In this document: one piece after another, positions 1-64,000 of the stretch
Layout: every line of letters starts with the position of its first letter
Position numbering within the stretch: the stretch's first letter is position 1
Origin: Isosphaeraceae bacterium EP7
GTDB taxonomy: Bacteria > Planctomycetota > Planctomycetia > Isosphaerales > Isosphaeraceae
Length of the DNA stretch: 64,000 nucleotides
Direction: 5' to 3'
Assembly: GCA_038400315.1 (NCBI GenBank)
Contig: CP151667.1
Span: forward strand, 6,521,174-6,585,173
Position numbers and translations under genes: made by a program
Notes under the pieces: generated by a model
The model's input: the letters and a program-made list of their open reading frames with translations, nothing else
Told to the model about the DNA's origin: nothing
The model's database searches: none

Positions 1-3000
1 GGCCGCTGATGCCGGTCGGGATCAGCGTCGCCGTCCCCAGGAAGGTGCTGCCATCGTAGAAGCTGACCGTGCCGGTCATCGGCGTCTGGCCCAGGGCGGT
101 GGCCTCGAAGGTGGCCGTGAGAGTCACGTCCTGGCCATAGAACGACTGCGGGGTCGAGCTGACGACCTGCCCGCCCTCGGTTGCCACCTGCGTGACGACC
201 AGATTGGCGGTGGACGATGTGTTGATCAGGAAGTCGGCCGCCCCCTGGAAGACGGCCGTGATCGTGTGCGTGCCGACGGCGAGCGACGAAGTGACCAGGG
301 TGGCGACACCGTTCGCATCCACCGCTCCCGAACCGATCAAGGTCGAGCCGTCATAGAACAGGACCGTGCCGGAAACCGAACCAGTGGAGGTGGTGACGGT
401 GGCCGACAGAGTCACCGGCTGGTTGCCCGCGACCGTTCCGGGCGAGGCGACCAGGTTGGTCGCCGTCTGGCCGAAGACCGACTGGTTGATGATCGGCGAC
501 GAGCTGACGGCGAAGAATCCGCTCCCCTGGAAGACGGCCATGATCGAGTGCGGCCCGCGGGCCAGGCTCGACGTGGTGAAGGTCGCGACTCCGTCGGGGC
601 TGATTTCGCCGTAGCCCAGGATCGTCTCCCCTTCCATGAACGCGACGGTGCCGGTCGGGCTGCCCTGGCCGGTGACCGTCGCGGTGAACGTGACCGCCTG
701 ACCGACCGCGGAAGGGCTGACCGAGGTGGCCAGCGAGGTCGCCGACGCGGCGGTGATGACCTGCTGATCCTGGGGCGTGGAAGTCGCCTCGGCGAACAGC
801 TCGGACGGGTTGTATGTGGCCGTGATCGCATAAGCACCGGCCGCAGGGGCCACCCCGGTGTAGGTCGCCGTCCCGTCGGCGGCCACCGTCGCGGTGCCGA
901 TGATCAGGTCCCCATATCGGAACGTGACCGTGCCGCCGAAGCCCGCGAAGGGCGAGGCCACCTGAGCGCTAAGGACGAATGCCTGGCCGGCGATGGCCGG
1001 GCCCGTCTGCGGCAGCATCGAGACCTGGGTCAGCTTCAGGGCCGTCGCGTTGAGGGAGAATTCCGACGTGTTGTCCAGCGAGTCGGTGGCGGTGGACGAG
1101 ACGATCGTGCCGGGGGCCATCGTCATGGCCATGGGCAGGGTGAAGGTCGCGTTGCCGGCGACGTCGGTGGTCACCGACATGCTTCCCAGGAACGTCCGGC
1201 CCTGGCCGTGGCCCGAGGCATCGTTGGTCGGGTTGCTGAAGAACTCCAGGATGTAGTCGGACGAGGGGGCCCCGACGAGCATCCCGGCGATCGAGAGAGT
1301 GTCGGGAGAGACGGTGGCCGTGACGTCGACCGGATAATTCTGCGACTGGTTCGGCCCCGAGGGGCTGGAGCCGTTGGGAAGCGGCGTGGTGCTGCCCCCC
1401 AGGGTGATGCCCAGGCCGGCGTTGCCGTAGATCGAGTTGCGGCTGATCAGGACGCTCCGGCCGTAGTTGACCGGGGCACTGATGACGATTCCACCCGACG
1501 CGGCGGGGGCCGGCGGTGGGGTCGCCAGGACCGAGACGCCCGCGCCGCCGTTGTTGGCGATGAGGTTGGCGGCCCCGTCCATCGCACCGCCGATGGTGTC
1601 GTGATAGCCTAAGTCGGAGATGCCGTCGCCCAGGTTGGAGAGGACCTGATTGCTGCGGACCACCGAGTTCTGGGTGTATTTCAGGTTGATCCCGGACAGG
1701 GCGCTGTACCGGACCATGTTGCCCAGGATCGAGACGCCGCTGGAGGTCTCGACCTCGATGCCGTTGCGCCCGTTGCCGGTGGTCGCCGCCGAGCCGGTGC
1801 CGTCGGCCACCACGCCGATGGAGTTGCCCAGGATCGAGAGGTTCGACGAGCCGAGGAGGGCGTGGATGCCGTCGCCAGCATTCTTGACGACGACGTTGCC
1901 GTCGCCGGCGTTCGCACCGCCGACGATCGAGCTGGTCAGTCCCAGGGCGACGAGACCGTCTCCGCCGTTATGGGCGACCGCGTTGCCGGCGATCGTGACA
2001 TTGACGGAGCCCGCCGCCCTGATCCCGTCGAGGCCGTTGCCGCCGGCCGTCCCATCGGCGAAGAGGCCGACCTTGTTGTTGCGGATGAGAATGTCCGAGG
2101 AGACGCCGCCGTCGGCGAACACGCCGATTCCGGACTGGCCGTTGCCCGCGATGACGTTACCGTCGGCCGGGCTGAGGCCGCCGATCGTCAGGCGAAGCGA
2201 GTTCGCGGCGTCGATGCCGCCGAAGTCATTGTGGGCGATCGTGTTCGCCCGGATGGTCAGGTCGGTCGAGTTGTAAGCGGAGATCCCATGCCCGCCGCCG
2301 CTGGTTACGTTGATCGATCCAAGTTGATGGTTGGCGGCGCCGTTGTACTCGATCGCGTTGTGGTGGAGATCGAGGTTCGAGACGGTGTCCAGACGCACGC
2401 CATGCTGTCCGTTGCCGGCCGCGGTCCCGTTCGCCAGCTCGCCGATGAAGTTGCCGAAGAGCTGGTTCTGGCCCGCGATCGTATAGAGAGCGACGCCGTC
2501 GCCTCGGTTCGATGCGACGACGTTATTGGCCAGCGTCAGGCTCGTCACCTGGGAGACCTCGACGCCGGTGCCCGTGTTGAACTCGGAGACGTTGCCGAGG
2601 ATCTCGACATTCTCGGCATTCTGGACGCTGATCCCGGTGGCGTCGTTGCCGGCCGCCGATCCATCGGCCAGGACGCCGACCTTGTTGCCGAGGACCTTGA
2701 TGTTGGTCGACCCGCTCTCGATGAGCGCCACGAAGATGCCGCCGCCCTCGTTGTTCGAGACGACGTTGCCCTCGCCGTCGTTCGCCCCGCCGATGGTCAG
2801 GTTGTACGCGTCGAGCACCTTGATGCCCGCGAACTTGTTGTGCAGGATCGTGTTGCCGCTGATCGTCATCGCCTCGGCGAGCTCGGCGTGGATGCCGTCG
2901 CCGCCGTTCATGGCCTGGATTTCGATCGACGACATCGTGATCCGAGGCCGGCCGCTGTACTCGATGATGTTGCCGAGGACCTGTGCGTCGGTCGTCTTGA

Positions 3001-6000
3001 ACAGCTCGACACCGTGCCGGCCGTTGCCGGTGGTCATGAGCGTGCCGCTGCCGTCGGCCAGCACGCCGATCGCGTTGTTCTGGATCAGGATGCCGACGGC
3101 CGGGTCGGGAAACTCGCCGCTGACCTTGATGCCGTCGAAGTCATTCGACGCGATGACGTTGCCGTCGCCGAGGCCCGGCCCGCCGATGGTCGTCTGGCTC
3201 GAACCGACGACCTCGATGCCGTCGTCGGCGTTGTAGCGGACGACGTTGCCGCGGATGGTGAGCCCGTCGTTGTTCGAGGCAAAGATGCCGTCGCCGCTGT
3301 TGCCGCTGATCTCCGAGATCATCCCGGAACTGGCGCCCGTGCCGTTCACGAACAGGCCGATCGTGTTGTTGCGGACGACGTTGCCGTGGGAGACTTCCGC
3401 GCCGGCGTTATCCAGCGCCACGCCCTCGCCCCTGTTGGCGAAGATGATGTTGCCATCGTGGGCCGTCTCGCCGCCGACCGTGGTCAAGGTCGAGTCCTGG
3501 ACGAACACGCCCGCCTGGTTGTAGGCGACCTTGTTGCCCGCGACGATCAGGCCCGCCAGCTCGTGGGCGTAAATCCCCTTGCCCTGGTTGCCCGTGTTGC
3601 CGCGATCGCCCGAGCCGTCGGCCCGCACGCCGATCGAATTGCCGCGGATCACGATGCCCGGATCGAAGCCGCCGGAGGACCCGAGGCCGGGGGGTTCGAC
3701 GCCCCAGTTGCCGGCGACCTCGATGCCGTCTCCGCCGTTGGTGGTGATGAGATTGCCGTCGCCGGGGTACGACCCGCCCACGAAGGCCCCCTCGACGAGG
3801 CAAAGGTTGATGCCGTCGTCGGCATTGCCCGCGACGGTGTTCCCCAGGATCGAGAGATCCACGGAGTCGTCGATATCGATGCCGTCGTCGCCGTTGTAGG
3901 CGATCAGGTTGCCCAGGATTTCGACGTTGATTGTGTCCTCGATGTCAATCCCGTCGTCGCCGTTGCCGGTGAATTCGAGCGACCCGGTGCGGTCGCCGAG
4001 GACGCCGATCAGGTTCCCCTGAATCGTGACGTCGCTGGCCTTGTTGACGTCGCCGCCGGACAGCTCGATGCCGTTCTTGACGTTGGCGAACACAACGTTG
4101 GCATCGGAGGGGAGCAGGCCGCCGATGATCGCGCCGACGGGGTGGTCGAGGTCCATGCCGTCGTCGCCGTTGTACGCAACGACGTTGCCCTTGATGGTCA
4201 GGGTGGTGGCGTACTGGACGTCGATCCCATCGTCGCCATTTCCGGTCGTCCCGAGCGACCCGGTGTCGTCGGCCAGGACGCCGACCTTGTTGGCCTGGAT
4301 GAGGATGTCGGCGATCCGGTCGGACGAGTCGCCGATGACGCTAATGCCGTTGCGAGTGTTGCCATACACGACGTTTCCGTCGCCCACGTTCGGGCCGCCG
4401 ATCGTCACCTGCGACGAGTCCTCGACGCGAATGCCCTGCTTGCCACCGTGGGCGACCGAGTTGCCCAGGACGTTGAGGCCGGACGCGTGAGTGACCCTGA
4501 TGCCGTCGTCGCCGTTGCCGGCCGCAACGTCACCGGGCAGGGTGCCGATCGCGTTGCCCTGGATCAGGTTGTTCGCCGAGATGACGCCGCTGTTGCCCTG
4601 GACGTCAATGCCGCGGAGTTGGTTGCCGGCGATGACGTTGCCCGCCCCGACGGCCGGACCGCCGATCGTGGTTGCCTGGGACGCGGAGACGCGGACGCCA
4701 TTGCCAAGGTTCCCGCCGATCACATTGCCCTGGACCTGGAGTCCGGACGTCTGGATGGCATTGATGCCCGAGCCGAGGTTCGCTTCGAGCGTGCCGTCGG
4801 CCAGGATGCCGATGCGATTCCTGGCGATCCGGACGCCGGCCAGCAGGCCCGAGTTCGTCTCGATATGCACGCCGTCGCCGCCGTTGCCGACGATGACGTT
4901 GCCGAGCGTCGTGCCGATCTGCACGCCCGACGACCGAACATCGATGCCGTGGATGGAGCTTTGACGGATCGTGTTGGCGTCGATGGTGAGCGCGCCGGTC
5001 ACCGGCGCAACGGAGATCCCGCTGCCCCCGGAATCATGGAAATAGTTACCGATGATCTGGTCATCGATGCCACGCAGCCCGATGGCCCTGATCCCGTCGC
5101 CGCCGCTGGAGGCGACGGTATTGCCGGTGATCGTCACCGACGCCGCCCCCAGGAGATTGATGCCGTGACCTCCGCTCTGGGCCACGACATTCCCGAGGAT
5201 TCTCAGATCGCTGGCCGAGGCGAAGGGAACGGAGATGCCGTCGCCGCCGTTGCCCTCGCCCGCGATGAAGAATCCGGCCTGCATCGTCCCGATCAGATTG
5301 CCTTGGATCAGGTCGATCGATCCGGCGGCCCCTGCGCCTGAAAGGGCCAGGCCGGTGGTGGCATTGCCGGCGATGGTGTTGCTGTCGACTGTGATCCCGA
5401 TCGAGTCGAGGATTGTGATCCCGCCATTCGCGGTCTTGACGACGAGATTGCCCAGGACCTCAAGACCGTCGATAAGCCTGGCACTGATGCCCGAATTGCC
5501 CGCGCCCAGCGCGTTGGCAAATGTTTCATCGAGTCGCATACCGATTCGATTATTCTGGATCGCGAAATTCTGGTTGTGCTCGGTCGGAGTGCCGTCGATG
5601 ACGATTCCGACCCCACTAAGGCCGGCGATGACGTTGCCGTCGCCTGCGGTCAGCCCGCCGACCGTGGTCGAGAGAGTCGAGATGGCCTCGATGCCCCCGA
5701 AGTCGTTGAAGAGCAGAGAGTTGCCCCGGACCGAAGCGCCCGAGGTATGCTTGAGGTAAATCCCGCGGATCATGTTGCCGCTGGTGTGATTCGAGCCCGT
5801 GCCGTCAGCAAAGGCGCCTATGTTGTTGCCCTGGATGAGGTAGCCGGTCGCGGGCGTCGCGTAGCTCTGGCCGACCAGCTTGACCCCGTACCACCCGTTG
5901 GCCGAGATGAGATTACCGTCGCCGGCCGCCGATCCGCCGATCATGAGATTCGTCGGCGTGCCCGCGACCGTGGTCGGGAGGACGGTGCCCGATCCGTCGG

Positions 6001-7285
6001 TGTAGAGGGTCTCGATGCCATCGCCGGAGTTGCCCAGGGCCGCCTGCCCCACTGCGTTGACGCCGATGTAGTTGCCCTGGATGGTGATGAAATCGGCATT
6101 GCCCGTGATCAGGATGCCGTCGCCCCCGTCCAGCGGTCCGCCGAAGCCCTGGTTGCCCGAGATCACGTTGCGGTCGGCGAGGGTGGCCCCGCCAATCGTG
6201 ACGTGGTCAGCCCCGGCGATCAGGATGCCGGTCTGGTTGCTCAGCGAGGCCGTGCCGGCCGCGTTGGTGCCGATCAAGTTCCCTTTGATCGTCGTGGTCG
6301 TGGTGGCGACGAGCCCGGCGATGGCCGTGAAGGAGCCGGCGATGTCGGCCGGGCGCGTCGTCAGCACGATGCCCGAGCCGCCCGAGCCCGAGACGAGGTT
6401 GCCCTCGATCGCGGTCGCCGTGGTGCCCGACAGGCCGATGTTGAATCCGGACTTGTAGCCGGGGGCGCCCGACGTGGTGGCCCCGCCGTTGGAGACGATC
6501 GCGGTGCCGGCTGCGTTGGTGCCGAGGAAGTTCCCGGCGATGATCGTGGACGAGACGGATGCGTTCGGGCCGGTACCGTCGACCAGCACCAGGATGCCCC
6601 CCTGGCCGTTGCCCGCGATGACGTTCCCCTGGCCCGCCACGGTCCCGCCGATGGTGGCGGAATGGCCCTGGACCAGCACGCCCAGGGTGTTGCCGGCGCC
6701 CGTGGTGCCGTCGGCCTCAAGGCCGATGTAGTTGCCCTGGACAGTCACATTGGTGACGCCGTCCTCGATCCAGATCCCTGCGCCGCCGTCGCTTCCCGAC
6801 CGGGCGAAGTTGACGATCGAGAGCCCCTTGATCGTGCTGCCGTCGGCCCCGACGCCCAGCCTCAGACCATTCTGGCCGGAGCCGCCCGAGATCTGGATGA
6901 GCGGCGCGCCCGCGTAGGAGCCGCCCCCCTGGCTGTAGCCGTCGACGACCGTCGGCTTGACGATCGCGGGCAGCTCATACGTCGAGTCGATGCCCAGCAC
7001 ATGCGTGCCCGCGCCGCTGATGCTGAAGTCGATCACGGCATCGTCGCCGGCGACGACCGCATTGGCGGCGACAATCGCGGCGCGGAGCGAGCCGGTCGTC
7101 GGGCTGGCATTGTCGCCGTTGTCGGTGGCCACGGAGACGGTGAAAATCTGAGTCGCCAACAGTTGCAGTTTTTCCAGCGGCTCGAAGGCGAGCTGCCGCC
7201 GCGCCCGCTTGACCCGACCGTCCCGCTCGGCCCTGATCGACTTCGGTGACGGATTCCAACCCTTGGACAACGACATCGGGTGCAT
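1..7285 (-). CDS. Giant beta-helix / Ig-repeat surface protein (partial, C-terminus beyond left edge)
   Basis: An open frame runs without a stop from ATG 7285 to the left edge, giving 2,428 codons. The N-terminus is basic and carries FEPLEKLQLLA (about residues 35-45), a variant of the planctomycete LEPRxLLS sorting-like motif. It is followed by GSLRAAIVAANAV, which matches the CSLREAI motif found before beta-helices. From about residue 110 to 1,950 there are right-handed beta-helix repeats of the N-x-I-x-GN-x-x-x-GI type, and the DNA word for GDGN recurs dozens of times. The segment coded around 1300-1100 has the FFSNPTNDASG...RTFLGS module seen in such adhesins. From about 1000 to the edge there are at least four Ig-like repeats with an FYDGSTxLGxATL core and a period near 300 bp. 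It is probably exported and surface or wall associated; the ligand is unknown. ATG 7276 is an alternative start. The frame was checked at both ends, and its repetitive DNA is prone to assembly collapse. Confidence 0.85.
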   Translation of the reverse strand, partial: MHPMSLSKGWNPSPKSIRAERDGRVKRARRQLAFEPLEKLQLLATQIFTVSVATDNGDNASPTTGSLRAAIVAANAVVAGDDAVIDFSISGAGTHVLGIDSTYELPAIVKPTVVDGYSQGGGSYAGAPLIQISGGSGQNGLRLGVGADGSTIKGLSIVNFARSGSDGGAGIWIEDGVTNVTVQGNYIGLEADGTTGAGNTLGVLVQGHSATIGGTVAGQGNVIAGNGQGGILVLVDGTGPNASVSSTIIAGNFLGTNAAGTAIVSNGGATTSGAPGYKSGFNIGLSGTTATAIEGNLVSGSGGSGIVLTTRPADIAGSFTAIAGLVATTTTTIKGNLIGTNAAGTASLSNQTGILIAGADHVTIGGATLADRNVISGNQGFGGPLDGGDGILITGNADFITIQGNYIGVNAVGQAALGNSGDGIETLYTDGSGTVLPTTVAGTPTNLMIGGSAAGDGNLISANGWYGVKLVGQSYATPATGYLIQGNNIGAFADGTGSNHTSGNMIRGIYLKHTSGASVRGNSLLFNDFGGIEAISTLSTTVGGLTAGDGNVIAGLSGVGIVIDGTPTEHNQNFAIQNNRIGMRLDETFANALGAGNSGISARLIDGLEVLGNLVVKTANGGITILDSIGITVDSNTIAGNATTGLALSGAGAAGSIDLIQGNLIGTMQAGFFIAGEGNGGDGISVPFASASDLRILGNVVAQSGGHGINLLGAASVTITGNTVASSGGDGIRAIGLRGIDDQIIGNYFHDSGGSGISVAPVTGALTIDANTIRQSSIHGIDVRSSGVQIGTTLGNVIVGNGGDGVHIETNSGLLAGVRIARNRIGILADGTLEANLGSGINAIQTSGLQVQGNVIGGNLGNGVRVSASQATTIGGPAVGAGNVIAGNQLRGIDVQGNSGVISANNLIQGNAIGTLPGDVAAGNGDDGIRVTHASGLNVLGNSVAHGGKQGIRVEDSSQVTIGGPNVGDGNVVYGNTRNGISVIGDSSDRIADILIQANKVGVLADDTGSLGTTGNGDDGIDVQYATTLTIKGNVVAYNGDDGMDLDHPVGAIIGGLLPSDANVVFANVKNGIELSGGDVNKASDVTIQGNLIGVLGDRTGSLEFTGNGDDGIDIEDTINVEILGNLIAYNGDDGIDIDDSVDLSILGNTVAGNADDGINLCLVEGAFVGGSYPGDGNLITTNGGDGIEVAGNWGVEPPGLGSSGGFDPGIVIRGNSIGVRADGSGDRGNTGNQGKGIYAHELAGLIVAGNKVAYNQAGVFVQDSTLTTVGGETAHDGNIIFANRGEGVALDNAGAEVSHGNVVRNNTIGLFVNGTGASSGMISEISGNSGDGIFASNNDGLTIRGNVVRYNADDGIEVVGSSQTTIGGPGLGDGNVIASNDFDGIKVSGEFPDPAVGILIQNNAIGVLADGSGTLMTTGNGRHGVELFKTTDAQVLGNIIEYSGRPRITMSSIEIQAMNGGDGIHAELAEAMTISGNTILHNKFAGIKVLDAYNLTIGGANDGEGNVVSNNEGGGIFVALIESGSTNIKVLGNKVGVLADGSAAGNDATGISVQNAENVEILGNVSEFNTGTGVEVSQVTSLTLANNVVASNRGDGVALYTIAGQNQLFGNFIGELANGTAAGNGQHGVRLDTVSNLDLHHNAIEYNGAANHQLGSINVTSGGGHGISAYNSTDLTIRANTIAHNDFGGIDAANSLRLTIGGLSPADGNVIAGNGQSGIGVFADGGVSSDILIRNNKVGLFADGTAGGNGLDGIRAAGSVNVTIAGNAVAHNGGDGLVALGLTSSIVGGANAGDGNVVVKNAGDGIHALLGSSNLSILGNSIGVVADGTGSAATTGNGRNGIEVETSSGVSILGNMVRYSALSGINLKYTQNSVVRSNQVLSNLGDGISDLGYHDTIGGAMDGAANLIANNGGAGVSVLATPPPAPAASGGIVISAPVNYGRSVLISRNSIYGNAGLGITLGGSTTPLPNGSSPSGPNQSQNYPVDVTATVSPDTLSIAGMLVGAPSSDYILEFFSNPTNDASGHGQGRTFLGSMSVTTDVAGNATFTLPMAMTMAPGTIVSSTATDSLDNTSEFSLNATALKLTQVSMLPQTGPAIAGQAFVLSAQVASPFAGFGGTVTFRYGDLIIGTATVAADGTATYTGVAPAAGAYAITATYNPSELFAEATSTPQDQQVITAASATSLATSVSPSAVGQAVTFTATVTGQGSPTGTVAFMEGETILGYGEISPDGVATFTTSSLARGPHSIMAVFQGSGFFAVSSSPIINQSVFGQTATNLVASPGTVAGNQPVTLSATVTTSTGSVSGTVLFYDGSTLIGSGAVDANGVATLVTSSLAVGTHTITAVFQGAADFLINTSSTANLVVTQVATEGGQVVSSTPQSFYGQDVTLTATFEATALGQTPMTGTVSFYDGSTFLGTATLIPTGISG

Positions 7286-7694
7286 CTCCGGTGCTTTGCG
7301 GTAGATCTCGCCCGTCGGTTGGCCCGACGAAGCGCGAGGAGGGCCCGGCCCGAGGGGATCTCCCGCAGGTCGAGCGAGTCATCGTTATTCGGACATCAAA
7401 AAGTCGAAACCGTCGTGTCGAGGTCCGCGGAACGCCTCGTGGCAGTTTCGACATCAATGGAAGGGCTTTTAGCACCCTCCCCGCCCGCCAGGCATGGGGG
7501 CGCGACGACAGTCCGTATCACTTCACATTAGAACGGGCACAGATGTTGTGTCGGCGAAATCCCGGCATCACGCCCAAATCGGTCGACCTCGTCGCCCCGC
7601 CAACGCAAACGGGCCGGCGGGGCGACAGGCGTGGGTCGCCCCGCCGGCCCGGCGAGGTTGCTTCGAGAGGCCCGTGGTGTTTCGGCCGGGTCGC
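7286..7694. other. Intergenic region between two minus-strand genes
   Basis: I see no convincing gene here. The stretch holds the 5' flank of the giant surface-protein gene and, near its right end, the hairpin described separately downstream of tpx. Reading frames in it show none of the composition expected of a protein. Confidence 0.5.
7611..7650 (-). terminator. Hairpin terminator downstream of tpx
   Basis: A perfect 15-bp inverted repeat (arms 7611-7625 and 7636-7650, loop 10 bases) lies 45 bases past the tpx stop. The stem is almost all G/C. A long U-tract is missing, so it may act with help from other factors or simply protect the 3' end. Confidence 0.7.
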
Positions 7695-8225
7695 TCAGAC
7701 GCCCGCGGCAGCCTTCAGGGCCGCGAGGGCGGCGTCGTAATTCGGCTCCTGGGCGATCTCGGGCACGTACTCGGCGTAGGTCACTGTGTTCGACGGGTCG
7801 ATCACGAAGATGGCCCGCGAGAGGATCGGGAACGGCAGGCCCTCGACCTCGACCCCGTAGTTCAGGCCGAAGCTGTGGTCGTGCACGTCGGACAGGTTCG
7901 TGATGTTGTCGATGCCCGCCTCGGCGCAGAACCGCTTCTGGGCGAACGGCAGGTCGAGGCTGACGGTGTACGCCGCGACGAAATCGCCCAGGGTCGCCAG
8001 TTCCTGCGCGAACCGCCTGGTCTGGATGCTACAGACCGGGGTGTCCAGCGACGGCACGACGCTCAGCAGCCGCGCCTTGTGCGGTGTCTCGCCCAGGGTC
8101 AGGACCGACAGGTCGGCGACGACACAGCGAAAGTCCGGGGCCCGGTCGCCCGGCTTCAGCTCCGGCCCGAGAAGGTCGAGTTCCTTGCCCTTCATCGTCA
8201 CCGCTTTGAGTCGCTTCTCGGCCAT
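7695..8225 (-). CDS. tpx: Thiol peroxidase (Tpx, atypical 2-Cys peroxiredoxin)
   Basis: This 176-residue protein reduces hydrogen peroxide and alkyl hydroperoxides using thioredoxin as electron donor. The peroxidatic site SLDTPVCS is present with Cys65, and the resolving Cys100 is in KRFCAEAG, the spacing expected for Tpx (E. coli Cys61/Cys95). The TPVCSIQTRRF block and the C-terminal region also fit the family, and the length is close to the usual 165-175. No signal peptide is seen, so it is cytoplasmic. It stands alone, divergent from the hydrolase gene at 8414, with a strong hairpin after its stop. Confidence 0.95.
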   Translation of the reverse strand: MAEKRLKAVTMKGKELDLLGPELKPGDRAPDFRCVVADLSVLTLGETPHKARLLSVVPSLDTPVCSIQTRRFAQELATLGDFVAAYTVSLDLPFAQKRFCAEAGIDNITNLSDVHDHSFGLNYGVEVEGLPFPILSRAIFVIDPSNTVTYAEYVPEIAQEPNYDAALAALKAAAGV

Positions 8226-8413
8226 TTTCGCGTCCTCTTCCTTGGATCAAGGGACAATCAAGACCGCGGCGCGGGCCGCGAAGCCCGCCGCACGCAACCG
8301 CCCCAGGCTATCGCCGCGAACCGGCCCGACGCAAGCCGGCCGGTGTGGACGCACGCCCCCCCCGGCCGGATAATTGCCCCGGAGCCCGCACGCCCCGAAG
8401 CAGGAGACGCACG

Positions 8414-9697
8414 TTGAGCATCGCCCGGACACTCGCCCTGATCCTGCCGCTGCTCGCCGCCGGAGCTGGCCCCGTCGAGGTCCGCCTGCCGCTGGACGAC
8501 GGCCGTGAGCTGAACCTCCCCGCCCTGGTCCACGCCCTGGCCCGGGCCACCGGCCGCCCCGAGCGACCGCGAGGCGAGCCCGTGCTGCTCCCCATGGCCG
8601 GCCTGGCCGCCCCCCTGACCCGCGACCTGCTCAAAGACGGCCTCGGCCCGGGCACGACCGTCGAGGTCAACCCCACCGACCTGGTCGTCCGGGTCGACCG
8701 CTCGGTGCTTGAGCCATCGGCACTGGCCGCCTGGGACCGGCGGCTCGACGAGCTGGACGCCAGGGCCAAGCTCGAGGCCCACCGCAGGTCGCGCTACGGC
8801 CTGAAGGCACGCGGCTCGTACCGGCCGAACGACCCATTCCGGCCGACGATCTGCCTGATCCACGGCCTGAACTCGACGTCGGGAGTCTTCGTCCATATGT
8901 TCGCCCCCCTGGAGGCCTTGGGCTACGGGGTGGTGGTTTACGACTTCCCCTACAACCGCCGGATGGGCGAGTCGGGCGACGCCTTCCGCCGCGACTGGGC
9001 TGCCTTCCGCCGGGCCAAGGGGGAGAGCCGGCCCTGGTCGATCGTGACCCACTCGATGGGGGGCCTGCTCGCGCGATCCTACGTCGAGGGGAGCTCCTAC
9101 GCCGGCGACGTCTCCGCGCTGCTGCTGATCGCCCCCCCGCACGGCGGATCGAGCCTGGCGGGCGCCCAGACCCTGCTGCAACTGCTCCAGGGGACGAAGG
9201 CCGTGCGGGCCCGCGAGGCCGGCCGGTCCGAGGCCCTGGCCAGGCTCTCCGACGGCCTGGGCGAGGCCGCCGCCGACCTGACGCCGGGCAGCCCATATCT
9301 GAAATCGCTCGACGCCGCGGGCCGCCGCGAAGGGGTGGCCTACTCGATCCTCGCCGGCGACGTCGGCCTGCTCTCGGCTCAGGGCCGGGCCCAGATCGAG
9401 GCGCAGGTGCGCGGGCTCGCCGGCACCGGCGGCCTGGCCTCGCTGCTGGCCCGCAGGGCGCTGGCCGAGCTGTCCCAGGCGCTCGACGAGCTGTCCGACG
9501 GCAAGGGGGACGGCTGCGTGGCGGTCGCCCGCACGCACCTGCCCGGCGTGGCCGACCACATCACCATGCACGCCAATCACGTCGAGCTGATCCGCGCCCC
9601 CCTGTTCCACCCCGATCCCGGCCCCGTCGCCTGCATGCCCTTCCTGCGCCAACGCCTGCCCAAACCCGGCCCCGCCGAGCCCCCGGCGCCCCGGTAG
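8414..9697 (+). CDS. Secreted alpha/beta-hydrolase, lipase-like
   Basis: The product is an alpha/beta-hydrolase of 427 residues. TTG 8414 is chosen as start because AGGAG sits at 8402-8406 and the protein then opens with a signal peptide (SIARTLALILPLLAAG). An upstream in-frame ATG at 8345 would add a proline/arginine-rich stretch with no ribosome site. The oxyanion strand is LIHGLNSTSG, and the nucleophile elbow is THSMGG with Ser214. A late His (DHITMHANH) and acidic residues could complete the triad. It is probably an esterase or lipase acting in the periplasm or outside the cell; the substrate is unknown. The N-terminal 130 residues before the fold are not recognised. Confidence 0.75.
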   Translation: MSIARTLALILPLLAAGAGPVEVRLPLDDGRELNLPALVHALARATGRPERPRGEPVLLPMAGLAAPLTRDLLKDGLGPGTTVEVNPTDLVVRVDRSVLEPSALAAWDRRLDELDARAKLEAHRRSRYGLKARGSYRPNDPFRPTICLIHGLNSTSGVFVHMFAPLEALGYGVVVYDFPYNRRMGESGDAFRRDWAAFRRAKGESRPWSIVTHSMGGLLARSYVEGSSYAGDVSALLLIAPPHGGSSLAGAQTLLQLLQGTKAVRAREAGRSEALARLSDGLGEAAADLTPGSPYLKSLDAAGRREGVAYSILAGDVGLLSAQGRAQIEAQVRGLAGTGGLASLLARRALAELSQALDELSDGKGDGCVAVARTHLPGVADHITMHANHVELIRAPLFHPDPGPVACMPFLRQRLPKPGPAEPPAPR

Positions 9698-9832
9698 TCG
9701 ACCCTTGGGCTTGGCCGGGCGTTCGGTTAACCTGTCGGTTCGACGAACGGCCGGCCCTCTTCCTCTCCGCCGGCCCGAATCAGGCATCAACGAGTAACGC
9801 CGGATCCCCCGCACCGAGAGGACCGCGCCGCC

Positions 9833-11452
9833 ATGTCGCCAGAGCACTCCAGGGCCGCCGCCTTCACGGCCGAAGTCGCCGCCGACATCGACGCCTTCGG
9901 GCCGAACCAGCACAGCGTGGGTGGTCCAGGCTCGGGCGGCGGGCCGCTCGACTTCCTCCGCCAGCCCAAGGGGCTCTACGCCCTCTTCTTCACCGAGATG
10001 TGGGAACGCTTCAGCTTCTACCTGATGATCGCCCTGCTCTCGCTGTACCTGACCGAATCCCTGGGGTTTGCCGACGCGCGGGCCTCCGACGTCGCCACCT
10101 GGTACCTCTCGCTCGTCTACTTCACCCCGTTCCTGGGCGGGCTCATCGCCGACCGGCTCACCGGCTACGTGAAGGCCATCTTGATCGGCGGCACCCTGAT
10201 GATGTTCGGCCACTTGGTGCTGGCCCTCGACACCAAGGAGTCGGCGTCGCACCCGTTCCTCTTCGCCGCGCTCGGCCTCCTGATCGCCGGCAACGGGATG
10301 TTCAAGCCGAACATCTCGACGATGGTGGGCAACCTCTATTCCAAGACCGACCCCAGGCGCGACCGGGGCTTCACCATCTTCTATATGGGCATCAACCTGG
10401 GTGCCTTCGTCGCCCCGCTCGCGGGGAACTTCCTGCGGACCCGGTCGGTCGACATCCTCAACACGTGGTTCGGCACCAAGCTCCCCGCCGACGCCGGTTG
10501 GCACATCGCCTTCGGATCGGCGGGCGTCGGGATGCTGCTCAGCCTGGCCACGTTCCTCGCCTTCAAGGGCCGCCTGAACGAGGGGAGGCCCGACGACGAC
10601 GGTGGCTATCCCGACACGTCGGCCCCGGTGATCGAGACGCGCGGCGACCGTCGCCTGAAGCTGGCCCAGTGGTTCAACATGGGTGCCATCGGCCTGGCCC
10701 TGACCGTGCTGCTGGCCGGGCCCTCCCTGGGCCTGCCCGTCACGGTCATCCAGTTCGGCGCGGCCTGGCTGGTGATCGAGCTGGTCACCGTCGTGATGCT
10801 GCTCACCGGCGGCGACCGGATGTCGGCCGACGCGGCCAAGCTCAAGACGATCTTCGTGATCGTGGCGCTCTTCTGGATGGCCTTCCACCAGAACTCGGTG
10901 GCGCTCACCTTCTTCGTCCGCGACTATGTGCAGAGCAGCTGGGACACCGAGACATTCCAGTCGATCAACCCCCTCTGCATCCTCCTGTTCAGCCCCCTGA
11001 TGGTCGCGCTCTGGTCGTACCTGGGGCCCCGCAAGCTCGAGCCCAGCTCCACCGGCAAGATGGCCATCGGCATGCTCATCACCGCCCTGGCCTACGGCGT
11101 GATGGTCGCCGCGGCGGGGCGGCTGGTCGGCCCGGGGGCCAAGGTAAGCGCCGGCTGGCTGGTCGGCTGCTATGCGCTCATCACCGTGGCTGAGCTGCTC
11201 GTCAGCCCCATCGGCCTGTCGCTCACGTCCAAGCTGGCGCCCGACCGTTATCGAGGGCTCTGGATGGGCTTCTGGTTCCTGGCCACGGCCGTCGGCAACA
11301 AGCTGGTGCACGTCGTCGGCGGATTCTGGGGCAAGTATCCCCCCGGCCAGCTCTTCACGGGCCTGGTCGTCTCGTCGGTCGCCGCGGCGTTGGCGCTGGT
11401 GGTCTCGCTGCAAGTGCTCAAGGCGTTCGAACCCAAGGACGGCCGGGCCTGA
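9833..11452 (+). CDS. POT/PTR-family proton-dependent oligopeptide transporter
   Basis: A 539-residue integral membrane protein that should import di- or tripeptides with protons. The family signature EMWERFSFY (ExxERFxYY type) is in TM1 near residue 57, and the second PTR2 signature GNGMFKPNIS is near residue 155. About 12-14 hydrophobic segments are visible. The soluble N-terminal tail of about 45 residues is longer than in E. coli Dtp proteins. The start ATG 9833 follows a GAGAGGACC stretch. The next gene encodes a secreted peptidase 50 bases downstream on the same strand, so peptide breakdown and uptake may be coupled (inference). Confidence 0.92.
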   Translation: MSPEHSRAAAFTAEVAADIDAFGPNQHSVGGPGSGGGPLDFLRQPKGLYALFFTEMWERFSFYLMIALLSLYLTESLGFADARASDVATWYLSLVYFTPFLGGLIADRLTGYVKAILIGGTLMMFGHLVLALDTKESASHPFLFAALGLLIAGNGMFKPNISTMVGNLYSKTDPRRDRGFTIFYMGINLGAFVAPLAGNFLRTRSVDILNTWFGTKLPADAGWHIAFGSAGVGMLLSLATFLAFKGRLNEGRPDDDGGYPDTSAPVIETRGDRRLKLAQWFNMGAIGLALTVLLAGPSLGLPVTVIQFGAAWLVIELVTVVMLLTGGDRMSADAAKLKTIFVIVALFWMAFHQNSVALTFFVRDYVQSSWDTETFQSINPLCILLFSPLMVALWSYLGPRKLEPSSTGKMAIGMLITALAYGVMVAAAGRLVGPGAKVSAGWLVGCYALITVAELLVSPIGLSLTSKLAPDRYRGLWMGFWFLATAVGNKLVHVVGGFWGKYPPGQLFTGLVVSSVAAALALVVSLQVLKAFEPKDGRA

Positions 11453-11501
11453 TCGCGGACGGGGCCAGGACGACTCACACCCACACAGGACGACCGAACC
11501 C

Positions 11502-13517
11502 ATGCGCCTGCTGATTGGCTTGCTGATGCTCACGGCCCTGGCCTCCCCCGCGCTGGCCGCCGGCCGGCCGATGACCGTCGACGACCTGCTCTCGGTGCGT
11601 GGGGTCTCCGACCCCCAGGTCTCCCCCGACGGCAAGTGGGTCGTCTACGTCGTCGGCGAGCTGGACCGCGAGGCCGACCGGACCAATAGCGACCTCTGGC
11701 TGGTCCCGGTCGAGGGGGGCCAACCGAAGCGACTGACCTGGTCGCCGGCGGCCGACTCGCACCCTCGCTGGAAGCCCGACGGCAAGGCCCTCGCCTTCAC
11801 CTCGAACCGCTCCGGCACGTCGCAGATCTGGCTGCTGAACATCGACGGCGGCGAGGCCCGCCAGCTCACCAAGCTGGACGTCGACGCCTCCGGCCCGCTC
11901 TGGTCGCCCAAGGGGAACAAGCTCGCCTTCACCGCCGAGGTCTACCCCGCGACCAGCCCCGAGGAGACCGCCAAGAAGGACGAGCACAAGCTCGAGGCGG
12001 AGAGCAAGGTCCGGATTTATGACTCCCTGATGATCCGCCACTGGATGGCCTGGGACGAGGGGAAGCGCAGCCACCTGTTCGTCGCCGACGCCGCCACCGG
12101 CGAGGCCGTCGACCTGACGCCCAACCTCAGGGTCAACACCCCGCCGGCCCCCTTCGGCGGCTCGTCCGACTACGCCTGGTCGCCCGACGGCAAGGAACTG
12201 GCCTTCACCGCCGAGCCGGCCGTCAACCTGGCCTGGTCCACCAACACCGACATCTGGACCGTCGACGCGGAAGGGGGCGAGCCCAAGAACCGGACCGAGG
12301 CCAACGAGGGCGCCGACGCCCAGCCCGCCTACTCTCCCGACAGCAAGCACCTGGCCTACGTCAGCCAGGCCCGCGCCGGCTTCGAGGCCGACCTCTGGGT
12401 GCTCACCCTGCTCGATCGCAAGACCGGCAACATCACGAAACTGGGCACCTCGCTCGACCGCCCCATCTCGTCCTACGCCTGGCGCGGGGATGCGGAAATC
12501 ATCGCCGCAATCGACGACGCCGGCCGCCCGTCGATCGTCTCGATCCCCATCGACGGCGAGCCGAAACGCCTCATCGTCGGCGGGACCAACTCCTCGGCCG
12601 TGCCGGTCCCCGGAGGCGGCCTCGTCTTCGTCCGGACCGACGCCGCCCGCCCCGCCGAGCTGTTCCGCTCCCGTGCCGACGGCACCGAGGTCGCTCGCCT
12701 GACCCATCACAATGATGAGCTGATCGCCAAGCTCGACGTCTCCCCGGCCGAGTCGTTCACCTTCAAGGGGGCCGACGGCGACGACGTCTCGGGCTGGCTC
12801 GTCCGCCCCCCGGGCTTCGACGCCTCGAAGAAATACCCGGTCCTGTTCCTCATCCACGGCGGCCCGCAGGGGGCCTGGCACGACGAGTGGCACGCTCGCT
12901 GGAATGATCAGATGTTCGCGTCGACCGGATTCGCCGTCGTCGCCATCAACCCGCGCGGCTCCACCGGCTACGGCCAGAAGTTCACCGACCAGATCAGCAA
13001 GGATTGGACCGGCCGCGTCTACGAGGACCTGATGAAGGGCCTCGACCACGCCATCCAGACTTATCCCTTCCTGGACGGCGAGAAGGTCGCGGCGGCCGGC
13101 GGCTCCTACGGCGGCTTCATGGTCAACTGGATCGCCGGCCACACCGACCGATTCAAGGCGCTCATCAGCCACGCCGGCGTCTTCGACCTGACCAGCAAGT
13201 ACGGCACCACCGAGGAGCTCTGGTTCCCCGAGTGGGAATTCGGCGGCCCCCCCTGGGACGAGCCCGCCCGCTACCGCGAGCAATCGCCCAGCACCTACGT
13301 CAAGAACTTCAAGACCCCCACCCTCGTCATCCACGGGGCCCTCGACTTCCGCGTCCACGACGCCCAGGGCCTCGGCATGTTCACCTCCCTCCAGCGCATG
13401 CAAGTCCCCAGCCGCTACGTCTGGTTCCCCGACGAGGGCCACTGGATCCTCAAGCCCCAGAACCGCATCGTCTGGTGGCGCGAGATGCTAGGCTGGATCG
13501 AGAAGTATGCGAAGTAA
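11502..13517 (+). CDS. S9 prolyl-oligopeptidase-family serine peptidase (DPP5/acyl-peptidase type)
   Basis: A 671-residue secreted peptidase. ATG 11502 is preceded by CACAGGA and starts a clear signal peptide (RLLIGLLMLTALASPALA). Residues about 30-410 form a beta-propeller with TolB/WD40-like repeats (SPDGKW, SPKGNK, SPDGKE, SPDSKH). The C-terminal alpha/beta-hydrolase has GGSYGGF with Ser535, Asp615 in GALDFRVH, and His647 in DEGHW, so the triad is complete. It likely releases dipeptides or N-terminal residues from peptides in the periplasm. It lies directly after the POT peptide transporter, which fits a peptide-scavenging role. Confidence 0.93.
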   Translation: MRLLIGLLMLTALASPALAAGRPMTVDDLLSVRGVSDPQVSPDGKWVVYVVGELDREADRTNSDLWLVPVEGGQPKRLTWSPAADSHPRWKPDGKALAFTSNRSGTSQIWLLNIDGGEARQLTKLDVDASGPLWSPKGNKLAFTAEVYPATSPEETAKKDEHKLEAESKVRIYDSLMIRHWMAWDEGKRSHLFVADAATGEAVDLTPNLRVNTPPAPFGGSSDYAWSPDGKELAFTAEPAVNLAWSTNTDIWTVDAEGGEPKNRTEANEGADAQPAYSPDSKHLAYVSQARAGFEADLWVLTLLDRKTGNITKLGTSLDRPISSYAWRGDAEIIAAIDDAGRPSIVSIPIDGEPKRLIVGGTNSSAVPVPGGGLVFVRTDAARPAELFRSRADGTEVARLTHHNDELIAKLDVSPAESFTFKGADGDDVSGWLVRPPGFDASKKYPVLFLIHGGPQGAWHDEWHARWNDQMFASTGFAVVAINPRGSTGYGQKFTDQISKDWTGRVYEDLMKGLDHAIQTYPFLDGEKVAAAGGSYGGFMVNWIAGHTDRFKALISHAGVFDLTSKYGTTEELWFPEWEFGGPPWDEPARYREQSPSTYVKNFKTPTLVIHGALDFRVHDAQGLGMFTSLQRMQVPSRYVWFPDEGHWILKPQNRIVWWREMLGWIEKYAK

Positions 13518-13587
13518 GAGGTCGCGATAGGGGATGGTCCGACGGCCTGAGAGTGACGAGTCTTCGAATGAGAAAGGAGGTCGGACC

Positions 13588-14874
13588 ATGCCATCACCGT
13601 TCCCAGGGATGGACCCCTATCTCGAAAACGAATCGCTCTGGGCCGACGTCCACAACACCTTCCTCGTCGCCTTGAAGGAACAACTCGTCCCCCAGATCGC
13701 GCCCCGATATATCGCCCTGCTCGAACGATACATCTTCGTCGAGGAATTGACGCCTCAACAACCCGCCCAGCGGTTGCGAGCCGACATCCTCATCAGCACC
13801 GGCGGGAGACACCAGCCAGGCATCGCCCTCCTCGAACCCGAAGCCACGATCCGGGTCAAGCACACGGAAGAAGAGGTCGAGCGCCTCGTCCATCTCGTCA
13901 TCAGGAGCAACGGGGGAGGCGAGGTCGTCACGATCGTGGAATTGCTCAGCATGGCGAACAATCGCGAGAACCAGTCGCAATACCGGGCCAAACGCGCGAC
14001 GATCTTCGACAGCCCGACTCATCTCGTCGAAATCGATCTCCTGAGGGGCGGCAGACCGATGCCCGACATGGATCGGCCGCAGTGCGACTATTCGGTCATG
14101 GTCAGCCGCGCGGGCCATCGGCCATCGGCCGGGTTCTGGCCGATCGGGCTGAAGGATCGGCTCCCCTCAATCCCCATCCCCCTCTCCCGCGCGACTCCCG
14201 ACGCCCACGTCGACCTCCAGGCGATCCTCGACCACGTCTATGACGCGTCGGGATATGGCGCGTTTATCTATCGAGATGAGCCCGATCCCCCACTCTCGGC
14301 CGAATACGCCGAATGGGCGCGGGCCTTCGTCCCGGCGGCCCGCAGACACGTTGACCTTGAACCGACCAACGCACCCAAGGCCCAAGCATGTCGACCTTCG
14401 CCTCATCGCCCCGCCCCATCGCCGAAGTCGCGGCCGACCTCGGCATCTCGCCCGATCACCTGGAGCCCTACGGGCGCGACAAGGCCAAGGTGCGTCTTGA
14501 AGCGTTGGACTCGCCCCCGGGGCCTCCGGGCAAGCTCATCCTCGTCTCGGCCATCACCCCCACGCCGGCCGGCGAGGGGAAGACCACCACGTCGATCGGC
14601 CTGGCCCAGGGGATGCGGGCCATCGGCCGGGGCGCCGTGCTGGCGCTGCGGCAGCCGTCGATGGGGCCGGTCTTCGGCCGCAAGGGGGGAGCCACCGGCG
14701 GCGGGGCCAGCCGGCTCACTCCCAGCGATCAGATCAACCTGCAATTCACCGGCGACTTCCACGCCATCACCGCCGCGCACAACCTGCTGGCCGCCGCCAT
14801 CGACAATCGCCTCCACTTCGGCGACACCAAGCTCGACCCGCTCTCGGTGTCGTGGAAGCGGGCCCTGGACATGA
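13588..14874 (+). CDS. DUF4058 family protein with lost stop, running into fhs
   Basis: ATG 13588 follows an excellent AAGGAGG ribosome site. The start MPSPFPGMDPYLE and the following 255 residues are a complete DUF4058 domain, a family of unknown function common in planctomycetes and cyanobacteria. It ends at about AEWARAFVPAARR. Family members normally stop here at 250-270 residues. Instead the frame stays open to 14874, 487 bases inside fhs, and the last 170 residues are low-complexity R/P/S-rich out-of-frame translation of fhs. In another frame TGA codons stand at 14352 and 14358, exactly where the domain ends, so a small indel near the 3' end, real or from sequencing, is the simplest explanation. 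Confidence 0.75.
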   Translation: MPSPFPGMDPYLENESLWADVHNTFLVALKEQLVPQIAPRYIALLERYIFVEELTPQQPAQRLRADILISTGGRHQPGIALLEPEATIRVKHTEEEVERLVHLVIRSNGGGEVVTIVELLSMANNRENQSQYRAKRATIFDSPTHLVEIDLLRGGRPMPDMDRPQCDYSVMVSRAGHRPSAGFWPIGLKDRLPSIPIPLSRATPDAHVDLQAILDHVYDASGYGAFIYRDEPDPPLSAEYAEWARAFVPAARRHVDLEPTNAPKAQACRPSPHRPAPSPKSRPTSASRPITWSPTGATRPRCVLKRWTRPRGLRASSSSSRPSPPRRPARGRPPRRSAWPRGCGPSAGAPCWRCGSRRWGRSSAARGEPPAAGPAGSLPAIRSTCNSPATSTPSPPRTTCWPPPSTIASTSATPSSTRSRCRGSGPWT

Positions 14875-16037
14875 ACGACCGCTCCCTGCGCAGGATCGTC
14901 ATCGGCCTGGGAGGCAAGTCCGGCGGCATCCCGCGCGAGAGCGGATTCGACATCACCGCCGCAAGCGAGGTCATGGCCATCCTCTGCCTGGCCAACTCGC
15001 CGGCCGATCTCAGGACGAGGCTCGACCGCATCCTCGTCGGCTTCGACACCGACGGCGGGCCGGTCCAGGCCAAGTCGATCGGCGTCACCGGCTCGATGGC
15101 GGCCATCCTCAAGGACGCGCTGCTGCCCAACCTGGTCCAGTCGCGGGAGGGGACCCCTGCGTTCGTGCACGGCGGCCCGTTCGCCAACATCGCGCACGGC
15201 TGCAACTCGGTGCTGGCCACCAGGATGGCCCTGGCGCACGGCGAATTCGCCATCACCGAGGCCGGATTCGCCTTCGACCTGGGCGCCGAGAAGTTCTTCG
15301 ACATCAAGTGCCGATCCGCCGGCCTGAACCCCGCCGCCGTCGTCATCGTCGCCACCATCCGGGCCCTCAAGATGCACGGCGGGGTCGCCCTGGACGCCCT
15401 GACGCAGGAGAACCCGGGCGCCGTCGCCCTCGGCCTTGAGAACCTCACCGCGCACCTGGACGCCGCGGCCAACTTCGGCAAGCCGGTCGTCGTCGCCATC
15501 AACAAATTCTCGACCGACACCGCCGACGAGGTCAACGTCGTCGTCCACCACTGCCACACCAGGGGCATCCCCTGCGAAGTGGCCGACGTCTTCGGCCAGG
15601 GAGGCCAGGGCGCCCTGAAACTCGCCGAGACGGTCGCCGCGGTCGCCGACGCGTCCGAGTCCCCCTTCCAGCCGCTCTACTCGCTCGACGCCACCACGGA
15701 GCAGAAGATCGAGCTCATCGCGCGGTCGATCTACGGCGCCAAGGACGTCGCCTTCTCCAACGTCGCGTCGGCCAAGATCCGCAAGGCACGCCGCCTGGGC
15801 TACGGCAAGCTCCCCGTCTGCATGGCCAAGACGCAGGACTCGCTGTCCGACAACCCCAAGCTCCGCAACCGCCCGCGCGACTTCACGCTGACGGTGCGCG
15901 ACCTCGAATTCTCGATCGGCGCCGGCTTCCTCGTCGCCCTCACCGGCGAGATCGTGCGCATGCCCGGCCTCCCCGAGCGACCCGCCGCCGAACGCATCGA
16001 CGTCGACGAGGCGGGCAACATCCTCAACCTCTCCTGA
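14388..16037 (+). CDS. fhs: Formate--tetrahydrofolate ligase
   Basis: A 549-residue cytoplasmic enzyme making 10-formyl-THF from formate, THF and ATP for one-carbon metabolism. The ATP-binding loop TPAGEGKTTT is at residues 59-68. The family blocks RQPSMGPVFGRKGGATGGG, GDFHAI and AAHNLLAA follow, and the length is normal (about 555). The start ATG 14388 has AAGG a few bases upstream. It overlaps the readthrough tail of the DUF4058 gene in a different frame. It converges with the minus-strand gene that ends at 16047, leaving only nine bases between stops and no visible terminator. Confidence 0.97.
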   Translation: MSTFASSPRPIAEVAADLGISPDHLEPYGRDKAKVRLEALDSPPGPPGKLILVSAITPTPAGEGKTTTSIGLAQGMRAIGRGAVLALRQPSMGPVFGRKGGATGGGASRLTPSDQINLQFTGDFHAITAAHNLLAAAIDNRLHFGDTKLDPLSVSWKRALDMNDRSLRRIVIGLGGKSGGIPRESGFDITAASEVMAILCLANSPADLRTRLDRILVGFDTDGGPVQAKSIGVTGSMAAILKDALLPNLVQSREGTPAFVHGGPFANIAHGCNSVLATRMALAHGEFAITEAGFAFDLGAEKFFDIKCRSAGLNPAAVVIVATIRALKMHGGVALDALTQENPGAVALGLENLTAHLDAAANFGKPVVVAINKFSTDTADEVNVVVHHCHTRGIPCEVADVFGQGGQGALKLAETVAAVADASESPFQPLYSLDATTEQKIELIARSIYGAKDVAFSNVASAKIRKARRLGYGKLPVCMAKTQDSLSDNPKLRNRPRDFTLTVRDLEFSIGAGFLVALTGEIVRMPGLPERPAAERIDVDEAGNILNLS

Positions 16038-16046
16038 GCACCCGCG

Positions 16047-17783
16047 TCAGGGCGCGGATCGGCCGATCAGGGCGATGGCCTGGCTTGCGAGGCGGAACTC
16101 TGGGTCCACCTCGCAGGCCAGGGAGGCGCAGCGGAAGAGATTCGCGATCGCGAGGAGCTGGTCGAAGTCGGCCGGCGACGCGTCGCCTTCGCCCGAGCTG
16201 AGCATCGCCAGCAGGGCGGCCCGCTGGGTCCCGGCCAGCCGCACCAGCGCCTCCAGGTCGACGCAGGCGAACGTCTGCGACTTCGGGGAATACTTCGCCC
16301 GGATCTCGGCCAGCCGAGACGTCAGACCGGGCCGATCGCCGAGGCTGATGACCGCGGCGACCGCGTCGGGCGACGTCCCCAGCGCGATCAAGGCCTCTCC
16401 GACCGCGTAGGTGAACGGCCCGGGGCTTCCCGCCACGCTCGTGGCCTTCACGCCGTCGATCGTCCGATCCTCGATCGTCCAGCGTGCCTCGCGCCGGTCC
16501 TTGTCCAGCGAGACCAGGGCCAGCAGTGTGCGTAAGGCGTTGTCCACCGCCTCGCCGACCCCGTCCCGGTTGTCCATCGACATCGTGAGCACCACCGGTG
16601 GCCGGGCCGAGGCCCCCTCGCCGGGTGCCCCCAAAAACGCCAGCACGTTGGGCCCAAGCCGGGGCAGCACCGCGCCCATCGGGTCGCGGCCCAGCAGCAG
16701 CCCACGCGCGGCCACCAGGAAGTTCCGATGCATCCAGACGTCCTCGGCGGGCTGGAAGGGGGCGATCCCCCGCAGCAATGAGGCGAGGTCGACGTGCATC
16801 GCGGCCATCGCCAGCGCACCGGCGGGAACCCGCTTGACCAGGGCCTCGACATCCCCTTCGCGGGCCACCCAGGTCTTGATCCAGGGATCGAGCTTGCCGG
16901 CATCGAGCGTCTCGCGGACGTGCAGCTTCAACCCTTCGTCGAATTCGAGCGTCGCCGCCGCGTAGCGAACGGCCGCGAGGACCCGGCTCACAAGCTGGGC
17001 ACCCGGATCGTTGGCCTGCGTCTCGGCATCGGCGGCCTGATCGGCGATCCGCTCGACGAAGCGAGGGTCGACGAACAGGCTCGCCAGCCCATGTTTCGGC
17101 AGCTCGCGCCGGATCTCGTCGACCCGGGGATCGCCCGCCAGGCCGGCCGCATCGGCACGCCGTTCGAGCAATCCGACGATGATCGCCTCCGAATTCGACC
17201 AGGCGAAGATGTCTCCCGGCAGGATCGCGTACGCATCGGACTGCTTCGATCGCCGGACCCAGTACGGCTGGCCGCCCGCGTCGCGGCGGTCGACCCCTTG
17301 GAGCTGCCCTGACTTCTGCTCGGACTCGTTGATGGCGGCGATCGTCGCGTCCAGCAGGGCGCGGTCGCGGGCCCTCAATAGCAGCAGACCTCGCACGTCG
17401 GCGGCGGGCGCCCCCGGGTCGAGCCTGAGGCAGAGGACCACCGCGTCGCCCAGCAGGTCGTCGCGCAGACGCGTGAAACTGGCCTTGAACGCCAGCTCGA
17501 TGTCGCGCCCGGCCTTGGCAAGCTGGGCACGCCCCTCGGCGTCGAGCCAGGCCCGAACCGCGGGAAGCTGGACCAGGTCGGCCACCAGCTTCGAGTCGAG
17601 AATCGCCCGGGCGTGGCCCCGCAGGTCTTCCACCACCAGGGTCGCGCCGGCATCGGCGGGCACCAGCTTCAGCAACGCATCGGCGGGCTCTTCGCCCCGC
17701 GCCAGGCCCGCCGTCAGGCCGAAGACCAGGGCCAGGATCATCGGCCCGGCCTCGCGTCGGATCGCCGCAATCCTCATGCTCAA
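16047..17783 (-). CDS. Secreted protein of unknown function, third gene of a sigma/anti-sigma operon
   Basis: A 578-residue protein with a signal peptide (PMILALVFGLTAGLARG, about residues 14-30). I do not recognise a catalytic motif. It contains repeated phrases typical of planctomycete secreted proteins that resemble DUF3352 (LVPADAGATLVVEDLRG, PADFDQLLAIANLF), with alternating alpha/beta character and no further membrane segment. It follows the anti-sigma gene after 54 bases on the same strand, so it is probably cotranscribed with the ECF sigma factor. It could be the envelope component sensed or controlled by that regulatory pair (inference). Confidence 0.7.
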   Translation of the reverse strand: MSMRIAAIRREAGPMILALVFGLTAGLARGEEPADALLKLVPADAGATLVVEDLRGHARAILDSKLVADLVQLPAVRAWLDAEGRAQLAKAGRDIELAFKASFTRLRDDLLGDAVVLCLRLDPGAPAADVRGLLLLRARDRALLDATIAAINESEQKSGQLQGVDRRDAGGQPYWVRRSKQSDAYAILPGDIFAWSNSEAIIVGLLERRADAAGLAGDPRVDEIRRELPKHGLASLFVDPRFVERIADQAADAETQANDPGAQLVSRVLAAVRYAAATLEFDEGLKLHVRETLDAGKLDPWIKTWVAREGDVEALVKRVPAGALAMAAMHVDLASLLRGIAPFQPAEDVWMHRNFLVAARGLLLGRDPMGAVLPRLGPNVLAFLGAPGEGASARPPVVLTMSMDNRDGVGEAVDNALRTLLALVSLDKDRREARWTIEDRTIDGVKATSVAGSPGPFTYAVGEALIALGTSPDAVAAVISLGDRPGLTSRLAEIRAKYSPKSQTFACVDLEALVRLAGTQRAALLAMLSSGEGDASPADFDQLLAIANLFRCASLACEVDPEFRLASQAIALIGRSAP

Positions 17784-17837
17784 CGCTCCCCTACCCGCCG
17801 CCGAAACAAAGGCCAGATCACGCCATCCGCCAGGTCC

Positions 17838-18527
17838 TCAGCCGCTCCGCCCGCCCCGACCGGCCAGCGGCTCGGCGGCGTCGGGCGGCTGCATCAGGAG
17901 GAACCCGAACGCCTTCCTCGCCGTGCCTGAGATCGGCACCAGGCCCGCGCCCACGCGGTCGGCCATCGCCCGCAGTCGGCCGGGGGCCGGGGTCGGGTCA
18001 ATCTGAACCTGCGGCATCAGGTCGGGCGTCTCGGCGGCGAGCGGCGCCGCGAGGCCGAACATCGCCCGGCCCAGCCGGCCGGCCGGCGCCGAGGTCATCC
18101 GCGCCAGCCCGAGCGTCGCCCCCGTCGCCTCCGCCAGGGCATCATCGAGCGACGAGTTCGTCGCGGCCACGACAGGAGGGACCTCCTCCACTCGCCCCGG
18201 TCGAGTCAGCGTCCAGGCCACCGCCGAAGCCGCGACGATCGAGGCGGCCAGTGCCAGCCGCACCAGGGGCCGTTCCCAGATCCGCAACCTCGGCCGATTC
18301 CAGCCCTCGACGACCCGATCGGTTAGCCCGACGGGAACGTCCGGACGCGACGCCCAGAGCGTGATCGCCCGCTCGAGCGTCCGCATCCGTTCGTGCCGGG
18401 GTCGGCACTCGGCGCATGCCTCGGCGTGCGCCTCCAGGTCGGGCGACGGGGCCGCCACGGCCTCCCCATCCCCGCGCAGGGCGTCGAGCCGCCGGGCCCA
18501 CCGCTGTTCGAAGTCGTGACAGGTCAT
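17838..18527 (-). CDS. Zinc-finger anti-sigma factor, membrane anchored
   Basis: A 229-residue protein with an N-terminal zinc-binding anti-sigma domain: His34-x3-Cys38-x2-Cys41 (HAEACAEC), the zf-HC2 pattern. A single membrane helix (LVRLALAASIVAASAVAW, about residues 88-107) is followed by a 120-residue exported part of no known family. It starts 27 bases after the ECF sigma stop and should hold that sigma factor inactive at the membrane. Upstream in-frame codons exist but the M-T-C-H-D-F start is typical. Confidence 0.85.
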   Translation of the reverse strand: MTCHDFEQRWARRLDALRGDGEAVAAPSPDLEAHAEACAECRPRHERMRTLERAITLWASRPDVPVGLTDRVVEGWNRPRLRIWERPLVRLALAASIVAASAVAWTLTRPGRVEEVPPVVAATNSSLDDALAEATGATLGLARMTSAPAGRLGRAMFGLAAPLAAETPDLMPQVQIDPTPAPGRLRAMADRVGAGLVPISGTARKAFGFLLMQPPDAAEPLAGRGGRSG

Positions 18528-18554
18528 GAACGTCTCCCGCCGACCATCCGGGGC

Positions 18555-19091
18555 TCACGAGCAATGCACGCCGCGGCGCCCGAGATCCTCGGCCAGCTCG
18601 GAACGCGCCCGGTGCAGCCAGGTCTTGATCGTACCGACGGGCCGGCCCACCGCCCTCGCGATTTCATCATAGGGAAGGCCTTGTTCATGATAGAGGGCGA
18701 AGACCGTCCGGTACTCGGGACGCAGCCTGCCGAGCGCCCTGGCCAGCTCGCCGGCCAGGTCCTCGGGGTCGGACAGCCCCGGCCGGTGGTCGACCGGGTC
18801 GTCCAGCACCTCGACCGAGGGTTGCGCGCGACCCCTGCGGGCGAGCGCGGTCCGGCAGCGGTTGGCGGCGATGCCCAGCAGCCAGGGGCGCAGGGAACGC
18901 TCCCCGTCAAAGCCCGGCAGACCCCGCAGGGCGCGCACGAACGACTCCTGGGCCACGTCCTCGGCATCCTGCCTGTGATGCAGCATCCGGAAGCAGAGGC
19001 CGAAGATCAGGCCGCCGAATCGCTCGATCAGCACGCGAGGGGCGTGCGGATCGCCGCTGCGCAGCGCCTCGACCAGAGCCCGGTCATCCAT
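18555..19091 (-). CDS. ECF-subfamily RNA polymerase sigma factor
   Basis: A 178-residue sigma-70 family ECF protein. Region 2 includes the DAEDVAQESFVRALRGL block that contacts core polymerase and the -10 element. Region 4 has LRPEYRTVFALY and the helix-turn-helix EIARAVGRPVGTIKTWLHRAR for the -35 element. Linker and length are normal. It heads an operon with its likely anti-sigma factor and a secreted protein, so it probably answers an envelope signal. Its target promoter motif cannot be read from this window. Confidence 0.93.
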   Translation of the reverse strand: MDDRALVEALRSGDPHAPRVLIERFGGLIFGLCFRMLHHRQDAEDVAQESFVRALRGLPGFDGERSLRPWLLGIAANRCRTALARRGRAQPSVEVLDDPVDHRPGLSDPEDLAGELARALGRLRPEYRTVFALYHEQGLPYDEIARAVGRPVGTIKTWLHRARSELAEDLGRRGVHCS

Positions 19092-19309
19092 CAGCCTGGC
19101 CCGTCCCTGCCGTCAACAACGCGGGCCGCCGACCACTCTCGGGGTCGATTCAGACGGAGTTACCCCGCCAACGGGGTCCGCGTTTCATCCATTCGGCGGA
19201 CGTCGACGGAAATTTTCCCGGTCCCCTCCCTTTGATCCTATTCAGACGCCGAGTGCGCCATCCGCAAAACCAGAGGAACGTCGACGCCCAGGCCAGTCGA
19301 CCTCGGCCA

Positions 19310-20680
19310 TCAGGGCTCGATCTCGACGTCGATGTACTTGCTGCCATTCAATTTGAATTCCAGGTCGGTCCGATACGGCTGCAGCTTGTCGAGGTTCTTT
19401 TGCTCGTAGATCCCGTAGAAATCTTTCTCGATCGCTTTCCTGGTCGCCCACAAGCCAACGGGATCGATGCCTTTTTCCCGGAAGGCCTCGCCGTAGTTTC
19501 TCCGGGTCTTGATGCGCCGGGCCAGGTCCACCAGCAATGCAGAGCTCGGGATCGGCGCGTAAAACTCGCGCTCCGTCGAGACGATCGCATGTGCGGTCGG
19601 CTCCTCGCCCTCCTTGGGGAGCGGCAGGAGGACGTCGAGGATCTGAGTGACGCTCCGGGTGCCGGCGGCCACCGGCTTGCCCTCCGACGGCGGCGTGGCG
19701 TTGATGCTGCCGTGGTGGCCGATCTTCAAGAAGTCCACGGGCTTGCTCAGGAGCTTGTCGTGCTGCTTTTCCCACATGACGTTCCAACTGCCGTTCTGTT
19801 TCCCTTCCTTGAACTCGCCATCGCACTCGGCGTCCCCGACGAACAGGAGACGCCTCGTCTTCCACTCGATCAGGAGCACCACGCTCATGTTGTTCTGGAT
19901 TTTGGTGTCTTTCTCGGCGAACGCCAGGCCGTTGGAGAGTAGGCGCGACCGCAGGAGGCGGAAGTCGGAGGCGCTGACGTTCCTCGGCAGGGCGTCGGCC
20001 ACCGATCCGGGTTGCTCCTTCAAGCTCTTCCCGACACTTGCAAACCCCTTCAAGCTCGAGTCGGCGTCCTCGCCCAGGTAGTAATGGTCGATGTCTTTCT
20101 CGGGAGCCAGGACATGGAGGACCGGGTCGCCGGCCTTCAGCCCCAGGTCGATCGAACTCATCCCGGCGTGGACGAATCGAGGCTTGATCCCGTTCGCCTC
20201 CGGCAGGGTTTTCATCAGAAGCTCGTCGGCCACGTTGTTGGAGACGCCATAGAGCGACGCCAACAACTCCAGTTCCGGGCTCGACGCCAACCCCTGGGTG
20301 GAGATCTCGCCGATTGCCCTGGTGGCGGCATCGTGGAGTTCCCGAACGGAACCGGCCTGGGGATGCTCCGGGTCCATCACGGCGCTCAACCAGATGTTCT
20401 TCACCTCGATATTCTTGAACCAGGCGGGGTCGAATCCCTTGATATGATCCTCGTGCCGGTGCGTCGCGACGATCAGGTCGAGGCGTTTCTTCCCGGGGCC
20501 ATCGCCCGCGGGGAGCAAGTTGGCGCTCAAGTGGTCCACGGCCTCCTTGAGCAGCACGGTGTCGCCCTTCTTGCCGCAATCGATGAGGATGTGAAAGCCG
20601 TCGCCGTCATTTGGGACGCGGACATAAATACAATCCCCGCAGCCGACGTTGTACATACGAACTAGCAGCTTAGCTCCCAT
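19310..20680 (-). CDS. Metallo-beta-lactamase-fold hydrolase, ComEC C-terminal-like
   Basis: A 456-residue protein with the MBL-fold metal site THRHEDH (residues 73-79; HxHxDH). FVGDAECDGE supplies the bridging Asp and LKIGHHGS the late His, an arrangement like the ComEC/Rec2 C-terminal domain and related small hydrolases. It has no signal peptide or membrane segments, so it is not ComEC itself. Nuclease or phosphodiesterase activity is possible but not shown. Its ATG lies 19 bases inside the end of the metallopeptidase gene, so the two are translationally coupled. MBL plus protease pairs are known effectors of AVAST type I defence, but no STAND ATPase is present here. Confidence 0.8.
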   Translation of the reverse strand: MGAKLLVRMYNVGCGDCIYVRVPNDGDGFHILIDCGKKGDTVLLKEAVDHLSANLLPAGDGPGKKRLDLIVATHRHEDHIKGFDPAWFKNIEVKNIWLSAVMDPEHPQAGSVRELHDAATRAIGEISTQGLASSPELELLASLYGVSNNVADELLMKTLPEANGIKPRFVHAGMSSIDLGLKAGDPVLHVLAPEKDIDHYYLGEDADSSLKGFASVGKSLKEQPGSVADALPRNVSASDFRLLRSRLLSNGLAFAEKDTKIQNNMSVVLLIEWKTRRLLFVGDAECDGEFKEGKQNGSWNVMWEKQHDKLLSKPVDFLKIGHHGSINATPPSEGKPVAAGTRSVTQILDVLLPLPKEGEEPTAHAIVSTEREFYAPIPSSALLVDLARRIKTRRNYGEAFREKGIDPVGLWATRKAIEKDFYGIYEQKNLDKLQPYRTDLEFKLNGSKYIDVEIEP

Positions 20681-22662
20681 GGCCGGCCCCCCGCGTCTTC
20701 TTCCTGGATCTGAGCATCTTCGGAAAGGTGTAAGTGCGGCGACCGGCGAAACGTGACCGCGCCATCAAGGCGCTCGGCCACGAGGGGCGGCATCCTCGTC
20801 CCCAGGAATCCTTTCTCGGTGCCGATGGCGACACCGACACGGCCGGCGGCGATCTGGGCGGCGATCTCCTTGAGGAACGAATCGCGGCGATGCCTCCCTT
20901 CCTCGGCGGAGGCCTTCCAGTTTTCCGCGATTTTCCCACGCCTGCCCGGCCTGCCGAAGTCGAGCGTGCCCGGCTTCCTGGCCCAGGCCAGGACGTTGCC
21001 GTTGTCGTCGATGACCAGCGTGCCCCCGCAGAGCATGGTCGTCATCCGCCCGTTGAATTCGCCGAACTCGGGCCCGTCAAGCGGAACATCCTCGCGCCAG
21101 ATGTATTCCAGGATGATCTGGCGGGGTAGGCGCACGCCCTGCCGGTTGCTCTTGTTGGCGTCGTAGAGGTCGGCGACGACGAAATCCTGGAACGCCGGGA
21201 TCAGAAGGTCTTCCCGGTTGTCGTCGAGGAACCGGTAGGCCGCCGCGCGCGATCTCGAAATCTCGTCGACATCGTGGTAGACGGTCAGCCTCAGCGATTC
21301 ATACAAGTAACGCGAGGTCGTCAGCATCTCCACGTCGCCGTCGTCGAAGATCTCGCGGTCGCGAAAGACCTTGATCATCATGCCGAGATACCCGTTCGGG
21401 TCGACCGGGTTTGCGAGCTGCTGCGACCGGCAGACGGCCAGCGCGTAGTCCCGGAAGGTGGCGTCTACCGGGGGGAGTAAGTCGAGCGGTTGCACCGCCA
21501 CCCGCTGCATCCGCTGGGCGGCGAAGGCGAGCACCTGGCTGGCAGACTTCACCCTCTGGGGGCGCCCGGCGGATTCGTTCTCGTTGTCCTCGTCGGGATC
21601 ATTCTTGTAACTCTTGATGAATTCGCGAAGCAGGTCGAACATGGCCCCCGTCATCACCTGAGAGACGCGGTGCGTGCTCGTCATCCCCTTCACGTCCGAC
21701 ATCTTGTCTTCGTTCAGCGCGGAGCGCAGGTAGGGAGTCCCGTTCACGGCCTCGCCGAACTGCCTGGCGATCGACGCCAGAATCTCCTCGGTTTTCGCCT
21801 CCCCGCCGGCCCCCTTGGTGAGCTGCTCGCGGAAGTGGTTGTTACGCAAGCTCAGCAAGATCGCCGTCAAATCGCCCATGAACTCGTGGAATGCCCCGGT
21901 CTCGACCCGGGTGCTCTCGTTGTAATAGGGCCGGACGCCGTCGAGCACGGCGTGGCCGAACTCGTGGTTGACGATGTCAGTCGAGAGGCAGGTGAAGACG
22001 GTCCCGTGTTCACTCGTGAAATAGTAGAATTGAAGGGACTTGCTCTGGCGGTCGTAGAAGGCATTCTGCCCGTAACCGGCGTGGGGGACGACCATCAGGC
22101 GGTTGCCCTCGAACGCCCATGGGATCCGCCGACCCAGCCCGTCTGCGTCCTCGAAGAACTCCAGGGCCCGTTGCAGCACGGCCCAGACGCTAACTTGATG
22201 GAATTGAACGACATCGACGGACTCGCGGGTTAGCGCCTTGCCGCCGCTCGTGAACCTCTGATTCGGCTCATCCCACTCGGCCGGGGGTGCGAGATGCCCG
22301 GTGTCGGCGTTGAAGTCCACGACCGCGAAGCGGGCGCTCGTGGGGCCGTCGGTCAGGCCGGGCTCCCATTCGACCTGGAGTTCTTCATCGAAGGCGAGCA
22401 GGGGGTTGGCTTTCGCGACCGCAGGGTCCTTGAAGTAAGTCAGGAACGGGATCTTCAGCTTGCACGCTTTCTTGACATCCGTCGACAGGTAGCGTGCCGC
22501 CGAATAGAGGCTAACCCGTTCCCGGGGCGAGAGCTTGATGCCGTCAACGCCGGTTCGCCGGGGAACTTTGACTTTGGCGACTGGAATTTCGGAGCCGTTG
22601 GCTCCGGGCGGCTTGGGCCCGACCGCTTCGGGCCCGGGCGTTCGCGGCTTCTTCTTTGCCAC
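20662..22662 (-). CDS. Gluzincin-type zinc metallopeptidase (M4/M36-like)
   Basis: The zinc site is HEFGH (about residues 233-237 from GTG 22662), and the third ligand is probably Glu260 in FHEFMGD, the ExxxD arrangement of gluzincins. About 300 further residues follow that I cannot assign. GTG 22662 (VAKKKPRTPGP) is preferred because the 27 residues from the upstream ATG 22743 look non-coding, but that ATG has GATGGGA before it and cannot be excluded. No signal peptide is seen, which is unusual for M4-like enzymes and suggests an intracellular target. The 3' end overlaps the MBL-fold gene by 19 bases. AT-richer patches hint at a different history from the neighbours. Confidence 0.75.
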   Translation of the reverse strand: MAKKKPRTPGPEAVGPKPPGANGSEIPVAKVKVPRRTGVDGIKLSPRERVSLYSAARYLSTDVKKACKLKIPFLTYFKDPAVAKANPLLAFDEELQVEWEPGLTDGPTSARFAVVDFNADTGHLAPPAEWDEPNQRFTSGGKALTRESVDVVQFHQVSVWAVLQRALEFFEDADGLGRRIPWAFEGNRLMVVPHAGYGQNAFYDRQSKSLQFYYFTSEHGTVFTCLSTDIVNHEFGHAVLDGVRPYYNESTRVETGAFHEFMGDLTAILLSLRNNHFREQLTKGAGGEAKTEEILASIARQFGEAVNGTPYLRSALNEDKMSDVKGMTSTHRVSQVMTGAMFDLLREFIKSYKNDPDEDNENESAGRPQRVKSASQVLAFAAQRMQRVAVQPLDLLPPVDATFRDYALAVCRSQQLANPVDPNGYLGMMIKVFRDREIFDDGDVEMLTTSRYLYESLRLTVYHDVDEISRSRAAAYRFLDDNREDLLIPAFQDFVVADLYDANKSNRQGVRLPRQIILEYIWREDVPLDGPEFGEFNGRMTTMLCGGTLVIDDNGNVLAWARKPGTLDFGRPGRRGKIAENWKASAEEGRHRRDSFLKEIAAQIAAGRVGVAIGTEKGFLGTRMPPLVAERLDGAVTFRRSPHLHLSEDAQIQEEDAGGRPWELSC

Positions 22663-22926
22663 GGAAGGGTTCCAGGGTCGGAGGACAATTCGAGGCGACG
22701 GCGAACGGTCTGGATCCGAACGCCCTCGATTATCAAATGACATGTTCCCATCGTCAATGAACCCGTATCGAGCGGCTTGCCGAGATCACAGACTATTCGA
22801 CTTTCGCGTTCTCGATCCCTCTCGCGAGAATCCTGGAGGGACTCGGGATCCTGGGGCGATCTCGGAGGGCCTCGTACTCCAAAAAACCCGCCACCAGGAA
22901 GGCTCAAGCCCCGCGAAGAACCTCCG

Positions 22927-23310
22927 TTAACAATTCCGTGAGGTCGTCCGGATGAGTGCTCCCCGACCCGATACGCCTAGCATGGCCTAAGCTCAATTTT
23001 CCAAAGAGTTCTTCCAGGTCGTCGATCTTCACCGCCCGCCGGGCTTGGAATGGCACGACTCCATGTCGGGCATTGCAGCGTCGGCAATGGGCGTGCAGAG
23101 CCGCACTCTCGGCGGGCGGAGGGCTCGCTGAGGTTGCCCCGCCCGGATCGCGCGGTCGATCGGCGTCTGCAGATCGGGAAGGAGGCCGGCATCCGGGGCC
23201 GATGCCAAGGGGAGGGCGACCTGACAAGGAAGGCCCGTCACGGCAACGGCGACCTGGCCGAGGGTGATCGATTTCCCTGACCCGACGCCGCCCGGTGCGG
23301 AGGGATGGCG
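22927..23310 (-). pseudogene. Possible decayed ORF with Walker-A-like segment
   Basis: Two minus-strand frames carry natural-looking sequence but do not join. The upstream piece has GGVGSGKS, resembling a P-loop, and the downstream piece ends in an acidic/leucine-rich helix (DDLTELLTEVLRG). No start codon with a ribosome site and no family match are evident. It may be a frameshifted relic, or chance reading in GC-rich DNA. Confidence 0.25.
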
Positions 23311-23440
23311 ATCGCTCCGAGAATTGTCGGGAGGGCGGCAGTCGAAGCGGACCCAGGGCCAGCGCGTTCCGCCGCACGCCCGCGGATGATCACCGATCGC
23401 TCATGCAGCCTCCATCGAGGCTGCCCCGTTGGCGCAATGA

Positions 23441-23487
23441 AAGACGCCGGGCGTCCCCCCGGCCACAGGGGGTTCGCCCGGCGTCTT
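23441..23487 (-). terminator. Hairpin terminator after the 121-residue hypothetical gene
   Basis: Perfect 13-bp arms (23441-23453 and 23475-23487) are extended inward by C/G runs. The hairpin lies about 94 bases beyond the stop at 23581. It is close to symmetric and could work in both directions. Confidence 0.65.
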
Positions 23488-23580
23488 CAAGTCTTCAAGA
23501 TGCGCGGCCGAACCGCGTGCCTGGACCGGGGAGATCGGCGCGGGCGGGTGCCCGCGTCGGCTTTCGGTCCGCAAACTCGC

Positions 23581-23946
23581 TCAGGGACGGGCCGCCGCCA
23601 TGTCGGTCCGCTCTTCGGCGGACGTCTCGTGGAACGGGCGGCCCAGTAGCTCGAGCCCCTCTTCAAGTTGCAGGGCAATCTCATGAAGCTCGGGCGAATC
23701 GATCCGCCAGGCGATCTCGGCCAGCTCCATGGGCGTCATGTCCGCCAGGTTCTGGCCCGTCCGCTCCAGCTCCGACTCCAGCCGGAGCATCGTCTCGACC
23801 ATCTCGGAGTGGGTCTCGGCCGATCCGCCGTACAGCAGGCATTGGTCGCCCGTGCTGAGGCGTTGCTGGCTGTCATCGCCATCGAAGCCGAGCCCGATGA
23901 TCGTGGCGCGGATCCGCCTTGATCCGCCACCGGGTTGCATCGTCAT
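23581..23946 (-). CDS. Hypothetical small acidic protein
   Basis: A 121-residue soluble protein without a recognised family. The middle and C-terminal parts are helix-rich and acidic (MVETMLRLESELERTGQN, ELHEIALQLEEGLELLG), with no signal peptide or membrane segment. Start ATG 23946 is chosen; a second ATG at 23940 is possible. The amino-acid composition is clearly protein-like, and a terminator hairpin follows the gene. It may be transcribed separately from the small gene at 24102, because another hairpin lies between them. Confidence 0.6.
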   Translation of the reverse strand: MTMQPGGGSRRIRATIIGLGFDGDDSQQRLSTGDQCLLYGGSAETHSEMVETMLRLESELERTGQNLADMTPMELAEIAWRIDSPELHEIALQLEEGLELLGRPFHETSAEERTDMAAARP

Positions 23947-24030
23947 ATCGATGAAGGCCTTTCGCGAGGGGTTACCGAAGTTGGCCGCGACGGGCCGCCG
24001 CCCGCCGCGTCACACCCCATGGATCGGCTA

Positions 24031-24079
24031 AGGGGTGCCCCCGAGACTACTCCCCCGCGGGCCGAATCCGGGCACCCCT
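24031..24079 (-). terminator. Hairpin between two small minus-strand genes
   Basis: A perfect 10-bp inverted repeat, AGGGGTGCCC at 24031-24040 and its complement at 24070-24079, starts 22 bases after the stop of the 69-residue gene. It probably ends that transcript. Confidence 0.55.
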
Positions 24080-24101
24080 CCTCGCCCCCCCGGCACCTTG
24101 C

Positions 24102-24311
24102 TTACGACCCGCTCAGGCATTCCCTCGCCACACTCCGCGCAACTTTGTACGCAAGTCGAACGGAGATCGCGCGGGCCTCCATCTGTTCCTCGCTATAGAG
24201 GCGGGTCTCGCTGGTCGGCAATCCCGCCAGGGAGAGGGTCAGCGGCATCAACTCCAGGAATTGCTTGTACTTCTGCTGAAGATCGGCCGCGGCAATCGGT
24301 TGGTCGGACAT
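24102..24311 (-). CDS. Small conserved-looking protein, 69 residues
   Basis: ATG 24311 is preceded by GAGGAG at a good distance; the longer frame upstream is R/P/G-rich and looks non-coding. The protein begins MSDQPIAAADLQQKYKQF and is predicted all-helical, with a Tyr/Lys/Glu-rich body and no membrane segment. I do not recognise a family. It is followed by a hairpin terminator. It stands divergent from the thioredoxin-like gene with about 440 bases between the two. Confidence 0.6.
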   Translation of the reverse strand: MSDQPIAAADLQQKYKQFLELMPLTLSLAGLPTSETRLYSEEQMEARAISVRLAYKVARSVARECLSGS

Positions 24312-24750
24312 GGTCCAGGCTCCTCGTCGACGGTCAAATCCGCAACGGCCGCGCGGGGGTTTGCCCACCCCGCGACGCGGCCAGGGCGGCCGCGCCCCGG
24401 CCGGATCGCGCGTCCGGCCCGTGTGCCCGTCAGAGTATCTCGCGCGCCGAGGGCCAGGCAAGCACCCACCCGCCTCGAGTTCTCGGGGCCCCCGCCGGGA
24501 TTGATCTTCCCGATGGCGCAATGCGACTCATCGTCAGAGTCGGGCACGCTCGCCCTCATCGCCCAGGGGGCGACTCGGCCGGGCTCGATTCCCGGGTCGG
24601 CCCGGGCGGCTATGGGTTCACCCCGGCCCCCGGCAGTAAGATGGGCGTCCGGCATCGGCCCTCCACCCGCGTCGGCGGCGAAGCCCTCAGCCCCGACGCG
24701 CCCTGGACCCTCGCACACCCGGCGGCCCCACCCCCGAGAGACCACCCGTC
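24312..24750. other. Divergent intergenic region
   Basis: This stretch separates the 69-residue minus-strand gene from the plus-strand thioredoxin-like gene and should hold both promoters. I could not pick a convincing -35/-10 pair, and no protein-like frame is present. Confidence 0.4.
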
Positions 24751-25818
24751 ATGATCGAACGCCGACTATTCCCCATCCTCCTGACCCTGGCCGCCTGCCT
24801 GCCGCAGGCCCGGCCCTCGATCGCCGCGGACCGCCCCGCCGCCGAGATCGTCGCCGACTACGACAAGGCGACCTTCCCCAAACGCGACCCGGACAAGACC
24901 GACGAGGCATCCAATGATGCCTACGAGAAAAGTTACTTCGCCGTCGAGGTGCGCCGCGCCGAGCTCGCCCTGGAACTCCTCAAGGCCGACCCGGACAACG
25001 TCCGCCTCCCCAGGATGCTCCTCTCCCGCTGGGCCAGGTTCGTGATGGACCCGAAAAACGCCGCCCGCACCGGCGCCGAGATCGACGAGGCACTCCCCCA
25101 TTTCAAGGACAAGAAGCAGGCCCGCGAGGCCTCCTACCTGAAGGCGATCACCTCCATCGTCGCCAACGGCAAGGACACCGACGTCGCACTCGCCGCGGTC
25201 GACGATTTCATCAAGAAGGACCCCAAGGACCAGCGCGGCGCCGTGCTCCTTTACGGCCTCTTCGATCGGGCCGAGGCCACCGACGCCAAGCGCAAGATCC
25301 TCGAGCGGATGACGGCCGACTTCCCCGACTCCTCCGCCACCAGGATGGTCAAGTCGTCGCTCCAGCTCCTCGACATGGTCGGCAAGCCCCTCGACCTCAA
25401 GTTCGACGAGGCCATCACGGGCCACCCCGTCTCCATCAAGGGTCTCAAGGGCAAGGTCGTCGTCCTCGACTTCTGGGCAACCTGGTGCGGCCCCTGCATC
25501 GCCGAGATGCCCAAGATGAAGGAGCTCTACGCCAAGTACAAGGACCAGGGGGTCGAGTTCATCGGCGTCAGCCTGGACAGCCCCAAGGACGAAGGCGGGC
25601 TCGACAAGCTCAAGGAGTTCGTCGCCGACAAGCAGATCCCATGGCCCCAGTACTACCAGGGCAACGGCTGGGAGAGCGAGTTCTCCCAGAAGATGGGCAT
25701 CTCCGCCATCCCCCAGATCTACCTCGTCGACGCCGAGGGCAACCTCGCCAACGTCGACGCGCGCGGCAAGCTCGAGACTCTGATCCCCGAGTATCTCGCC
25801 AAGGCCAAGACGCCCTGA
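24751..25818 (+). CDS. TlpA-like thioredoxin-family protein, exported
   Basis: A 355-residue protein with a signal peptide (residues 1-26, LFPILLTLAACLPQARPSIA). Residues about 40-200 form a helical region of tetratricopeptide character unique to planctomycete members. Residues about 210-355 form an AhpC/TSA-TlpA thioredoxin fold with the active site WCGPC (Trp245-Cys249) and the cis-proline in ISAIPQIYLVD. It should reduce disulfides of exported proteins, for example apocytochromes, in the periplasm. It converges with the PepSY-like gene, and a shared hairpin separates them. Confidence 0.88.
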   Translation: MIERRLFPILLTLAACLPQARPSIAADRPAAEIVADYDKATFPKRDPDKTDEASNDAYEKSYFAVEVRRAELALELLKADPDNVRLPRMLLSRWARFVMDPKNAARTGAEIDEALPHFKDKKQAREASYLKAITSIVANGKDTDVALAAVDDFIKKDPKDQRGAVLLYGLFDRAEATDAKRKILERMTADFPDSSATRMVKSSLQLLDMVGKPLDLKFDEAITGHPVSIKGLKGKVVVLDFWATWCGPCIAEMPKMKELYAKYKDQGVEFIGVSLDSPKDEGGLDKLKEFVADKQIPWPQYYQGNGWESEFSQKMGISAIPQIYLVDAEGNLANVDARGKLETLIPEYLAKAKTP

Positions 25819-25849
25819 CCCACACCGCCCGACGATCGCCATCCCGCAG

Positions 25850-25882
25850 CAGGTCCGCCACGCCTAAAGTGCGGCGGACCTG
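25850..25882. terminator. Shared hairpin between convergent genes
   Basis: Perfect 10-bp arms (25850-25859, 25873-25882) with a 13-base loop sit between the stops at 25818 (plus) and 25896 (minus). The location fits a bidirectional terminator. Confidence 0.6.
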
Positions 25883-25895
25883 CGACCGACGCCGT

Positions 25896-26381
25896 TCAGT
25901 CGTCCTCGGGCTCGCCCACCTTCCCCTCGGGCGAGACCCTCACCTCGACCTCCTTCTTGGCCGCCGTCGTCAGCTCGACCTCATAGGCCTTCTTCTCCTC
26001 GCCCCCCTCGAACGTGACGACCTGCTCGGCCTTCTCGATCGTCGAGCCGGGGTACTTCGCCAGCAACGCCGCGGTCACGGCTTTGGGCAAGTCCTTCGCC
26101 GCCACCTCGGTCTCGACCTCCAGGATCGTCCCGTCGGCCTTCAGCGCCACCTCGACCGACTTCTCCCCGTCCTTCAACTCGACCTCGTAGCTCACCTTGC
26201 CATCCTCAGTCTCCTTCTCGGCCTCGACGATCTCGGCCTTAGGGAACGCCTTCTTCAACGAGTCCATGACCGCCCTGGGCACGTCCTTCAGAGCCACCTT
26301 CTCCTCATCGGCCCGCGCCCCCGAGATCGGGGCTAGCAGGCCGGCCAGGGCGATTGCGCGGGCGAATTTCGCGATTTTCAT
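25896..26381 (-). CDS. PepSY-like periplasmic protein
   Basis: A 161-residue exported protein. ATG 26381 follows ACGGAG and begins a signal peptide (KFARAIALAGLLAPISGARA). Two repeats of the PepSY-like (PF11396/DUF2874) type follow: KAFPKAEIVEAEKE...YEVELKDG at about residues 45-75 and KYPGSTIEKAEQ...YEVELTTA at about 110-145. Such proteins resemble beta-lactamase-inhibitor-like modules and often modulate peptidases or bind ions in the periplasm; the actual partner is unknown. Lys/Glu content is high. The gene upstream (HPF/RaiA-like) is separated by a strong terminator, so this is likely its own unit. Confidence 0.8.
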   Translation of the reverse strand: MKIAKFARAIALAGLLAPISGARADEEKVALKDVPRAVMDSLKKAFPKAEIVEAEKETEDGKVSYEVELKDGEKSVEVALKADGTILEVETEVAAKDLPKAVTAALLAKYPGSTIEKAEQVVTFEGGEEKKAYEVELTTAAKKEVEVRVSPEGKVGEPEDD

Positions 26382-26488
26382 CGGATCGACTCCGTCGGTG
26401 TCCAACGCCGTCGAGGCCGCCGCCCTCACCCGGGCGACTCTCAGCCCCGCGTCTAACGCACCCTACCAGGCCTTCATTAAGCCACTGT

Positions 26489-26522
26489 GAGGCGGGGATA
26501 AGTTCGAGCTTATCCCCGCCTC
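26489..26522 (-). terminator. Strong hairpin terminator after the HPF/RaiA-like gene
   Basis: A perfect 14-bp stem (26489-26502 with 26509-26522) and the loop TTCGAG form a textbook hairpin between two minus-strand genes. It lacks a long U-run. Confidence 0.7.
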
Positions 26523-26697
26523 GGACCCCGCTCAGGGCCAGCCCGTAGGATCCTCCGGGGGTAGCGAGCCGATCGGCCTGGTACTCCGGCCGCCGCCCTC
26601 CCGATCGAGGACGCCACGCCCGGGGCGCGCAATTCGGGGCCGGGTCGCCCCCCGGCGACCGGGCCCCTTCCGGCTCACGAGCCCCCCATCACGCGTG

Positions 26698-27048
26698 TCA
26701 GATCGTCTGATCGCCGCCGAACGACGTCCGCCCCTTGGTGTGATGCTCCTTGTCGAAGATCGTCGCCAGGGCCCGCTCCAGCTTCTCCGTGGCCCCGTCC
26801 ACGGCCTCCCGCACCGACGCCGCCTGATGGCTCGCGGCAATCGGCGGCCGCCCCGCCACCCGTGCCTCCATCAAGCAACGCTTATCATCGGCGGGCCCCT
26901 TCGGCCCATTCACGTCCGCGAGGTGGACCTCCACCCGCGTAATCTCGCTGCCGAACCGCTCCAGCCCCGTCTCCAACTCGTCCCTGATCTCCGCGAACAG
27001 GGCGTCGCTGCCGTTGATATGATTGTCCGTGTTCACAATGACTTGCAT
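26698..27048 (-). CDS. HPF/RaiA-family ribosome-associated protein
   Basis: A 116-residue protein. ATG 27048 is preceded by AAAGGTG; the longer upstream frame lacks a ribosome site. The start MQVIVNTDNHINGSDAL and the middle RVEVHLADVNGPKGPADDK match the hibernation-promoting factor/RaiA fold (beta-alpha-beta-beta-beta-alpha), here with an extended ADVNGP loop typical of a planctomycete/proteobacterial subgroup. The C-terminal tail is short, so it is not the long HPF form. Role inferred: binds the 30S subunit and stabilises idle ribosomes under stress. Confidence 0.82.
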   Translation of the reverse strand: MQVIVNTDNHINGSDALFAEIRDELETGLERFGSEITRVEVHLADVNGPKGPADDKRCLMEARVAGRPPIAASHQAASVREAVDGATEKLERALATIFDKEHHTKGRTSFGGDQTI

Positions 27049-27424
27049 GACCAACGCACCTTTCGCTCGACCATCCAACAGACCAAAGGCATCCTCTGGC
27101 GGGTCCCGCCCGTGCGGGACGCCACCAACCCTCAATCCTATGCGACCCCCGTGCCCAAGGCCAGTCCGGGGGGATAAGTGGTCGCCCCTCGCGACGGGCC
27201 GACTAGGTATTTACGGCATCGGCGACGCAATCCGAAGTTCCTGAGCCGGAACCAACTGCCCCGCCATCAATTTCGCCCGGGTCAACGCCTCGATTTCCCG
27301 GTCAAGCTCCCACATCCAATCGACATCAACATCCCAGGGCAAGATCCTGTAAACTTGAAAATGCTTCCGTAGACAACAAAATTTCACGGCAAGGACAAGA
27401 GTGTGTTTTTGCAGGAGGATGGCA
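27049..27424. other. Intergenic stretch with a sigma-gene fragment
   Basis: The left part is the upstream region of the HPF/RaiA-like gene. 27182-27312 is a diverged fragment of the sigma-fusion gene (listed separately). From about 27310 the base composition turns AT-rich, leading into the foreign-looking gene at 27425. Confidence 0.6.
27182..27312 (-). pseudogene. Fragment of sigma-fusion gene C-terminus (diverged copy)
   Basis: This segment aligns with 28678-28806, the 3' end of the intact sigma-fusion gene plus its downstream flank. It shares long blocks such as the stretch around 27263-27312, but with many substitutions. It therefore looks older than the exact 448-bp repeat nearby. It is the distal remnant of a second gene copy whose middle part is replaced by the gene at 27425-27952. 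Confidence 0.75.
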
Positions 27425-27952
27425 ATGTTGGGGAAACTGCGAGAGCTGTTAACATCGTGCGATGCTTTTGATTCACCTTTTCAACAAAAAATATCATCGC
27501 GTTTGGTCTTATTCCCAACAGATGGTTTCTTGCTGACTCAACGGCAGTTTGAGGCACTCAGCGTTGCTTCGAGCCTTTCAGGCGACACAACAGGATACTG
27601 CGTAATCACGGAAGGTCTTGACCTATCCGAGGAGGAAGTCCCGAACTACCACGAGTTCAGCTTCCGGGATTATGCCGGTTATCGCGGGCTCCGAGATTCG
27701 GGCTGTATATTACAGGAAAACGTGCTTCTATCGAATTGTGGTTCCTGGGTTGTGCTGATCTCTCAGGAGTTTCATGCGCTGCTTGGATGTCCAGATATAC
27801 TCATGACTGAATTCCTCCGTTCATACCCAGAGGGATGTACGGAGTTCGATCGATTCGTCGAAACCTGGAAAGCTAACGCTGCACGGATCGGTTCGGACAT
27901 TTCATGGCTGTCAAACTTCCGTGCTCATATGCATTCACATAATCCTGAGTAA
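27425..27952 (+). CDS. Low-GC hypothetical protein inside a broken sigma-gene copy
   Basis: A 175-residue soluble protein of unknown family. ATG 27425 lies six bases after a perfect AGGAGG (27413-27418); in-frame ATGs at 27401 and 27419 are too far or too close. The sequence is rich in Phe, Ser, Leu and Cys (LLTSCDAFDSPFQQK, LSNCGSWVVLISQEFHALLG) and uses A/T-ending codons unlike every neighbour, which points to transfer from a lower-GC donor. It lies exactly where the middle of a duplicated sigma-fusion gene should be. The look resembles small immunity or cargo proteins, but no motif supports that. Confidence 0.65.
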   Translation: MLGKLRELLTSCDAFDSPFQQKISSRLVLFPTDGFLLTQRQFEALSVASSLSGDTTGYCVITEGLDLSEEEVPNYHEFSFRDYAGYRGLRDSGCILQENVLLSNCGSWVVLISQEFHALLGCPDILMTEFLRSYPEGCTEFDRFVETWKANAARIGSDISWLSNFRAHMHSHNPE

Positions 27953-28046
27953 TCATATCGAATTGGCATGGGGGCATCGGCGACTGATAACCCAGCACGA
28001 GCGCCAAGCCCGAGACGAATCCGGCCGCGAGAACCTTGAGTTTGGT

Positions 28047-28222
28047 TAGGAGTTACGCAGTTGACCGTCAGCGGGACGAATTGGCCGTGAACCTGGGAGA
28101 TCTGCGTAGGGTGGGCACCGCCCACCAGGAGTGAGCCCCCGCGGTGGGCGGTGCCCACCCTACGGGAATTGCTCAAATTGCCAGCCGTCTGGCCCGGTCT
28201 TGGGCTAACTGCGTCACTCCTA
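28047..28222. mobile_element. 176-bp MITE with 16-bp terminal inverted repeats
   Basis: The ends are TAGGAGTTACGCAGTT (28047-28062) and its complement with one mismatch (28207-28222). The flanks carry TTTGGT at 28041-28046 and 28223-28228, and the intact gene copy has this word only once, so it is a target-site duplication. Inside is a perfect 21-bp inverted repeat (28106-28126 / 28143-28163) built around GTGGGCACCGCCCAC. No coding capacity: it would need a transposase in trans, possibly of the IS5/IS4 kind (inference from end sequence). Confidence 0.85.
28106..28163. repeat. Perfect 21-bp inverted repeat inside the MITE
   Basis: Arms 28106-28126 and 28143-28163 are exact complements with a 16-base spacer. 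The core GGTGGGCGGTGCCCACC is a palindromic word I associate with dispersed intergenic repeats of planctomycetes and cyanobacteria. Confidence 0.85.
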
Positions 28223-28670
28223 TTTGGTGATGAGCATGGACCTGAGGACTCCTTCCGTCAGTGAGAGGACACCGGTCGGGACCGACCCGGCCAGCTTGCC
28301 CGCCGCGGCGAACCGCGTCACGGCGTCGACCGTGGTGCCCGAAAGCTTGGAGAGCGAACACGTCAGATCGGGGAAGAGGACCGGGGAAACGCCGGCCAGG
28401 CCGCGTCGGGTGAGACGCCCCTTGAGCCGCTCACGCCCGCGAGCCCGCCAGGTCTTGACCGTCCTCACCGACCGCCCGAGTCGATGCGCGACCTCCTCGC
28501 AGGTCTGGCCTTCCAGGTCGCACAGGACGATGGGCACGCGATAGCGCTCCGGCAGGCGGTCGAGTTCCTCGTGGAGGATGGCCGACCGCTCGTCCCGGTC
28601 GTCGCCCGGCCATTCGTCGGGCTTCGCACCCCGCATCATCAGGGCCCTGCTCCGGCCCTCTCGGGCCCTG
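28223..28670. repeat. 448-bp direct repeat, copy 1
   Basis: This stretch matches 29428-29875 base for base as far as I compared, at an offset of 1,205. It codes the sigma region 4 part and linker of the fusion gene. The absence of substitutions means the duplication, or a later gene conversion, is recent. Confidence 0.9.
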
Positions 28671-28707
28671 TGAGGTCGTCGCCCCTCGCGACGGGCCGAT
28701 GCGACAT

Positions 28708-30204
28708 TTACGGCACCAGCGGCGCAACCAGACGTCCCCGAGCCGGGGCCGGCTGCCCCGCCATCAATTTCGCCCGGGTCAACGCCTCGATTTCCCGCTC
28801 AAGCTCCCTCATCAATTGCCTGACGTGCTCGGCCTGGTGCTCGAGACTCCGAACGGGTTCCGCGACGGCTTCTCCCCCGGCCGCGCCGGGCACCTCTCGC
28901 CTCATGAGATGTCCCCCGACGATCCGCTCCTCCACCTCGATAAGGAGCTTCTCCTCCGCCTCCTGAAGGTGGCCTTGGTCGAGAAACTTCCGGAGCTGCC
29001 GGAGGCGATCCTCGACCTGGCCCTGGACCTCTGGCGTGTGGTTCACGATCAGGCTGATGCTCAGGAAGAACGGCTTGATCGTGCCGACTTTCTGATTCCC
29101 GACGTCGCCTGGCTCCTGCACAACGCCGTTCTCGTCCATGATCTGCCACGTCCCCGGCGCCACGGAGGAGGTGATCAGCTCGATGATCGGGCCCAGGTCG
29201 ACCGAGGCGCCATTCTTGTTGCGCCCCCCGTCAATGCCGGGGCGAGACAGGACCGGATGGATCACGTCGCCGACGTAATAGTTCCTCGTGATGATCTCGG
29301 TCGCCCCGGCTTCCACGCCCCGCGTCGCAGACCGAGAGGCCCGCGGCGTCGGCCCCTGATAACCCAGCACGACCGCCGAGCCCGAGACGAATCCGGCCGC
29401 GAGCACGACCGCCGCGAGAACCTTGAGTTTGGTGATGAGCATGGACCTGAGGACTCCTTCCGTCAGTGAGAGGACACCGGTCGGGACCGACCCGGCCAGC
29501 TTGCCCGCCGCGGCGAACCGCGTCACGGCGTCGACCGTGGTGCCCGAAAGCTTGGAGAGCGAACACGTCAGATCGGGGAAGAGGACCGGGGAAACGCCGG
29601 CCAGGCCGCGTCGGGTGAGACGCCCCTTGAGCCGCTCACGCCCGCGAGCCCGCCAGGTCTTGACCGTCCTCACCGACCGCCCGAGTCGATGCGCGACCTC
29701 CTCGCAGGTCTGGCCTTCCAGGTCGCACAGGACGATGGGCACGCGATAGCGCTCCGGCAGGCGGTCGAGTTCCTCGTGGAGGATGGCCGACCGCTCGTCC
29801 CGGTCGTCGCCCGGCCATTCGTCGGGCTTCGCACCCCGCATCATCAGGGCCCTGCTCCGGCCCTCTCGGGCCCTGAGCTTCCCCGCCGCGCGGCAGGCCA
29901 CCCGATGCAGCCAGGGGCCCAACGAATCGCGGACCCAGGGCGTCCGGCCGCCGCGAGCCAGCACCAGGAAGGTCGCCTGGAAGGCGTCCATGGCCTCGTG
30001 CTCGTCGCGGAGCAGGCCCCGACAGGTGCGCAGGACCATCGGGCCGTGCCGCTCCACCAGGGCCGCGAAGGCCTGGTCGCCCCCCTCGTCGCGTCGGTCC
30101 GCGAACCGTTCCAGGAGCTGACCGTCCGTCAGGCCCCCCAACGTCCCGACCTGGAACAGCGTCGTCAGCACTCGCGAGGACGTCCCGCCGGGCGTCAGGC
30201 TCAC
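28708..30204 (-). CDS. ECF sigma factor fused to a membrane and extracytoplasmic domain
   Basis: A 498-residue protein. Residues about 40-215 are an ECF sigma factor: region 2 has EAMDAFQATFLVLAR, and region 4 has LPERYRVPIVLCDLEG and the helix-turn-helix EVAHRLGRSVRTVKTWRAR. A linker leads to one membrane helix (KVLAAVVLAAGFVSGSAVV, about 261-280). About 220 outside residues follow, ending in a coiled-coil-like helix (EHQAEHVRQLMRELEREIEALTRAK). Fusions of this kind are known from planctomycetes, where the sigma factor is tethered and probably controlled by its own sensor tail. No separate anti-sigma gene is adjacent. The 3' part has been duplicated downstream. Confidence 0.88.
   Translation of the reverse strand: MSLTPGGTSSRVLTTLFQVGTLGGLTDGQLLERFADRRDEGGDQAFAALVERHGPMVLRTCRGLLRDEHEAMDAFQATFLVLARGGRTPWVRDSLGPWLHRVACRAAGKLRAREGRSRALMMRGAKPDEWPGDDRDERSAILHEELDRLPERYRVPIVLCDLEGQTCEEVAHRLGRSVRTVKTWRARGRERLKGRLTRRGLAGVSPVLFPDLTCSLSKLSGTTVDAVTRFAAAGKLAGSVPTGVLSLTEGVLRSMLITKLKVLAAVVLAAGFVSGSAVVLGYQGPTPRASRSATRGVEAGATEIITRNYYVGDVIHPVLSRPGIDGGRNKNGASVDLGPIIELITSSVAPGTWQIMDENGVVQEPGDVGNQKVGTIKPFFLSISLIVNHTPEVQGQVEDRLRQLRKFLDQGHLQEAEEKLLIEVEERIVGGHLMRREVPGAAGGEAVAEPVRSLEHQAEHVRQLMRELEREIEALTRAKLMAGQPAPARGRLVAPLVP
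29428..29875. repeat. 448-bp direct repeat, copy 2 (within intact sigma-fusion gene)
   Basis: Source copy of the repeat at 28223-28670, lying inside the coding sequence of the intact fusion gene. At its left border the MITE target word TTTGGT (29428-29433) occurs once and uninterrupted. Confidence 0.9.
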
Positions 30205-30460
30205 CGCTCGGCCCTCCCTTTGATCTGATCGGCGACCCGAGTCAACACCCAGTAAAGCCGCCCCGGGCCGGCAGGGGGCAACTTTTCTGGGATTCGCCGC
30301 CCGAGCCGCGTTTCCGGCTCTCGATCATCGGGCGGGGGCCGGGATGAGGTGCGGCGAGCCGGCGGAATACGCGTCGCGGTACAATCGGAATTCCGACAGA
30401 GCGGATCTCACGACGCCCGAAGGCTGGGCCCGCGAGGCCGCCGGCAGGGGGGGAATCCCG

Positions 30461-31108
30461 ATGAGCGAACCGATCGGCGAACAGCCCGCGAAGGCCCTGC
30501 GCGAGGTCGGCGAGATGGAGCGGAGGGTCGTCGAGTTCGTCACGAGACGCCTCCACATCAGCCACGACATCAATCGGCAGTTCGACAGCTCACGGACCTT
30601 CGGAGAGCGCCTCGCCGACCGCATCACGTCCTTCGGCGGCTCCTGGACCTTCATCCTGATCTTCCTGGCCGTGCTGCTGGCCTGGGTCGTCCTGAACACG
30701 GTCATCCTGGTCCGGGTCCGGATGGCATTCGACCCCTACCCCTACATCTTCCTCAACCTCGTCCTCTCCATGGTGGCCGCACTGCAAGCCCCGCTCATCA
30801 TGATGTCGCAGAACCGCTCCGCGGCGAAGGACCGGGTCGCCGCCGAGCATGACTACGAGGTGAACCTGAAGGCGGAGTTGGAAATCCTGGCCCTTCACCA
30901 GAAAATCGACTCACTCATGCGGGAGCAATGGATCGAGCTGGTGGCGATGCAGCAGGAGCAGATCCAGCTCCTGACCCGGTTGATCGAGGAGCGGCGACTT
31001 CCCCCATCGCCCGCGAGCCCGGGCTCGGAACCCTCGGCACGCCAGGAATTCGACGAATTCGAAGATTCCGACGGAATTGATGATCGCTTCATCCCTTTTT
31101 CGGGATAA
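30461..31108 (+). CDS. DUF1003 membrane protein
   Basis: A 215-residue protein with the DUF1003 domain at about residues 55-150: RTFGERLADRITSFGGSW, two membrane helices (FILIFLAVLLAWVVLNTVIL; PYIFLNLVLSMVAALQAPLI) and the signature MMSQNRSAAKDR followed by DYEVNLKAE. A helical C-terminal part (residues 150-185) and an acidic tail follow. ATG 30461 is preceded by a G-rich ribosome site; the longer frame from 30344 lacks one. The function of DUF1003 proteins is unknown. A -10-like TACAAT lies at 30380-30385 in the same GCGGTACAAT context as the helicase promoter. Confidence 0.88.
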   Translation: MSEPIGEQPAKALREVGEMERRVVEFVTRRLHISHDINRQFDSSRTFGERLADRITSFGGSWTFILIFLAVLLAWVVLNTVILVRVRMAFDPYPYIFLNLVLSMVAALQAPLIMMSQNRSAAKDRVAAEHDYEVNLKAELEILALHQKIDSLMREQWIELVAMQQEQIQLLTRLIEERRLPPSPASPGSEPSARQEFDEFEDSDGIDDRFIPFSG

Positions 31109-31212
31109 CATGAACGAAGGTCCCGCACCGCGATGCCGAGAGAGGGCGGGACCGGCCGCCGACGTCGGCGAGCACACCCCCGAATCCGCACCCCAGGAAG
31201 CGACGAAGCATC

Positions 31213-32346
31213 ATGGGCACACTCGAAGTCAGCCAGAGGCGCATCGACGCCAACCGCCGCAATGCCACGCTCAGCACCGGGCCGAGGACGGCCGAGGGGA
31301 AGGAGCAGTCCCGCCGCAACAGCCTGGTCCACGGGCTTGCGGGCGCGGGGGTGGTGATGCCGTCGGCGGAGTCGGAGCAGATCCAGGGGCGGATGGATCG
31401 GTGGGAGGCCTCCTTGAACCTGGCCGACGCGTTCGAGCGGATCCTGGTCGAGACCGTCGCCGTGGAGAGCGTGAGGATCGACCGCTGCCGGATCGAGGAG
31501 CGACTCGTCCGGGAGTTGCGGGGACGGCGGGCCACGCATTGCTGGGGCGATGAGCGGCGGGTCGAAGTCGAGTGCGTCGCGCGCGGGCTGGCCGAGCGGC
31601 CCGCCGAGGTGGCCGCCAGGCTGAGCACCTCGGCGCCGGGCTGCGAATGGTTGATTGAACGCTGGCAGTCGCTCGGGCGCGCACTCGACAAAAATGGCGG
31701 CTGGACCGAAGACCAGGCGAGCCGGGCGCTCGACCTGCTGGGAATCGCCCCCGAGATGCGCGACCAGGCCACCCCGTTCAACGCCCCCGATGGCGTCAAC
31801 TCGATCGAATTCCGCCAGGCCCTCGTCGACGAGGAGCTCGAACGCCTGATCGGCCGCAAGGAAGCGGCCCTCGACGACATCGAGGACGACCTCCGCGAGG
31901 CGACCGTGCTCGGCCTCGCCGTCGTCGACGACCGCGCCCTCACCCTCATCCGTCGCTACGAGGCCGCCAGCGCCCGCCGGATGCGCTGGGCGATCGACCT
32001 GCTGCGAGAAGCCCGCCCGGCGCCCGATCACGCCAAAGAAATCGCAAACCCCGACCCATCAGCACCTTGCAACCCGGCCCCGGCCCGCGCCCCCGGCCGA
32101 GACCTGAGCGCCGAACGAACCCACCTCGCCGACCGGCCCGTCGGGATCCACCGGCTCGCCGATGCCCTGCCGCCCGCGTCGCACGACGTCCGGTCCACGG
32201 GCACGATCGGCCGGGTCGACATCGAGATGACCGCCGTCACCACGGGAAAGGGACACAAGTCCGAACGCAACAAGAATCGCCTCAAGGCGTTGCGCCAGAG
32301 TCGCCGTCGCCGCAAGGCCGCCCCGGTGGCCGTCGCGGCCTGCTGA
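31213..32346 (+). CDS. Planctomycete hypothetical protein with STGPRTxEGK motif
   Basis: A 377-residue protein. The N-terminus RRIDANRRNATLSTGPRT-AEGK-xxSRRNSLVHGL is a motif found on many uncharacterised planctomycete and acidobacterial proteins, often in multigene families. The rest is Arg/Glu-rich and helical, and the last 40 residues are strongly basic (KSERNKNRLKALRQSRRRRK). I do not see catalytic residues. The basic tail suggests nucleic-acid contact, but that is a guess. ATG 31213 has AGGAAG about 12 bases upstream. Confidence 0.75.
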   Translation: MGTLEVSQRRIDANRRNATLSTGPRTAEGKEQSRRNSLVHGLAGAGVVMPSAESEQIQGRMDRWEASLNLADAFERILVETVAVESVRIDRCRIEERLVRELRGRRATHCWGDERRVEVECVARGLAERPAEVAARLSTSAPGCEWLIERWQSLGRALDKNGGWTEDQASRALDLLGIAPEMRDQATPFNAPDGVNSIEFRQALVDEELERLIGRKEAALDDIEDDLREATVLGLAVVDDRALTLIRRYEAASARRMRWAIDLLREARPAPDHAKEIANPDPSAPCNPAPARAPGRDLSAERTHLADRPVGIHRLADALPPASHDVRSTGTIGRVDIEMTAVTTGKGHKSERNKNRLKALRQSRRRRKAAPVAVAAC

Positions 32347-32664
32347 CCGACTCCCACCCAACGATCGACGCCCGCCCCGCCTCAGGTCGGCCCGCCCGCA
32401 TCCAGGACGGCCACCGCCCCCGCACGTCCCGGGGACGGGCCCACGTCGCCCGATCGACCCGACAGAAGCCCCGGCTCAGGCCCCCGGCAGGCAGATGTCG
32501 GAACTTGAGTGCATGAGTGAGATTCGCGGGATGCGCTTTGACCGGTGCGGGTTATGGCGGTACAATAGGAAAACGTCGAGATCCATCGGGCCGCGTCGGC
32601 CCACCCAATCGCGACGCCCGCGACATCAATCGCCGCGGACACATGCATGAAATCGGAGGCTTGT
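32347..32664. other. Intergenic region with helicase promoter and leader
   Basis: No gene is evident. The right half holds a near-consensus promoter (separate entry), which gives a leader of about 90 bases before the helicase start. Confidence 0.6.
32538..32566 (+). promoter_or_regulatory. Near-consensus sigma-70 promoter for the DEAD-box helicase
   Basis: TTGACC (32538-32543), a spacer of exactly 17 bases, and TACAAT (32561-32566) match the vegetative promoter pattern closely. Transcription would start near 32573, giving a leader of about 90 bases. Long leaders on DEAD-box genes can carry cold-shock control, but no such element was identified here. Confidence 0.75.
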
Positions 32665-33873
32665 TTGATCCAACGTGCGGAGGAACCCCAGGCGGGGTTC
32701 CGAGAATTGGGCGTGAGCAGGAACATGCTCCAGGCCCTGAAGGCGATCAATTATCTGGTCCCTTCACCCATCCAGGCCGCCCTGATCCCCGAGGCCCTCG
32801 ACGGCCAGGACGTGATCGGGCAGGCCAAGACCGGCACCGGCAAGACGGCCGCGTTCGGCATCCCCCTCATTGAGATGATGGAAGGGCGCGGCAAGGGGCC
32901 GCAGGCCATCATCATGGCCCCCACCCGCGAGCTCGTCCAGCAGATCGTCGTGGAGCTGACCAAGCTGGCCGCCGGCCAGGACGTCATCATCTGCGGCGTC
33001 TACGGCGGCGAGCCCATCGAACGCCAGCTCAAGGCCCTCGCCAAGGGTGTTGACATCGTCGTCGGCACCCCCGGCCGCGTCCTCGACCACATCGAACGCC
33101 GGACCCTCTACCTGGGCGACATCTTCCACGTCGTCCTCGACGAGGCCGACCGCATGCTCGACATCGGCTTCCGGCCCGACATCGAGCGCATCCTACGCAA
33201 GGTGCCCGATCCCCATCAGACCCTCCTGCTCTCGGCGACCATCAGCCCCGAGATCCGGGTCCTCGCGCGTAAATATATGCACGAGCCGCTCGAGCTGAAC
33301 CTCTCGAGGGACGAGCCGTCCGTCGAGACGATCCAGCAGTACTACGTCACCATCGAGAACGACCGGAAGATGGAGCTGCTGCTCCACCTCCTGGAACGCG
33401 ACCAGCCCCGCCAGTGCATCGTCTTCACCCGGACGAAGCGCGGCGCCGACCGGCTCGCCGAGCGCCTCCGCAACAAGGTCCGAGGCATCGCCACCATCCA
33501 CGGCGACCTGGCCCAGTCGGTGCGCAACCGCGTCATGCAGGGCTTCCGCACCGGCGACATCCCGGTCCTGGTCGCCACCGACGTCGTCGGCCGCGGCATC
33601 GACGTCAACGACATCAGCCACGTCATCAACTACGACGTGCCCGACGACCCCGAGAACTACGTCCACCGCATCGGCCGCACCGGCCGCATGGGCAAGGACG
33701 GGATCGCCTACATGTTCGTCTGCCCCGACCAGGGCGAGCCGCTCACCGCGATCGAGAACCTCATCAACAAGCCCATCCCGGTCCTCGAGCTCGAGAACTT
33801 CACGGCCTACCGCCGCGAAGGCCGCGCCCAGCAGGGGCCGTACAAGGAACTCTTCAGCACCACCTCCTGGTGA
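32665..33873 (+). CDS. DEAD-box RNA helicase (RhlE/DeaD type)
   Basis: A 402-residue ATP-dependent RNA helicase. The helicase core has all motifs: AKTGTGKT (I), PTRELVQQ (Ia), TPGRVLDH (Ib), DEAD in VLDEADRML (II), SATI (III), then IVFTRTKRGADRL (IV), ATDVVGRGIDV (V) and HRIGRTGRMG (VI). There is almost no C-terminal extension, so it is the minimal type. TTG 32665 is favoured because GGAGG ends five bases upstream. ATG 32647 in frame has no ribosome site and would add six residues. It probably helps ribosome assembly or RNA decay, perhaps in the cold. Confidence 0.93.
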   Translation: MIQRAEEPQAGFRELGVSRNMLQALKAINYLVPSPIQAALIPEALDGQDVIGQAKTGTGKTAAFGIPLIEMMEGRGKGPQAIIMAPTRELVQQIVVELTKLAAGQDVIICGVYGGEPIERQLKALAKGVDIVVGTPGRVLDHIERRTLYLGDIFHVVLDEADRMLDIGFRPDIERILRKVPDPHQTLLLSATISPEIRVLARKYMHEPLELNLSRDEPSVETIQQYYVTIENDRKMELLLHLLERDQPRQCIVFTRTKRGADRLAERLRNKVRGIATIHGDLAQSVRNRVMQGFRTGDIPVLVATDVVGRGIDVNDISHVINYDVPDDPENYVHRIGRTGRMGKDGIAYMFVCPDQGEPLTAIENLINKPIPVLELENFTAYRREGRAQQGPYKELFSTTSW

Positions 33874-34217
33874 ACACCACGGCACGCCGGCACCGGCCGG
33901 CACCGAGGACGATCGACGATCCGACGGCGGAGCCCGCTGCCCTGAAAGACGCGAAATCGAGGGCGGCGGCCAATCAGTCCGGAAGCCGGCAAGATCCGGG
34001 GCGAACGACGAACAAGAATCGGCCCGGACGGCGCAGGCACGAGCGAGAAGATCGGTTGATGGTCGGTTGACGGACGACGGTCCGGCCTCGCCGCACGCGA
34101 AGGCGACGAGGCGAGGCGCGGACGGTCGAAGCGAGAGGGCCGCACGAAGGCCCGATCGCGTGCATTACGGAGGCCGCCCCACCGAGGGCGGCCAGCGATA
34201 CCCATTAGATGAACTTG
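33874..34217. other. Convergent intergenic region
   Basis: This lies between the helicase stop and the batD stop. No gene is evident. The only structure seen is the hairpin near 34172-34193. Confidence 0.5.
34172..34193 (-). terminator. Hairpin at the end of the bat operon
   Basis: GGCCGCCC (34172-34179) and its exact complement (34186-34193) with a 6-base loop lie 25 bases beyond the batD stop. It may also stop transcription coming from the helicase gene. Confidence 0.5.
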
Positions 34218-35474
34218 TCAGCGAATCTTTAATTTCAGAACATAAGCAACTGCAAGAATGATCAATCCTGCCGGCGGGGTGCCCGAGCCGCCCCGCGAGG
34301 CCAGCCGCCCGAACAGCCCGGCGGCCGGCCCGGCCAGGTCCTCGCCCCCGGCCGACCCCGAGAATCGGGCCCGGTCGCACGCCCCGACCAGGGCCGCGGC
34401 GTCCCCACCCAGCAGGTCGCGGGCCTCGTCCGGCGTGACCACCCCGCGGGGCCGGCCCGACGCCGAGGCGAGATAGCCGGCCAACGCATCCATGATCGCC
34501 GCGGCGATGATCCGACGATCCGCCCCAACCATCGCCCCGATCTCGGCCGCAGCCCGTGCCGCGACCGCCCGGGCATCCTCGGCACGCCGGCGACGCCGCC
34601 GGGCCAGGGCCCACCCCAGCAGGGCCAGCACCCCGGCGGACGCCACGGCCGCGGACAAAAGGATAATCACATAACGATCATCAGGCCCGTCGTCCTCGAT
34701 GCCGGCCGCCGCCGGCCCCGGGTCGAACCTGGGCACGTCGACCACCCGGACCGGGACCCCCGCGCTCGCCCGGGTGACATAGCGGCCGGACGCCGGGTCG
34801 AACGCCGCCACCAGCACGGGCGGGACCACCAGGTCGCCCGCCACCGTGGGCCTCAGCCGGTAGCGGATCACCCGCCTCGGCGGGTCGGCCTGCGCGTCGT
34901 CGGGCAGGTCCTCGACCCGGACCGACGCGGGCAGCCGCGGCGCAGGCCTGCCCGTCGAGCCCCGGGCCCCGGGCCCTTCCAGGACCAGGCGGAACTCGAA
35001 GGCCTGCCCCGCCCGCACGGCCCCGGGCTCGGCCTCGGCCCGGACGGAGACCGCCCCGACGCCCCCCAGGAAGCTGGCCGTCCGCCCCGACGCCGGCAGC
35101 GGCAGCACCTTCAGCCGCAGCGCCCCGGTCTTGCCCCGCCGCTCGCCCAGCCGCAGCGCGAACGGCGGGACCTCCAGCGGGCCGGCACGCGCGGGCACCA
35201 GCCGATACCGGAACACATGCGAGTATCGCTCATCCGTGGCGTCGCCGATCGAGCTGGAACCCGCCAGCGTCGAGCGGCCCGCCAGGTAGGCGAGCGTCCC
35301 CTGCGTGGGCCGGGGCGCCACCACCGATGGCGGCTCGACGCCCCCGGCCGATCCCACCCGGACTTCGATCGCCTGCCCGACATAGTACGGGGGTGCCTCC
35401 ACGACGCGCACCGATCCTTCGATCGATCCGCCGGCCGCGGCGAGCAGCGCCAGGAGCACCGCCGATGAGGTCAC
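34218..35474 (-). CDS. BatD-like membrane protein
   Basis: A 418-residue protein and the last gene of the bat operon. GTG 35474 overlaps the stop of the previous gene (GTGA), and the first residues form a signal peptide (TSSAVLLALLAAAGG). Two tandem beta-sandwich segments follow, as in BatD: PPYYVGQAIEVRVGSAGGV...RYRLVPARAGPLEVPPF at about residues 20-105 and an equivalent at about 130-235. A membrane helix (VIILLSAAVASAGVLALLG, about 265-285) and a cytoplasmic helical tail come next. Bat proteins are linked to stress tolerance and envelope integrity; the biochemical role is unknown. The last 12 residues are hydrophobic. Confidence 0.82.
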   Translation of the reverse strand: MTSSAVLLALLAAAGGSIEGSVRVVEAPPYYVGQAIEVRVGSAGGVEPPSVVAPRPTQGTLAYLAGRSTLAGSSSIGDATDERYSHVFRYRLVPARAGPLEVPPFALRLGERRGKTGALRLKVLPLPASGRTASFLGGVGAVSVRAEAEPGAVRAGQAFEFRLVLEGPGARGSTGRPAPRLPASVRVEDLPDDAQADPPRRVIRYRLRPTVAGDLVVPPVLVAAFDPASGRYVTRASAGVPVRVVDVPRFDPGPAAAGIEDDGPDDRYVIILLSAAVASAGVLALLGWALARRRRRRAEDARAVAARAAAEIGAMVGADRRIIAAAIMDALAGYLASASGRPRGVVTPDEARDLLGGDAAALVGACDRARFSGSAGGEDLAGPAAGLFGRLASRGGSGTPPAGLIILAVAYVLKLKIR

Positions 35475-37213
35475 CAATCCTTGATCGCCCGGTCGACGTC
35501 CTCCGGCGGCCCGTCGGGCAGCCGCATCCTCCGGGCCTCGCGGGCATCCCCGACCGCCCGCTCCAGCCGGCTCCCCGGCGATTCGCCCCGAGGCGGCGTC
35601 CCGCCTCCCGAGCCCCCCGCGCCGCCGGCCTTGCCCGGGTCGCGGCCCTCGTCGGGCTCGTCCCCCTTGCCCTCTCCCTGCCCGCCCGCCGGGCCGCCGC
35701 CCCCTGGGGGCTCGCCGTCCTCGCCCGCCGGGGGACTGGGGGGTTCGCCCGCGTCGGGCTTCGGCCCGTCTCCCCCGTCGCCGGATCGGGACTGGTCGGG
35801 CGCCTCGGCCGGCTTCTTGGCGAGCTGGTCCTCGGCGAACTTGCGGTTGATCGCCGCATCCAGGCGCACCGAGTCCAGGCCCGGCCCGCGTGCCCCCGAC
35901 GCCAGGCAGGCGTCGTAGTGCCCCACCGCAGACGCCGGGTCTCCCAGCGCCAGGGCCACGTTCCCCATCGCGTAATCGGCCTTCATCCGCAGGGCCGCCG
36001 ATCCACGCTCGCGGGCCTCGCGGTAGCGTGCCATCGACTCCTCGAACCGGCCCAGCCGGTAGAGCGTCGCCGCCGCGTCGTACCTCGGGACCGCCGCCGA
36101 GGCGTCGCCCTCGCAGGCCGCATCGAAGGCCTTCAGGGCCGCGTCGAATCGGCCCGCGCGGTACTCGGACACCCCTCGCCTGACCGCCGCGGCGGGGGAC
36201 TCGCCCGCCGCGACCAGGGCGAGTGCCAGCCAGATCCCCGGTCCCAGCCGGCCGAGTCCGAAGGATCGCCCGCGCGGCCTGGCCCCCAGGCAGCCGACCG
36301 TCAGGGCCGCCAGCACGAACAGCCCGAACCGCTCCGAACGCTCGGGCGGATGCATCAGGTCGAGCTTGCGCTTGGCCGCCGGGGCGAGCCTGGACGCGAA
36401 GATCGGGCCCAGGTCGGCCGACGCCAGGCCCAGCCGCAGGACCGCACCGCCCGTCGCCTCGGCCACCTGCGCCAGCGCCTCGTCCGACCTCTTCGACAGC
36501 ACCGGCTTGCCATCGAAAGTCACGAACTCGCCGGGCTTGCCGGCGGGCACCGGGTGCCCCGCCCCGTCGTCGCCGATGGCCACCGCGTGCACCACCGCGC
36601 CCACCCCGGAGAGCCGGGCCGCAGCCACCGGCCATCGTCCCTCGTGGTCCTCCCCATCCGAGAAGATCACCACCGACCGCCCCCCCGACCGGTCCTCATC
36701 GTCGAAGGCCAGGGCCGCCACCTCGAGGGCTTCCCCGAGATTCGTCCCGCCGGGCCGGACCTCCCCCGGCTTCAGTCGTGCCAACGCATCGAGGACCGCC
36801 CCGAAGTTCTCCGTGAGCGGGCACCTCAGGACCCCTCGGCCGGAGAACGCCACGACCGCCGCGCGGTCGCCCGGGCCCAGCGACCGGACGAGGTCGGAGG
36901 CCGATTCCGCGGCCACGCCCAATCGGCTGGGGATGGCGTCCTCGGCCGCCATGCTCCGGCTCACATCGACGACCAGGACCACGTCCCGCCCCACCTCGGG
37001 GGGTGCCCCCGGCCCGCGTCCCCACCTCGGCTGGGCCAGGGCCAGGACGAGCAGGGCGATGGCCGCCAGCCAGGCCCAGGCCCCGTCGCCGGGCGGCCTT
37101 CCGGGCCGTTCCAGCGCGGCCCAGTCCCGCCGACGCAGGCCCCGACCTCGCCGGACCCAGAGGCCCAGGATCGGGACGATTGCCAGCAACCAGAGCCGTT
37201 CGGGATGGGCCAT
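35471..37213 (-). CDS. BatB/BatC-like VWA protein with TPR domain
   Basis: A 580-residue fusion. Two membrane helices flank the N-terminal region (RLWLLAIVPILGLWV; WAWLAAIALLVLALA). A von Willebrand A domain at about residues 76-260 has the metal site DVSRS (Asp83), TNLGEAL and FSDGEDHEG. A third membrane helix is followed by tetratricopeptide repeats (YRAGRFDAALKAFDAA, LGRFEESMARYREARE, ALGDPASAVGHYDACL) at about 330-420. A Gly/Pro/Glu-rich linker closes it, so BatB and BatC are joined. ATG 37213 starts a typical BatB N-terminus; longer frames upstream lie inside batA. It starts 19 bases after batA and overlaps batD by four. Confidence 0.85.
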   Translation of the reverse strand: MAHPERLWLLAIVPILGLWVRRGRGLRRRDWAALERPGRPPGDGAWAWLAAIALLVLALAQPRWGRGPGAPPEVGRDVVLVVDVSRSMAAEDAIPSRLGVAAESASDLVRSLGPGDRAAVVAFSGRGVLRCPLTENFGAVLDALARLKPGEVRPGGTNLGEALEVAALAFDDEDRSGGRSVVIFSDGEDHEGRWPVAAARLSGVGAVVHAVAIGDDGAGHPVPAGKPGEFVTFDGKPVLSKRSDEALAQVAEATGGAVLRLGLASADLGPIFASRLAPAAKRKLDLMHPPERSERFGLFVLAALTVGCLGARPRGRSFGLGRLGPGIWLALALVAAGESPAAAVRRGVSEYRAGRFDAALKAFDAACEGDASAAVPRYDAAATLYRLGRFEESMARYREARERGSAALRMKADYAMGNVALALGDPASAVGHYDACLASGARGPGLDSVRLDAAINRKFAEDQLAKKPAEAPDQSRSGDGGDGPKPDAGEPPSPPAGEDGEPPGGGGPAGGQGEGKGDEPDEGRDPGKAGGAGGSGGGTPPRGESPGSRLERAVGDAREARRMRLPDGPPEDVDRAIKDW

Positions 37214-37232
37214 ATCCAAGTCGCACCGCCCG

Positions 37233-38246
37233 TCAGGGAATCCGCCGCCAGCGGCCGGCGGAGAGCATGCGATCGGCCGCCAGCAACGCCAGGCCCGCCG
37301 CCGCCCACATGCCGAACCTCTCATCATACCGCACCCGGATCGTCGCCTGGACGGGGCTTTGCTCCAGGGCGTCGAGCGTCTGGAACACCTGGCCCAGGGC
37401 CTGGGCGTCGGGGGCCACGAACGCGCGGCCGCCGGCCCTGGCCGCCATCCGCTCCAGCAACGCATAATCGGGCGCCGATGTCCGTCGCATCACGCCGGGC
37501 CTGTTCTCGGGGTCGGCCGCGTAGGCGGCCCCCTCGCGCCCTCCCACGGCGATCGTGTGCAGCGTCACCCCCAGGTCGCGCGCCAGGCCCGCCGCGTCCA
37601 GTGGGTCGAGCGGCTTCTCGACGGCCGGCTCGTCGCGGCCGTCGGTCAGCAGGATCAGGACCTTCTTGCGCGGTGACGCCTTCATCAACGCATCCAGGCC
37701 CCAGGCCACCGCGTGCCCCAGGTTGGTCCCGTCGTCCCCCGGGCGGGCGGGCCGCACCGACCGGGCCACGTCGACCAGGAACGCGTGGCCCAGGGTCGGC
37801 GGGCAGGCCAGCTCGGGGTAGTTGGCGAAGGTCACCAGGCCGATCAGGTCGTCGGGCCTGCCCTCCACGAACCGGACGAAGGCCGACCGCGCCGCCTCCA
37901 GCCTCGTCACCGGCGGGGCCCCCGGGTCCGGGACCTCGCCCCCCTCGGCGTCGGGGGCATTCATGCTGGAACTCTGATCCAGCACCACCACGATCGCCAC
38001 CCCCTTGCCCGCGATCCGCGTCTCGCCGCCGACCACCTGGGGCCGGGCCATCGCCAGGGCCAGGCACGCCACGGCCGCCAGCCTGAGCATCAAGGGCAGG
38101 CCGCGGGTCCGGCTCACCCAGTTCGCCTTTACCCCGTCGAACAGCCGGATCGACGACCAGACCAGGCGCGGGCGGGCCCGGTCCCACCACCAGAGCAGCG
38201 GGATGGCCAGCAGCACCAGCAACCAGAAAGGCTCGGCCAGCCGCAC
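37233..38246 (-). CDS. BatA-like VWA-domain membrane protein
   Basis: A 337-residue protein. GTG 38246 follows a GGGGGAC ribosome site and begins RLAEPFWLLVLLAIPLLWWW, the BatA first helix. A second helix (LPLMLRLAAVACLALAMA) precedes the VWA domain with the metal site DQSSSM (Asp90), GTNLGHAVAWGL and LTDGRDEPA. A last helix lies near residues 310-325. It is the first gene of batA-batB/C-batD. In most genomes a MoxR ATPase and a DUF58 protein precede batA; here the upstream neighbour is a divergent oxidoreductase, so any partner must lie elsewhere. Confidence 0.87.
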   Translation of the reverse strand: MRLAEPFWLLVLLAIPLLWWWDRARPRLVWSSIRLFDGVKANWVSRTRGLPLMLRLAAVACLALAMARPQVVGGETRIAGKGVAIVVVLDQSSSMNAPDAEGGEVPDPGAPPVTRLEAARSAFVRFVEGRPDDLIGLVTFANYPELACPPTLGHAFLVDVARSVRPARPGDDGTNLGHAVAWGLDALMKASPRKKVLILLTDGRDEPAVEKPLDPLDAAGLARDLGVTLHTIAVGGREGAAYAADPENRPGVMRRTSAPDYALLERMAARAGGRAFVAPDAQALGQVFQTLDALEQSPVQATIRVRYDERFGMWAAAGLALLAADRMLSAGRWRRIP

Positions 38247-38435
38247 AGGCCGTCCCCCGACTTCGGTCGTCCCACGACGTGACGCGGCACCGTCGGCCGC
38301 CCAGCCCGATGATACCAGCCCGGGGCCCGCGCGTCCCGCCCGGGGCCGGTACGCCTGCGGCTTGCGTCGCGCCCGCGGCCGGGTGATCATACGCGGACGC
38401 ATCCGAGGCATCGGTTCACATCGGGGCACACGACC

Positions 38436-39737
38436 ATGAAGCCTATCTCACGCAGGACCGTCCTCGGCGCGACGGCGGCCCTCTCGCTGGGCGGAATCCA
38501 GGCGAAGGCCTCGCCCGCGCGGCGGGTCACGGTCGGCCTGATCGGGGCCGGCGGCATGGGCACCGGCCACCTGAAGCTCCTCGCCGGCCGGTCCGACGTC
38601 GAGGTCGCCTACGTCTGCGATGTCGACCGCGATCGGGCGGCCGAGGGCGCCTCGATCATCGAGAAGGGATCGGGCAAGGCCCCCCAGGCCGTCGGCGATC
38701 TCCGCCGCATCCTGGACGACCGCCGCGTCGATGCCGTCTGGATCGCGACCCCCGACCACTGGCACGTCCCCGCCGCGCTCCTCGCCCTGGTCGCCGGCAA
38801 GCACGTGTACGTCGAGAAGCCCTGCTCGCACAACATCCGCGAGGGGAAGCTGCTGGCCGAGGCGGCCGCACGGTCCGGCAAGGTGCTCCAGGTCGGCACC
38901 CAGAGCCGCAGCACCGCGGTCGTCCGGGACGCCATCGACCGGGTCAAGGGAGGGGCCATCGGCGACGTGCTGGTGGCCAAGGCCTGGAACAGCCAGCTCC
39001 GCAGCTCGATCGGCAAGGCGTCGCCGACTCAGCCGCCGCCGGGCCTCGACTTCGACACCTGGCTCGGACCCGCGCCCGAGGTCCCCTACCGCGAGAACCT
39101 GCTGCCGGGCCGATGGCGGTGGTGGCACGACTTCGGCTGCGGCGACATGGGCAATGACGGCGTCCACGACCTGGACGTCGCCCGCTGGGGCCTGGGCGTC
39201 GAGTCGCACCCGAGCCGGGTCTTCTGCCTGGGAGGCAAGTCGTTCTTCGACGACGACCAGCAGTTCCCCGACACCCAGTACGCCGCCTTCGAATACCCCG
39301 AAGCGGCGGGCCCCGGCCGCGCCAAGCAGCTCATCTTCGAGCAGCGGATCTGGTCGCCCTACGTCCAGGAGGGCTACGAGAACGGCGCCGCGTTCTACGG
39401 GACCAAGGGGCTGCTCGTCATCGGCCACTCGGTCGGCTGGACCCTCTACGGCCCGAAAAACCGGAAGATCGAGGAGCGCACCGGCCCGGCCGACCTGGCG
39501 GCCCACCACCAGGACTTCCTCGACTGCGTCCGCGACCCATCGAAACGTCCCAGTGCCGGCGCGATCGAAGGCCACCGATCGGCGGCCCTCGTCCACCTGG
39601 CCAACATCGGGGCGCGAACCGGCCGGGTCATCCACTTCGACCCGAAGTCGGAGGCGATCCTCGGCGACAACGAGGCCGCCGCCCTGGTCACCCGCCGCTA
39701 CCGCGAGGGGCACTGGGCGACGCCCAAGGTTGGCTGA
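38436..39737 (+). CDS. Gfo/Idh/MocA-family oxidoreductase, Tat-type signal
   Basis: A 433-residue protein. The N-terminus SRRTVLGATAALSLGG is a twin-arginine signal, usual for planctomycete members. Residues about 30-160 are a Rossmann domain with GLIGAGGMGTGH for NAD(P) and the catalytic-region EKPCSHN. The C-terminal domain has WWHDFGCGDMGNDGVHDLDVARWGLG, common in the exported sugar-oxidoreductase subgroup (glucose-fructose oxidoreductase-like). Substrate unknown, probably a sugar or inositol derivative. ATG 38436 is the first good start. It diverges from batA. Confidence 0.9.
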   Translation: MKPISRRTVLGATAALSLGGIQAKASPARRVTVGLIGAGGMGTGHLKLLAGRSDVEVAYVCDVDRDRAAEGASIIEKGSGKAPQAVGDLRRILDDRRVDAVWIATPDHWHVPAALLALVAGKHVYVEKPCSHNIREGKLLAEAAARSGKVLQVGTQSRSTAVVRDAIDRVKGGAIGDVLVAKAWNSQLRSSIGKASPTQPPPGLDFDTWLGPAPEVPYRENLLPGRWRWWHDFGCGDMGNDGVHDLDVARWGLGVESHPSRVFCLGGKSFFDDDQQFPDTQYAAFEYPEAAGPGRAKQLIFEQRIWSPYVQEGYENGAAFYGTKGLLVIGHSVGWTLYGPKNRKIEERTGPADLAAHHQDFLDCVRDPSKRPSAGAIEGHRSAALVHLANIGARTGRVIHFDPKSEAILGDNEAAALVTRRYREGHWATPKVG

Positions 39738-39753
39738 ACTGACGCGGGGAAAC

Positions 39754-40456
39754 CCCAGGGCCATCGCACACTAACATGCTAATGCGTCAATGAATTCCAC
39801 GAGAAATCTCTCGTTCCATCCGCAGCAGCGGCGCTTCATGATCAGGCTGCATCGGCGGTCGGGGTGCTGCTCGAGGATCGAGAGGGTGGGGCGGTAGAGC
39901 CCGTTGATCTTGTTCCCCAGGGCCCGCTCGCGGATCCGCGAGCCGTCCTCGCGGAAGGTCACGTCGAGGCTCCAATGGCACGAATTCTCCACCGCCCAGT
40001 GCCCTCGCACCGCGCCGGCGAAGTGCTTCACGTCCACCGGCAGGCTGCTGAGATCGTAACGGGCCTCGATGCTCACCGCCGCGCCCACCTTCCGCACCGA
40101 CGTCACCAGGCCGACCGACTTCAGCCCCTTCCAGCCGACCTTACCAGGAGGCCGACGAGGAGGTCCTCCTTCTGCCCGGCCCAGAGGGCGATGGCCGTGG
40201 GCCCGCCGGCGCCGGCGAGGGCCGCCAGGACCGCGATGACCAGGACGGCGGGCAAGGGATGCCGCCGGCTGATGTGGGAGCGGGGATCTTCGATCGTGGA
40301 GAAGGAGGCTACGATCTCATCCAGCTTGCGGCGCGTCGTCGCCATCGTCGGTCTCCGGCCGCAGGCGCTCGATCACATGATGGTGGACGGTATACCAGGC
40401 CAGGGCGGGGGGCGCAACGCTTGCCAAATCGTCATAAAAGTGCGCCGGCCCTGGGG
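39754..40456 (-). mobile_element. 703-bp internally deleted ISAs1-family element, copy 1
   Basis: Same sequence as 43810-44512 (offset 4,056; two differences seen near the right end). The ends form imperfect terminal inverted repeats, CCCAGGGCCATCGCAC against CCCAGGGCCGGCGCAC, fitting the CAGGG start of ISAs1 elements. The transposase gene inside keeps only its N- and C-terminal parts, so the element cannot move by itself. Confidence 0.85.
39771..40345 (-). pseudogene. ISAs1-family transposase remnant, copy 1
   Basis: The N-terminal part (40345-40121) has DEIVASFSTIEDPRS and HPLPAVLVIAVLAALAGAGG, and the C-terminal part (40106-39771) has HWAVENSCHWSLDVTFREDGS and KRRCCGWN; both are diagnostic of ISAs1 transposases. 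The roughly 200 residues between, including most of the DDE catalytic region, are deleted, and the two parts are in different frames. Confidence 0.9.
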
Positions 40457-40664
40457 CGACTGAGCGAAAAACAGCCCGACGACCTTTTTGTAAATCTATT
40501 TATATATAATATCTTCAAATTTCGATTTGACTTAAATTTAACAAATAATTCGACTTTTTGTCTTGTAATATTTTCTGCCTCTTGATTGAATCCTGTTTCG
40601 CAGCGCCCTCTATCACGATTCCTGTTCAAGAACCTGCAAATCGGCACTTTGCTGGGGATGAACG
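40457..40664. other. Very AT-rich block upstream of the TIGR03032 gene
   Basis: About 40500-40580 is mostly A/T, in strong contrast with the GC-rich surroundings. It includes TATATATAAT and TTGACTTAAATTTAAC. It could hold promoters for the gene at 40665, or be imported DNA or a xenogeneic-silencer binding region. No gene is visible. Confidence 0.6.
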
Positions 40665-41867
40665 ATGGATGTCAGGATTGCCCCGGATGCGCCCGCCGGC
40701 ATGGCGATGGACCCGGACCGCCGCAAGACGGAAGCCCCAATTCCGATGCGGGCCGCTCATACGCCGAACTTCCCCGCCTTGTTGCGACGGATCGGCGCGT
40801 CATTGCTGGTCACCACTTATCAGGCTGGCAAGCTCGTTATGGTCCGCGACGAGGGGGACCACCTCAACACGCACTTCCGCGCCTTCCAGGCGCCGATGGG
40901 GATGGCCCTGGCTGGCGACCGCCTGGCCGTCGGTGCCAAGCTCCAGGTCTGGGAGTTCGTCGACGTCCCGGCTGTCGCCGCCAAGCTCGATCCGCCCAGC
41001 CGACACGACGCCTGTTTCCTGCCCCGTTCCAGCCACGTCACGGGCAACATCCAGATTCATGAGATGGCCTGGGGCGTCGGCGGCGAGCTCTGGGTCGTCA
41101 ACACTCGGTTCTCCTGCCTCTGCACGCTCGACGGCTCGGCCAGCTTCACGCCACGGTGGCGTCCGCCGTATGTAAGTGCCCTGGAGCCCACCGACCGCTG
41201 CCACCTGAACGGCCTGGGGATGGTCGACGGCCGTCCGCGCTACGTCACGGCGCTGGGCGAGACCGACGAGCCGGCCGGCTGGCGGGCGAACAAGGCTCGG
41301 GGCGGCATCCTGATCGACGTCGTCTCGGGCGACGTGATCACCCGCGGGTTGTCGATGCCCCACTCGCCGCGGTGGTACGCCGGCCGGCTCTGGGTCTGCA
41401 ATTCGGGCGCGGGGACGATCGGATCCATCAACATCAACAGCGGGAAGTACGAGCCGATCGCCGAGGCGCCGGGCTTCACGCGCGGGCTCGACTTCGCCGG
41501 CAATCTCGCCTTCGTCGGGCTCTCGCAGGTGCGCGAAAGCGCCGTGTTCAGCGGCATCCCGATCACCGAGCGGCTCACCGAGGAAGAGCGGACCTGCGGC
41601 GTCTGCGTGATCGACCTGACGACCGGGCAGGCGGTCGCGCTTCTGCGGTTCGAGACCGCCGTGCAAGAGGTTTTCGCCGTGACGGTGCTGCCGGGCCGGC
41701 GGTATCCCGACCTGATCAACGATGACGAAACACTGCTGGAGAACTCGTTCGTGGTGCCCTCCGCGGCGCTGGCCGACGTGCCGGCGTCGCTGCGGACGCC
41801 GGCCGATCCGATCCCGGGCGCGGCGGGGGCGGCCGGGAACGGGAGGGTGCCGCGCAACCCCTTGTGA
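40665..41867 (+). CDS. TIGR03032 family protein (beta-propeller-like)
   Basis: A 400-residue protein with the family blocks LLVTTYQAGKLVMV, HLNTHFRAFQAPMGMA, VVNTRFSCLCTLD and GLSMPHSPRWY, and the C-terminal SQVRESAVFSGIPI. TIGR03032 proteins are predicted beta-propellers of unknown function found in planctomycetes, cyanobacteria and proteobacteria, sometimes near surface-protein or tetratricopeptide genes. The last 30 codons (DVPASLRTPADP...) recur at 43604 as part of a 206-bp direct repeat. No signal peptide is seen. It lies in the island bounded by ISAs1 remnants, just before a beta-helix surface-protein gene. Confidence 0.85.
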   Translation: MDVRIAPDAPAGMAMDPDRRKTEAPIPMRAAHTPNFPALLRRIGASLLVTTYQAGKLVMVRDEGDHLNTHFRAFQAPMGMALAGDRLAVGAKLQVWEFVDVPAVAAKLDPPSRHDACFLPRSSHVTGNIQIHEMAWGVGGELWVVNTRFSCLCTLDGSASFTPRWRPPYVSALEPTDRCHLNGLGMVDGRPRYVTALGETDEPAGWRANKARGGILIDVVSGDVITRGLSMPHSPRWYAGRLWVCNSGAGTIGSININSGKYEPIAEAPGFTRGLDFAGNLAFVGLSQVRESAVFSGIPITERLTEEERTCGVCVIDLTTGQAVALLRFETAVQEVFAVTVLPGRRYPDLINDDETLLENSFVVPSAALADVPASLRTPADPIPGAAGAAGNGRVPRNPL

Positions 41868-41978
41868 ATAGGTGAGCTGCGTGAGAGGAGAGGAGCTGTT
41901 CATCACCAGGAAGGCGAGAGAACCATGCTTCACGACCGAGCGAGCGATCAGCGAAGAAGCGGGAGGGGAGCCGTCGAG
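41773..41978. repeat. 206-bp direct repeat, copy 1
   Basis: It spans the 3' end of the TIGR03032 gene, the gap and the first 18 codons of the beta-helix gene. It recurs at 43604-43809 (offset 1,831) with two or three differences. Confidence 0.9.
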
Positions 41979-43598
41979 GCCCGGAACCGGCGGCGGTTGC
42001 GGCCGATCTTGTCGGAGCTGGAGGGCCGCCGGCTGCTGTCCACCTTCACCGTCACCAATTTCATGGTTGACGACGTCAACGTGGCCGGCACCCTGCGCTG
42101 GGCGGTCGGCCAGGCGAATTCGCACGCGGGCGACGACACGATCAACTTCGACAAACAGGTGTTCAAGACTCCCCGGATGATCACCCTGACGGGCACCCAG
42201 CTGGAACTGACCGACACGACCGGGACGGAGACCATCACGGGCCCGAAGGCGGGCGTGACGGTCAGCGGCGGCGGGCTGAGCCGGGTGTTCCAGGTCGACG
42301 GCGATGTGACGGCCGCCTTCAGCGGCCTGGCCATCACGGGCGGCGCGACCACTGACAGCGGCGGCGGCCTGTTCAACGATGGCGGCACGGTCACGCTGAC
42401 CAAATGCACCGTCAGCGGCAACTCCGCCGGCACCGGCGGGGGTCTGGCCACCCGATTCGGCGGCACGGCCACGCTGACCGACTGCACCGTCAGCGGCAAC
42501 TCCGCGAGCGACAATGGCGGCGGCCTGGCCACCCGATTCGGCGAAGTCACGCTGGCCAACTGCACCGTCAACGGCAACACCGCCGGCCGCAGCGGCGGCG
42601 GCCTGTACATCTACAGCGAGGTCGTGAACACGCTGACCGACTGCACCGTCAGCGGCAACACCGCCGGCGGCAGCGGCGGCGGAGTATTCAGCTACTACGG
42701 CGTGACCACGCTGACCGACTGCACCGTCAGCGGCAACTACGCCAGCAACGGCGGCGGCCTGGTCGGCTTCCTCGGCGTGATCACGCTGACCGGCTGCACC
42801 GTCAGCGGCAACTACGCGAGTAACGATGGCGGCGGCCTGTTCTGCTTCGGCAGGACCACACTCCTGACCGACTGCACCGTCAGCGGCAACTCCGCCGGAC
42901 ACGACGGCGGCGGCCTGGTCGGCTTCCGCGGCGCGATCACACTGACCGGCTGCACCGTCAGCGGCAACTCCGCAGTCCGAAACGGGGGCGGAGTATACAG
43001 GCAATATGGCACGACCACACTGACCGACTGCACCGTCAGCGGCAATTCCGCCAGCTTCGGTGGTGGGATTGCAACTGACGGTGCCACCCTGAACATCGCT
43101 TCCAGCGAGATCAACAACAACCGAGCGACGTCCAACGGGGGAGGCATCAGAATCACGTTTGGCCGTGCGACGATCACTGATTCCGTCGTCAACAACAACC
43201 AGGTCAACTCTCTGGAAACCGCCCTGGGCGGCGGGATCGACTGTGCGTACCACAGCATTCTGTCTCTGACCAACTGCACGGTCAAAGCCAACCAGGCAAA
43301 CGGCGTGACGGCCCTGGGCGGCGGGATCGACTGTGAGGACAGCATTCTGTCTCTGGCCAATTGCACGGTCAAAGCCAACCAGGCGAACGGCGTGACGGCC
43401 CTGGGCGGAGGGTTTTATGCCCTCAACAGCACGGTGGACATCACGAATTCCAAGATCAGGGAGAACGAGGCGAACGGGGCCGTGTTGGGCGAGGGAGGGG
43501 GCATCTACAGCTCTGGCAGCACCTTGACGCTCGGGTCGAGCAAGGTGAAGGGCAATAAAGCCTCGACCAGCGGCGACGATATCTCTTTCCATCCCTGA
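41925..43598 (+). CDS. Beta-helix surface protein with LExRRLLS motif
   Basis: A 557-residue protein. The basic N-terminus leads to SELEGRRLLSTFTVTN, the planctomycete LEPRxLLS-type motif, followed by a CSLREAI-like TLRWAVGQANS. Residues about 130-540 hold at least nine repeats of the type LTDCTVSGNSAG-xx-GGGL, 25-30 residues each, typical of chlamydial polymorphic-membrane-protein-like beta-helices. Then come two nearly identical NCTVKANQANGVTALGGG repeats. It is probably exported and cell-surface bound. ATG 41925 has AGGAAGG upstream. The gene body is flanked by 206-bp direct repeats, and a second start copy lies at 43756, cut by an IS remnant. Confidence 0.85.
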   Translation: MLHDRASDQRRSGRGAVEARNRRRLRPILSELEGRRLLSTFTVTNFMVDDVNVAGTLRWAVGQANSHAGDDTINFDKQVFKTPRMITLTGTQLELTDTTGTETITGPKAGVTVSGGGLSRVFQVDGDVTAAFSGLAITGGATTDSGGGLFNDGGTVTLTKCTVSGNSAGTGGGLATRFGGTATLTDCTVSGNSASDNGGGLATRFGEVTLANCTVNGNTAGRSGGGLYIYSEVVNTLTDCTVSGNTAGGSGGGVFSYYGVTTLTDCTVSGNYASNGGGLVGFLGVITLTGCTVSGNYASNDGGGLFCFGRTTLLTDCTVSGNSAGHDGGGLVGFRGAITLTGCTVSGNSAVRNGGGVYRQYGTTTLTDCTVSGNSASFGGGIATDGATLNIASSEINNNRATSNGGGIRITFGRATITDSVVNNNQVNSLETALGGGIDCAYHSILSLTNCTVKANQANGVTALGGGIDCEDSILSLANCTVKANQANGVTALGGGFYALNSTVDITNSKIRENEANGAVLGEGGGIYSSGSTLTLGSSKVKGNKASTSGDDISFHP

Positions 43599-43603
43599 GA
43601 GTT

Positions 43604-43809
43604 CCGACGTGCCGGCGTCGCTGCGGACGCCGGCCGAACCGGTCCCGGGCGCGGCGGGGGCGGCCGGGAACGGGAGGGTGCCGCGCAACCCCTTGTGAAT
43701 AGGTGAGCTGCGTGAGAGGAGAGGAGCTGTTCATCACCAGGAAGGCGAGAGAACCATGCTTCACGACCGAGCGAGCGATCAGCGAAGAAGCGGGAGGGGA
43801 GCCGTCGAG
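43604..43809. repeat. 206-bp direct repeat, copy 2, truncated by the IS remnant
   Basis: Copy of 41773-41978, directly abutting ISAs1 remnant copy 2 at 43810. It carries a duplicate of the beta-helix gene start (ATG 43756 and 18 codons), which is then cut off. Confidence 0.9.
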
Positions 43810-44512
43810 CCCAGGGCCATCGCACACTAACATGCTAATGCGTCAATGAATTCCACGAGAAATCTCTCGTTCCATCCGCAGCAGCGGCGCTTCATGATCA
43901 GGCTGCATCGGCGGTCGGGGTGCTGCTCGAGGATCGAGAGGGTGGGGCGGTAGAGCCCGTTGATCTTGTTCCCCAGGGCCCGCTCGCGGATCCGCGAGCC
44001 GTCCTCGCGGAAGGTCACGTCGAGGCTCCAATGGCACGAATTCTCCACCGCCCAGTGCCCTCGCACCGCGCCGGCGAAGTGCTTCACGTCCACCGGCAGG
44101 CTGCTGAGATCGTAACGGGCCTCGATGCTCACCGCCGCGCCCACCTTCCGCACCGACGTCACCAGGCCGACCGACTTCAGCCCCTTCCAGCCGACCTTAC
44201 CAGGAGGCCGACGAGGAGGTCCTCCTTCTGCCCGGCCCAGAGGGCGATGGCCGTGGGCCCGCCGGCGCCGGCGAGGGCCGCCAGGACCGCGATGACCAGG
44301 ACGGCGGGCAAGGGATGCCGCCGGCTGATGTGGGAGCGGGGATCTTCGATCGTGGAGAAGGAGGCTACGATCTCATCCAGCTTGCGGCGCGTCGTCGCCA
44401 TCGTCGGTCTCCGGCCGCAGGCGCTCGATCACATGATGGTGGACGGTATACCAGGCCAGGGCCGGGGGCGCAACGCTTACCAAATCGTCATAAAAGTGCG
44501 CCGGCCCTGGGG
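43810..44512 (-). mobile_element. 703-bp internally deleted ISAs1-family element, copy 2
   Basis: Nearly identical to 39754-40456 and in the same orientation. It carries the same two transposase pieces (44401-44177 and 44162-43827) and the same internal deletion, so the deleted form itself was copied. The inner flanks of the two copies differ. The outer flanks, GGGAAACCC before copy 1 and GGGAACCCC after copy 2, match in eight of nine bases. Confidence 0.85.
43827..44401 (-). pseudogene. ISAs1-family transposase remnant, copy 2
   Basis: It translates to the same two pieces as copy 1, with no residue differences seen: an N-terminal 74 codons and a C-terminal 111 codons in different frames, lacking the central catalytic region. 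Confidence 0.9.
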
Positions 44513-44527
44513 AACCCCCCGGTCTGA

Positions 44528-45637
44528 TCAGGGTCGGGGGAAACGGGTCAGGGGGTGCGTACCGCGGTCGGCCAGGGGCATCGCGACCATGCCGCCCCGG
44601 CCGTGCGAGGCGTAGCAGGCCATGACCATCTCGACGGCGGTCCGGCCCGCCCTGGCGTCGGTGCGGGGCTGGCTGTCCGTCTCCACGGCCCGGATCAGGT
44701 CGGCCACGATGGCCCCGTTCCCGGCCGCCAGGTCGGCCGATTCGAGCGTCCCCACGCCGTCGACCGGGATCGGGGCCCAGGCCGACGAACCGGCGGCTTC
44801 CCAGCTCGGATCGGCGAGGATGAATGCCGGGGGCAGCCAGCCGAACCCCATCCGGATGCGCCCCTTGGAGCCGTAGATCGTCAGCCCGAACCGCGCCCCG
44901 GGCTCCTTCGGGCGGGATGTCGCGAAGTGTGCCACGGCGGCCGTATCCCGAAAGCCAAACATGGCATCGATGCGGTCGCCCGCCAGCGGGCCGATCCCTT
45001 CGGCCCCCTGCCTGACCTGATCCGGCCCGACCGCGCGGCCCCCCTCGGTGACGCGGGCGAAGCACCAGACGGGCTCGCCGAGCAGGTCGTGCATCAGGTC
45101 GAAGATGTGGACGCCCAGGACCATCAGGTCCTCGCCGCCCCCCCGACGGTCCTCCTTGCCACGGCCGCGGACCTCCAGCACCTCGCCGATCGCCCCCTCG
45201 GCGATCAGCTCCTTGATCCTGGCATAGCGCGGGCTGTAGCGAGTCTGGAAGGCCATCGCCAGCTTGACGTGCGATCGATCGCAGGCGTCGACGATCGCGT
45301 CGCACGAGGCCAGGTCGGGCGCCAGCGGCTTCTCGCAGAAGATGCCCAGCACGCCGCGGCTGGCGCATTCGAGGACCATCTCCGCGTGGCCGTCGAGCCA
45401 GCGGGGCCCGATCACCACGAACTGCGGCTTCTCGCGATCGAGCATCTCCCGGTAGTCGGCATACGCGTGCTCGACACGCAGGCGTTTCGCTGCCGTGGCG
45501 AGCCCCTTGGCGTCGTCGTCGGCGACGGCCACGAGCTGGAACTTCGGCTGATCCCGCGCGGCCAGGTCGAGGCCGTGCCCGTAGTCGCCGCGGCCGGTCC
45601 GGCCGATGACCACCGTCCGGTAGGGGGGAGCGAACAT
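44528..45637 (-). CDS. Gfo/Idh/MocA-family oxidoreductase
   Basis: A 369-residue cytoplasmic protein. The N-terminal Rossmann domain starts RTVVIGRTGRGDYGHG, an unusual nucleotide loop (GxTGRGDYGHG instead of GxGxxG). FCEKPLAPD carries the conserved Lys of the EKP motif. The C-terminal domain has VLGVHIFDLMHDLLGEP with a metal/substrate His. Substrate unknown. It lies 15 bases from the ISAs1 remnant at its 3' end; its own C-terminus appears complete. Transcription is separate from purK, whose stop lies 120 bases upstream. Confidence 0.85.
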   Translation of the reverse strand: MFAPPYRTVVIGRTGRGDYGHGLDLAARDQPKFQLVAVADDDAKGLATAAKRLRVEHAYADYREMLDREKPQFVVIGPRWLDGHAEMVLECASRGVLGIFCEKPLAPDLASCDAIVDACDRSHVKLAMAFQTRYSPRYARIKELIAEGAIGEVLEVRGRGKEDRRGGGEDLMVLGVHIFDLMHDLLGEPVWCFARVTEGGRAVGPDQVRQGAEGIGPLAGDRIDAMFGFRDTAAVAHFATSRPKEPGARFGLTIYGSKGRIRMGFGWLPPAFILADPSWEAAGSSAWAPIPVDGVGTLESADLAAGNGAIVADLIRAVETDSQPRTDARAGRTAVEMVMACYASHGRGGMVAMPLADRGTHPLTRFPRP

Positions 45638-45757
45638 GGCCCTCGTCCTCCTCGCACGATCGATGCAGGCCCCGCGAGACGGCGACCTGACGCCGCTCGG
45701 TGCGGTCGCATCATCCGCCGGCCGGCGGGTCGAATCAACCGAGGAGTCCGCCGCCCT

Positions 45758-46927
45758 TTATCGGACCGTCACCGCCCGCCGCGCCGCCAGGGCCCGCCTC
45801 AGGGCGTCGTCCGCGTCGGGGTCGATGACCGTGATGTGGCCCATCTTGCGGCCGGGTGCGGCGGTGCGCTTGCCGTAGAGGTGCAGCTTCACGCCGGGGT
45901 CGGCGGCCAGGGCGGCCTCCCATCGGGGTTCGCCGTCGGACCAGAGGTCGCCCAGCAGGTTCACCATCGCGGCGGGCCGGGCCATGTCGGTGCAGGCCAG
46001 CGGGAGGCCGCAGAGGGCCCGGACCTGCTGCTCGAACTGGCTGCCGCCGCTGGCCTCGATCGTCAGGTGGCCCGAGTTGTGCGGCCTGGGCGCAAGCTCA
46101 TTGACGAGCAGCGATCCGTCGGCCGCCAGGAAGAACTCGACGGTCAGCACGCCCACGGTGCCCAGGGCCTGCGCGGCGGCTAGGGCCAGGTCGCGGGCCT
46201 GCTGGGTCACGATCGGGCCGACCGGGGCCGGCATCAAGGTCGAGTCCAGAATGTGCCGGGCGTGCCGGTTCAGGGCGGGCGGATAGGCGACCGACTTGCC
46301 GTCGGCCCCGCGAGCCACGATCACCGAGATCTCGGCCTCGAAGTTCACCAAGCCCTCGGCGACGCACTCGACCCGGCCGAGCGAGGCCCAGGCCGACGGC
46401 AGGTCGTCGCCAAGCTCGACCCGGACCTGGCCCTTGCCGTCGTAGCCCGAGGCCGCCGTCTTCAGGATCAAGGGGCGCCCCAGATGTGCATCCGCCGAGG
46501 CAAGATCGGCCTCGGTGCGCACGGGGTGCCAGGGGGCGATCGGGATCGCATGCCGGGCGAGGAACGACTTCTCGCGCAGCCTGTTCTGGCTGACCCGGAC
46601 GGTCTTCCAGCCGGGCCGCACGACGCGGGTGCGGGCCAGCCAGCGGAGGGCCGGGGCCGAGACGTTCTCGAACTCGACGGTGATGGCCTCGGCCCGGCTG
46701 CTGAACTCGCGCAGGCCAGCCAGGTTGTCGGGCGGGGCGATGACCGACCACTCGGCCACCTGCGCGGCGGGCCCGTCGACCGTGGCGCTCAGCACGCCGG
46801 CCCGGTAGCCCATCCGCTGCGCCGCCTGCACGAACATCCGCCCGAGCTGCCCGCCGCCGATGACCCCCAGGGAGGCTGGCGGCCGCAGGACCCGAGGTTT
46901 CGCATGATCGTCGGTCGATTTGCTCAT
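45758..46927 (-). CDS. purK: N5-carboxyaminoimidazole ribonucleotide synthase (PurK)
   Basis: A 389-residue ATP-grasp enzyme of purine synthesis that makes N5-CAIR from AIR, bicarbonate and ATP. The start [18 protein letters not shown] is the PurK signature. [11 protein letters not shown] binds ATP, and VEFENV and [12 protein letters not shown] are family blocks with metal-binding residues. The length is normal. ATG 46927 overlaps the purE stop in ATGA, so the two are coupled; PurE uses the PurK product directly. Confidence 0.96.
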
Positions 46928-47406
46928 ACGGGCGACTCGTCCACGGCGGCGGTCTGGGCCGCACGGAACGCCTTCAGGGCCTCGCGGATCGCGGGCGACT
47001 CGATGGCCAGGATCGCCGCGGCCAGCAACCCGGCGTTGGCCGCCCCTGCGGGCCCGATCGCCAGGGTTCCCACGGGAATTCCCCGGGGCATCTGGACGAT
47101 CGACAGCAGCGAATCCATCCCCTTTAGCATCTTGCTCTCGACCGGCACGCCCAGCACGGGCAGCGCCGTGATGGCCGCCAGCATCCCCGGCAGGTGCGCC
47201 GCGCCGCCGGCCCCGGCGATGATCACCTTCAGGCCGCGCCCCTCGGCCTCGGTCGCGTACTTGAACAGCCGATCGGGCGTGCGGTGGGCCGAGACGACCC
47301 GCGACTCATGCGCGATGCCCAGCCCGGCCAGGATCTCCGACGCGTGCCGCATCGTCTCCCAGTCCGACTTGCTCCCCATCACCAGGCCGACGACGGGTTC
47401 GCTCAC
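46924..47406 (-). CDS. purE: N5-carboxyaminoimidazole ribonucleotide mutase (PurE)
   Basis: A 160-residue enzyme converting N5-CAIR to CAIR. GTG 47406 is taken because GGGGGTGG lies just upstream and the protein then begins [18 protein letters not shown], the PurE N-terminus. The active-site blocks [11 protein letters not shown] and [15 protein letters not shown] are intact. The gene overlaps the MOSC gene by GTGA and purK by ATGA, forming a tight three-gene unit. Confidence 0.96.
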
Positions 47407-47888
47407 GACGCCACCCCCGAGGTCACGACGCCGAGCGTCTCGACCTCGTCTCCGACCCGGATCGGTCCGTCGTCGAGGATCTGGGCACGCAGGCCGCCCC
47501 GATGCAGCAGGGCCTTCATCACGCCGGGTCGGGTCATCCCTTGCAGGTGCTTGCACGGCTCGCAGAGGCGGAGGCCCCGCATCCGCACGCCGCCCACGCG
47601 GAAGTCGCGGCCCACCAGATGGTTGAGCGCCACCCCACGGGTCACGAGGTTGCGGCGGCTCTCGCCGGGCTCGAAGGGAATCTCCTCGTCGCGAGGGAGG
47701 GCCTCGATCGCCTCGGCCTCGATCAGGGTCGCCTCTCGATCGGGCCCCTGCTTCGCCGTGGGCTCGCCCGCGCGACAGTAACGGTCGCCTTCCAGCCCGC
47801 GACCGGCGAGGGCCCGGACGGTCTCGACGGCGATCATCGGCCGGCCCTTGGTGTCGGAGATGTAGATGGCCTCGACGGAACCTTGCAT
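47403..47888 (-). CDS. MOSC-domain protein
   Basis: A 161-residue MOSC (molybdenum cofactor sulfurase C-terminal) protein. ATG 47888 is preferred over the longer Arg-rich frame. Family features: [42 protein letters not shown] and the conserved Cys in [12 protein letters not shown] proteins carry or transfer sulfur or handle molybdenum cofactor; bacterial YiiM-like members reduce N-hydroxylated bases. That second role would make sense of its coupling to purE and purK through 4-base overlaps, protecting purine synthesis from hydroxylated base analogues (inference). Confidence 0.88.
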
Positions 47889-48173
47889 GCGCCTCGCTCG
47901 TCTAAACAAACCGGCAACCGCCCTGCCCCGTCGCATGCCCCGGCCGACGTGGCCTTGCATCCAACGCATATCCGCCGGCTTACGTCACCTTGGTGACCTG
48001 GATCGCATCGTAACCCGCTGCTCCTCCGTTCGCCAGATCGACCGCGCGAGGCGGCGCCGCAATCCGCCGCCCTCCGGTTCGCGCCCGTGCCTTCGATTGG
48101 GTATCGTGAACCCTCGTCGCAACCCCGAACGACGCGACCTCGCCCAGTCCAGAATTCGACCGGACCGACGCCC

Positions 48174-49108
<935 letters not shown>

Positions 49109-49112
<4 letters not shown>

Positions 49113-50047
49113 CGGGGTTGGTCATCGGAGTCGACGGCGGCGGGACCTCGACCGTCGCCTGGCTGGCCAGGCGCGACGGCACCGTACTGGGGCGGGCGCA
49201 GGCCGGGCCCTCGAACATCAAGGCCGTGGGCCACGACGCCGCCGGGCAGGCGCTCCGCGACGCGATGACGGGTGCGTTCCGGGCCGCTGGCCTGGAAATC
49301 GAGCCGGTCGAGGCCGCCTGCCTGGGCCTGGCCGGGGCCGACCGCGCCGAGGACAAGGCCTGGCTCAGACACTGGGCCGGCGACGGCCCCTGGTCGCGGA
49401 ACCTGGTCCTGGTCAACGACGGCGACCTCGTCGTCGCGGCCGGCACGCCCGAAGGCTGGGGCGTGGGGGTCATCGCCGGAACCGGCTCGATCGCCGTGGG
49501 CCGCGCCGCCGACGGCCGGACCTCGCGGGCCGGCGGCTGGGGCTTCGTCATGGGCGACGAGGGGAGCGGCTACAAGGTCGCCTGTGCCGCCCTGACCCGC
49601 ATCGCCAGGCGCCTGGACGGCCGCGACCCGTCGACCGGACCCGACCCGCTGGCCGAACGGATCTGCCGGGCTCTGGGCATCGAGTCGCCCGAGGGCCTGG
49701 TCACGGCCGTCTATCGCGACGGTGGGAATCGCGCCCGCATCGCCGGGCTGGCCGCCGAGGTGGTGGCGGCCTCCTTCGAGGACGAATCCCTGATCCTGGA
49801 CATCCTCTATCCCGCCGGCGTCGACCTGGCCGAGACCGTCGCCGCCGCGGCACGCGCGCTCGGCTGGCACGAGGGCCCGCTGCCGCTGGCGATGGCCGGC
49901 GGCTTCCTGCTGGCGGCCGAGGTCGTGCGCGAGTCGATGTTCGCCCGGCTCGACGCCCTGGGCTACGACGTCCGGGCCACGCCCGTCCCCGACCCCGTCC
50001 GGGGCGCCTTGGTCCTGGCGAGCAAGGCCCTGGAGGCCCGACCATGA
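49109..50047 (+). CDS. BadF/BadG-type sugar kinase (MurNAc/GlcNAc kinase)
   Basis: A 312-residue kinase of the ASKHA fold: phosphate-1 motif GVDGGGTSTVAWLA, LGLAGADRAED, VNDGD, the adenosine loop GTGSIAVGR and GDEGSGYKV. The family includes N-acetylglucosamine kinase and MurK, the MurNAc/GlcNAc kinase. Because it sits between murQ and a NamZ-type muramidase with ATGA overlaps at both ends, phosphorylation of MurNAc to the MurQ substrate is the likely reaction (inference from context). Confidence 0.88.
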
Positions 50048-51741
50048 GCACCCCACGCGTCGCCACCGGCCTGGACGTGCTGGTCGCCGAAGGCTTCGAC
50101 TCCCTGCGCGGGCGGACGGTCGGCGTCATCGCCAACCCGACCTCCGTCGACGCCCGGCTCCGCCACCTGGCCGACCTGCTGAACGCCGCGCCCGAGCTTT
50201 CTTTGGCCGCCCTCTTCGGCCCCGAGCACGGCGTGAGGGCCGATGCGCAGGACATGATCGGCGTGGACTCGGCCGTCGATTCCCGCACCGGCGTGCCGGT
50301 CCATAGCCTTTACGGGACCGACCTGGCAAGCCTCAGTCCCGCTCCACGCCAGCTTGACGGCCTGGATACGCTGGTTTTCGACGTCCAGGATGTCGGCAGC
50401 CGCTACTACACGTTCGCCGCGACGATGCTTTACGCGATGGAGGCCGCCGCGGGCCGGGGCATCGAATTCGTCGTGCTCGACCGTCCCAACCCGATCGGCG
50501 GAGTGCTCGTCGAGGGTCCGACGATCCAGGCTGGCTTCCACAGCTTCGTCGGCCCGCACCCGATGCCGAACCGTCACGGGATGACCGTCGGCGAGCTTGC
50601 CGGGATGTTCAAGGCCGAGCGATCCATCGACGTCAACCTACGCGTGGTCCCCTGCCGTGGCTGGGCACGCGAGATGTCCTGGGACGAGACGGGGCTCCCC
50701 TGGGTGATGCCCTCGCCCAACATGCCGACGCCCGAGACGGCCCTGATCTATCCCGGCGGCTGCCTGATCGAGGGGACGAACCTGTCCGAAGGCCGCGGCA
50801 CGACCCGGCCATTCGAACTCTGGGGTGCGCCCTGGATCGATCCGTATGTGCCGCTGGACGGGCCACCGCCCGAGGGGGTGCTCCTCCGCCCGTGTGCCTT
50901 CCGGCCGATGTTCCACAAGCACGCCGCTCAGGGCTGCCGCGGGCTCCAGCCCCACGTCACCGACCCATCGACGTTCCGCCCCTTGATGCTTTATACCCGG
51001 CTGCTGGCCTGGGCGCGGGCGCAGGACCCGGGACGCTTCGCCTGGCGAACCGAGGTCTACGAGTTCGTGACCGACCCCGTCGCCATCGACCTGCTCTACG
51101 GATCGTCACGCGAGCGTAAGTTTATCGAATCGGGCTCATCCGAATGGTCCGACCTGCAAGCCCTCTGGGCGGCCGACGAGGCCGAGTTCCTGGGCAGACG
51201 GGCCGAATTCCTGCTCTATCCGGCCGACACCACCCGCACCCAGGTGCTTATGAGCGACCGAGAACCATTGCTGCGCATCGAGGGGGCCGTCGACCGGCCG
51301 CTGGCCCTGACCTGGAACGACCTGCGGGGCATGCCCGCGGCGGATCAGGTGGAGGACCTCGCCAGGTTCAACCCCAAGCGGCCCGGCGACGGCGTGACGC
51401 TGGAGTCGCTGCTCGGACTCTGCGGCGTCCGCCCCGAGGCCAACTACCTGACCTTGCACGCCGACGAGGACGACTTCCACGTCTCGGTCCCGCTGGACGC
51501 GGTCCGGGGCCAGGGGATCGTCGTCTATCGCCGGGGTGAGGACCCGCTCTCGGAGGATCGAGGGGGGCCGATCCGGTTCCTGATCCCGGACCCGGCCGCC
51601 TGCCACACAGCCGAGCTGGACGACTGCGCCAACGTGAAGTACCTGTCGAGGATCGAGCTTTCCGTCGACAAAGGCCGCGACAACCGGCCCGCGGGCGACG
51701 CCGAGCACGAGGCCCTGCACGCCAGGGAGCCGAAGGCGTGA
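50044..51741 (+). CDS. NamZ-type exo-N-acetylmuramidase fused to a sulfite-oxidase-like domain
   Basis: A 565-residue two-domain protein. Residues about 1-395 are DUF1343/NamZ (glycoside hydrolase family 171), with GRTVGVIANPTSV, LFGPEHGVR, FDVQDVGSRYYTF, LDRPNPIGG, LIYPGGCLIEGTNLSEGRGT and RPMFHKHAAQGCRG. It should release MurNAc from muropeptide or glycan ends. Residues about 405-545 match the oxidoreductase molybdopterin-binding fold (PF00174): LLRIEGAVDRPLALTWNDL, GVTLESLLGLCGV and GGPIRFLIPDPAACH. No signal peptide is seen, though NamZ enzymes are usually exported, so it may act in the cytoplasm. The fusion is not one I know. ATG 50044 overlaps the kinase stop. Confidence 0.85.
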   Translation: MSTPRVATGLDVLVAEGFDSLRGRTVGVIANPTSVDARLRHLADLLNAAPELSLAALFGPEHGVRADAQDMIGVDSAVDSRTGVPVHSLYGTDLASLSPAPRQLDGLDTLVFDVQDVGSRYYTFAATMLYAMEAAAGRGIEFVVLDRPNPIGGVLVEGPTIQAGFHSFVGPHPMPNRHGMTVGELAGMFKAERSIDVNLRVVPCRGWAREMSWDETGLPWVMPSPNMPTPETALIYPGGCLIEGTNLSEGRGTTRPFELWGAPWIDPYVPLDGPPPEGVLLRPCAFRPMFHKHAAQGCRGLQPHVTDPSTFRPLMLYTRLLAWARAQDPGRFAWRTEVYEFVTDPVAIDLLYGSSRERKFIESGSSEWSDLQALWAADEAEFLGRRAEFLLYPADTTRTQVLMSDREPLLRIEGAVDRPLALTWNDLRGMPAADQVEDLARFNPKRPGDGVTLESLLGLCGVRPEANYLTLHADEDDFHVSVPLDAVRGQGIVVYRRGEDPLSEDRGGPIRFLIPDPAACHTAELDDCANVKYLSRIELSVDKGRDNRPAGDAEHEALHAREPKA

Positions 51742-51762
51742 GCCCGCACCTTCAATCAAGGC

Positions 51763-52326
51763 TCACCACCAGCCGAGCAGGTCGTTGAGCTTGAAGGCGA
51801 GGACGGTGACGGTGACGGCGGCGGAGGCGATGACCGAGGCGAGGACGCCGCCGGTGGCGATCTCGCGGGCCGTGCGCAGGCCCGGCTCCTCGGGGTCGCC
51901 CAGGGCGCGGGCCAGGGTGTCGACGGCGCTGTGGGCCATCTCGGCGACGAGGATCAGGCCGAAGCCCAGGACGAGCAGGCACCAGGCCATCGGGCCGATG
52001 CCGAGCATCGAGGCGACCAGGGCGGTGAGCAGGGCGCGGTAGCCGTGGGCGAAGAAGCTGGAGTCGCCCCGCACGGCATGCTTCCAGCCCCGCAGGCCCG
52101 CCACGAGCTTGTCTCGCAGGTTGCGGCGGCCGGCGCGGGCGGCCCACGAAGGCTCGGGGTCGGGCCAGTCGGCCAGGGACCGATCGGCGTCGGCCGACGT
52201 GGGCACGGGCAGGAGCCGGGGTGACGGGCGGTCCAGCCTCAGGGAGGCGCCCGGCGGCGAGTCGCCGCCGCGGGGGCTGGTGCTGCTGGTTCCGGCGCTG
52301 GTCTCGGGTCGTTCCGGCTGGGTCAT
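51763..52326 (-). CDS. dgkA: Diacylglycerol kinase (DgkA) / undecaprenol kinase-like
   Basis: A 187-residue protein. The first about 70 residues (P/S/R/D-rich) are a tail without known function. The DgkA domain at about 75-187 has GLRGWKHAVRGDSSFFAHGYRA, three membrane helices (LLTALVASMLGIGPMAW; CLLVLGFGLILVAEMAH; GVLASVIASAAVTVTVLAF) and the catalytic EMAHSAVDTLARAL in place of the usual ExxNTAIE. It phosphorylates diacylglycerol or undecaprenol in the inner membrane. ATG 52326 is chosen as start; an upstream in-frame start at 52410 is possible. It converges with the NamZ gene 21 bases away. Confidence 0.85.
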   Translation of the reverse strand: MTQPERPETSAGTSSTSPRGGDSPPGASLRLDRPSPRLLPVPTSADADRSLADWPDPEPSWAARAGRRNLRDKLVAGLRGWKHAVRGDSSFFAHGYRALLTALVASMLGIGPMAWCLLVLGFGLILVAEMAHSAVDTLARALGDPEEPGLRTAREIATGGVLASVIASAAVTVTVLAFKLNDLLGWW

Positions 52327-52425
52327 CGTCGTGCGGCCTCGGGCTTCGTTCGTGTCCGCCGGCGGGCGTCTGGTGCCCACCTCGCCGGCTTCTCGCCGCG
52401 TCGGCTCCAAGCAGTTCAGGTCAGG

Positions 52426-55400
52426 TTACTGGGTCGGGGCATACCTCGGGTCGAATCGGTTCATCCCGCCGCCCACCGAGCCGACTCGCATGCCGGGGCT
52501 GAGCCTCGGGACGAGCTCGAAGCCAAAGGTGTAGCTGTGGCGCTGGGGGTCGACCGACAGGCCGACGGTGGTGAGGAAGTCGGGCCCGATCCGGGTCACC
52601 GAGAACATGGCACCCAGCAAGATCGCGTTGCCGAAGTCGTACGAGGTGGCCACGGTGGAGAACCACTTCGGGCTCATCTGGTAGCTGTACATGGCGTTGA
52701 GTGCCGACGTGGTGATGACGCCGCTGTTGATGATGTTGTAGCCGACGTAGAAGCTGGCCGAGGGGGGCCGCGCGACGGCCACGCCGATGTTGATCATCTC
52801 CAGGCCGAACGGGTCGTTCTTGAGCTTCGGGTTCACCTTGTTGAGCGACTCGCCGCTGATGTCGAAGAACTCGAACCAGCCCGAGGAGACGATGCTGGTG
52901 CGGTCGCCCAGGAACCACTCGTAGTTATAGGTGTTCTGGCCGAACGGCTTGCCGAAGTTGTCGCGGGTGGCCTGGGGGAAGTAGGTGGTGTCGATGTCGA
53001 AGGTCATCCAGTCGATGATCCGCCTGGCCCCTTCCGGCCCGCGCTTCGTCTGGAGCCGCTGGTGGATGCCCATGTGCACGGTGTCGATGGTCGTCTGGAG
53101 GTCGGTGGTGCCGGTGATCGGCGAGAGGCCCCGGCGGGTGATCAGCAGCCGAGGGTCGTACTGGGCCGGCAGGATGCCACCGCCGTAGCTGACCAGTGCG
53201 AAGTAGCGGCGGACGAACTCGTAGGTGTTGTCGTCGATGTCGTCCTGCACGCCCAGCTGGTTCAGCGGGACGGTCGAGTAGGCGTTGCGGTAATCGACGA
53301 TGAAGTTGGCCTTGTGATTCAGGCCGTGGACGTTGAACAGCTCGTTCTCGACGGTGGGGAAGGCCCGGTGAGCCATGACGTCGGCGCGGGCTCCGTAGGC
53401 CCCCCAGAGCCGGCCGACTTCCTGGCCGCTGATCTGGTTGTTCCAGCCGACGGCCTGCACCTGGCCGTAGGGAACGACCCTGAGGAAGTCGAAGTTCAGG
53501 GGGATGTCCAGCTCGTGGGCCGTGAACAGTCGGCCCGACTCGAAGACCCCGGAGGTGTTGGAGGTGGGGTCATACGGCAGGAAGGCCGTCCCCAGGATGG
53601 GGCTGTCGGGGGTGACGTTGAACGGGTTGGGGTTGTTCACCTCGGAGGCCGTGTGCGTGTTGGCGTAGTTGGCTCCGGAGTGCTGATAGTAGTTCAGGCG
53701 GCCGCCGAAGAGCGAGTCTCCCAGGCGGTAGTAATCGAGCCGGGGGAGCCACTGGGTCTCGGTGTTGAAGTTCTGGAAGTTCCCCTCGGTGAGGATCGTG
53801 AACGCGGAATTGCCCCTCGACCGGATCAGATAGGCGAGCGTCGCCTGGTCCATGCCGGTCTCGTTGAGCCGCTTGTAGTACTGCTCCAGGAAGTAGCGGT
53901 CGGAGACGTAGGCGCCTTCGAGCTGGAGGCGGAAGTCGTCGAGCGGGTCCGACTCGTCGGTCAGGAGCGACTGCATGTGCCGGGCCAGGATCCGGCCGCG
54001 GAACCGCTCGCCGGGGGGGACCGACGTGCGCTGATATCCCAGCTTCGTCGGGGCGATGCCCGTGTCGGTGATGACGGCGGGGCCGCCGCCCAGCACGTCC
54101 ATGCCATAGTCGTTCAGGCCCCAGACGTCGAAGTAGCCGAAGTATTCGCTGGCGTAGTTGGGGATCAGATCCTTGCCGAACCAGCCGATCTCGCTGCCCG
54201 CCGCGATGCCGCGGTAGCTGAGGTAGTCCAGGTCGAGGTTCCAGGTGTCGACGTTCGCCGGCTTCTTCAGCCCCAGGACCTTGAACCCGTCCCAGTCGGT
54301 GAGGACCTGCTGGCCGAAGTAGTTGTTGGTCCGGAAGCCGATCTGCCGCAGCGGCGGCTCGATCGAGTCGGCATCACCCACAAACCGGGGCCAGTAGAAG
54401 ACGGGGACCGCCCCGATGTAGAAGAAGTTCTGGCGGGCGTCGAACCGCCAGGTGAGCTGCTTGGGGGCGTTGGGGTCGTCGGCCCGGCCCACCTTGTTGC
54501 CGGACCTCGGGTTCTTCTGCTGGCTCTCGACCCGCGTCAGGTCGATCGTCCGGCTGTTGAAGCGGTAGCCGGGCGTGGGGAACCGGCTGCCGCTGGTGGT
54601 CGTCGGCTGCGCCCTGATCTGCGGCAGTCCGAGGCCCATGCCGAAGCCGGCGCCAAGGTCCTGCATCTCGCGGAACTGCTCGATGCGCGGGGCCTTGGTC
54701 TTGATCGGCGCGATCAGGCCGGGGACGAACAGGTCGACCTGGCCGTCGGTGACGATGACCCGCTCGGTGCGCATGTCGATGAAGGCGCGGTCGCCGCGGA
54801 AGACCTTCTGGTCGCCGTTGCCCAGCTGCTTGCGCTCATCCTGGCGGATGATCACGTTGCCTTCGAGGTAGACCTCCATCGGCTCCTTGAGGTCCGACGT
54901 CGCCCGGCCGTTGCCGTCGAGCAACGCCCTGGGGGCCTTGGCGTCGGGCTTGCGGAAGACGACGACGCTGTCGGCCTCGATATCGATGATGCCGATGTTG
55001 GGCGCGGACGTGATCATATGCACGCCGCCGCGAATGACGAACACCTCAGTGCCGTCGGGCCGGTCTGGCTGCTTGTTGTCGAGCAGCGGCGAGGCACCGT
55101 CGCGGGGCTCGATCGTGGTGACACGCTGGGTAAAAGGCATCAAGGGGCCGGCGCCCACGCCCTCGTCGTCCGGCGCAGCATCACCCTCGGCCCGCGGCTC
55201 GGAGGGCATCGACTCCTCGGGCAGCGGATTGAGCAGGGTCGGCGGCGGGTCGACGTCGGGGGCCGATTCGGCCGCCGGGTCGATGGGCAGGTTTCCGCCC
55301 ATGTTGCCGCCGAAGGCGTCTGCGTTGAACTGGGCCGGGGTGACCGCAGGATCGGCGGGGATCTGGCCCGGCGCGGCCTCGATCGGGGCCGTCGCGGCGA

Positions 55401-56172
55401 CTTCCAGCACCGCGGGAAGCTCGGGCAGCGGCGCGGCGGGGTCCGAGGTCGCCGCCACCTCGGCCGGCGGGGCCGGCGGCAGATCCGGCAGCGCCGCCTC
55501 GGCGGTCGCCGGCAAGTCGGCCGGCGTCGGCTCGGACTGGGCGGCGGCAACGGGCTCGGCTGGAGGTGGAGAGATGGGCGCGGGCTCGACCGCGACGGGC
55601 GGGGCGACGCCGGTCGTCGCGACGGGCGCGGCGGACGCGAGCTGGGCGGTCGGCCGATTCAGGGTGTCGGGGAAGGCGCGGGCGATGAGCGGGAGCCGGG
55701 GCGGGCTGGGCAGGCGCTCAACGCCGTCCTTCTCGTAGGTCTTCAATTGGGTCGGGCGTGCCGAGCTGAGCTCGGCGCGGACGGGCCTGGCCGAGGCCTC
55801 CTCGCGGCCGCTGAGGGTGACGTGCCCCTCGGCATACAGCTCGATTCGTGCCTCGTCCTTCGAGCCTTCCGGCGGCGGCGTGAACCGGGCGAGTATCCGG
55901 CCGGCGCGCACCCCTTCGACCCCTTGCAGGGCCGCGGCCTGGCCTTCCAGCAGGGCCCAGCGCACCGGGTCGTCGTCCCAGGTCCGCAGGCGCTCGGCGG
56001 TCAGCACGACCGGATCGGATGCCGATGCGGCGATCCGTACGGGCACATCGGCGGGAGCCGTCGCGAGGGCGACGCCCCCGACGACGAATATCGCCAGCCA
56101 GGCGGCGAGCGGCCCGAGATGGCCCCCGCGCAGTGGCCGGGCCCGGCCGTTGGTCTGGTCGTATCCCCGCAC
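52426..56172 (-). CDS. LptD/OstA-like outer-membrane LPS-assembly protein
   Basis: A 1,248-residue protein. GTG 56172 follows GGAGG by four bases; the N-terminus then has a membrane/signal helix (LAAWLAIFVVGGVALATAP). Residues about 45-165 and 390-500 are two OstA/LptA-like segments (LTAERLRTWDDD, IELYAEGHVTLSG; EVFVIRGGVHMI, MEVYLEGNVIIRQDE, FRGDRAFIDMR). Between them lies a roughly 200-residue Pro/Ala/Glu-rich linker. From about 570 the sequence is an outer-membrane beta-barrel with alternating aromatic strands (YRFNSRTIDL, YIGAVPVFYWPRF). It probably inserts lipopolysaccharide-like lipid into the outer membrane. The split OstA domain and the linker are unlike E. coli LptD. Confidence 0.82.
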   Translation of the reverse strand: MRGYDQTNGRARPLRGGHLGPLAAWLAIFVVGGVALATAPADVPVRIAASASDPVVLTAERLRTWDDDPVRWALLEGQAAALQGVEGVRAGRILARFTPPPEGSKDEARIELYAEGHVTLSGREEASARPVRAELSSARPTQLKTYEKDGVERLPSPPRLPLIARAFPDTLNRPTAQLASAAPVATTGVAPPVAVEPAPISPPPAEPVAAAQSEPTPADLPATAEAALPDLPPAPPAEVAATSDPAAPLPELPAVLEVAATAPIEAAPGQIPADPAVTPAQFNADAFGGNMGGNLPIDPAAESAPDVDPPPTLLNPLPEESMPSEPRAEGDAAPDDEGVGAGPLMPFTQRVTTIEPRDGASPLLDNKQPDRPDGTEVFVIRGGVHMITSAPNIGIIDIEADSVVVFRKPDAKAPRALLDGNGRATSDLKEPMEVYLEGNVIIRQDERKQLGNGDQKVFRGDRAFIDMRTERVIVTDGQVDLFVPGLIAPIKTKAPRIEQFREMQDLGAGFGMGLGLPQIRAQPTTTSGSRFPTPGYRFNSRTIDLTRVESQQKNPRSGNKVGRADDPNAPKQLTWRFDARQNFFYIGAVPVFYWPRFVGDADSIEPPLRQIGFRTNNYFGQQVLTDWDGFKVLGLKKPANVDTWNLDLDYLSYRGIAAGSEIGWFGKDLIPNYASEYFGYFDVWGLNDYGMDVLGGGPAVITDTGIAPTKLGYQRTSVPPGERFRGRILARHMQSLLTDESDPLDDFRLQLEGAYVSDRYFLEQYYKRLNETGMDQATLAYLIRSRGNSAFTILTEGNFQNFNTETQWLPRLDYYRLGDSLFGGRLNYYQHSGANYANTHTASEVNNPNPFNVTPDSPILGTAFLPYDPTSNTSGVFESGRLFTAHELDIPLNFDFLRVVPYGQVQAVGWNNQISGQEVGRLWGAYGARADVMAHRAFPTVENELFNVHGLNHKANFIVDYRNAYSTVPLNQLGVQDDIDDNTYEFVRRYFALVSYGGGILPAQYDPRLLITRRGLSPITGTTDLQTTIDTVHMGIHQRLQTKRGPEGARRIIDWMTFDIDTTYFPQATRDNFGKPFGQNTYNYEWFLGDRTSIVSSGWFEFFDISGESLNKVNPKLKNDPFGLEMINIGVAVARPPSASFYVGYNIINSGVITTSALNAMYSYQMSPKWFSTVATSYDFGNAILLGAMFSVTRIGPDFLTTVGLSVDPQRHSYTFGFELVPRLSPGMRVGSVGGGMNRFDPRYAPTQ

Positions 56173-56483
56173 GCGTCCTCCGATGAGCTCGGCACCACGA
56201 CGCGGGCCAACCCGGCCTTCCTTGGCCGGACGCAAGCCCGCACCTTCCGCCGGACTTTGCGCAAGGCAAAGCCCCGACTTGGGCGTGTCGATCGGCCCGT
56301 CGCGCGGCGACGGCGAGCCGACACCCGGGCACATGGTTGGCCTGGGGGGGGCGGCTCGGTCCGGCGGTTTTGGTGGGGATTCGTGGCGGTGCGGCAAGCC
56401 GAGGACGGGACGTTCGGGCGGCAAGGTAACGGCGGGGCCGGGAAGCGTCAAGCGGAGTCACGCGCGGGTCCCGGCCCGGCGGA

Positions 56484-57053
56484 TCAGGGGGCCGCGGCGA
56501 ACCAGCGTTCGAAGGAGTCGAAGGTGGCGGCCGCAGAGTCGACGATCCGGTCCTCGGCGTCGGGGGAGTCGGAGCGAGCCGTCAGGGCGTCGCCGAAGGC
56601 CTTCCACATCGACCCCACGCGGTCGCCGTAGCTGCTGAAGAAGGCCAGGGCCCCGGCGGCCTCGGGAAGCTCCTTGGAGACCGACTTGCGGACGTACTGG
56701 CCGCCCAGGGTCGCCCCCTCCATCACATACATGCAGCCGAGCGCCTCGGGCCGCCCCGGCAAGGGGGGCAGGTCGCGGCAGAGTGGCAGGGCGTCGATCT
56801 CGGACTCGCCCAGGCCCAGGGCCAGCAGGTCGCGCCGCAGCAAGGGGGTCTTGCGACGGTCGTCCAGCTCGAGGCCTTCTTCCCCCCCGAGGAGCGGGAC
56901 GAGGGCCGCCTCGGCGGGCGCGTAGAACCCGTAGAATCGCTCGATCAGGACGCGATACCCCTCGATCGTGGCACATCGGCCGCCGATGTTCACGCGCCCT
57001 TCCAGGGCTTCGTGTTGCGGCCGGGTCCGCTCCTTCAGACGTTTCAGGACCAT
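56484..57053 (-). CDS. Heme oxygenase (BphO-like)
   Basis: A 189-residue biliverdin-forming heme oxygenase. The proximal His is His14 in RPQHEALEGRV. The distal helix region CMYVMEGATLGGQY is the bacterial BphO signature, and the length is normal. It is the last gene of a bacteriophytochrome operon, where it would make the biliverdin chromophore. It follows the hybrid kinase with a gap of 79 bases. Confidence 0.9.
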   Translation of the reverse strand: MVLKRLKERTRPQHEALEGRVNIGGRCATIEGYRVLIERFYGFYAPAEAALVPLLGGEEGLELDDRRKTPLLRRDLLALGLGESEIDALPLCRDLPPLPGRPEALGCMYVMEGATLGGQYVRKSVSKELPEAAGALAFFSSYGDRVGSMWKAFGDALTARSDSPDAEDRIVDSAAATFDSFERWFAAAP

Positions 57054-57132
57054 CGGAACTCATCTCTGGAGGCCGGCGTGGGCCTCCGTCTCGGGGCGGT
57101 GCGAATTCAAAGGGTTCGGCAAGTCAGGTCGG

Positions 57133-58743
57133 TCAGGCGCGCCGGGCGAGGGCCTCCGGCACGTCGGCCGAGAGGATTCGCTCCAGGGTTGCCAGGTCGA
57201 CCGGCTTGACCAGGTGATGGTCGAAGCCCGCCTCGTGCGAGAGCCTTATGTCGCGGTCGCTGCCATAGCCGGTCACCGCCACCAGCAGCGTCGAGCGATG
57301 CTCGGCCCGCCCTCGCAGTTGCCGGGCGACTTCATAACCATCCATGGTCGGCAGCCCGATGTCCAGGAGGACCACGTCGGGCCGGAAGTCGCGGGCCGCC
57401 TCCAGGGCCTCGGGACCGTCGTAGGCGAGCCTCGTCTCGTGCCCCATGAACTGCAAGAGCATCGCGAGGCACTGGGCGGCGGTCGCGTTGTCGTCGACGA
57501 CCAGGATCTGGAGCGGCCGGGCCGCCTTGCCGTCATCCGTCGTCGAATCCAGGTCGGCGTCGGCCTGCTCGACGGGCAGCGGCAGGCAGACGGCGAACTC
57601 GCTCCCCCGCCCGGGCCCCGGGCTGGAGGCGGCGACGGTCCCGCCGTGCAGCTCGACCAGGATCCGGACCAGGGTCAGACCGATCCCGAGGCCTCCCTGG
57701 CTCCGGTCCAGCGACCGCTCGGCCTGGGCAAACAGGTCGAAGACATGCGGGAGCATCTCCGGGGCGATGCCGATGCCGGTGTCGCGGACCTTCAGGATCA
57801 GCTCCGCCTCGGCGCGCCTCGCCTCGACCTCGATCGAGCCCCCCGGGTCGGTGTACTTCACGGCATTGGCCAGCAGGTTCACCAGCACCTGGCCCAGCCG
57901 CGTCGGGTCGCCCTGCAGTTGGATGGGCTCGTCGGGCAGGCGGACGGAGAGGTTGTGCCGCATCGCCTCGACCGAGGGGCGGACCGACTCGATGGCCTGA
58001 TCCATCAGCGCCGTCAGCTCCACCGGCTCAGACCGGAGCGTGATCGCCCCCCTCGCGATGCGCGAGACGTCCAGCAAGTCGTCGACCAGGCGGACGAGGT
58101 GCCTGACCTGGCGCTCGATGAGGGCCCGCATCTGCTCGCGGATCTGGGGGTCTTCGCCCCGCAGGCCCATGATCTGGACGGCGTTGAGGATGGGGGCCAT
58201 GGGGTTCCGAAGCTCGTGGGCGAGCATCGCCAGGAACTCGTCCTTGCGGCGATCGGTGTCGCGTGCCTCGTCGTACAGCCGCTCCAGCTCCAGCCGCTGC
58301 CGCGCCAGCTCGCGGGTCGTCTCGACCTTGTGGATCGACTCCTCGATGGTGTGCCGCAGGCCTTCGGCCGTGAAGTGCCCTTTGACCAGGTAGTCGTGCA
58401 CGCCGAGCTTCAGGGCCTGCACGGCGACGATCTCGCCCCCCCGGCCGGTGAGCATCACGACCGCGAAGGGGGCCACGCCGGTGCCTCCCTCCAGCGTCTC
58501 CAGAAACTCCAGCCCGTCCATGTCGGGCAGGTCGTAGTCGAGCAGCATGCAATCGAAGTCGGGCGAGGCCTTCAAGGCCTGGATGGCCTCCTCGCCGGTG
58601 CCGGCCTCGGTCAGAACGTAGGAGATCGAGGGGTCCTGGGACAGGTGGCGGCGGATGATCTCGCGGTCCTCGGGGCTATCTTCCACGATCAGGACGCGGC
58701 GCTCGGCCTTGGGTTCGGGCGGGGCGGACGGGGGCGTCATCAT
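57133..58743 (-). CDS. Hybrid histidine kinase, REC-HisKA-HATPase-REC
   Basis: A 536-residue soluble protein. The N-terminal receiver (about residues 15-135) has the phospho-acceptor Asp69 in LLDYDLPDMDG. The HisKA H-box is MLAHELRNPMAPI with His176. The ATPase domain has NLLANAVKYTD, DTGIGIAPEM and GGLGIGLTLV. A C-terminal receiver (about 410-525) has Asp in VVLLDIGLPTMDG. With receivers at both ends and no sensor domain, it probably relays the phytochrome signal. Its ATG overlaps the stop of the preceding response regulator by one base (TGATG). Confidence 0.94.
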   Translation of the reverse strand: MMTPPSAPPEPKAERRVLIVEDSPEDREIIRRHLSQDPSISYVLTEAGTGEEAIQALKASPDFDCMLLDYDLPDMDGLEFLETLEGGTGVAPFAVVMLTGRGGEIVAVQALKLGVHDYLVKGHFTAEGLRHTIEESIHKVETTRELARQRLELERLYDEARDTDRRKDEFLAMLAHELRNPMAPILNAVQIMGLRGEDPQIREQMRALIERQVRHLVRLVDDLLDVSRIARGAITLRSEPVELTALMDQAIESVRPSVEAMRHNLSVRLPDEPIQLQGDPTRLGQVLVNLLANAVKYTDPGGSIEVEARRAEAELILKVRDTGIGIAPEMLPHVFDLFAQAERSLDRSQGGLGIGLTLVRILVELHGGTVAASSPGPGRGSEFAVCLPLPVEQADADLDSTTDDGKAARPLQILVVDDNATAAQCLAMLLQFMGHETRLAYDGPEALEAARDFRPDVVLLDIGLPTMDGYEVARQLRGRAEHRSTLLVAVTGYGSDRDIRLSHEAGFDHHLVKPVDLATLERILSADVPEALARRA

Positions 58744-59195
58744 CAGAGGGGGCCCCCGGGAAGGGTCACGGCTTCGAACCAGTACTCGTTGAGCTGCCTG
58801 ATCGTGCCGAGTAGCTGCTTGAAGTCGACCGGCTTGATGATGTAGCTGCTGGCGCCCCGGTGATAGCAGGCGTCGATGTCGATCGGGCTCGATGAGGTGG
58901 TCAGCACCACAACGGGGGTGCCGCGGATCGCCACGTTGGCCTTGATCTGCTCGAGGACCTCCTGGCCGTCGGTGCCCGGCAGGTTCAGGTCTAGCAGCAC
59001 CAGGGCGGCCTTGGGCGCCTTGCCTTCCTCGGCGTAGCGGCCGCGGCAGAGCAGGTAGTCGAGCGCCTCCTCGCCATCGACGCAGCGTCGGACGGGCCGG
59101 TTCGCCTCGGTCTTGCGGAAGGCCCTCAGCGTCGCCTCGAAATCCTCGTCGCTATCCTCGACCACCAGGATCACTCGACCGGAGTCCATTCGCAT
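58743..59195 (-). CDS. Single-domain response regulator
   Basis: A 150-residue receiver of the Rcp1-like type that pairs with phytochromes: ILVVEDSDEDFEATLRAF, the phospho-acceptor Asp69 in LLDLNLPGTDG, LTTSSSPIDID and the Lys in YIIKPVDFKQL. It has no output domain. Four bases separate it from the bacteriophytochrome stop, and it overlaps the hybrid kinase start by one base, so it is the likely first phosphate acceptor of the phytochrome. Confidence 0.94.
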   Translation of the reverse strand: MRMDSGRVILVVEDSDEDFEATLRAFRKTEANRPVRRCVDGEEALDYLLCRGRYAEEGKAPKAALVLLDLNLPGTDGQEVLEQIKANVAIRGTPVVVLTTSSSPIDIDACYHRGASSYIIKPVDFKQLLGTIRQLNEYWFEAVTLPGGPL

Positions 59196-59199
59196 GCCC

Positions 59200-61467
59200 T
59201 CAGACCCTCAGCGTGAAATAGAACGTCGAGCCCTGTTCCGGTCCGGACTCGACCCAGATGCTTCCGCCGTGCCGTTCGACGATCTTCTTGGCGATCGTCA
59301 GCCCGGCCCCCGTCCCGCCGCCGAATTTATCGCGGCCGTGCAGCCGCTTGAAGAGCCTGAAGATGAGCAGGGCATGCTTCTCCGGGATGCCGATCCCGTT
59401 GTCGCGGACGTAGAGCACCAGCTCGCCGGGGGGTGTCGGCATACCTTCCGCCGGCCTGACCGGCTCCGCATAGCCGATCTCGACCCACGCCGGGCGGTTG
59501 AGATTGTATTTGATCGCGTTGGCGACGAGGTTGCTCAGCACCTCGCCGATCCCCACCCGGTCGCAACGCACCACGGGCAAGGGGCGAGGGATCCTGATCT
59601 CCACGTCGGGGCCGAGTAGCCGGGCCTGGAGGCTGTCGAGCACCTCGGCGACCAGCTCATTGAGGTCCACCGGCACGACGGAGAGCTCCTCGCGCCCCAG
59701 CCTGGAGTAGCGCAGCAGAGACTCGATGAGATCTTCCATTCGCTTGGACAGGCGGACGAGGGTCTCGAGCTTGGCCGTGCCGTCGGGCTCCAGCTTCTCC
59801 GCGTAGTCTTCGAGCAGGAATGTGGCGTAATTGTGGATCCCCCGCAGGGGTTCCTTCAGGTCGTGCGAGGCGATGTAGGCGAAGGCGTCGAGGTCGGTAT
59901 TCGACCGGGCCAGCTCGACGTTCAGCCGGGTCAGCTCCTCGGCCCGCCGCACGACCACGGCGATGATCACGTCGCGCAGTCCTCGGGCTGCGTCGAGCTC
60001 GCAGGCCTTCCAGGGCAACGACTTGAGGCGGACGACCTCTTTCCACCTCTCGAAGCTGGTCCGGGGCGAGAGCATCGGGCCTCCGGGGCCCGGGACGACC
60101 TGCTTCTTGGGGTCGCCCCCCCAGTTCACCGCCTGGATGACCTCGGGCCGAAACCAGAGCACATAGTGACCGTGCGCCTTGGATGTGGCGATGGAAACCA
60201 GGCCGCTGGCGGTCTCCTTGTAGGCCTCGGCTTCGGGCAGGAGGCGAGGAAGGCTGTCGGTGTGGAAGACCTCCCCCTCGGTGTGCACCTTCAGCCACTG
60301 CACTAGCCGCTTGATCTGGTCGACGTCGGGCGTCGCGCCCAGGGTGGCGCAATCGCCGTCGAAGACGATGGCCGCCCCCTGCGCGGCGGTCAGGTCGAGA
60401 AGGCCGGGCTCGCGGCCCGTGAGACCTTGGACCAGGTCGGCCGTCTCGCTCATCCTTCGCAGCAGCTCCTCGCGGATTGACTGCAACGACGCCTTGTACT
60501 CGACGTCCTCGCTGTCTTCTTTGATCCCCAGTTGCACCGAGACGAGCACGCCGAGGAACTCGCAGGCGGCCCTGACATCGGGCGGAAGATATCTCGGCCC
60601 GTCGTAATGCATGCAGGAGAGCAGCCCCCAGAGCCGCCCTTCACGCATCAGCGAGACCGACAGGCTCGCCGTCGCCCCCATGTTCTTCAGGTACTGGATG
60701 TGGATGGGCGAGACGCTGCGCAAGGCTGCGTAGGTCAGGTCCAGCGGCGCGCCGGTCGCGGGGTCGAGCTCCGGCACCAGCCTGGCGGGGGTGTAACCGA
60801 CGTCGGCGATCAGGCGAATCGGGTTCAGGTGGTAAAGCCGCCTGGCCTGCTCGGGGATGTCGCTCGCGGGGAAGTGCAGCCCCAGCAGCGGCTCCAGGCC
60901 GGGACGGCATTCCTCGGCCAGCACCTGCCCGTTCCACTGCGCGTCGAAGCGGTAGACCGTGACCCGGTCGAAGCCGATCAGCGCCCGCATCTCGGCGACG
61001 GCCACCCGGCAGAAGTCCATCAGGCTGGCCGCCCGCTGGAGCCTGGACATCGCCCGACGGATGGTGCGCGAGTGATCGGGAGGCGGACCCGGGTCGCCGG
61101 GCCGGCCGTTTTCCAACTCCAGGATCAGGGCCCCGTTATGGCGGTGGGCCGTAGCGTTGAAGGTCAGGCCTTCCTCCCCGCGCAGCGTCAGCCGCGAAGG
61201 GCTCGGGTCGGCCGAGGTCAGGACCTCCCGGATGCAGGGCCAATGGCCGGCATCGACCAGACCTTCCAGGCCGGTGCCGATCAGGTCGCGGGCGGCGACC
61301 CCCAGCAGGTCGGCCGCGTTCTCGCTGGCCTGGACGACGATCAGGTCGGGCTCGGACAGCGAGAGGAGCACCCCGTGCGGCTGGACACGACCGGGGATGT
61401 GGATCGGCTCGAACTCGCAATTCGTCAGGTCGACGACGCGTTTGGCCGATTCTTGACGATCAGGCAT
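59200..61467 (-). CDS. bphP: Bacteriophytochrome histidine kinase
   Basis: A 755-residue red/far-red sensor kinase with PAS-GAF-PHY-HisKA-HATPase order. The biliverdin-binding Cys is in TNCEFEPIHIPG (Cys17 from ATG 61467), followed by VQPHGVLL. The GAF domain has LHFPASDIPEQARRLY (DIP motif) and the PHY region SPRTSFERWKEVV. The H-box is YIASHDLKEPLRGI, and the ATP-binding domain ends with GTGAGLTIAKKIVERHGG. A TTG at 61527 would add 20 residues and has GGGGAG next to it, so the start is not settled. It is the first gene of the operon with a response regulator, hybrid kinase and heme oxygenase. Confidence 0.95.
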   Translation of the reverse strand: MPDRQESAKRVVDLTNCEFEPIHIPGRVQPHGVLLSLSEPDLIVVQASENAADLLGVAARDLIGTGLEGLVDAGHWPCIREVLTSADPSPSRLTLRGEEGLTFNATAHRHNGALILELENGRPGDPGPPPDHSRTIRRAMSRLQRAASLMDFCRVAVAEMRALIGFDRVTVYRFDAQWNGQVLAEECRPGLEPLLGLHFPASDIPEQARRLYHLNPIRLIADVGYTPARLVPELDPATGAPLDLTYAALRSVSPIHIQYLKNMGATASLSVSLMREGRLWGLLSCMHYDGPRYLPPDVRAACEFLGVLVSVQLGIKEDSEDVEYKASLQSIREELLRRMSETADLVQGLTGREPGLLDLTAAQGAAIVFDGDCATLGATPDVDQIKRLVQWLKVHTEGEVFHTDSLPRLLPEAEAYKETASGLVSIATSKAHGHYVLWFRPEVIQAVNWGGDPKKQVVPGPGGPMLSPRTSFERWKEVVRLKSLPWKACELDAARGLRDVIIAVVVRRAEELTRLNVELARSNTDLDAFAYIASHDLKEPLRGIHNYATFLLEDYAEKLEPDGTAKLETLVRLSKRMEDLIESLLRYSRLGREELSVVPVDLNELVAEVLDSLQARLLGPDVEIRIPRPLPVVRCDRVGIGEVLSNLVANAIKYNLNRPAWVEIGYAEPVRPAEGMPTPPGELVLYVRDNGIGIPEKHALLIFRLFKRLHGRDKFGGGTGAGLTIAKKIVERHGGSIWVESGPEQGSTFYFTLRV

Positions 61468-61650
61468 TACCGTACCCTGGAAGGCCGGGTCCCGGGGCGG
61501 CGGGTCCGGCACTTCGTCCGACGGCAAGCTCCCCGCGGCTCGAAGGGCGGGGCGCAGTGGACTCGGACAACCTGGCGATGTGAGGCTCAGGCCGCAATCC
61601 GGTCAACATTCTTCGGCATCGGGCCGCACCCTGTCAATGGACCGGGCCGC

Positions 61651-64000
61651 TCAGATCAGGAGCCGGTTTGGCTCCGATGTCCGCAGCCGGTCGCGCAGCG
61701 ACGGATTCAGGCCGTACCCCAGGCTGAGCAGCTTGATCGGGTGCAACGTCACCTTGCCCCTCGGCTGCTCCATCTGCATCCGGCAGGCGCCGCATTCGGT
61801 GGCGCCCAGCTCGATGTCATCCTCGCGGAAACGCCGCAGGAGCCCACGGCCGGCCCTCAGCGACGTCCGGAATTGCGTCTTCGCCAGCCCGAACGTCCCG
61901 GCCATGCCCGAGCAGCCGCGGTCGATGAACTCGGCGTTCAGTTCGGGGATCCCCCGGATCAGGTCCAGGCCCGGCGTCCCCACGTCGAGCGACCGGAGGT
62001 GGCAGGGCTGATGGTAACCCACGCGGGCCCGTACCGGGGTTTCGGGTCTGGGCAATTCGCCCAGCTCGCTCATCTCCCGCAGATAGTCGCCCACGTCGCG
62101 AGTGTTCTCGGCGACGAGCGCCGCGTCGAGGTCGTCGGTGAGCTTGAGATACTCGACCTTCAGCATCAGGGCGGCGGTGGGCTCGGAGCAGACGATGGTG
62201 TAGCCATCGCGGACGGCATCGCCCAGCACACGCAGGTTGGCCAGGGCCAGGTCGCGTGCGTGCTCAAGGTCTCCGGCCACCAGGGCGGGCATGCCCGAGC
62301 CTCGCTGCCCCTTGGGCACGAGCACGTCGACCCCGGCGTGCTGGAGCACCCCGACAACGCTTTCGGCAAGTTCCTGGTCGTAATGGTTGGCGTAGACGTC
62401 GACGAAGTAGGCCACACGCCGCCCGCCCGTCACGTTGTCCTTCGATTGGGTCAGGCCCATGCGCTCGGCCCTGCGGACGAATGGCGTCCGATTCGCCCTG
62501 GGGAGCCGGCGGTAGCGGGACAGGCCGGTCGCCCGCTCCATGACCCAGCGGGCCGACCGGCGGCCCAGCAAGGCGTTGGCGATCAGCGGGAACCGGCTGG
62601 CCAGACTCGACCAGATGTCGATCCGGGCGAGGAACCAGTCGGCGTGGGCCAGCCCGTGGTTCTCGACGTAGGCGGCCTTGGCCTCGAGCATCAGGGTCGA
62701 GACGTCGACGCCCGAGGGGCACTCAGTCCGGCATAGGTTGCAGTGGATGCAGAGCCCCGCGTTGCGGCGGAACTCCTCAGTGCCCCACAGTTTAGGATCG
62801 ACGGCGCCGGTCGCCACCTGGCGTACTAGGTTGGCCTGCGCACGGGGGCTGGCCGCCTCGTCGCGCGAGGCCCTGAACGTGGGGCACATCCGCATCGTCG
62901 GCTCCTGCGTCCGGCAGGTCCCGCAGCCATTGCAGTTCGACGCCGCCTCCAGCATCGAGAGCCCCGCCCAGCGCAGAGCCGAGACCGGCCCCGGGGCGGG
63001 TTCCGCGGGCTCTCCGCCGAAGGCCAGCTCCGGATGGTCGCCCGACGCCCCGGGGGAGTCCGGCGGCCAGAGCACGGTGGGCAGCGCTGCGGGCTGGATC
63101 GGCCGCAAGTGGCGAGTCAGCAGGTGCGGGTCATGGCCGACGACCTTGCCGGGGTTGAGGATATGCGCCGGGTCGAACGCCTCCTTGATCTCGTCATTGA
63201 TCCGGGCCAGGTCCGATGACTGGCGGCGGAGGAACTGGGTGCGCACCAGGCCGCAGCCGTGCTCGCCCGAGACCGTGCCGCCGAACTCCCAGGCGGCCTC
63301 GGACAGGTCGTCGGCCAGGGGCTCGAGCTTGGCGCGATCGGCGACCTCGGCCAGGTCCAGGAACGGCCTGACGTGCAGCTGACCGTCGCCAGCGTGGGCG
63401 TACAGGGTCCAGGGGACCTCATGATGCCGCAGGATGGCCTGGAGCCTCTGGAGGAACCGCGGCAACATCTCGGGGGGGACGGCCAGGTCCTCGACGAACG
63501 GCACCGGCCGCGCACGCCCCGCACGCCGCATCAATTGCGGGACCACCGCCCGTCGTAGCCCGAGCAGCGCCTCGACCCCGGCCTTGCGGTGAACCTCCAC
63601 GGCGTCGGCCACCAGCAGGCCGGAGCCCTCGATGCGTCGCGCCAGCCGGCGGGCGCGTTCGGCCACGAGGTCGGCATCGTCCCCCTCGAACTCGACGACC
63701 AGGGCGGCCTCGGCGGCTTCGGGCACCCAGTTCTTGTAGGGGGCGCCGGCATCGCGGGCCAGGCTCAGGCTCCGCCAGTCGAACAGGTCGCAGGCCGAGG
63801 GGCTCTCGGCCATCACGTCGGCCACCGCCGATGCGGCGTCACTCAACCGGCCGAACGGCAGCAGCAGGGCCGACTGGGCCGCCGGCAGCGGCACGGTCGT
63901 CAGCGTTGCCTCGGCCACCAGGGCCAGCGTCCCCTCCGACCCGACGAGCAGCCGGGCCAGGTCGATCCCGTCGGCTCGCACGGCCGACGCCAGCGCGTAG
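61651..64000 (-). CDS. FAD-linked oxidase / Fe-S oxidoreductase fusion (partial, N-terminus beyond right edge)
   Basis: The frame is open to the right edge; 782 codons are visible. It begins in the end of a FAD-binding-4 domain (ARLLVGSEGTLALVAEATL). The FAD-oxidase C-terminal domain follows, with TLYAHAGDGQLHVRPF and SGEHGCGLVRTQFL. Then come two [4Fe-4S] motifs (CNGCGTCRTQEPTMRMCP; CIHCNLCRTECPSGV) and two CCG-type cysteine domains near the C-terminus (GYHQPCHLRSLD, ECGACRMQMEQP). This is the GlcD-GlcF-like fusion also called D-lactate or 2-hydroxyglutarate dehydrogenase. D-lactate would fit the MurQ product made a few kilobases away (inference). It ends 183 bases before bphP starts. Confidence 0.9.
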   Translation of the reverse strand, partial: YALASAVRADGIDLARLLVGSEGTLALVAEATLTTVPLPAAQSALLLPFGRLSDAASAVADVMAESPSACDLFDWRSLSLARDAGAPYKNWVPEAAEAALVVEFEGDDADLVAERARRLARRIEGSGLLVADAVEVHRKAGVEALLGLRRAVVPQLMRRAGRARPVPFVEDLAVPPEMLPRFLQRLQAILRHHEVPWTLYAHAGDGQLHVRPFLDLAEVADRAKLEPLADDLSEAAWEFGGTVSGEHGCGLVRTQFLRRQSSDLARINDEIKEAFDPAHILNPGKVVGHDPHLLTRHLRPIQPAALPTVLWPPDSPGASGDHPELAFGGEPAEPAPGPVSALRWAGLSMLEAASNCNGCGTCRTQEPTMRMCPTFRASRDEAASPRAQANLVRQVATGAVDPKLWGTEEFRRNAGLCIHCNLCRTECPSGVDVSTLMLEAKAAYVENHGLAHADWFLARIDIWSSLASRFPLIANALLGRRSARWVMERATGLSRYRRLPRANRTPFVRRAERMGLTQSKDNVTGGRRVAYFVDVYANHYDQELAESVVGVLQHAGVDVLVPKGQRGSGMPALVAGDLEHARDLALANLRVLGDAVRDGYTIVCSEPTAALMLKVEYLKLTDDLDAALVAENTRDVGDYLREMSELGELPRPETPVRARVGYHQPCHLRSLDVGTPGLDLIRGIPELNAEFIDRGCSGMAGTFGLAKTQFRTSLRAGRGLLRRFREDDIELGATECGACRMQMEQPRGKVTLHPIKLLSLGYGLNPSLRDRLRTSEPNRLLI

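Follow-up and report, generated by a model that had tools for sequence, protein, structure and literature searches.

An IS701-type MITE with a nested REPIN in the genome of Isosphaeraceae bacterium EP7

A 176-bp MITE with IS701-type ends, found in the genome of Isosphaeraceae bacterium EP7, carries at its centre a pair of inverted, GTAG-tagged palindromes with the sequence features of a REPIN. The best reading of this arrangement, and a very probable one, is that a REPIN was captured by an IS701-type MITE, was moved as its cargo and was finally stranded in this host. The MITE and its empty site are confirmed, and in themselves they are ordinary; less so is the nesting of a REPIN foreign to the RAYTs found in the host, which makes a modestly novel variant of known systems. 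The element lies in a stretch of 64,000 nucleotides, here called the window, to which coordinates refer unless a contig (C) or locus (L) is named.

The MITE occupies positions 28047-28222 on the plus strand and is bordered by two copies of TTTGGT, at 28041-28046 and 28223-28228; a re-reading of the sequence thus confirmed the limits, 28041-28228, given in a preliminary description made from the sequence alone. The left terminal inverted repeat, TAGGAGTTACGCAGTT (28047-28062, plus strand), shares 15-17 bp, without mismatch, with the ends of several full-length IS701-type elements of related genomes, and it agrees with the right one, TAGGAGTGACGCAGTT (28207-28222, minus strand), at 15 of 16 bases, the same figure as first reported. 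TTTGGT is found only once, at 29428-29433, in a paralogous and uninterrupted sequence (CTTGAG-TTTGGT-GATGAG) which, in alignment, represents the empty, pre-insertion site; both the 6-bp target duplication and the empty site previously proposed are therefore present. No reading frame of at least 60 aa is wholly contained in the 176 bp, indicating that the element is non-coding. Small size, inverted ends, target duplication, empty site and dispersed copies complete the features by which it had been identified as a MITE, and the identification holds. When it is folded as single-stranded DNA, its stability exceeds that of 200 shuffled sequences by 7 standard deviations. Chance is not the explanation: when the window was shuffled 100 times with its dinucleotides kept, the REP had no match in any shuffle at up to 3 mismatches. 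The terminal-repeat pattern, taken by itself, is less striking; at the same tolerance it has 2 matches in the window, a number reached by 5 of 100 shuffles. The reality of the element is settled by two more full-length copies in the genome.

These copies were found by searching the whole host genome (7.2 Mb, 5 contigs) for further copies and for a full-length IS sharing the ends, as the preliminary description had proposed; the search also revealed three partial copies and one decayed IS, whose ends have 4 mismatches each. An absence of both would have spoken against the preliminary interpretation, which these results support. The full-length copies are three, including that of the window: the second (C1:2952730-2952905) is 92% identical and is flanked by a 5-bp CGCAG duplication, the third (C1:1777410-1777585) is 88% identical and has no target duplication. 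The partial ones start at C1:4135313, 256026 and 5951805. Among all host copies, the window MITE has the best-kept ends.

In the window, the MITE interrupts one of two copies of a sigma-70-like gene. The intact paralogue (28708-30204, minus strand) encodes 498 aa with sigma regions 2 and 4. On the minus strand the MITE begins with TAG, and these last three bases of the element, at 28220-28222, are the stop codon that terminates the frame of the interrupted copy (28220-28639, minus strand). The right flank, 448 bp at 28223-28670 (minus strand), is identical to 29428-29875. The left flank (27973-28031, minus strand) is 91.5% identical to 29345-29403 and is followed by a 15-bp deletion; it has 5 differences over 59 positions, and about 15 bases directly before the MITE are identical to the paralogue. 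The contrast between the two sides, 5/59 versus 0/448, has a Fisher p of 2e-5, a rough value because the left block was picked by BLAST. It suggests that the right flank was homogenised later; thus, the MITE may be older than this identical flank implies. Similarity to the paralogue is not uniform, and right-flank identity does not date the element. Region 27178-27320 resembles 28675-28816 with 85% identity, and the whole of 27178-30204 looks like an old tandem duplication of the sigma-70-like gene. The two units diverge by about 9-15% on the left and not at all over the 448 bp of the right side. A 183-aa frame (27401-27952) with no Pfam match takes the place of the middle of the left unit.

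The centre of the element had been described as a perfect 21-bp inverted repeat. Its exactness stands, and by direct reading it extends to 22 bp (28105-28126 with 28143-28164); its interpretation as a mere inverted repeat was, however, incomplete. The repeated unit, GTAGGGTGGGCACCGCCCACC, consists of a GTAG tag followed by a palindrome and is present as an inverted pair: the first REP, GTAG-GGTGGGC-ACC-GCCCACC, is at 28106-28126 on the plus strand, the second at 28143-28163 on the minus strand, and the 16-bp spacer between them (28127-28142) has the same length in five copies from a related genome, G043, described below. Judged by its sequence, then, the centre is a REPIN, two GTAG-tagged REPs in opposite orientation, of the kind belonging to a RAYT family present in relatives. 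GTAG-tagged repeats have been described in Planctomycetes, in the passages of PMC3733652 considered here.

Of 45 genomes from the host's bacterial family, 20, the host among them, have the same REP at no more than 1 mismatch, with the copy number reaching 90 in G019, 89 in G038 and 68 in G043. In two relatives it is found, inverted, on both sides of a RAYT gene (G043:C576 and G030:C1, the right-hand REP of the latter with two mismatches), and the encoded proteins match the NF047646 profile for REP-associated tyrosine transposases with 172 and 171 bits (cut-off 80). The link between this REP and a RAYT comes from these two loci, because the MITE-type REP is lacking in 18 of the 20 Y1/RAYT-bearing stretches that were fetched, including five from G043 and five from G019; the five G019 stretches gave no cognate RAYT for the 90 REPs of that genome. 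In 13 further RAYT stretches no MITE-type REP was found with fewer than 3 mismatches, and many of their RAYTs are framed by other GTAGGG-type repeats.

In the host, a PF01797 search for Y1 transposases gave no matches, and a complete absence of RAYTs was considered; this was rejected in favour of RAYTs with another REP, since NF047646 detected three loci, two intact and one broken into two pieces (L277:878-1532, L278:966-1620 and L279:700-1333, at about C1:1489k, 5739k and 691k). At all three, the flanking REP is GTAGGGTCCGCTGTGCGGACC and not the GTAGGGTGGGC type of the MITE; GTAGGGTCCGCTGTGCGGACC has no copy in the window at up to 3 mismatches. The two intact host RAYTs are 95% identical to each other over the matched regions, 62-65% identical to a RAYT of genome G044 with the same kind of REP, and 49-52% identical to the two RAYTs flanked by the MITE-type REP. 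RAYT groups of this bacterial family appear to have each its own REP. MITE-type REPs of the host at no more than 1 mismatch are all inside MITE copies (8 of 8); at up to 3 mismatches there are 12, of which nine belong to MITE copies, while the other three, with 2, 3 and 3 mismatches, lie outside them. Hence the genome has neither a cognate RAYT among its three RAYT loci nor a high-copy, extragenic, free-standing set of these repeats. Because the three loci carry GTAGGGTCCGCTGTGCGGACC, the host REPIN appears orphaned and not part of a live REPIN population. However, one profile missed what the other found, which means that a profile can miss RAYTs and that a cognate one may still exist in the host.

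The ends of the element point to a different partner. Their 17-bp form was found in at least 109 stretches among bacterial and archaeal genome contigs, from many phyla to judge by titles, and in 2 of 392 genomes, the host included, by an exact phylum-wide search; among viral contigs, the MITE ends gave 2 stretches. A complete element with a TTAAT duplication is present in Methanosarcina (L164:4264-5402, 1,139 bp), and its transposase scores 392 bits against NCBIfam NF049921, the IS701 family profile (cut-off 250). A search with this protein gave relatives in 14 of the 45 family genomes, the host included. Twelve of the 20 transposase loci fetched are elements of 1,069-1,084 bp with MITE-type ends, counted at up to 3 mismatches, and they span nine genomes; in six of them (L211, L212, L213, L215, L221 and L222) both ends are exact, and the L211 and L213 transposases score 344 and 373 bits with NF049921 (cut-off 250). 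Several transposases of the twelve are broken, by stops in L209, L210, L214 and L223 and by splitting into two pieces in L215; relatives also hold IS with MITE ends and an uninterrupted transposase. As for the other fetched loci, L224 is a 1,190-bp pair, L225 duplicates L215, and L216-L220 and L226 show no MITE-type end pair. The only IS701-type relative of the host itself (C2:46981-48053, 1,073 bp, ATATA on both sides) is decayed, with one stop, one frameshift and 4 mismatches to the consensus at each end; its protein resembles the L164 transposase at 47%, and its stretch had no match in a plasmid collection. The same L164 protein search gave no transposase match in G043, a genome that is 81% complete.

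Target duplications are in agreement with this partner. Of the 71 end pairs of MITE size at the loci that were fetched, 38 have direct repeats of 5-7 bp just outside the ends (28 of 5 bp, 8 of 6 and 2 of 7), one has a repeat of 4 bp and 32 have none; in a control with 4,970 crossed end pairs, 14 showed a match of 5 or 6 bp. For longer end pairs the figure is 10 of 21 with 5 or 6 bp, in a list that includes evident mispairings. Duplication length fits the IS701-type group, 5 bp being the commonest and 6 the next; the window copy has 6. ISDge5, a member of IS701, is reported in the available part of PMC8533066 to have variable 5-bp duplications and ends CTCAGGAGTTGCACCT. Given its further copies in the genome, and the full-length IS701-type elements of relatives, whose ends are the same or almost so, the element is a MITE of an IS701-type transposon.

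The composite is also present in G043, a genome from another genus of the family. Here the REP is found both free and, at the same position as in the host, inside 176-bp MITE copies. The 18 places that were read include free inverted REP pairs as well as MITE copies, and one of the free pairs is in a direct-repeat array; at L088:290-443, four direct REPs at 32-bp spacing are followed by one inverted REP. Twelve places in G043 match the 176-bp query well past the core. At six the match is full-length, and five of these six have duplications of 5-6 bp (L084 has none in register). In the host and in five G043 copies the REPs are at element positions 60-80 and 97-117, separated by 16 bp. Several of the MITE copies, at L083, L084 and neighbouring loci, are located among repeats of GATCTGAAATCTCGGATCTG-like sequence, possibly a preferred target. 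A pattern joining REP and end was found in 2 of the 45 family genomes, at 2 places in the host and 13 in G043, with zero mismatch allowed in the REP arm or end, so that diverged copies escape it and the host yields the window copy only.

Outside ends and core, the arms of host and G043 elements are weakly alike, at 3.1 and 2.6 standard deviations, with 2 and 9 of 500 shuffles scoring as well. Common descent of the two composites, to judge from these alignments, is likely but not proven; so weak a likeness leaves room for two independent captures. A member of this MITE family lacking the REPIN was seen neither in the host nor in G043, so that the state before capture is unseen. Arms derived from the interior of an IS were considered and rejected: among the 60 matches listed in a blastn-short comparison of the window and G043 elements with 13 full-length IS, there are end matches of 11-17 bp and a single internal one, of 12 bp. 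Across MITE copies, the REPs vary less than the arms. In the three host copies, with differences pooled over the three pairs, 8 of 126 REP sites and 53 of 354 arm sites differ; in five G043 copies the differences per site are 0.038 for REPs and 0.06-0.09 for arms. The better conservation of the REPs is suggestive only, as these copies are few and non-independent; it is seen in both genomes, even though G043 has a cognate RAYT and the host apparently does not.

Taken as a mechanism, these data are best explained by the following sequence of events. A DDE transposase of IS701 type, recognising TAGGAGTKACGCRGTT-like ends, would move the non-autonomous MITE and duplicate 5 bp, sometimes 6, at the target. 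Transposase family and ends are seen directly in the full-length elements, while movement of the MITE is deduced from its copies, duplications and empty site. An ancestral MITE would have captured this REPIN, and the 176-bp composite would then have transposed as a unit in at least two genera of one bacterial family, as the identical architecture and the duplications outside the IS701-type ends suggest. In the host, its insertion truncated the second sigma-70-like copy. Both engines look absent from this genome today, the IS701-type copy being decayed and the RAYTs carrying a different REP, and the host MITE is probably a stranded fossil.

Other explanations account for parts of this picture. 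Hairpins are common in MITEs, and many MITE-sized pairs of other phyla have central inverted repeats of their own, of at least 12 bp; the palindrome could accordingly be the internal hairpin of an ordinary IS-derived element, unrelated to REPs. This is improbable, given that the exact GTAG-tagged palindrome flanks two RAYT genes, is found without MITE ends in G043 and is present in 20 of 45 family genomes. A more serious alternative, unlikely but to be considered, reverses the order of events: an IS701-type end pair would have formed around an older, resident REPIN, for instance when two nearby IS copies lost their insides around it, thus creating a new MITE. It would explain why the arms have no clear similarity to IS sequence inside the ends, why they measure 59 bp each with the REPIN exactly central, and why REPs on their own have a much wider distribution than the composite. 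Conversely, no locus was seen with a REPIN between two IS copies, and the central position could equally result from a chance insertion into a MITE of about 118 bp.

The remaining alternatives concern the mover and the empty site. Movement of the 176-bp element by a RAYT and not by the IS701-type transposase is highly improbable: the element is bounded by IS701-type ends and, beyond these, by duplications of 5-6 bp, RAYT-type Y1 enzymes are not known to make target duplications, and a different REP flanks the RAYTs detected in the host. In its favour is the fact that REPINs are, in the portion of PMC3116915 considered, the kind of element that RAYTs are thought to mobilise. Site 29428 might also be the product of excision or gene conversion instead of the pre-insertion state, as later homogenisation of the right side, suggested by the uneven divergence of the flanks (5/59 versus 0/448, p = 2e-5), could indicate. 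Yet the site lies within an intact 498-aa frame with both sigma-70 regions, as an ancestral site would, and regardless of what converted the right side it has the six bases only once; an origin by excision or conversion is distinctly improbable. Capture of a REPIN by an IS701-type MITE remains the preferred reading.

Compared with known systems, the element resembles IS701 insertion sequences (NF049921) and their MITEs in its ends over 15-17 bp, in the transposase family and in duplications of 5-6 bp; it differs in having no transposase, in sharing only the ends with the IS compared, in containing a REPIN and in its 6-bp duplication. With REPINs, or BIMEs, and their RAYTs (NF047646) it shares the GTAG tag, the 7-bp palindromic arms, the inverted pair and, in two relatives, a RAYT gene with the REP in question to its left and right; unlike ordinary REPINs, the one described here is nested in an IS701-type MITE and copied as part of it, in a host where the RAYTs found have another REP. 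A physical association of REPs and IS also occurs with IS elements that target REPs; there, as far as described in the part of PMC1525189 considered, the REP is a broken target outside the IS, whereas in the present case the mobile unit encloses the REPIN, which is copied along. The nesting of two kinds of mobile element is shared with the 'MITEtron' of Thiomargarita, a MITE inside a group I intron (PMC4853749, in the part considered), where the partners are different. No description of a REPIN inside a MITE was found in the open-licence literature, judging by titles and opening lines of abstracts among the matches listed; a search combining IS701, MITE and terminal repeats had no match, and one with the MITE sequences themselves gave nothing on such repeats, judging by titles.

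The usual picture, at least in the portion of PMC3116915 considered, ties a REPIN to a RAYT in its own genome. A REPIN riding in a transposon whose ends are so widespread, in at least 109 stretches from many phyla, would gain a horizontal or RAYT-independent route, and a comparison of the orphaned REPINs of the host with the live ones of G043 could gauge the role of the RAYT in REP conservation. A broader and more tentative proposal is that IS701-type MITEs may act as carriers of REPINs, allowing their spread by a second engine and their entry into, or persistence in, genomes where the RAYT of that REPIN is lacking, and that such carriers have arisen more than once. Recurrence is suggested by an acidobacterial MITE with the same ends (L146:283-483, AATAC duplication), which likewise frames a palindrome pair found free nearby. 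Inside it, a 29-bp sequence that bears a palindrome is present as an inverted pair; exactly the same 29 bp form a free inverted pair at L146:1152-1247, about 700 bp away on the same contig, with TTACGC on the left and no MITE ends recognisable by eye. L146 may thus be a candidate second case of REPIN-type nesting in a MITE; among viral contigs, its palindrome was found in 1 stretch, as a single copy. Eight MITE-like pairs of 141-143 bp that have the same ends (L099, L102, L116, L135, L136, L165, L171 and L198) share all or part of another internal inverted repeat, TTTCTCCCCCCTCCCCACGGCCC; seven of them, L198 not counted, are on Thermoflexus or Chloroflexota contigs.
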